Positions 1-20,030 of a stretch of 20,030 nucleotides of DNA are shown one piece after another. The position numbers were made by a program, and so were the translations under genes. The notes below the pieces were generated by a model. It saw nothing but the letters and a program-made list of their open reading frames with translations, was not told the origin of the DNA and ran no database searches. The DNA is from a virus. The stretch is from positions 1 through 20,030 of the IMG/VR virus record IMGVR_UViG_3300036398_004571, one strand, 5' to 3'. Numbering within the stretch: the stretch's first letter is position 1; every line of letters starts with the position of its first letter.

Positions 1-57
1 GAACCACCGACATTTGCTTTATAAGAACAACGCTCTAACCGACTGAGCTACAGTCGC
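1..57 (-). tRNA. tRNA-Ile (anticodon UAU), 3' part cut off by the window edge
   Basis: On the minus strand the sequence reads as an acceptor 5' arm (GCGACTG, from position 57), a D-stem GCTC/GAGC, an anticodon stem TTGTT/AGCAA with loop CTTATAA, a variable loop ATGTC and the start of a T-arm GGTGG-TTC, where the window ends. The loop places UAU at positions 34-36, which reads the isoleucine codon AUA. This codon is common in the AT-rich genes of the window (for example the start of the glycosyltransferase at 8958-9911), which would explain why a phage carries this tRNA. The acceptor stem cannot be checked because its 3' half lies outside. Further tRNA genes may follow to the left. Confidence 0.85.
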
Positions 58-110
58 GTGTGCTACTCTTTTATAATAGCCTAGATCTAGCCTTTTTAAA
101 AACATATAGT

Positions 111-156
111 AAAAAAAAGATACCATTTTGTTGCTGTTAACAAAATGGTATCTTTT
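111..156 (-). terminator. Strong intrinsic terminator after block D
   Basis: Positions 115-132 and 139-156 form a perfect 18-bp inverted repeat with a 6-base loop (133-138). On the minus strand it is followed by a run of eight T (118 to 111), part of it within the stem. It lies 25 bases after the stop codon of the basic protein at 181-1056 and just before the tRNA, so it should end the message of that gene and separate it from the tRNA. Confidence 0.9.
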
Positions 157-180
157 ATCTTCTAAATTAGAATTTTGAGA

Positions 181-1056
181 TTACCTATTTCTTAGTGCTC
201 TTCTTCCTAGATTTCTTTGAATCGCTTCTACTCCTCTTTTTGTACCTGCTTGAACACCAACCTCAGGACGCTGACCTTTTACTTCAGTTCCAAACATAGC
301 TGCTTTCTTAGCTTTAACCTTTAGATTTTCTTCTTCTTCTGGGGTTTTAGGTTTCGTAGCGTCCTCTGTTCTACCTATCTTTGCTATGACTGCATCTTTT
401 TCGGCTTTATTTTTTTTATTTCTTTCAAGCAATATTGATAATACATCATTATATGTTAAATTAGAGGAATCTTCTCGTGCTGCGGCTGCTTTGCGTGCTG
501 CGGCTGCTCTGCGTCCTTCATTTCCTCTTATAAATCCCTGCTGCATAACTTGGGGATTAACTTCTTCTCTTCTTTCCCTACTCGCGCTAACTTTATCTGA
601 TTCTTTTTTGGAGGCGGCGAGGAGTTTGGCTTTTTTTTCTGGTGATATTCCTTTTTTTTCAGCTTCGTGGCGTAATCTTACAGCTTTCTCTACACCTTCA
701 TCTTGTCTGTCTTGACTTTTTGGTTCTGGGATTGGAGATACTTTACTACCTCCAGAACCTCTATCAGCTTGCTTCTTTTTAAGGCTACGCTTCATACCAC
801 CTTTCTCTCTTCCAGTTAGAGGTTCCTTAGCTGTTTCAGGAGAAGGTGATTTACTACGGAAAGGATATTTTCTTCTTTGTTCTGTAGCCCCTTCATAATC
901 CTTTCCAAAGCGTCTTTTATTTCTTTCTGATTCTACTGCTTTTCTAACTTCTTCTTCAGATTTACCTTGGCCTCTTAATTTATCAGCCATGATTTTATCA
1001 GCTTTGGCTTCTAAAATACTTGATATCAATTCATTATTGTAATAATTTTCGCTCAT
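181..1056 (-). CDS. Hypothetical, highly charged, probably disordered protein (291 aa)
   Basis: I do not recognise this protein. It is very rich in Lys, Arg and Glu, with almost no hydrophobic stretches apart from a helical N-terminus (about residues 1-25) and a short segment around LTYNDVLSILLERN. A central Ala/Arg stretch (RRAAAARKAAAARE) comes from an 18-bp tandem duplication. No signal peptide, membrane segment or enzyme motif is visible. The overall basic character suggests a nucleic-acid-binding or virion-internal protein, but this is inference. I chose the ATG at 1056. A GTG at 1065 overlaps the stop of the upstream 52-aa gene and is an alternative; a GAAGAAGAG purine stretch could serve either start. 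It is the last gene before the terminator at 111-156. Confidence 0.75.
   Translation of the reverse strand: MSENYYNNELISSILEAKADKIMADKLRGQGKSEEEVRKAVESERNKRRFGKDYEGATEQRRKYPFRSKSPSPETAKEPLTGREKGGMKRSLKKKQADRGSGGSKVSPIPEPKSQDRQDEGVEKAVRLRHEAEKKGISPEKKAKLLAASKKESDKVSASRERREEVNPQVMQQGFIRGNEGRRAAAARKAAAAREDSSNLTYNDVLSILLERNKKNKAEKDAVIAKIGRTEDATKPKTPEEEENLKVKAKKAAMFGTEVKGQRPEVGVQAGTKRGVEAIQRNLGRRALRNR
476..511. repeat. Two-copy 18-bp tandem repeat inside the basic protein gene
   Basis: Positions 476-493 and 494-511 are two copies of an 18-base unit (CGTGCTGCGGCTGCTTTG) differing at one base (T491/C509). They encode repeated Ala-rich blocks with an Arg boundary. The unit keeps the reading frame and is GC-rich against an AT-rich background. 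It looks like a local slippage duplication rather than a functional array. Confidence 0.85.
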
Positions 1057-1061
1057 TTTAA

Positions 1062-1220
1062 TCACTCTTCTTCCTTTTTAACTTTTTTCTTAGTTATTTT
1101 TATTTCTTCCTTAACCTGTACTACTTCCTCTACTTTGGCTGGTTCTATAATTTTAATAGGCTCTACAGTAACTTTTTTTTCCTGTAAAGCGGCATCTCTA
1201 AATTTTTTAAGTGTTCCCAT
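1062..1220 (-). CDS. Hypothetical small charged protein (52 aa)
   Basis: A short ORF starting MGTLKKFRDAALQEKK and ending in a Lys/Glu-rich tail (KKKVKKEEE). It follows GGAGGAAGAAG about 6 bases before its ATG, and that ATG overlaps the stop codon of the 30-aa gene by one base (TAATG). Its own stop TGA overlaps the possible GTG start of the basic protein. The tight coupling on both sides and the good ribosome binding site argue that it is translated. No family is recognised; alternating hydrophobic and charged residues suggest one extended or coiled segment. Confidence 0.65.
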   Translation of the reverse strand: MGTLKKFRDAALQEKKVTVEPIKIIEPAKVEEVVQVKEEIKITKKKVKKEEE

Positions 1221-1312
1221 TATCTTCTTCCTCCGCGAGCAGCTTTTATGGCATTAATTCTTGATCTAAAAGTCTGTATTTTTGTTGGTCTTATAACTTT
1301 TAATTTGCCCAT
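1220..1312 (-). CDS. Hypothetical very small basic protein (30 aa)
   Basis: A 30-residue ORF, MGKLKVIRPTKIQTFRSRIN followed by AIKAARGGRR, with an AAGAGGG ribosome binding site 5 bases before the ATG at 1312. Its stop codon overlaps the start of the next gene (TAATG), so the two are probably translated together. It is strongly basic. It begins in a way similar to the next gene (Met-Gly-x-Leu-Lys), which could be chance or an old duplication. It lies just after the hairpin at 1336-1364, so it may be the first gene of a separate message. No family is recognised. Confidence 0.6.
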   Translation of the reverse strand: MGKLKVIRPTKIQTFRSRINAIKAARGGRR

Positions 1313-1335
1313 AAAGCCCTCTTAGTTATATAGAC

Positions 1336-1364
1336 AAGAAGCCCACAAATTTTGTGAGCTTCTT
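1336..1364 (-). terminator. Hairpin between block C and block D, weak terminator or processing site
   Basis: Positions 1336-1348 and 1352-1364 form a 13-bp inverted repeat with a tiny loop. The single C/A mismatch on the plus strand becomes a G-U pair in the minus-strand RNA, so the structure suits minus-strand transcripts. No proper U-run follows (TTCTTGTCTATAT), so termination would be inefficient. It lies 10 bases after the stop of the ORF ending at 1375 and 24 bases before the start of the 30-aa gene. Confidence 0.45.
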
Positions 1365-1374
1365 ATTAAAAAAA

Positions 1375-1599
1375 TTATTTAACATTATCCAAAACCCAAT
1401 CAACCAAACTTAATTTATTTATTGAAGGGTATCGGCCTTGTATTGTTTTTAAGGCACACTGTAGAACTAACAGTTTTTCCTCCAACTTCATTCGTGGGTG
1501 TAATCTTATTCTCTCCCCCGACATGAATTTCCAGTACTTTACTTGCTGTTTCTTTTTGTTGCTTTTCTTCATTTTTGTTAAAAACCACTGGCCTGCCAT
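1375..1599 (-). CDS. Possible small ORF overlapping the end of the Clp-like gene
   Basis: This ORF overlaps the last 185 bases of the Clp-like unfoldase gene in the +1 frame and continues 40 bases beyond it, ending just before the hairpin at 1336-1364. Its second half (from MKLEEKLLVLQ to VDWVLDNVK) looks like a well-formed small helical protein, with hydrophobic residues at helix spacing and AT-rich third codon positions. The start is uncertain: the ATG codons at 1599, 1572, 1524 and 1491 all lack a well-placed ribosome binding site (AAGGT lies about 11 bases before 1599). It could be a real overlapping gene or chance; no family is recognised. Confidence 0.4.
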   Translation of the reverse strand: MAGQWFLTKMKKSNKKKQQVKYWKFMSGERIRLHPRMKLEEKLLVLQCALKTIQGRYPSINKLSLVDWVLDNVK

Positions 1600-2917
1600 C
1601 TAAAAAGTTTACCTTAAACATTGGCTTCTTTTTGGAAGATGTTTGAAGCATACTTTCAGCTAATATAGTTGCTATGTTATTTTTTATGTATCTTGCTACA
1701 TTTCTTGCCCCATACTCATAAGAATACGAGTTATCAATAATATAGTCTATAAGTTGATCAGTTATTTCTACTGGGTATTTAGATAGTTTAATAGTTACAA
1801 TCTTCTTCACATCTTCCTTCGATAAGGTATTGAAAAAGATTATATCATCTATTCTATTTATGAACTCTGGATTAAACTTCTTTTTAATAGATTCAAAAAT
1901 AGTATTTTCTATGGCCTTTCGGCTAGGCTCGTTTTTTCCAAATCCAATACTATTGTATTTGATTTCAGAAACTCCTTGATTTGATGTAAAGATAAATAAC
2001 GATTTGCTGAAGTCCAATATGTTACCCATATTGTCCGTACAGGTTCCATCATCCAATAAGGATAGCAGGAAGTCTTGAAACTTACCATCAGCCTTTTCTA
2101 TTTCATCAAACAGAAATACCCATTTATTAGATATCTCAGCCTTTTCCTTCAAAAGGCTCTTATCAGTATGCCCAACATATCCCGGAGGTGATCCAATCAG
2201 TTTGGCATACTCATGTGCTCCTGCATATTCTGCACAATTGATTTTGAAGAAATTACCGCTAAACTTTTCTCCTATGATCTTTGAAAGTTCTGTTTTCCCT
2301 ACTCCAGTTGGACCAACAAAGAAGAATGTGGAGAAGTTAGATAACCCTGCGGACATCAACTTTAGATGCTTGATTAAAACCTCTACGGCGTGGTCTTGAC
2401 CTACAATCTTATCTTTTATATCCTTCTGCAACTTAGTAAACCCATCCAAACTTTTAATGTTTGGGGTGTTTGGATTCACTTGTCTGACAATCTTTTTCTT
2501 TGTTTCTTTGGCTAACTTTAATTTTAGATTAGCAGCAAGATTCTTTAAGAATTGATTTGGCTCCTCAAAATTTGTCGTTTGCATAAACTTCTCTGTATTG
2601 AGGTCTGTGCAAACAAAGTCTAAGGATAGCGGTGGATATGCTGATGTGACAGCCAAATACATATTAGCTATCAACATTTGATAGGATTCGGAATCTTCAC
2701 CTTCCGAATATTCTTCTATGATCTTGTCATAGTCCACGATTAGTTTCTTAGATACAAACTCTTTGTATTCGTGATATACAAAAGCAGATTCTATCTTAGA
2801 TATCTTTTCTCTGATTTGAGTGTAAAGTTCTTGTTCTTCTTGTAAGGAAAGAACCTTAACCTGAAGAACAAGATCCACTGTTTCACAGACTAACTTGTAT
2901 GTGTTTGAATCACTCAT
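1415..2917 (-). CDS. ClpA/ClpC-type AAA+ unfoldase, single ring (500 aa)
   Basis: The C-terminal two thirds match the second ATPase ring of ClpA/ClpC. In order: Walker A GPTGVGKT (202-209), the substrate-gripping pore loop GYVG (246-249), Walker B FLFDE (268-272), sensor 1 TSN (311-313), arginine finger in FINRID (352-357, R355) and sensor 2 GAR (403-405). Residues 1-160 replace the usual N-domain and first ring and are not recognised. At 324-326 it has IGF, placed between sensor 1 and the arginine finger exactly where ClpA and ClpX carry the tripeptide that docks on the ClpP protease; the disaggregase ClpB lacks it. So it probably unfolds proteins and may feed them to host ClpP, as no peptidase is seen here. 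Its start (ATGAGTGA) overlaps the upstream gene by 8 bases. The last 55 residues form an unusual tail overlapping a small ORF. Confidence 0.9.
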   Translation of the reverse strand: MSDSNTYKLVCETVDLVLQVKVLSLQEEQELYTQIREKISKIESAFVYHEYKEFVSKKLIVDYDKIIEEYSEGEDSESYQMLIANMYLAVTSAYPPLSLDFVCTDLNTEKFMQTTNFEEPNQFLKNLAANLKLKLAKETKKKIVRQVNPNTPNIKSLDGFTKLQKDIKDKIVGQDHAVEVLIKHLKLMSAGLSNFSTFFFVGPTGVGKTELSKIIGEKFSGNFFKINCAEYAGAHEYAKLIGSPPGYVGHTDKSLLKEKAEISNKWVFLFDEIEKADGKFQDFLLSLLDDGTCTDNMGNILDFSKSLFIFTSNQGVSEIKYNSIGFGKNEPSRKAIENTIFESIKKKFNPEFINRIDDIIFFNTLSKEDVKKIVTIKLSKYPVEITDQLIDYIIDNSYSYEYGARNVARYIKNNIATILAESMLQTSSKKKPMFKVNFLDGRPVVFNKNEEKQQKETASKVLEIHVGGENKITPTNEVGGKTVSSTVCLKNNTRPIPFNK

Positions 2918-3245
2918 CTATCATATTGTCCAGTTCAGAAAACACAGATGTGATTGAGCCACTTGCTTTTGTTTTTTCTGGTGCTGATTCTTCATTCAAT
3001 TTACTCATCAAAGTAATAACTTTAACTGTATATTGTTTTGAAGATTGAGCCACTTTAAGACAATCCACCATTAATGCTTTAGAAACATTGTCTGCTGGAT
3101 TCTCTTCCACACGCACCCTGAAATAACGGTGTGCATCTAAAGCTAATTGTCTATCCTCTTCGGCTTCCTCAATTAGTTTCTTAGCTATCTTCTGTATTCG
3201 TGTCTGGGCGAAGTGTTGTGTTTTGGGAATATATGTCGTAACCAT
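2910..3245 (-). CDS. Hypothetical helical protein (111 aa)
   Basis: I do not recognise this protein. It is predominantly charged and looks helical throughout, with two likely long helices (about residues 13-45 and 53-85), followed by a polar linker and a short acidic end (SELDNMIDE). No membrane segment or enzymatic motif is visible. The ATG at 3245 is preferred over one at 3263 because GGAGGG lies about 6 bases before it. It overlaps the upstream gene by 65 bases and the Clp-like gene by 8 bases, so it is translated in the same unit. Sitting directly before the unfoldase, it could be an adaptor or partner, but this is only suggested by position. A small terminase-like helical protein is another possibility. 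Confidence 0.7.
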   Translation of the reverse strand: MVTTYIPKTQHFAQTRIQKIAKKLIEEAEEDRQLALDAHRYFRVRVEENPADNVSKALMVDCLKVAQSSKQYTVKVITLMSKLNEESAPEKTKASGSITSVFSELDNMIDE

Positions 3246-3432
3246 AACTAGCCCTCCATTCAATATTATCTAGGTATTCTGCCATCTTTACAGTGCAGTA
3301 ATAATCAGTTAAATCTTTAAACTGCCAAAATGGCATAGGGATACCATCTTCGGTAATTGAAAATTCTACAGGCTCCCATTCAAAGATTAAATGGGTATCC
3401 AAAGGTTCATTGTTCGTTTGGTTTTCGTTCAT
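3181..3432 (-). CDS. Hypothetical protein (83 aa)
   Basis: A small acidic protein with many aromatic residues (FEWEPVEF, MPFWQFKDLTDYYCTVKMAEYL), consistent with a small folded domain rather than a disordered peptide. The first of three consecutive ATG codons is at 3438. The third, at 3432, has AAGGG about 6 bases upstream and is chosen. The 3' end overlaps the next gene by 65 bases in another frame, and the 5' end overlaps the previous gene by 26 bases. Such long overlaps make the exact borders less certain. No family is recognised. Confidence 0.6.
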   Translation of the reverse strand: MNENQTNNEPLDTHLIFEWEPVEFSITEDGIPMPFWQFKDLTDYYCTVKMAEYLDNIEWRASYGYDIYSQNTTLRPDTNTEDS

Positions 3433-3604
3433 CATCATCCCTTAAAACTTTTTCTACTTCTTGAAAGGTATTTCGCCAATCCTCCGAGGAGGAGCCTTTA
3501 TCTCCTTTTACCCTCGGAGGTTGGCGACGAGGTTTAGGCTTAGGGCGTTTATTACCACCATATTTATAACTATCTTCTGAGTTACGCCTAAAAGTCTTTC
3601 CCAT
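3407..3604 (-). CDS. Hypothetical small protein with a basic proline-rich stretch (65 aa)
   Basis: It starts MGKTFRRNSEDSYKYGG, continues with a Lys/Arg/Pro stretch (KRPKPKPRRQPPRVKGDKG) and ends acidic (EVEKVLRDDDERKPNEQ). The basic part probably binds nucleic acid or another protein and is likely disordered. The ATG at 3604 lies one base after the stop of the upstream gene, suggesting coupled translation. A GTG at 3646 in the same frame is less likely, because it would overlap the upstream gene by 41 bases. The middle of the gene contains a strong GC-rich inverted repeat (3474-3526). No family is recognised. Confidence 0.6.
   Translation of the reverse strand: MGKTFRRNSEDSYKYGGNKRPKPKPRRQPPRVKGDKGSSSEDWRNTFQEVEKVLRDDDERKPNEQ
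3474..3526 (-). repeat. GC-rich inverted repeat (nested hairpin) inside a coding gene
   Basis: Positions 3474-3489 and 3512-3526 pair over 15 bp with only T3480 unpaired (arms CGCCAA-CCTCCGAGG). Inside the 22-base spacer a second small stem, AGGAG/CTCCT, can form. In minus-strand RNA this is a stable nested hairpin. It lies within the reading frame of the 65-aa gene and is not followed by a U-run, so it is not a normal terminator. Confidence 0.8.
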
Positions 3605-3605
3605 T

Positions 3606-3872
3606 TCAGTCAGCAGATTGAATAAACTCTCTAAAAGCTTCCTCACGAGAAATGCCTCTTTGCAACTGCTCCTTGGTCATTCTAAACCTTTTACCAGTTG
3701 CTTCGGTATATTCCTTAATTGTGGAATACTTACAGGGAGTATTTTGGGTATTCTTAACTTGTGTATTTGAACTAGGTTGAGGTGTTTGCATAATATTTTT
3801 CTCCTTGAACAGATCCTTAAAAGCAGAATCAATAAGGGACTCCAATTGTTTGTACAAATCTTGTTCTCTCAT
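3606..3872 (-). CDS. Hypothetical small protein (88 aa)
   Basis: The N-terminus looks like an amphipathic helix (about residues 1-26, LYKQLESLIDSAFKDLFKEK). A Gln/Asn/Thr-rich linker follows (29-47), then a basic helical C-terminus (GKRFRMTKEQLQRG, then SREEAFREFI). The ATG at 3872 has AAGGGAA about 6 bases before it, the clearest ribosome binding site in this set of small genes. The gene follows recA with a 42-base gap that contains no clear terminator, so it is probably co-transcribed with recA. No family is recognised; the two-helix and linker layout would suit a small binding or adaptor protein. Confidence 0.7.
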   Translation of the reverse strand: MREQDLYKQLESLIDSAFKDLFKEKNIMQTPQPSSNTQVKNTQNTPCKYSTIKEYTEATGKRFRMTKEQLQRGISREEAFREFIQSAD

Positions 3873-3914
3873 GGTGTTCCCTTACTTAAATTATAGTAGT
3901 GTTCTTCCCTTTAT

Positions 3915-4904
3915 TTAAATAAATTTAATTAATTCTCGTATGTGTTGAAATGCTTGTTCTTTATTATTTTTTAACATTTCAATAAAATCTTTAGATTGGA
4001 ACTTCTTTTCTGTGCCAGAAACAGTATACCATGCACCTGATCTCTGCACTAAATTATCCTGTTCTAGCAAAGGTAAAAGTCCTGTAAAAGGGCTAATCCC
4101 ATCATCGTAAATTAATTCAAACTCGCATTCCTTAAAAGGAACAGATACTTTGTTTTTCGTATTCCTTATAGATCCCTTAATGCCTATAACCTTGCCTGAG
4201 TCATCCTTAATTAGGTCTGAGGTCTTATTAGAAATGGTCTTTAGATTAACCCCGAGATAGTATTCTAAGGATTTACCTCCCGCTGCCATTGTGTCTGGGC
4301 TACCATACATTACACCTACTTTATTTCTTATTTGGTTAATTATAACTAAGGCAACCTTGTACTTACGCATCAAGGGATTTATCTTCCTTAGGCAGGATCC
4401 TGTGGCTTTGGCCCTTACTGCTCCCTGCATATTATTGGCTTCATAACCAACAGCTTCGTATTCTGCCTTAGAAGGGCTTACCGCAATACTATCATAAACC
4501 ACGACTATCGGAGTATCCTTATCAGACTCCCTTATAGATTTTATGGTGTCTTCAATTACATTGAAACAATCTTCAAGAGTTTCTGGAGCAGCATAAATTA
4601 AAGTTTCTGGATTTAACCCCAATTTTTCAGCAAACTTAGGGTTATAAGCATTTTCGCTATCGACAAGCATTGTATAGTATTTCAATGCTTGCGCCTCTCT
4701 TAAAATGTGAGTAGCAAATACAGTTTTAGCTGTAGATGCTTCCCCATGAATTTGAGTTATCATACCTACAGGAACTCCTTTAGTATAATCCCCAGATATG
4801 ATTTTATTCAATGCATAACTACCAGTAGGTATAAACCCTAAGTCGGTAGTTGTGTCAGACAGCAATCCTGCGTTTTTTAGTTTTTTCAAAACTGATTGAT
4901 CCAT
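3915..4904 (-). CDS. recA: RecA-family recombinase (329 aa)
   Basis: RecA-family proteins form ATP-dependent filaments on single-stranded DNA and exchange strands, here probably for phage recombination-dependent replication and repair. Seen: the P-loop GEASTAKT (54-61), the VDSENAYNP segment with catalytic Glu84, Walker B IVVVYD (133-138, D138), and the DNA-binding L2 region starting NQIRNKVGVMYG (190-201) followed by GGKSLEYY. These follow the bacterial RecA order rather than T4 UvsX. The P-loop is unusual: Ala59 stands where RecA has Gly before the catalytic Lys60. The ATG at 4904 is chosen, as GGAG lies 7 bases before it; the in-frame ATG at 4928 has only a poor site. It overlaps the deaminase gene by 50 bases and shares its message. 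Length is close to the RecA norm. Confidence 0.93.
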   Translation of the reverse strand: MDQSVLKKLKNAGLLSDTTTDLGFIPTGSYALNKIISGDYTKGVPVGMITQIHGEASTAKTVFATHILREAQALKYYTMLVDSENAYNPKFAEKLGLNPETLIYAAPETLEDCFNVIEDTIKSIRESDKDTPIVVVYDSIAVSPSKAEYEAVGYEANNMQGAVRAKATGSCLRKINPLMRKYKVALVIINQIRNKVGVMYGSPDTMAAGGKSLEYYLGVNLKTISNKTSDLIKDDSGKVIGIKGSIRNTKNKVSVPFKECEFELIYDDGISPFTGLLPLLEQDNLVQRSGAWYTVSGTEKKFQSKDFIEMLKNNKEQAFQHIRELIKFI

Positions 4905-5241
4905 TAAATTCTCCACTGTAAACCACATTTGTGATTCCGTACTTGTTAATTAAAGCTTGGCAAAACTTACAAGGCTTTGCCAAATTATTGTTTTTTCTGT
5001 AAATGTAAATGGTAGCACCGTTTAGATCTAAACCCATTCTAATAGCCTTATAAATGGCGTGCCCCTCTGCATGAAGATTCATGTATTTACCTGATCCAAA
5101 CTCGGGATGTGTCTTCATGATGTTATGAGCAGCAGAAAGGATCTTATTGCCTCTAGCAATAGCAGCTCCTATTTTAAATCTAGATCTAGACTGATAAGCT
5201 TGTTTTTTGGCTACACGCATCGGCGGCGGGACATCATCCAT
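4855..5241 (-). CDS. Zinc-dependent CMP/dCMP-type deaminase family protein (128 aa)
   Basis: It has the two signature motifs of the cytidine/deoxycytidylate deaminase fold: HAE (57-59, with His57 as zinc ligand and Glu59 as proton shuttle) and PCKFC (90-94, with Cys91 and Cys94 as zinc ligands). The protein is about the length of the catalytic core alone. Phage deaminases of this type usually turn dCMP to dUMP for dTMP synthesis, which would fit the ribonucleotide reductase and MazG here, but the substrate cannot be read from the sequence and a tRNA-type or other deaminase is possible. The start at 5241 has a perfect TAGGAG 7 bases upstream, buried in the hairpin at 5242-5278. It is the first gene of block C and overlaps recA. 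Confidence 0.8.
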   Translation of the reverse strand: MDDVPPPMRVAKKQAYQSRSRFKIGAAIARGNKILSAAHNIMKTHPEFGSGKYMNLHAEGHAIYKAIRMGLDLNGATIYIYRKNNNLAKPCKFCQALINKYGITNVVYSGEFNGSISFEKTKKRRIAV

Positions 5242-5278
5242 AAAAAAACTCCTACCAACTTATTAGAGTTGGTAGGAG
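5242..5278 (-). terminator. Intrinsic terminator ending the sugar cassette, touching the deaminase start codon
   Basis: Positions 5249-5260 and 5267-5278 form a perfect 12-bp inverted repeat with a 6-base loop. On the minus strand the 3' arm is followed by seven T and then directly by the ATG of the deaminase gene (5241). It lies 19 bases after the stop of the secreted-protein gene, so it should end block B. No room remains between it and the next gene for a promoter. Confidence 0.88.
5249..5254 (-). promoter_or_regulatory. Ribosome binding site of the deaminase gene, sequestered in the terminator hairpin
   Basis: TAGGAG lies 7 bases before the ATG at 5241 and is the last six bases of the hairpin's 3' arm (stem 5249-5260 with 5267-5278). 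When the hairpin forms, the site is fully paired. Any message that reads through would therefore be poorly translated, while one starting inside the hairpin would expose it. Confidence 0.6.
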
Positions 5279-5297
5279 CCAATAATTACCTTTTTTT

Positions 5298-6080
5298 TCA
5301 GTATGTGACATACTGGATCTTATCCAACGATATGTCCCAATAACTATTAAATTCATATGCCATGCCTGAATTGCCCCAAGGATGTTCTATCTGTGGGAAT
5401 GCACCAGACTTGAATGTTAGCTCAACTACACCATCAGGGTCTGTAAAAGTTTGTAGATAGAATGGATGCTGTATGATACAAACAGCTTCTGTCCAATAGT
5501 TAGGCTGTAAGCAGACACTCCACTCCGTAAAATCTATACCACCACTATCTCCTTGGAAGTCTAGCGTACCATCAAAAGGAGCAATATATCCGTAGAAGCA
5601 GTCATCTATTGTTATACTAGGGAGTTGTGATAGGGCTAACATATTACCACCCTCTGTGGTTGCCCAAGCCCAAGTATACCAATTAAATCCCCAAGGTAGG
5701 CCGTTCAATGGATTTAGTGTTCCGGGGTTGCCAATCTCATTTGTGGGATCGTTCCAGAAATGGGTTGGATGCAAGTTCTCATACTTGCCTGCCCAACTTA
5801 TATGCCACCGCAACTGCAATCTAACTTCCCGTAATGGAGCAGTGCCTGTGTATGCAGGGAATCTTAGGAACTTAAGATCACACTCTTGATCCTGACCGTA
5901 GTAGAACCAACAATCTTGAGTTCCTTGTAACTCTACAAAATCGTAATCCAAACCATTTGTCGTAGTGGCTGGATGGCTCTGTGGAGTTACCTCAACAATC
6001 CGGCCTCTCCTGACCTGAGAGATTAGAACAGGGACTGCCACCATTAATGCTATAACTACACCTAGTAAATATTTTCTCAT
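5298..6080 (-). CDS. Secreted protein, choice-of-anchor E-like domain (260 aa)
   Basis: A hydrophobic N-terminus after MRKY (about residues 4-21) looks like a signal peptide or membrane anchor; no clear Ala-x-Ala cleavage site is seen. The rest is rich in Trp, Tyr, Phe, Gly and Asp, typical of a secreted beta-sandwich. The pattern LKFLRFPAYTG...LREVRLQLRW, followed by FDGTLDFQGDSGG (169-181), resembles choice-of-anchor E domains of bacterial surface proteins, but the usual C-terminal sorting segment is missing: it ends at VTY. It has a fair ribosome binding site (AGGTGA) and follows mazG by 4 bases as the last gene of the sugar cassette. It may alter the host surface or bind a sugar made by the cassette; this is inference. 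The domain call is from memory of the pattern. Confidence 0.65.
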   Translation of the reverse strand: MRKYLLGVVIALMVAVPVLISQVRRGRIVEVTPQSHPATTTNGLDYDFVELQGTQDCWFYYGQDQECDLKFLRFPAYTGTAPLREVRLQLRWHISWAGKYENLHPTHFWNDPTNEIGNPGTLNPLNGLPWGFNWYTWAWATTEGGNMLALSQLPSITIDDCFYGYIAPFDGTLDFQGDSGGIDFTEWSVCLQPNYWTEAVCIIQHPFYLQTFTDPDGVVELTFKSGAFPQIEHPWGNSGMAYEFNSYWDISLDKIQYVTY

Positions 6081-6084
6081 AATT

Positions 6085-6405
6085 TCACCTATTATCTCCA
6101 GATCCTTTAATCTTATTGCGATTCATTCTATCCTGTAGTTTTATAATGTTGTCTGAGGCTACTGTGTTCATGTCTAGATCCAAATCCGAGCAGACTGCTG
6201 CAATATACCAAAGTACATCACCTAGCTCTGATCTTATCTGTTCTTTATCTTCAGGAGAGAAGAAACCTTGTGAATCTCTAAGTACTTTTTTAACTTTACC
6301 ACACACTTCTCCTGCCTCAGATGCAAGACCTAGTGTAGGGTATAGGATTCGATCCTTATAAATTGCGTATTGTTTAGCTTGTTGTTGGTATTGACTAAAG
6401 TTCAT
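6085..6405 (-). CDS. mazG: MazG-like nucleotide pyrophosphohydrolase (106 aa)
   Basis: MazG-type enzymes hydrolyse nucleoside triphosphates to monophosphates and pyrophosphate. The all-alpha metal-binding signature is present: SEAGEV (29-34, Glu30 and Glu33) and ELGDVLWY (60-67, Glu60 and Asp63), separated by the usual helix. At 106 residues it is one catalytic unit, the size common in phages. I start it at the ATG at 6405 (MNFSQYQQQAKQY), where family similarity begins. The frame is open back to 6534, but that extension overlaps the FkbM gene and looks unrelated. No good ribosome binding site precedes 6405, so the start carries some doubt. Phage MazG proteins have been linked to dNTP pools or to lowering ppGpp; which applies here is unknown. 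Confidence 0.85.
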   Translation of the reverse strand: MNFSQYQQQAKQYAIYKDRILYPTLGLASEAGEVCGKVKKVLRDSQGFFSPEDKEQIRSELGDVLWYIAAVCSDLDLDMNTVASDNIIKLQDRMNRNKIKGSGDNR

Positions 6406-6454
6406 ATTGGTATTAGAGTGAGGTTGGTTACTATTTTCTAAATTATATAGGTAA

Positions 6455-7048
6455 TCATGATTTATTTTTTTTATACCAATCCTCATAAGGTCCTGTAGGG
6501 CATTTAACATCTTCAACGACACGAGTATATCCATTAGAAGACATTAAATGATATATCAAGTTTTTTTGTGTCGGACCTATTAAGTATGAATTATGTTCTA
6601 TGGTAAATAGATTAACATCCCATTTTAAAAATGGAAAACTTGCTAGAACATTATATTCATGACCTTCTATGTCTAATGACATATAATCTATACTAGAAGG
6701 ACATTTTGCTAAGGTTAAAATAGAATCTAATAAATCGCAAGAAACAGAATTATAAACACTTCCATTTTGAGATGGATAAGTATTAATTCCATTAAATACG
6801 CAAAAACCAGAATAAGGCATTACCGCTTTATTTGTAGTTTTACAAGATCTATTTTTAATTAGGTTTGCATAAAAATTAGGATTTGCTTCTATACATAAAC
6901 CATCCCAAAGTAGTTCTTTTTCTAAGAAATAAGTGTTACTGGATTCGACTCCATCATAAGCACCAACATCTACGAAAAATCCATTCTTTTTATCCTTAAG
7001 AATATTTCTAACCCATACTTCTTGCCCTGCTTGATTATAAGAGTTCAT
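6455..7048 (-). CDS. FkbM-family methyltransferase (197 aa)
   Basis: An S-adenosylmethionine-dependent methyltransferase of the FkbM type, which O-methylates sugars or other small molecules. Seen: motif I FVDVGAYDG (25-33), the EANP segment (54-57) that holds the cofactor ribose, and the characteristic LDIEGHE (125-131) followed by a hydrophobic strand with FTIEHN (148-153). The start at 7048 is one base after the stop of a second FkbM-type gene. The two are not close copies: their motif I and spacing differ, suggesting separate acceptor positions. It belongs to the sugar cassette and probably methylates one residue of the glycan. Its ribosome binding site is weak, so it may depend on coupling. 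Confidence 0.87.
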   Translation of the reverse strand: MNSYNQAGQEVWVRNILKDKKNGFFVDVGAYDGVESSNTYFLEKELLWDGLCIEANPNFYANLIKNRSCKTTNKAVMPYSGFCVFNGINTYPSQNGSVYNSVSCDLLDSILTLAKCPSSIDYMSLDIEGHEYNVLASFPFLKWDVNLFTIEHNSYLIGPTQKNLIYHLMSSNGYTRVVEDVKCPTGPYEDWYKKNKS

Positions 7049-7049
7049 G

Positions 7050-7742
7050 TTATTGCTTAGGGACCCAAAGGTCCATAAATCCTCCTGATATATTAGAATT
7101 TTTTAATTCGTAATTAATTGATTCAAAAAATTTATTAAACTTATTAGGTGGACATACCAAAGGATAACCATGATTTAAATTTTCAATAAAAATTATAGGT
7201 TTATTTCTTAATATCGTATCCCTTGCACCCTCTAAGACCTTTAATTCGTGATTCTCAACATCTATTTTAATCATAGTTACTTCATTAAGATTTAATGAAT
7301 CTAAAGTGACTTTATTAACTGTCACTCCCACATCTACTGGATTATGATTTGGGAATTTATCGCTCTCTAAAGTAAAACCTCCAAAATTAAAGTCTTGTGT
7401 ATTATAAACTTTAGCTGTGCCCTCTTCATTACTTAAAGCATATTCTTTTACAAGAATATTCATACCTTCTGTATTAGACTTTAATAAATGTAAATTGACT
7501 GGGACTGGCTCAAATGATATTACTTTTGAGCTTTCTAAAATATTAGCAAAAAATATTGAATGATTTCCTACATTTGCTCCAATATCTAATATTACTTTGT
7601 GTTTTGGGTAATTTTTTAGAATCCATTCTAAAAAATCAACCTCATAAAATGTTCCTGTATTTATGACCGCATAGCCTATAGGATCGTTAGGAAACACATT
7701 AACTGACATTTTAAAATTATTGTATTTTAATGGATATCTCAT
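7050..7742 (-). CDS. FkbM-family methyltransferase (230 aa)
   Basis: The second FkbM-type methyltransferase in the cassette. It has motif I LDIGANVGNHS (52-62), FEP at the end of the next strand (77-79) and the family signature KIDVENHELKVLEGA (159-173). The usual FkbM signature has D-x-E-G, so Asn164 in place of Gly is a small deviation. Its start at 7742 overlaps the stop of the C-methyltransferase gene as ATGA and has GAGGT about 9 bases upstream. It probably O-methylates a sugar hydroxyl of the phage-made glycan. The regiochemistry and acceptor cannot be told from the sequence. Confidence 0.88.
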   Translation of the reverse strand: MRYPLKYNNFKMSVNVFPNDPIGYAVINTGTFYEVDFLEWILKNYPKHKVILDIGANVGNHSIFFANILESSKVISFEPVPVNLHLLKSNTEGMNILVKEYALSNEEGTAKVYNTQDFNFGGFTLESDKFPNHNPVDVGVTVNKVTLDSLNLNEVTMIKIDVENHELKVLEGARDTILRNKPIIFIENLNHGYPLVCPPNKFNKFFESINYELKNSNISGGFMDLWVPKQ

Positions 7743-8983
7743 TTTGTTATTACCTCAAATCTAGGGCATGGTACAATAAATTTCCCACCATTATAAAGAT
7801 AATTAGATTCTCTTTGGCAAAATTCATTAATGAAGTGCCAAGGTAAAACTAACATATAATCAGGTTTTTGCGCTCTAACATACTCTTCAGAGTATATAGG
7901 AATATTTGTTCCTACAGTTTTATGCCCATATTTTTGTGGTTGTCTTTCTGCTATTCCTTTAATTAAAGTATGATCTAATCCAAAATATTGAAGTAGAGTA
8001 TTTCCTTTTGTCGAAGCACCATATGCCCAAACTGATTTACCAGCAGCAACTTCAGTTTTTATAAAGGATACCGTTTGCTCCTTTAACTTTAGCAATTTTT
8101 TGTACCAATTTAAATAAGTATCTGGATTTTTTAAGTCATACAATTTTTCATTATTTAATGTAGCTTGAACCCTAAAATTACACACATCTCTATAGGGGGA
8201 TGTACCAAATAATGTAGGATCAGCAATATTTTTTTGTATGTAAATTCTAAAACTTCCTCCGTTGATATCATTTAATTGACAATCAACAATCTTAAAATTA
8301 GTTTTATCTAATAAATATTTCATGGTTTCTAATGAGTAATACTCCAAATGTTCATGACAAATATTATCAAATGCTAATTGATCTAACATCAAAGGAAGAT
8401 AACTCATTTGCACAACCCACAAACCATTATCATCTAAAGACTTATAAATATCTTCACAAAATTTGATTGGATCAGGCAAATCGTAAAACATTGCTATCGA
8501 AGTTATAACTTTAGCTTGTTTATTTACTTTTTCTTCATATGCTTTATAAGTAAAATAATCGTTAATTATAATATTAGCATGATCATATGCTTTTTGGCAA
8601 TTATTTTCTGCTGGATCAAATCCAACAGAAAAAATAAATTTTGGTACAGCGGATAATAATGTACCATCGTTACACCCAATATCAATCCAAACATCATCAG
8701 ATTGTAATTTTACAAGACTTTGTATATTTCTTACTAATCCATGAAGTTCATCTGTCATTGTTTTATTAGTTCCAGAATGATACCAATATCTTTTATACAT
8801 TTTATCAAAATCAGCAGTATCTTCTAATTGAACTAATCCTGATTTAGTAGATAAACAAAGACTCAGTGGAGTTTTTGCTGCTTCATCAGCATTAGACTCC
8901 ATAGGTATAAAATCTGAAACATAAATATTCCCTAAAGAAAATAGTTTTATTAAATCGTCATTTTTTTCTATTCTGCACTTCAT
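7739..8983 (-). CDS. Three-domain sugar C-methyltransferase (414 aa)
   Basis: Similar in layout to TylC3/TcaB9-type enzymes, which add a C-methyl group to nucleotide-bound 4-keto sugars. Domains: a small N-terminal region (1-55), a SAM-binding domain with IDIGCNDG (100-107), the proposed catalytic HEH followed by LEYYS (210-217), and a C-terminal domain opening with YGASTKGNTLL (321-331). The N-terminal region normally holds a four-cysteine zinc site. Here the expected CxxC pairs read CRIE and LSTKSG before LVQL, with only Cys3 and Cys43 left, so the zinc site seems lost. The partner sugar could be the 4-keto product of the dehydratase at 9889-10935. The ATG at 8983 has AAGGGA before it and overlaps the glycosyltransferase gene by 26 bases. 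Confidence 0.85.
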   Translation of the reverse strand: MKCRIEKNDDLIKLFSLGNIYVSDFIPMESNADEAAKTPLSLCLSTKSGLVQLEDTADFDKMYKRYWYHSGTNKTMTDELHGLVRNIQSLVKLQSDDVWIDIGCNDGTLLSAVPKFIFSVGFDPAENNCQKAYDHANIIINDYFTYKAYEEKVNKQAKVITSIAMFYDLPDPIKFCEDIYKSLDDNGLWVVQMSYLPLMLDQLAFDNICHEHLEYYSLETMKYLLDKTNFKIVDCQLNDINGGSFRIYIQKNIADPTLFGTSPYRDVCNFRVQATLNNEKLYDLKNPDTYLNWYKKLLKLKEQTVSFIKTEVAAGKSVWAYGASTKGNTLLQYFGLDHTLIKGIAERQPQKYGHKTVGTNIPIYSEEYVRAQKPDYMLVLPWHFINEFCQRESNYLYNGGKFIVPCPRFEVITK

Positions 8984-9911
8984 AAATAATCCCTTCGTAG
9001 TTTTTTAAAAAATTATCCTCTGACCATTCATTTTGTAATTCTAATACATTAGAATTACCAGAGTCAATTGCATGTTGGATATTTGTATTTATTATAGACG
9101 GTAATTTAGTTTTTACATGGTTAAATTGATACGATTCAGAAATAATAATAGGTTTACCTGCTGCTACAGCGTAGTCTATTGCAGAAGATGGACCCATACC
9201 AAAATTTTGAGAATATAAAAATATGTTTACATCATTTTCAGACAAAAAATTTATTTGTTGTTGATCTGAAATATATTCGGATGTAATATACAACTGAATT
9301 TGAGTTTTCTCAAGAGTTTCTTTTGCCCATATTTTAAATTTATCAAATTCATTTTTAGTGCCATCACTAGAAAAATGAGCTTTTGTTATGTGTAATCTAA
9401 TTATTGCCTTCTCATATTGTTGTTTTACAATATTTATAAGCTGTGCAAAATTTTTATGAGGAAAATAAAAACCAAAAGATCCTATCGTTGGAATTTTATT
9501 TCTAGAAGAATTTTTTAATGCATAACCGAATAAAGGTCTAACGGATGTAAACCATTTTGAATTAGTTTTCAAAGTTGGGTCTAACGCAATTCGAAAATCA
9601 AATCCATCTATTTTATACCCTAGATCAATTTCTTGTTGAACTACATCATGGCATAATGCTAAATGTTGGATATTTGGATATTTCGTTTTTATATTTTTTG
9701 CCCAAGGCATCAAACCCTCTGTATAATTATAAATTATACAGTTTGGGTTGAAAGTTTTTATACTTTCATTCAAATCATCTAAAGAATTACATTCACAATA
9801 TATGAAATTGTATTTTTTACTATTCTTTAAAATATTGAACATTCTAACCCCATGAGCATAAATCCCACAAAGTTTACTTATTTTATGATTAATCAATAGT
9901 ATTTTTATCAT
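8958..9911 (-). CDS. GT-B-type glycosyltransferase, group 1-like (317 aa)
   Basis: The C-terminal half shows the GT4 pattern: the start of the second Rossmann domain TIGSFGFYFPHKN (142-154), then FLYSQNFGMGPSSAIDYAVA (231-250) with GKPIIIS, the region that binds the nucleotide-sugar donor. The usual second Glu of the E-x7-E motif is not obvious, so it is a divergent member. The N-terminal half (1-130) would bind the acceptor and has no clear signature. I use the ATG at 9911; the frame also has a TTG at 9917. The gene overlaps the dehydratase by 23 bases and the C-methyltransferase by 26. It is very AT-rich, like its neighbours from about 6455 to 12000. Confidence 0.8.
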   Translation of the reverse strand: MIKILLINHKISKLCGIYAHGVRMFNILKNSKKYNFIYCECNSLDDLNESIKTFNPNCIIYNYTEGLMPWAKNIKTKYPNIQHLALCHDVVQQEIDLGYKIDGFDFRIALDPTLKTNSKWFTSVRPLFGYALKNSSRNKIPTIGSFGFYFPHKNFAQLINIVKQQYEKAIIRLHITKAHFSSDGTKNEFDKFKIWAKETLEKTQIQLYITSEYISDQQQINFLSENDVNIFLYSQNFGMGPSSAIDYAVAAGKPIIISESYQFNHVKTKLPSIINTNIQHAIDSGNSNVLELQNEWSEDNFLKNYEGIIYEVQNRKK

Positions 9912-10935
9912 TTTCAATCATATCCTTTACCATATCTTCAAAGGAAATTTGTGGTTCCCATCCTAAGTGGTTCTTTATTGCAGTGTAATCACCCCTTTGA
10001 ATGCCTACTTCTGTTGGTCTGTAAAGATTTTTATTTATTCTTATTGCTACATAAGCATCTGGAACATAAATTTCATATTTTTCATTTAAAGGATTTTGAT
10101 CATCAATCCACTTTCCGTCAATAGATGCTGTTTGGAACGCAGCATGAACAAATTCTTTTATAGTCCTAGTTTTTCCACTTGCTAAAATAAATTCTTTTGG
10201 CGATTCTTGTTGGAGCATCATCCAAATCCCTCTAACCATATCTCTTGAGTCAGACCAATCTTTATGAGCGTAAACATTACCTAAATCAAATGAATGGGTG
10301 ACTTCTCCAGTGCTTTCCAATTCAACTAATATTTTAGCTATATTTTTAGTTATTTTTCTAGTAACAAATTCAATACCTCTTTTTGGCCCTTCATGATTAA
10401 ATAAAGTACCATGAATTGCAAATAATCCGTAAGATCTTCTATACACATCAACTAAATGTCTAGCTGCTGTTTTAGAGACTCCATATGGGCTTACAGGAAT
10501 GAATGGATGTTTTTCATCTTGTGGTGAATATAGGGTGTCACCAAATTCTTCGGATGATCCGGCTGAGTAGAATTTACAGCTAGGTGAAAATTTCCTAATT
10601 GCCTCCAAACATTTTAAAACACCCAATGTATTTACATTAAATACTTGTTCTGGGGTTCCCCAAGAGGTTCCAACAAAACTATTAGCAGCAAAATTTATAA
10701 AATAATCAGGGCGTATATCTTGCACTATATTATCTAAAGAAGTTTGATCAGTTATGTCTCCAGCTACTAAATTAAATTTTTTATTACTTTTGATCTCATT
10801 TATATTATCCGTGTTTGGATTTGATCCTCTTTTGTAAACTCCATAAATGAAGCAATCATCCTGAGTATTTAATAAATACTCAGCTAAATTTGATCCATCT
10901 TGCCCCAATATACCAGTAATTATAATTTTTTTCAT
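9889..10935 (-). CDS. gmd: GDP-mannose 4,6-dehydratase (348 aa)
   Basis: Converts GDP-D-mannose to GDP-4-keto-6-deoxy-D-mannose, the precursor of fucose, rhamnose, perosamine and related deoxysugars. It is an extended short-chain dehydrogenase: NADP-binding TGILGQDGSNL (7-17), the AANSFVGTSW segment (84-92) and the active site SSEE (127-130) with Tyr151-x3-Lys155 (YGVSK). The substrate region FNHEGPKRG (179-187) followed by EFVTRKI is characteristic of this enzyme rather than of other sugar dehydratases. The length fits the family. No reductase that would complete GDP-fucose or GDP-rhamnose is seen in the window, so another enzyme, possibly the C-methyltransferase, may take up the 4-keto product. 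The stop codon lies within the next gene. Confidence 0.93.
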   Translation of the reverse strand: MKKIIITGILGQDGSNLAEYLLNTQDDCFIYGVYKRGSNPNTDNINEIKSNKKFNLVAGDITDQTSLDNIVQDIRPDYFINFAANSFVGTSWGTPEQVFNVNTLGVLKCLEAIRKFSPSCKFYSAGSSEEFGDTLYSPQDEKHPFIPVSPYGVSKTAARHLVDVYRRSYGLFAIHGTLFNHEGPKRGIEFVTRKITKNIAKILVELESTGEVTHSFDLGNVYAHKDWSDSRDMVRGIWMMLQQESPKEFILASGKTRTIKEFVHAAFQTASIDGKWIDDQNPLNEKYEIYVPDAYVAIRINKNLYRPTEVGIQRGDYTAIKNHLGWEPQISFEDMVKDMIENDKNTID

Positions 10936-10937
10936 AG

Positions 10938-11276
10938 TTATGTTTTTCTTTCTGTTATTCTTGAATCAGGAAAAAATTTTTCTTGCAACTCTTTCTTAGC
11001 AATAAATCTTTTTCCATTACAATCATCAACTTCTTTGGCCGAGATTAAATCATATCTTGCTTTTTCTACGGCATCAAATGTTTTTTCATTTGCTTCATAT
11101 AACTTTTTATATTCTTCTGAGTTTATTATAGTATCAAATAAAGTTATTAATTGTAACTCTAAGTGATTTTTACATTGCTGCCAATTATGCAAATTTTTGG
11201 CATTTTTATTTTTTTTAACTTCTAAAATTGCTAAATAATCAAATGCATAACATTCATCGACTAAAAGATTGATCAT
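10938..11276 (-). CDS. Hypothetical protein of the sugar cassette (112 aa)
   Basis: Not recognised. It starts MINLLVDECYAFDYLAILEV and is otherwise charged and helical, with three likely helices (about residues 8-25, 28-65 and 66-85). No signal peptide or membrane segment is seen. It overlaps the upstream glycosyltransferase as ATGA and ends 2 bases before the dehydratase start, so it is made together with them. Its fixed place inside the cassette suggests a role in making the same sugar or a scaffold for these enzymes; this is inference from position only. Confidence 0.7.
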   Translation of the reverse strand: MINLLVDECYAFDYLAILEVKKNKNAKNLHNWQQCKNHLELQLITLFDTIINSEEYKKLYEANEKTFDAVEKARYDLISAKEVDDCNGKRFIAKKELQEKFFPDSRITERKT

Positions 11277-12013
11277 ACTAGTATCATATTTTTTTTGTTA
11301 GGGAAATCAGTCAACCTATTTACTTTGTCCACTTCTTGAATTATTGATTTATTTGGTAACCCAACTGCTACCGCAAGCCCAAATGTACTGTTAGAAATAA
11401 CTTTTTCACAACCTGAAATAATTTTTGCAACATCTAATGCAGAATTAGTATCAAAAAATTCTATTTTTGTGTTGAAAGTCCACTCAAACAAATCATGCTC
11501 TTTTCTGCTACCTAAGAAAACACCGTCTTCACTAATAATAGATCTATTTGCAGCCAAAAAAGTATAAGCACCTTGATATCTTGGACTTCTAGTCACTGCA
11601 ATTTTTTTTTCCAAATAAATTGGATCACCACAGTCTAACCAAGATTGATTAACATCGTAATCTGGTAATGAAAAAGATTCATGATAAGCGTTAAGTAAAC
11701 AATGCTGTTTTTTTGGATTGTTTTGATTCATGAGTGTAAACCTCATTTTGTTTAAATTAAAATCAATATTTTCACCATTGTAAATTTTCACATCGTGAAT
11801 ATATGATTGATTTTTTAATAAGGGTAATAAAAAATCAAAACCGGAACGATTAAATTTTGTGGATCCCCCCCATATAGATAACTGCTGCTGACAATAAGGA
11901 TCGTCTTTACCAGCTTCAATATCTAAATAAAGTGTCCCTCCTCCCAAAACTTTAATTACAGATAAAGAATATACTATATCTCCCAAATCCCCAGAGTGTT
12001 TGAATGTTTTCAT
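11273..12013 (-). CDS. Glycosyltransferase family 9-like protein (246 aa)
   Basis: The N-terminal motif HSGDLGDIVYSLSVIK (6-21) matches the acceptor-side glycine loop of heptosyltransferase-type (GT9) enzymes, and ISNSTFGLAVAVGLPNKSII (206-225) corresponds to their C-terminal donor-binding region with a conserved Ser/Thr-Phe-Gly turn. At 246 residues it is shorter than bacterial heptosyltransferases (about 320-350), so one half is reduced. It overlaps both neighbours as ATGA. It probably transfers a sugar within the glycan made by the cassette. An inactive or non-transferase use of the fold is possible because of the short length. Confidence 0.65.
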   Translation of the reverse strand: MKTFKHSGDLGDIVYSLSVIKVLGGGTLYLDIEAGKDDPYCQQQLSIWGGSTKFNRSGFDFLLPLLKNQSYIHDVKIYNGENIDFNLNKMRFTLMNQNNPKKQHCLLNAYHESFSLPDYDVNQSWLDCGDPIYLEKKIAVTRSPRYQGAYTFLAANRSIISEDGVFLGSRKEHDLFEWTFNTKIEFFDTNSALDVAKIISGCEKVISNSTFGLAVAVGLPNKSIIQEVDKVNRLTDFPNKKNMILV

Positions 12014-12654
12014 CTATGCTCCCCTAATATATTATCACAGTATCGAGCACCAAAAACTTCAACAAATTTTTGGTACATATTTCCATCAGAACTTTCTGAT
12101 TTATCATACCAACCACCAAAACCAAGCCAAGTTTTAGTCTTCATTACTAACTGCATACAATCAATATTAAATTTTATGGCAGGTGATCCTGTAAAAATCA
12201 AAAACTTCTTGTCTGCTTGTGATTTTTCTCTCCATAAAACATAACCGTTTGTTTGCATCCCTCTCATTATGACAGGGAATATTAAAATTTCTGATGTTGG
12301 TTGTTGTTTAATTTCTCTTTTGCTTAATTTATCCAACTCTTCCAGACAAGTATCATAAAGAATATTATCTGGGTTAAAATGCACTATGTACTCACCTTTT
12401 GCCACTCGAATACCCATATCTCTAAGTGAATGACCCCAATCATTATATCTTTTTTTAGTAATAGTTATTGTAGAGTTTGGAATGTTTACATCAGGTGTGG
12501 GTCTGCTTGTTGGGCCATCATGATAAATCAATACTTCAAAATCTTTAAAGGTTTGATTCTTTAAACATTGCATACCTTGAATAAAAGATTCGTCAGAGAT
12601 TACTCCATCATAATGAGGAACAATGATAGAAAACTTATACTTATATTCACTCAT
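12010..12654 (-). CDS. GT-A-type glycosyltransferase, family 2-like (214 aa)
   Basis: A typical GT2 start, FSIIVPHYDG (8-17), then FEVLIYHDGP (39-48), the nucleotide-binding strand and turn. NPDN (94-97), in HFNPDN, takes the place of the metal-binding DxD motif. The acceptor side shows LGFGGWYDKSESSDGNMYQK (177-196). The protein is short but contains the whole catalytic core. It starts and ends in ATGA overlaps with its neighbours, a sign of coupled translation. The donor and acceptor are unknown; it probably adds one sugar of the phage glycan. Confidence 0.85.
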   Translation of the reverse strand: MSEYKYKFSIIVPHYDGVISDESFIQGMQCLKNQTFKDFEVLIYHDGPTSRPTPDVNIPNSTITITKKRYNDWGHSLRDMGIRVAKGEYIVHFNPDNILYDTCLEELDKLSKREIKQQPTSEILIFPVIMRGMQTNGYVLWREKSQADKKFLIFTGSPAIKFNIDCMQLVMKTKTWLGFGGWYDKSESSDGNMYQKFVEVFGARYCDNILGEHR

Positions 12655-13814
12655 GATGCTATCTCAATTGGTTTCCTCAATAGTTGCTCATAGATCTTAA
12701 GTCTATTTATAGCAACTTTGTTAAGATCAAAATTTTCTTCTGTTAGCTTATGAAGTCTTCTACCCATCTCCTCTCGATGATCTCTTTCTTTAGCTATCTT
12801 AGTCAATATACGCACCCATTCAGTTTTAGGTGCATCATGATCTATTAGGTATCCAGTCTCTCCATTTATTATCCATTCATCATAGCACCCAACATTAGAA
12901 GCTACCAAAGGAATTTGATATCTTCCACATTCTGCTACCTTAATCTCAGACTTGGAATCGTTAAACTCATTCATTTCTAATGGTGCTAATGCAACATCCA
13001 TATTAGTAAAAAATGATCCATATCTATCTGTAGGTAATGCATAATGAATTCCAAAATTATTGTCCCTCTTCATATTACCTAGGAACTTAGCTTTGTAATT
13101 CTTCCAAACAGATACTTGCCAATCGTCTTTCTTTGTGTCTGGTGGAGGATGCCCATAAAAATCCCATCTGCAATTCTGTGGGCCTACACGCTGATTAACC
13201 ATTGCAGGGACACCAGCAAATACATGGAGATCCTGCTCATGGTGAATCCCTCCTGCCCAACCAAAACGGCAAATGTTCTTCTTCAACAGAACCCTTTGCA
13301 TATTCCAGCAAGGAAGATTATAATCTATTGAATTCTTTATAACTGCTAAGTATTTTGTACAGAATGGTTTTATTCTACTAGCAAACTTTTGTTGAGTTAC
13401 TGAGACTAAATCTGAGTGATGATATATAAACTTAGTTATTTCTCCTAACCCTCGCTCTTGATAAACACCATACAATCTATGTCCTTTGTACAAATCAGTT
13501 AATAGATCATCTGTATCGTAGTGTACAAACTTGCCAAACTCTTTAGCCTTACCTACGATTCTAGCTGTATAGTTTCCACCGTAGTTACTAAGGTTACTAA
13601 CCATTACTATATCAGCCCATTTCATATCCTCAAAAGGCCAATTAGGTATCCATTGTCCTGAACTGGGATCAACTCCCAAGGGGTTAAAGTTCATTCTAAC
13701 TTCTACCTTATCAGGATATAATTCAGCAAGTTTTTTATATGGAACTATGGCCCTGTAATAAGCACAACCGCCTTCATTAGCAGGGCAAACCAATATTTTT
13801 AATTTATCACTCAT
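12651..13814 (-). CDS. GT-B-type glycosyltransferase, group 1 (GT4-like, 387 aa)
   Basis: A full-length two-domain glycosyltransferase. The N-terminal part has PANEGGCAYYRAIVPYK (11-27), common in phage group 1 transferases, and an Asp cluster YDTDDL (99-104). The C-terminal domain starts near ICRFGWAGGIHHEQDL (181-196) and has APLEMNEFNDSKSEIKVAE (277-295), the E-x7-E-type donor site, followed by GYPLV-like YQIPLVAS. It is the first gene of the sugar cassette. The ATG comes directly after the U-run of the terminator at 13815-13854, and no ribosome binding site is seen, so it might be translated as a leaderless message or depend on read-through. It is less AT-rich than the cassette genes behind it: 30 of 60 bases at 13141-13200 are G or C. 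Confidence 0.88.
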   Translation of the reverse strand: MSDKLKILVCPANEGGCAYYRAIVPYKKLAELYPDKVEVRMNFNPLGVDPSSGQWIPNWPFEDMKWADIVMVSNLSNYGGNYTARIVGKAKEFGKFVHYDTDDLLTDLYKGHRLYGVYQERGLGEITKFIYHHSDLVSVTQQKFASRIKPFCTKYLAVIKNSIDYNLPCWNMQRVLLKKNICRFGWAGGIHHEQDLHVFAGVPAMVNQRVGPQNCRWDFYGHPPPDTKKDDWQVSVWKNYKAKFLGNMKRDNNFGIHYALPTDRYGSFFTNMDVALAPLEMNEFNDSKSEIKVAECGRYQIPLVASNVGCYDEWIINGETGYLIDHDAPKTEWVRILTKIAKERDHREEMGRRLHKLTEENFDLNKVAINRLKIYEQLLRKPIEIAS

Positions 13815-13854
13815 AAAAAAAATAAGAGCAGGGAGGGTAAATCCCTGCTCTTAT
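13815..13854 (-). terminator. Strong intrinsic terminator between replication block and sugar cassette
   Basis: Positions 13822-13834 and 13842-13854 form a perfect 13-bp inverted repeat with a GC-rich core (GAGCAGGGA) and a 7-base loop. On the minus strand it is followed by a run of eight T (13822 to 13815), which runs directly into the ATG at 13814. It is 18 bases after the stop of the lipoprotein gene and should end block A. Confidence 0.92.
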
Positions 13855-13872
13855 AAAAGTCAGTTATTTAAA

Positions 13873-14496
13873 TCAATCATGCATTATTTCTTGATTTTTT
13901 TGCTTAACAATAACATCCTGAGATTCCTTAGGTGCCAAAGTGACTGCCTTAGTCAAGTCAATCACAGCCTCACGCAAGTCATCAAAATCAGGCACCTTTC
14001 CGTCTTGGTTCGGACCTTCAACTCCGGGGACAATTCTCCTAACAGCCGTTACAGTATGCTTGCGGAAGCGGCTGGATAGGAAGGGTAGAATGACGATCAG
14101 CAATTGCATCCACGGTGCTGATCCCGGAATCGTTGACCCAAAAACATTTGCAATTAAACTAATTACATTCGGTGAAAGTACCTCTTGTGTTGCATTAGCA
14201 TCCAAAGTAACCACCATAGCACCTGCGGCATTTGTTAGATGATCCTTTGTAGTAATAACAGGTTGAGTACCTCGCCGTTCAAACTCGCCCTTTAATGCAT
14301 CCCCAACATCACCACCTAGAGTTTCTATTGGAATCACTACCGATTGCTGATTTTTCAAGGATTCAGCAGTGACATTACTAGTTTCTGTAATAACAAGGGG
14401 TGCTACAGGTTGTTCAGTATGCCCACTTCCAAAAGTGAAGCCAGCACAACTAAACAGCCCAAAAGCAAGCAAGCCAACAATAACAAAGTTTTTCAT
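13873..14496 (-). CDS. Putative lipoprotein with an internal membrane segment (207 aa)
   Basis: The N-terminus (MKNFVIVGLLAFGLFSCAG) is a lipoprotein signal with a slightly atypical lipobox LFSC and Cys17 as the expected lipid-bearing residue. A 110-residue polar region follows, then a hydrophobic stretch at about 128-142 (APWMQLLIVILPFL), followed by SSRFRKH, whose positive charges favour a cytoplasmic C-terminus of about 65 residues. A lipid anchor at one end and an inner-membrane segment at the other recalls one-component spanins, which fuse the inner and outer membranes at lysis; the long C-terminal tail is not typical of them. It has an AAGGAG ribosome binding site and follows the single-stranded DNA binding protein gene by 3 bases. 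Family not recognised. Confidence 0.7.
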   Translation of the reverse strand: MKNFVIVGLLAFGLFSCAGFTFGSGHTEQPVAPLVITETSNVTAESLKNQQSVVIPIETLGGDVGDALKGEFERRGTQPVITTKDHLTNAAGAMVVTLDANATQEVLSPNVISLIANVFGSTIPGSAPWMQLLIVILPFLSSRFRKHTVTAVRRIVPGVEGPNQDGKVPDFDDLREAVIDLTKAVTLAPKESQDVIVKQKNQEIMHD

Positions 14497-14499
14497 TAA

Positions 14500-15249
14500 T
14501 CAACTCCTTAGTTTAGAAATATAATCTCCACCTTCTTCTTCAGATTCTTCGTTGGGAGCATCTTTTTCAGAGGGGGTCAACTTACCTCCAATGGCAAGTG
14601 TTTCAGCAATTCTCTTAACCTCATCATACTCTTCCAACTTGACTAGACCATGGATATCGTGGAGTGTATCCATAACCTTTGCGATTTCAGCCTTTGTTCC
14701 CAAAGGTGAAGACTTTGGACGGGGCTGGGACTGATCATAGCGGGGCCATTGACCCTCCATATGCTTAACAATCTTGAAATCATGACCCTTCTCAATGTCA
14801 GTGATATCGCCAAAGTCTGAATCAATCATGGCCCCAACAATCTTCTGGAAGAGAATCATCCCGATGGAAAGAATCTTAACATCGTTAGTCTCTCGATCCA
14901 GAATATTCATGTAATATCTTGAACGAGGCTTGATTAGCCGTGCCAGAGCTTCATCTTCCTTCTTCGCAGTCTTCCAAAGACTGTAATAAAGATCACACAA
15001 CGGGCAAGATTCGTTATGGATCTTGCGACAATGGACATTCTTTACTTGCCCATTTTCCATCGGAATTCTATGGATCTTAGTCTCAGCATAGAATTCTTTT
15101 TCTTCTGTCTTAGATGGTAGGATACGGATGGTATTGGATCCATCCTTTACCTGATAAAACTTCTTGATGAAGTCATCTCCTCCTCCACCCTTGTTCTTGC
15201 CCATAAGTTCTTCGTGCTTCTTACGAAGCGCATTAAGATCAATACCCAT
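14500..15249 (-). CDS. gp32-like single-stranded DNA binding protein (249 aa)
   Basis: Coats single-stranded DNA during replication and recombination. It has the three-part layout of T4 gp32: a basic N-terminus (LNALRKKHEEL) for cooperative binding, a core opening with KDGSNTIRILPSK (35-47), and an acidic C-terminal tail (EESEEEGGD, 234-242) that contacts partner proteins. The zinc site is visible as His60, Cys74, Cys82 and Cys85 (spacing similar to T4 His64, Cys77, Cys87, Cys90), in the segment CRKIHNESCPLC. It is shorter than T4 gp32 (301 aa). A GGAG ribosome binding site precedes the ATG. The gene sits directly after the UvsY-like gene and close to the helicase, as expected for a replication block. 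Confidence 0.93.
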   Translation of the reverse strand: MGIDLNALRKKHEELMGKNKGGGGDDFIKKFYQVKDGSNTIRILPSKTEEKEFYAETKIHRIPMENGQVKNVHCRKIHNESCPLCDLYYSLWKTAKKEDEALARLIKPRSRYYMNILDRETNDVKILSIGMILFQKIVGAMIDSDFGDITDIEKGHDFKIVKHMEGQWPRYDQSQPRPKSSPLGTKAEIAKVMDTLHDIHGLVKLEEYDEVKRIAETLAIGGKLTPSEKDAPNEESEEEGGDYISKLRS

Positions 15250-15263
15250 ATTCAGTTCTCCTG

Positions 15264-15698
15264 TTATTTGTAAAGTTTAGTTTCTTCACGCTTGTTTGCG
15301 GACACCTGTTGCAGCATATCTTTCTTCTGCTCAAGTGCCCTAACCAAACCCTTCAATAGCTCGTAACGGAACGATAGCTCATTGATTAAGTTTAGGTGTT
15401 CTTTGTTGGTTTCGTCAGCCAGTACAGCATCATCAAGATCTTTGGCAGTTAATTTAGAGGTATTCTCAATACGAACATTCTTACGGAGCGTTGCCATGTA
15501 CTGACCATGGTCAGTTTCGGCATCAGATAGCTTTTTCTTAGCTAGTGCCATTAGCGCATGGTAGTACGAGTATGTGGACGCTTGTTTCGATAGTTCAGAG
15601 TCTACACTAACATCGTCAAACTTCAACACATTATCAGAAATAATGTGGTAGTTTTCCCAAGTAAAGTTATCTAGTGATTTTTCTAAAGTTTGGCTCAT
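15264..15698 (-). CDS. Candidate UvsY-like recombination mediator (144 aa)
   Basis: An all-helical, strongly charged protein with no enzyme motif. Its second half (DAVLADETNKEHLNLINELS, then FRYELLKGLVRALEQKKDM) resembles in spacing the end of T4 UvsY (137 aa), which loads the recombinase onto gp32-coated DNA. The first half has a helix pair (SYYHALMALAKKKLSDAETD) like that of UvsY. The similarity is from memory of the pattern and is weak at residue level. The context supports it: the gp32-like gene follows by 14 bases, and the genome carries a RecA and a gp46-like nuclease subunit. The ATG at 15698 lacks a visible ribosome binding site. An unrelated helical replication protein is the alternative. 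Confidence 0.6.
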   Translation of the reverse strand: MSQTLEKSLDNFTWENYHIISDNVLKFDDVSVDSELSKQASTYSYYHALMALAKKKLSDAETDHGQYMATLRKNVRIENTSKLTAKDLDDAVLADETNKEHLNLINELSFRYELLKGLVRALEQKKDMLQQVSANKREETKLYK

Positions 15699-15740
15699 TG
15701 TAGTGCTTTGTATAGTGCGGTCATGAATTTATAAGAGTAG

Positions 15741-16061
15741 TCAAGTAGATTTATTTTTATTTAAATTAGGATTTTTCAATAAAAAGTTAGCTTCTGTAAG
15801 AATATCTAGGTTTCCTAGTTGATCAACACTTAAATAATCTCCAGCCTCTCCAATTTTTTGTAAAATATTTGGATTAAACTGTCCAGAATCAAGCACCCCA
15901 AACTTAAAAGGTATTTTATAATAAAAAACACCATCTATGACATTTGTAATTGTATAATTATTATAGTTTTCAAATCCCCAAATACCAGATCTTTGTACTG
16001 AAAATCTACTTCTTTTTGTTTGTTTTCTAACGAAAATTTCTCTAGGATTAATATCACTCAT
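15741..16061 (-). CDS. Hypothetical protein downstream of the helicase (106 aa)
   Basis: Not recognised. The N-terminal third is basic (REIFVRKQTKRSRFSVQRSG), the middle has a beta-rich stretch (YTITNVIDGVFYYKIPFKF) and the end is Asn/Lys-rich (LLKNPNLNKNKST). It starts inside the helicase gene with an 8-base overlap (ATGAGTGA), and AAGGAG stands about 9 bases before the start. The position between the DnaB-type helicase and the UvsY/gp32-like genes suggests a replication accessory protein, possibly one acting with the helicase, but the sequence gives no direct evidence of this. Confidence 0.75.
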   Translation of the reverse strand: MSDINPREIFVRKQTKRSRFSVQRSGIWGFENYNNYTITNVIDGVFYYKIPFKFGVLDSGQFNPNILQKIGEAGDYLSVDQLGNLDILTEANFLLKNPNLNKNKST

Positions 16062-17367
16062 TTTCTATACTCCTTACAGGGTCATCACACTCTGACATTC
16101 GAAGAATGTTATAGTCTACTTTAGCTGGAACCGTAAATCTAGGGACCCCGTTTCTAGACTTCATAATATATACTCTCATCATACCATTATCAAATTCTTC
16201 TTCAGTCTGATTTAAAGACATGGAGAAATCACAAGGGCGAATTTTACCATAAGAATCTCCAAGCTCGACATCCGTGATAATACTACGCATTCTACCTTGG
16301 CGGTTAGTTTGTGTCGCAGTCCAAATTAAAATATCTTGTTCCATGGCTAAACCACGAAGTTCTTCTGCAATTCGTTGCTGGGCTTGATACTCATGTTGAA
16401 TATCTCTAGTGGAACGCAATAGTTCAAGATAATCAATAATAATAATTTGTGGGACAAAATCATTATGATTCTTAAGTTGAACAAGTAAACTTCTAATTGT
16501 ATTGACTGATGCCATCAAAGTTGGGTATTCTTTAATAACCAATTTACCTTTGAACACAGTCTGAAACTTATCCAATCGTTCCTTTACAGTTAGTTGATGC
16601 TTAGGATCTTTCAACTTAGCTTGGGGGACTAGAGTCATGATTGAATCAAACCTCTGTGCAATCTTATCTTCACTCATTTCAAGAGAAATATAGAGCACAT
16701 TGTGGCCGTCAATCAGAGCTTGAACACCTTGATTAACTAGATAAAGAGACTTGCCTACTCCGGGGGGTGCAACAACCATGGCTAGCTCCTTAGAACCTAA
16801 TCCGCCTTCCAAAGATTTATCTATTGAAGGGAATACAGTTCTAAATTTTACCGATGTTTTATCCTTACTAAAAGTTCTAGTCCAGCGATCAGAAAAATCA
16901 GTAAAATAGTCTTGCCCAATATCTACTGTTTTACCAACTAGAAGTGCCTTCCTTACTAATTCCTCAACCTGCTCAACCTTGTTCTCCTTGATTAGAAGGA
17001 TGCTTTCTGCAATAGCAGCTTTCATAGCTTCTTTCTTGGCAAACGATTCAATCAAATCAACAACATATTCTGAATTATTGATTGTTGAAGTATCCAAGGA
17101 GTTAATATAATTTAACTCATCTTCATAATCTGAGATATGTTCTCTAGATCCAAGATCTTTCTTAAGATCTTCTAAGATAAATACATCTGATGGTAGTGTA
17201 TGATATTTATCATAGTAAGACTGGACTACAGTAAAAATCTTACTGTGACTAGGAAACTCAAAATACTGAGGTTTTACAAGTCCTACGATTTGTAGATAGA
17301 AATCGTTGTTGGACTTGAGGAAATAAAGTATTGCCCGTTGAATGTTCTCGTTGAATTGGTATGCCAT
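16054..17367 (-). CDS. dnaB: DnaB-family replicative helicase (437 aa)
   Basis: Hexameric helicase that unwinds DNA ahead of the phage replication fork. The N-terminal domain (1-150) is helical, as in DnaB, and the C-terminal RecA-like domain carries the superfamily 4 motifs: Walker A APPGVGKS (200-207), the catalytic Glu region YISLEMS (226-232, E230), Walker B IIIIDYLELL (308-317, D312), the TQTNR motif (352-356, Gln353) and KSRNG (403-407, Arg405 as likely arginine finger). Length and order match DnaB and phage gp41-type helicases. It starts one base after the stop of the zinc ribbon gene with an AAGAAGAAG-type weak binding site. No primase or helicase loader is seen in the window. Confidence 0.93.
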   Translation of the reverse strand: MAYQFNENIQRAILYFLKSNNDFYLQIVGLVKPQYFEFPSHSKIFTVVQSYYDKYHTLPSDVFILEDLKKDLGSREHISDYEDELNYINSLDTSTINNSEYVVDLIESFAKKEAMKAAIAESILLIKENKVEQVEELVRKALLVGKTVDIGQDYFTDFSDRWTRTFSKDKTSVKFRTVFPSIDKSLEGGLGSKELAMVVAPPGVGKSLYLVNQGVQALIDGHNVLYISLEMSEDKIAQRFDSIMTLVPQAKLKDPKHQLTVKERLDKFQTVFKGKLVIKEYPTLMASVNTIRSLLVQLKNHNDFVPQIIIIDYLELLRSTRDIQHEYQAQQRIAEELRGLAMEQDILIWTATQTNRQGRMRSIITDVELGDSYGKIRPCDFSMSLNQTEEEFDNGMMRVYIMKSRNGVPRFTVPAKVDYNILRMSECDDPVRSIENE

Positions 17368-17368
17368 T

Positions 17369-17839
17369 TCACTTCTTCTTCTTGGTTACAGAAGTATGTC
17401 TATTAGAGATATCCTCGGTTATTTTTCTTGACCTTTCAATTTTTTCTGAAGTCTCCTTATCAGACAACTTTTTAATTACTCCATCTTTAGCCATTTTTTC
17501 CCAATTAAAACTTACTTGTTTATATCTACCTTCTTTTTGGGAAAGTCTTTCCCCAGACTCTGCTATGGATCTTTTTAAGAATTTATTAGCTGAATCCTTG
17601 TCAAATCCCTTTGCAGCAAATTTACGATACCTTTGCTTTACTGTGTAGAAATCCATAGCACCTTTATTAGCTGCTCCACCACAACCATCATCGCCAAAAC
17701 TAAAATTTATTTCACAGAAATATCTTTCACATTTAGCTTTGCACTGTTTACATTTGATTTTTTTGGGAGCCTTGCCTATACGAGCTTCTGACTCCCAAAT
17801 AATCATACAATTTTCACAGTTGTATTCGTAGATAGGCAT
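17369..17839 (-). CDS. FmdB-type zinc ribbon protein (156 aa)
   Basis: It starts MPIYEYNCENC, the hallmark of FmdB-type zinc ribbon proteins. Cys8 and Cys11 with Cys30 and Cys33 (CKQC) would bind one zinc; Cys37 and Cys42 follow close by. After a Gly-rich turn (GDDGCGG) the rest is a basic helical region unlike the short FmdB proteins, ending in Lys residues. The ATG at 17839 overlaps the stop of the ribonucleotide reductase gene by one base (TGATG); the frame is open further upstream, but the family start argues against using it. FmdB proteins are called regulatory, and their exact role is not established. The tail could bind DNA or RNA. It is probably made in step with the reductase. Confidence 0.8.
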   Translation of the reverse strand: MPIYEYNCENCMIIWESEARIGKAPKKIKCKQCKAKCERYFCEINFSFGDDGCGGAANKGAMDFYTVKQRYRKFAAKGFDKDSANKFLKRSIAESGERLSQKEGRYKQVSFNWEKMAKDGVIKKLSDKETSEKIERSRKITEDISNRHTSVTKKKK

Positions 17840-19740
17840 CAGGCACCACAGCCTCCTCCAACCATAGAACACGCTTGTCCATCAGCTACGCCAGTCTCTA
17901 CTGAAGTTTTCATGTATTTTTCAATATTTTCAGTAGTGAGTGGGATTGCTGCTAGTGGTTCTTGCCCCTTAGAACCTGCACGATATACAGTTAACCCCTT
18001 CAAGTATTGTGCATATTCCAAAGAAGATTGATTAAAATCTTCAGGCTTGGCTGATGCTGGTAGGTTAATTGTTTTACTTATGCAGGAATCAATATACTTT
18101 TGAATTGTAGCTTGTACTTTAATATGCTCTTCTGGAGTTACATCGTAAGCACCTACGAATACATCTAACTTTTTATTTTGGTTATAGTACTCTTGGAACA
18201 AGGGGTCCACTACAACTTCTTCCTTCCAAACATTCGCATGTCTCCAACGACGATGATACATGGCAGCAAAAATAGGTTCGATTCCGCTTGATACACCATG
18301 CAACATAGAAATTGTACCACAAGGTGGTATTGTAAGCATTACAGCATTACGAATACCATATCTCTTGATTAACATACGGATTCTAGCTGGGAGTGTCTTG
18401 GCAAATTCTTCTCTTAAGTATAGACCAGATTCAAATGCAGGGAATGGAGCCTTGTCTCTGGCTAGATATACCGATTGCATATAAGCCTCGTCACGGATTG
18501 TTGAGAATAGTCTTTCTAGGAACTCCAAGCATTTCTCTGATCCATACCGTATACCGAGCTTGATTAGCATATAGTGTAACCCTGTTACACCCAACCCGAT
18601 TCTACGAGAACGCTCCCCTACTTGCTTGCATTCTTCTGTTGGGAATGAATTTACAGTAAGAACATTATCCAAGAATCGAACACCTGTTCTTATTGTCTTT
18701 GCTAGTCGCTTCCAATCTACATCCTGTCCGTTTTCAGTAACCATATTGCTTAAGTTAATATTACCTAAGCAGCAATTACCATAACTAGGTAAACTAATTT
18801 CTCCACATGGATTAGTTGAATCCAACTTTTCGAAGTAAGAAACATTAGTATAACTATTAGCTAGATCAATATTGTAAATACCCGGATCCCCGCTTTCAAC
18901 AGCGTTAGTCCAAATCTTATTCCATAAATCTCTAGCACGGAAGTCTTGCTTCCCAACAACCTCAAATTGATCCATCCAATGTTGCTTATGGAAATTATTT
19001 GCACGAGCAATTGCATCTTGCTCATTTAAAGCAACAACAGTTATATTTTCTCTTCTGTTCTGGTCAGTATTAAATCTAATTACATCATAACAATGATATT
19101 CCTTGTTATTAAATGTAAAATGCCAAGGTTCATTAAACTCAATAGCTTCTAAGAATCTATTAGTAATAGCTACTGAGATATTAAAATTAGTTAATTGCTT
19201 TTGATCTAATTTAACATGAAGGAACTCAAGAATATCTGGATGAGTTACATTCAGAATACCCATTAGAGCAGTTCTACGATTCTTTCCTGCACGAACATGG
19301 TTTCCTACTTCGTTGATCATTTGTAGGACGGAAACTGCTCCGGGGGCAGAATTAGCAACATTTCCTATATCATCACCACGGGGTCTAATTTTACTAACAT
19401 TAAATCCAACCCCTCCTCCTGCACAGGATATACGATACATATCCATTACAGTTTTTCCAATTGAATCAACATTATCCTCTGGTATGATGACAAAACAGTT
19501 TAGCAGATTCTGTCTACGGCTTCTACCTGAGCCGTAAATAATTCTACCTCCGGGAATGAAGTCTCCAGATGCAATAGCTTCATAGAAGGCTCTCTCGACC
19601 CTTTCCTTTTCATCGTCTTTTTCAGCAGAAGCGATTACTTTAGATATTGCTTTTGCTCTATCAGACCACTTAGTCTCTCCGGGATAAGCATAGCGAGCTT
19701 CGAAAATTTCTTGACCTAGTTTATTTAATTGCGTAATCAT
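17839..19740 (-). CDS. nrdJ: Class II (adenosylcobalamin-dependent) ribonucleotide reductase (633 aa)
   Basis: Reduces ribonucleotides to deoxyribonucleotides for phage DNA synthesis, using a B12 coenzyme instead of a separate radical subunit. Seen: first redox Cys82 (LNCFV), NPCGE (310-314) with the thiyl-radical Cys312, Asn310 and Glu314, second redox Cys in GNCCLGNINLS (321-331), the phosphate-binding IPPCGTISML (471-480), CISKTINLPASA (553-564) and a C-terminal Cys pair (624 and 631) to renew the active site. No N-terminal ATP-cone and no radical-transfer tyrosines at the end are seen, which favours class II over class I. Residues about 214-264 look like an extra 50-residue insertion. The start overlaps the gp46-like gene as TAATG, with AGGAGA upstream. 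Dependence on host or environmental B12 is inferred. Confidence 0.9.
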   Translation of the reverse strand: MITQLNKLGQEIFEARYAYPGETKWSDRAKAISKVIASAEKDDEKERVERAFYEAIASGDFIPGGRIIYGSGRSRRQNLLNCFVIIPEDNVDSIGKTVMDMYRISCAGGGVGFNVSKIRPRGDDIGNVANSAPGAVSVLQMINEVGNHVRAGKNRRTALMGILNVTHPDILEFLHVKLDQKQLTNFNISVAITNRFLEAIEFNEPWHFTFNNKEYHCYDVIRFNTDQNRRENITVVALNEQDAIARANNFHKQHWMDQFEVVGKQDFRARDLWNKIWTNAVESGDPGIYNIDLANSYTNVSYFEKLDSTNPCGEISLPSYGNCCLGNINLSNMVTENGQDVDWKRLAKTIRTGVRFLDNVLTVNSFPTEECKQVGERSRRIGLGVTGLHYMLIKLGIRYGSEKCLEFLERLFSTIRDEAYMQSVYLARDKAPFPAFESGLYLREEFAKTLPARIRMLIKRYGIRNAVMLTIPPCGTISMLHGVSSGIEPIFAAMYHRRWRHANVWKEEVVVDPLFQEYYNQNKKLDVFVGAYDVTPEEHIKVQATIQKYIDSCISKTINLPASAKPEDFNQSSLEYAQYLKGLTVYRAGSKGQEPLAAIPLTTENIEKYMKTSVETGVADGQACSMVGGGCGA

Positions 19741-20030
19741 TAAGATCTCCTTGATAGATACGATACACCGTTTTGTTTTGTTACTGTTAAGACTTTACAA
19801 TTATCTATTAACGATTTTAGATAATTGTTATGTGTTATTATAAATAAAGTCTTATCTTTCTTTAGTTCGGATAGTAGTATGTAGAGTCCATCTAAACCAT
19901 CCTGATCTAAATTTTCACCAACTTCATCCAAAAACATTAAGTTAGTGCTATCTCTTTTAGTATTAGTGAGTAAACTTTGTAATCCTAACATTACTGCTAG
20001 GCTTATTTTACGCTTTTCACCACCAGATAA
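19740..20030 (-). CDS. Rad50/SbcC/gp46-like recombination nuclease ATPase subunit, 5' part cut off
   Basis: Only the C-terminal 96 residues are inside the window; the frame is open to the edge. They contain the ABC signature LSGGEKRKISLA (directly at the edge), Walker B LMFLDEV, the D-loop ENLDQDG and the switch histidine in ITHN, so this is the second half of an ABC-type ATPase head. Together with the replication context this points to the large subunit (T4 gp46, SbcC, Rad50) of the nuclease that resects DNA ends. The partner gp47/SbcD-like nuclease would be expected outside, to the right. The stop codon overlaps the start of the reductase gene. Confidence 0.88.
   Translation of the reverse strand, partial: LSGGEKRKISLAVMLGLQSLLTNTKRDSTNLMFLDEVGENLDQDGLDGLYILLSELKKDKTLFIITHNNYLKSLIDNCKVLTVTKQNGVSYLSRRS

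Follow-up and report, generated by a model that had tools for sequence, protein, structure and literature searches.

We propose that the unfoldase gene at 1415-2917 and its upstream partner gene form a phage ClpP-docking specificity module, that is, a phage front end for host ClpP, and we put the probability of this reading at roughly 60%. In this two-gene module, consisting of an unfoldase and a co-encoded helical-hairpin partner, the larger protein would form one AAA+ ring, presumably hexameric, of the ClpA/ClpC second-ring type, which would pull proteins through its pore and unfold them. The IGF loops of the ring may dock on host ClpP to give a phage-directed ClpP protease, with the N-domain and the partner (if it binds the unfoldase) choosing and delivering the substrate, and with the conserved C-terminal motif of the partner, on its flexible linker, acting as a tether. 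This reading is favoured by the invariant docking tripeptide, the kept ATPase motifs and pore loop, the obligatory partner and the finding of no phage ClpP.

The stretch of DNA analysed (20,030 bases, IMG/VR record IMGVR_UViG_3300036398_004571; hereafter the window) carries genes for UvsX, gp32, a gp41-like helicase, NrdA and dCMP deaminase, and its source is therefore a distant T4-like phage. The unfoldase ORF, which begins with ATG, is real, as an earlier reading made from the letters of the window (the sequence-only reading) had it, with the strand now corrected to minus (Table 1).

Table 1. Features of the unfoldase/partner module and of its upstream neighbours in the window.
Feature	Position	Strand	Basis or remark
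Single-ring Clp-type AAA+ unfoldase, 500 aa	1415..2917	minus	ORF, Pfam, PHROG, solved relatives, motif conservation
C-terminal extension, residues 431-500	1418..1627	minus	alignment
AAA+ ring, ClpA/ClpC second-ring type, residues 158-430 (approximate)	1628..2446	minus	
Candidate ClpP-docking tripeptide IGF, residues 324-326	1940..1948	minus	alignments
Walker A GPTGVGKT, residues 202-209	2291..2314	minus	sequence; conserved in relatives
Variable linker, residues 129-157	2447..2533	minus	alignments
N-domain, residues 1-128	2534..2917	minus	predicted beta-hairpin plus helices
Partner protein, 111 aa, ATG start	2910..3245	minus	upstream TTG would lengthen it to 3263
85-aa ORF between UvsX and partner	3181..3438	minus	differs among clades
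79-aa ORF	3407..3646	minus	differs among clades
88-aa small protein with conserved TGKRFRM motif	3606..3872	minus	in most relatives, between UvsX and module
UvsX-like recombinase	3915..4928	minus	conserved neighbour upstream of the module

Pfam places AAA_2 (6e-35) and ClpB_D2-small (1e-10) on residues 196-430 of the unfoldase, and among solved structures it comes closest to ClpC proteins, to whose second ring it aligns. PHROG 4871 (‘ATP-dependent protease’) matches over positions 455-762 of its 764 only; among NCBIfam models ClpA ranks first, yet the unfoldase falls far under the full-ClpA cut-off, because the first half of ClpA is missing. With ClpB the ring reaches almost the score that it has with ClpA, a point that weighs against the docking module, and the ClpX model gives an E-value of 4e-4, with 19 bits against a cut-off of 359. 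No Clp_N domain was matched, either in the whole protein or in scans of the N-domain, and no ClpX-type zinc-binding N-domain was matched in the unfoldase. Walker A, the pore loop (GYVG, 246-249), Walker B (FLFDE, 268-272), sensor 1 (TSN, 311-313), the arginine finger (R355) and sensor 2 (GAR, 403-405) are nearly or fully invariant among 29 relatives. The minimal claim that all the motifs of the second ClpA ring are kept, in a single ring, is thereby confirmed, with the ATPase motifs and pore loop present and one Walker A. These matches support the view that the unfoldase is a single ring of the ClpA/ClpC second-ring type. In its C-terminal extension a variable linker leads to a VLEIHVGGE-like motif, which only the closest relatives (L007-L009) share.

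Scans of viral contigs, with the unfoldase, divergent relatives and the neighbouring gene as queries, returned 40 distinct relatives with a single ring and one Walker A each, the complete ones being about 440-500 aa in length; two additional matches (L025 and L026) have two rings. When second rings are placed in a tree, those of the single-ring phage proteins group together as one clade (support 100/99). Judged from these sequences, the single-ring unfoldase with its partner is a lineage in a group of uncultured T4-like phages.

The evidence bearing most directly on docking is a tripeptide between sensor 1 and the arginine finger. Alignment with E. coli ClpA, ClpX and ClpB sets IGF (324-326) against ClpA IGL and ClpX IGF, the position that the sequence-only reading had given it, whereas E. 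coli ClpB is without such a tripeptide at the aligned loop. The loop is covered in 39 distinct single-ring relatives, and every one of them has [L/V/I/M]-G-F. Among 30 aligned phage members G325 and F326 are invariant and residue 324 is always L, V, I or M (30/30), and the flanking loop positions mostly show entropies of about 2-3 bits. For a control, genomes were scanned with the single-ring family alignment, which gave about 64 second rings of cellular Clp proteins in which the loop could be read; a comparable tripeptide occurs in about 4-6 of these 64, and most of the cellular ClpB-type matches in the scan are without it. Because of this difference (39/39 against about 4-6/64), the conservation of [LVIM]GF exceeds chance. 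The relatives, with an invariant tripeptide and one ring, are not clear ClpB-type disaggregases, which the sequence-only reading had named as the case that would count against it. Two conserved residues in an otherwise drifting loop are best explained by the binding of a partner surface. ClpA IGL and ClpX IGF are the tripeptides that dock into the hydrophobic clefts of ClpP (PMC7707817; PMC7112952), and since ClpP is the known partner of exactly such a motif, we infer that it may be the partner surface here.

If so, the peptidase would be that of the host. No ClpP domain was found in the window, in agreement with the earlier remark that no peptidase is seen there, and seven related contigs, 48-112 kb long, showed none either; these are all fragments, so that ClpP could lie elsewhere in the phage. 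A search of genomes yielded one single-ring member (L093), carried by a 130-kb contig in the single-cell assembly of Prochlorococcus sp. AG-409-P03, where the order is UvsX, partner, unfoldase, as in the phage loci. Because this neighbourhood is the phage one, we take the contig to be a phage in or on the Prochlorococcus cell, which offers this phage group, otherwise without a host, its one lead to a host. In the family of this host, 30 of the 31 genomes have ClpP, usually in three or four copies. It was not found in the AG-409-P03 assembly itself, though Clp_N proteins are present there; this is probably, but not certainly, due to incomplete assembly.

The partner gene overlaps the start of the unfoldase gene by 8 bases, and in relatives the two genes either overlap or stand no more than about ten bases apart. 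With one partner sequence as the only query, the unfoldase was directly downstream in 24/24 loci; the partner is present at every single-ring unfoldase locus extending far enough 5′, and the two adjoin in all loci showing both (about 51 distinct viral contigs and the Prochlorococcus single-cell phage contig). The small genes between UvsX and the pair vary among clades, so the pair is more than part of a frozen block, and from this gene order we infer that the partner contacts the unfoldase. Its predicted structure is a long helical hairpin (14-48/53-86), followed by a low-confidence linker (pLDDT < 50) and a short end helix. Residues Y5, D31, R32, A35, L63, Q67 and K82 are invariant, and a C-terminal motif, (F/Y/W)xxL, is kept after the variable linker, with L105 in 26/27. 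Single-sequence and member-by-member scans of Pfam and PHROGs gave the partner no consistent match, and tblastn of 50,697 phage records gave none or chance matches. The ClpX adaptor SspB consists of a folded part and a tethered conserved tail, and the predicted hairpin, flexible linker and conserved end motif of the partner are as expected of such a tethered adaptor. The suggestion that this 111-aa helical neighbour could be an adaptor has therefore gained, in so far as the protein is predicted to be helical and adaptor-like and adjoins the unfoldase at all loci where both are in view.

The unfoldase gene sits in a replication/recombination block, near UvsX, gp32 and gp41, and no T4-type late promoter is conserved upstream of the module. 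Together these suggest that the module is expressed along with the replication genes, and with such expression a target among host proteins or phage replication proteins fits better than a role in tail assembly. Several other features of the region may be recorded here. The TGKRFRM motif of the 88-aa protein is strongly conserved, and the protein lies right after UvsX in most relatives. Between gp32 and a MazG-like gene, the minus strand at 6455-13814 encodes glycosyltransferases, a GDP-mannose dehydratase-like protein, a C-methyltransferase and two FkbM methyltransferases; because the near-identical L004 and other relatives have different genes in this position, the block looks like an exchangeable cargo island. 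The minus strand at 181-1065 encodes a lysine-rich, low-complexity protein of 294 aa, whose relative in L008 has repeated LLxSLLEGKA-like stretches.

The N-domain, which would help to choose the substrate, bears on a different reading of the module. The sequence-only reading had the N-terminal 160 residues as unrecognised; unrecognised they remain, and their extent is corrected to about 128 residues plus a variable linker to about 157. Single-sequence and member-by-member scans (29 members) gave no consistent Pfam or PHROGs family, and tblastn of the 50,697 phage records gave none or chance matches. An AlphaFold2 model from 29 sequences predicts a beta-hairpin followed by six helices (mean pLDDT 85). 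The best Foldseek match (E 0.03, probability 1.00) is an AAA protein of an uncultured phage, probably itself a member of the single-ring family; no match passes E 0.001 and none in the PDB is significant. Several tail chaperones are among the weak viral matches, Phage_TAC_19 was matched weakly by one of the 29 members, and the top PDB rows of a second structural comparison were 5ir0, a phage-satellite protein (Z 4.4), 3klu (YqbN), which we take to be a prophage tail-chaperone-like protein (Z 4.2), and 2ob9, the HK97 tail assembly chaperone (Z 3.5). From these and from the place of the gene in the replication block, near UvsX, it could be argued that the protein is an assembly or remodelling chaperone, whose tail-assembly-chaperone-type N-domain would recruit the ring to a structural or replication complex of the phage for remodelling, with ClpP docking optional or serving only to remove the used chaperone. 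However, all the N-domain scores are below significance, and the resemblance is a lead only, too weak to name a fold. A hub protein of the T4 gp26/gp51/gp28 type was rejected, the N-domain profile showing no match to the group's own gp26-like proteins or to T4 gp26, gp51 and gp28. In the long contigs the module lies far from the terminase and gp26-like genes, and a pure remodeller would need no invariant GF in a variable loop, as the lack of it in ClpB illustrates. We consider a chaperone of this kind rather unlikely.

The same loop could serve a decoy, in which the single ring would cap host ClpP, block proteolysis by host ClpC and ClpX and so shield phage proteins. A docking loop alone would suffice for this, and the tripeptide is the most constrained part of the surface loop; but nearly all members conserve the ATPase motifs and the substrate-gripping pore loop, for which a mere cap would have no use, and the N-domain and partner are conserved too, so we hold a decoy to be very unlikely. 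It has also to be asked whether the partner might be a diverged small terminase, or some other small phage protein without relation to the unfoldase, brought next to it by chance gene order. A helical hairpin is a common fold, a few small-terminase models are among its weak viral fold matches, and the gp16 small terminase family was not matched in the long related contigs, including L177, L178 and L179, in which no obvious gp16 precedes gp17. (In these three contigs gp17 is preceded by a gene on the opposite strand.) Against this, the fold matches of the hairpin are unspecific and the partner gave no match to PF11053, on which grounds we rejected it as a small terminase; it lies far from gp17, and in all clades it adjoins the unfoldase and was never seen without it, even though the other genes between UvsX and the partner change. 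Chance linkage seems to us the most improbable of these alternatives.

We therefore prefer the ClpP-docking module, and the earlier proposal of a phage-made specificity factor for host ClpP is upheld as regards the single ring, the constrained loop and the absence of a phage ClpP from the seven contigs, and its mechanism is plausible. Its suggested target, a host defence or transcription protein, fares less well, as nothing favours this over a phage target. More tentatively, and with the odds somewhat against it, a widespread lineage of uncultured T4-like phages may have evolved a minimal Clp front end, with a tethered adaptor, that uses host ClpP to destroy a specific host protein in infection. 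For other phages, use of Clp proteolysis has been shown or proposed by way of adaptors, of inhibitors or of Clp proteins of full length; in the present group a one-ring motor and a helical partner may steer the ClpP protease of the host. Such a conserved single-ring unfoldase, derived from the second ring of ClpA/ClpC and joined to a new N-domain and a dedicated partner, would offer a minimal natural example of rewired substrate choice on ClpP, and would point to a protein whose removal environmental phages need.

Compared with ClpA and ClpC, the phage unfoldase shares the second-ring sequence, the D2-small domain, the GYVG pore loop, the sensor and finger motifs and the position of the IGL/IGF-type loop. 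It differs in having no first ring or Clp_N (the one Walker A in every phage member marks the absence of the two-ring feature), in its other N-domain and in its dedicated neighbour gene. Like ClpX it has a single ring and an IGF loop, with possibly a flexible-tail adaptor like SspB, and it would work in a similar way; the ring sequence, in contrast, is of the ClpA/ClpC second-ring type, and the zinc-binding N-domain of ClpX was not found. ClpB/Hsp104 disaggregases have two rings, a middle domain and no ClpP-docking tripeptide, unlike the phage protein with its one ring and invariant tripeptide. Human mitochondrial CLPB (SKD3), a ClpP-independent disaggregase with ankyrin repeats and one of the solved relatives, is alike in joining one second-ring-type AAA+ ring to a foreign N-domain, but the phage unfoldase has the docking tripeptide and another N-domain. 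The likeness of that N-domain to the HK97 gp14-like tail chaperone fold (Z 3.5-4.4) is without sequence support.

Among phage proteins, the ClpA-like group of PHROG 4871 (Klebsiella phage RaK2, Vibrio phage 1.170.O) has a similar second ring, but the PHROG spans 764 positions and the Vibrio phage 1.170.O protein (751 aa) has two rings. ClpS, ClpP, ClpA and ClpX are encoded in jumbo phages, for which the use of Clp proteolysis was proposed from genomes (PMC7824862). Both cases have in common the idea that a phage exploits Clp proteolysis, be it that of the host or its own; here, in contrast, it would involve a single-ring unfoldase with a new N-domain and partner, and no ClpP was found. The phage records and the literature searched contained no single-ring unfoldase with this N-domain and an obligatory partner. 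Given the reported phage ClpP, ClpS, ClpA and ClpX, phage-directed Clp proteolysis is not new as an idea; what appears to be new is the architecture, in which a ring of the second type is combined with this N-domain and partner.
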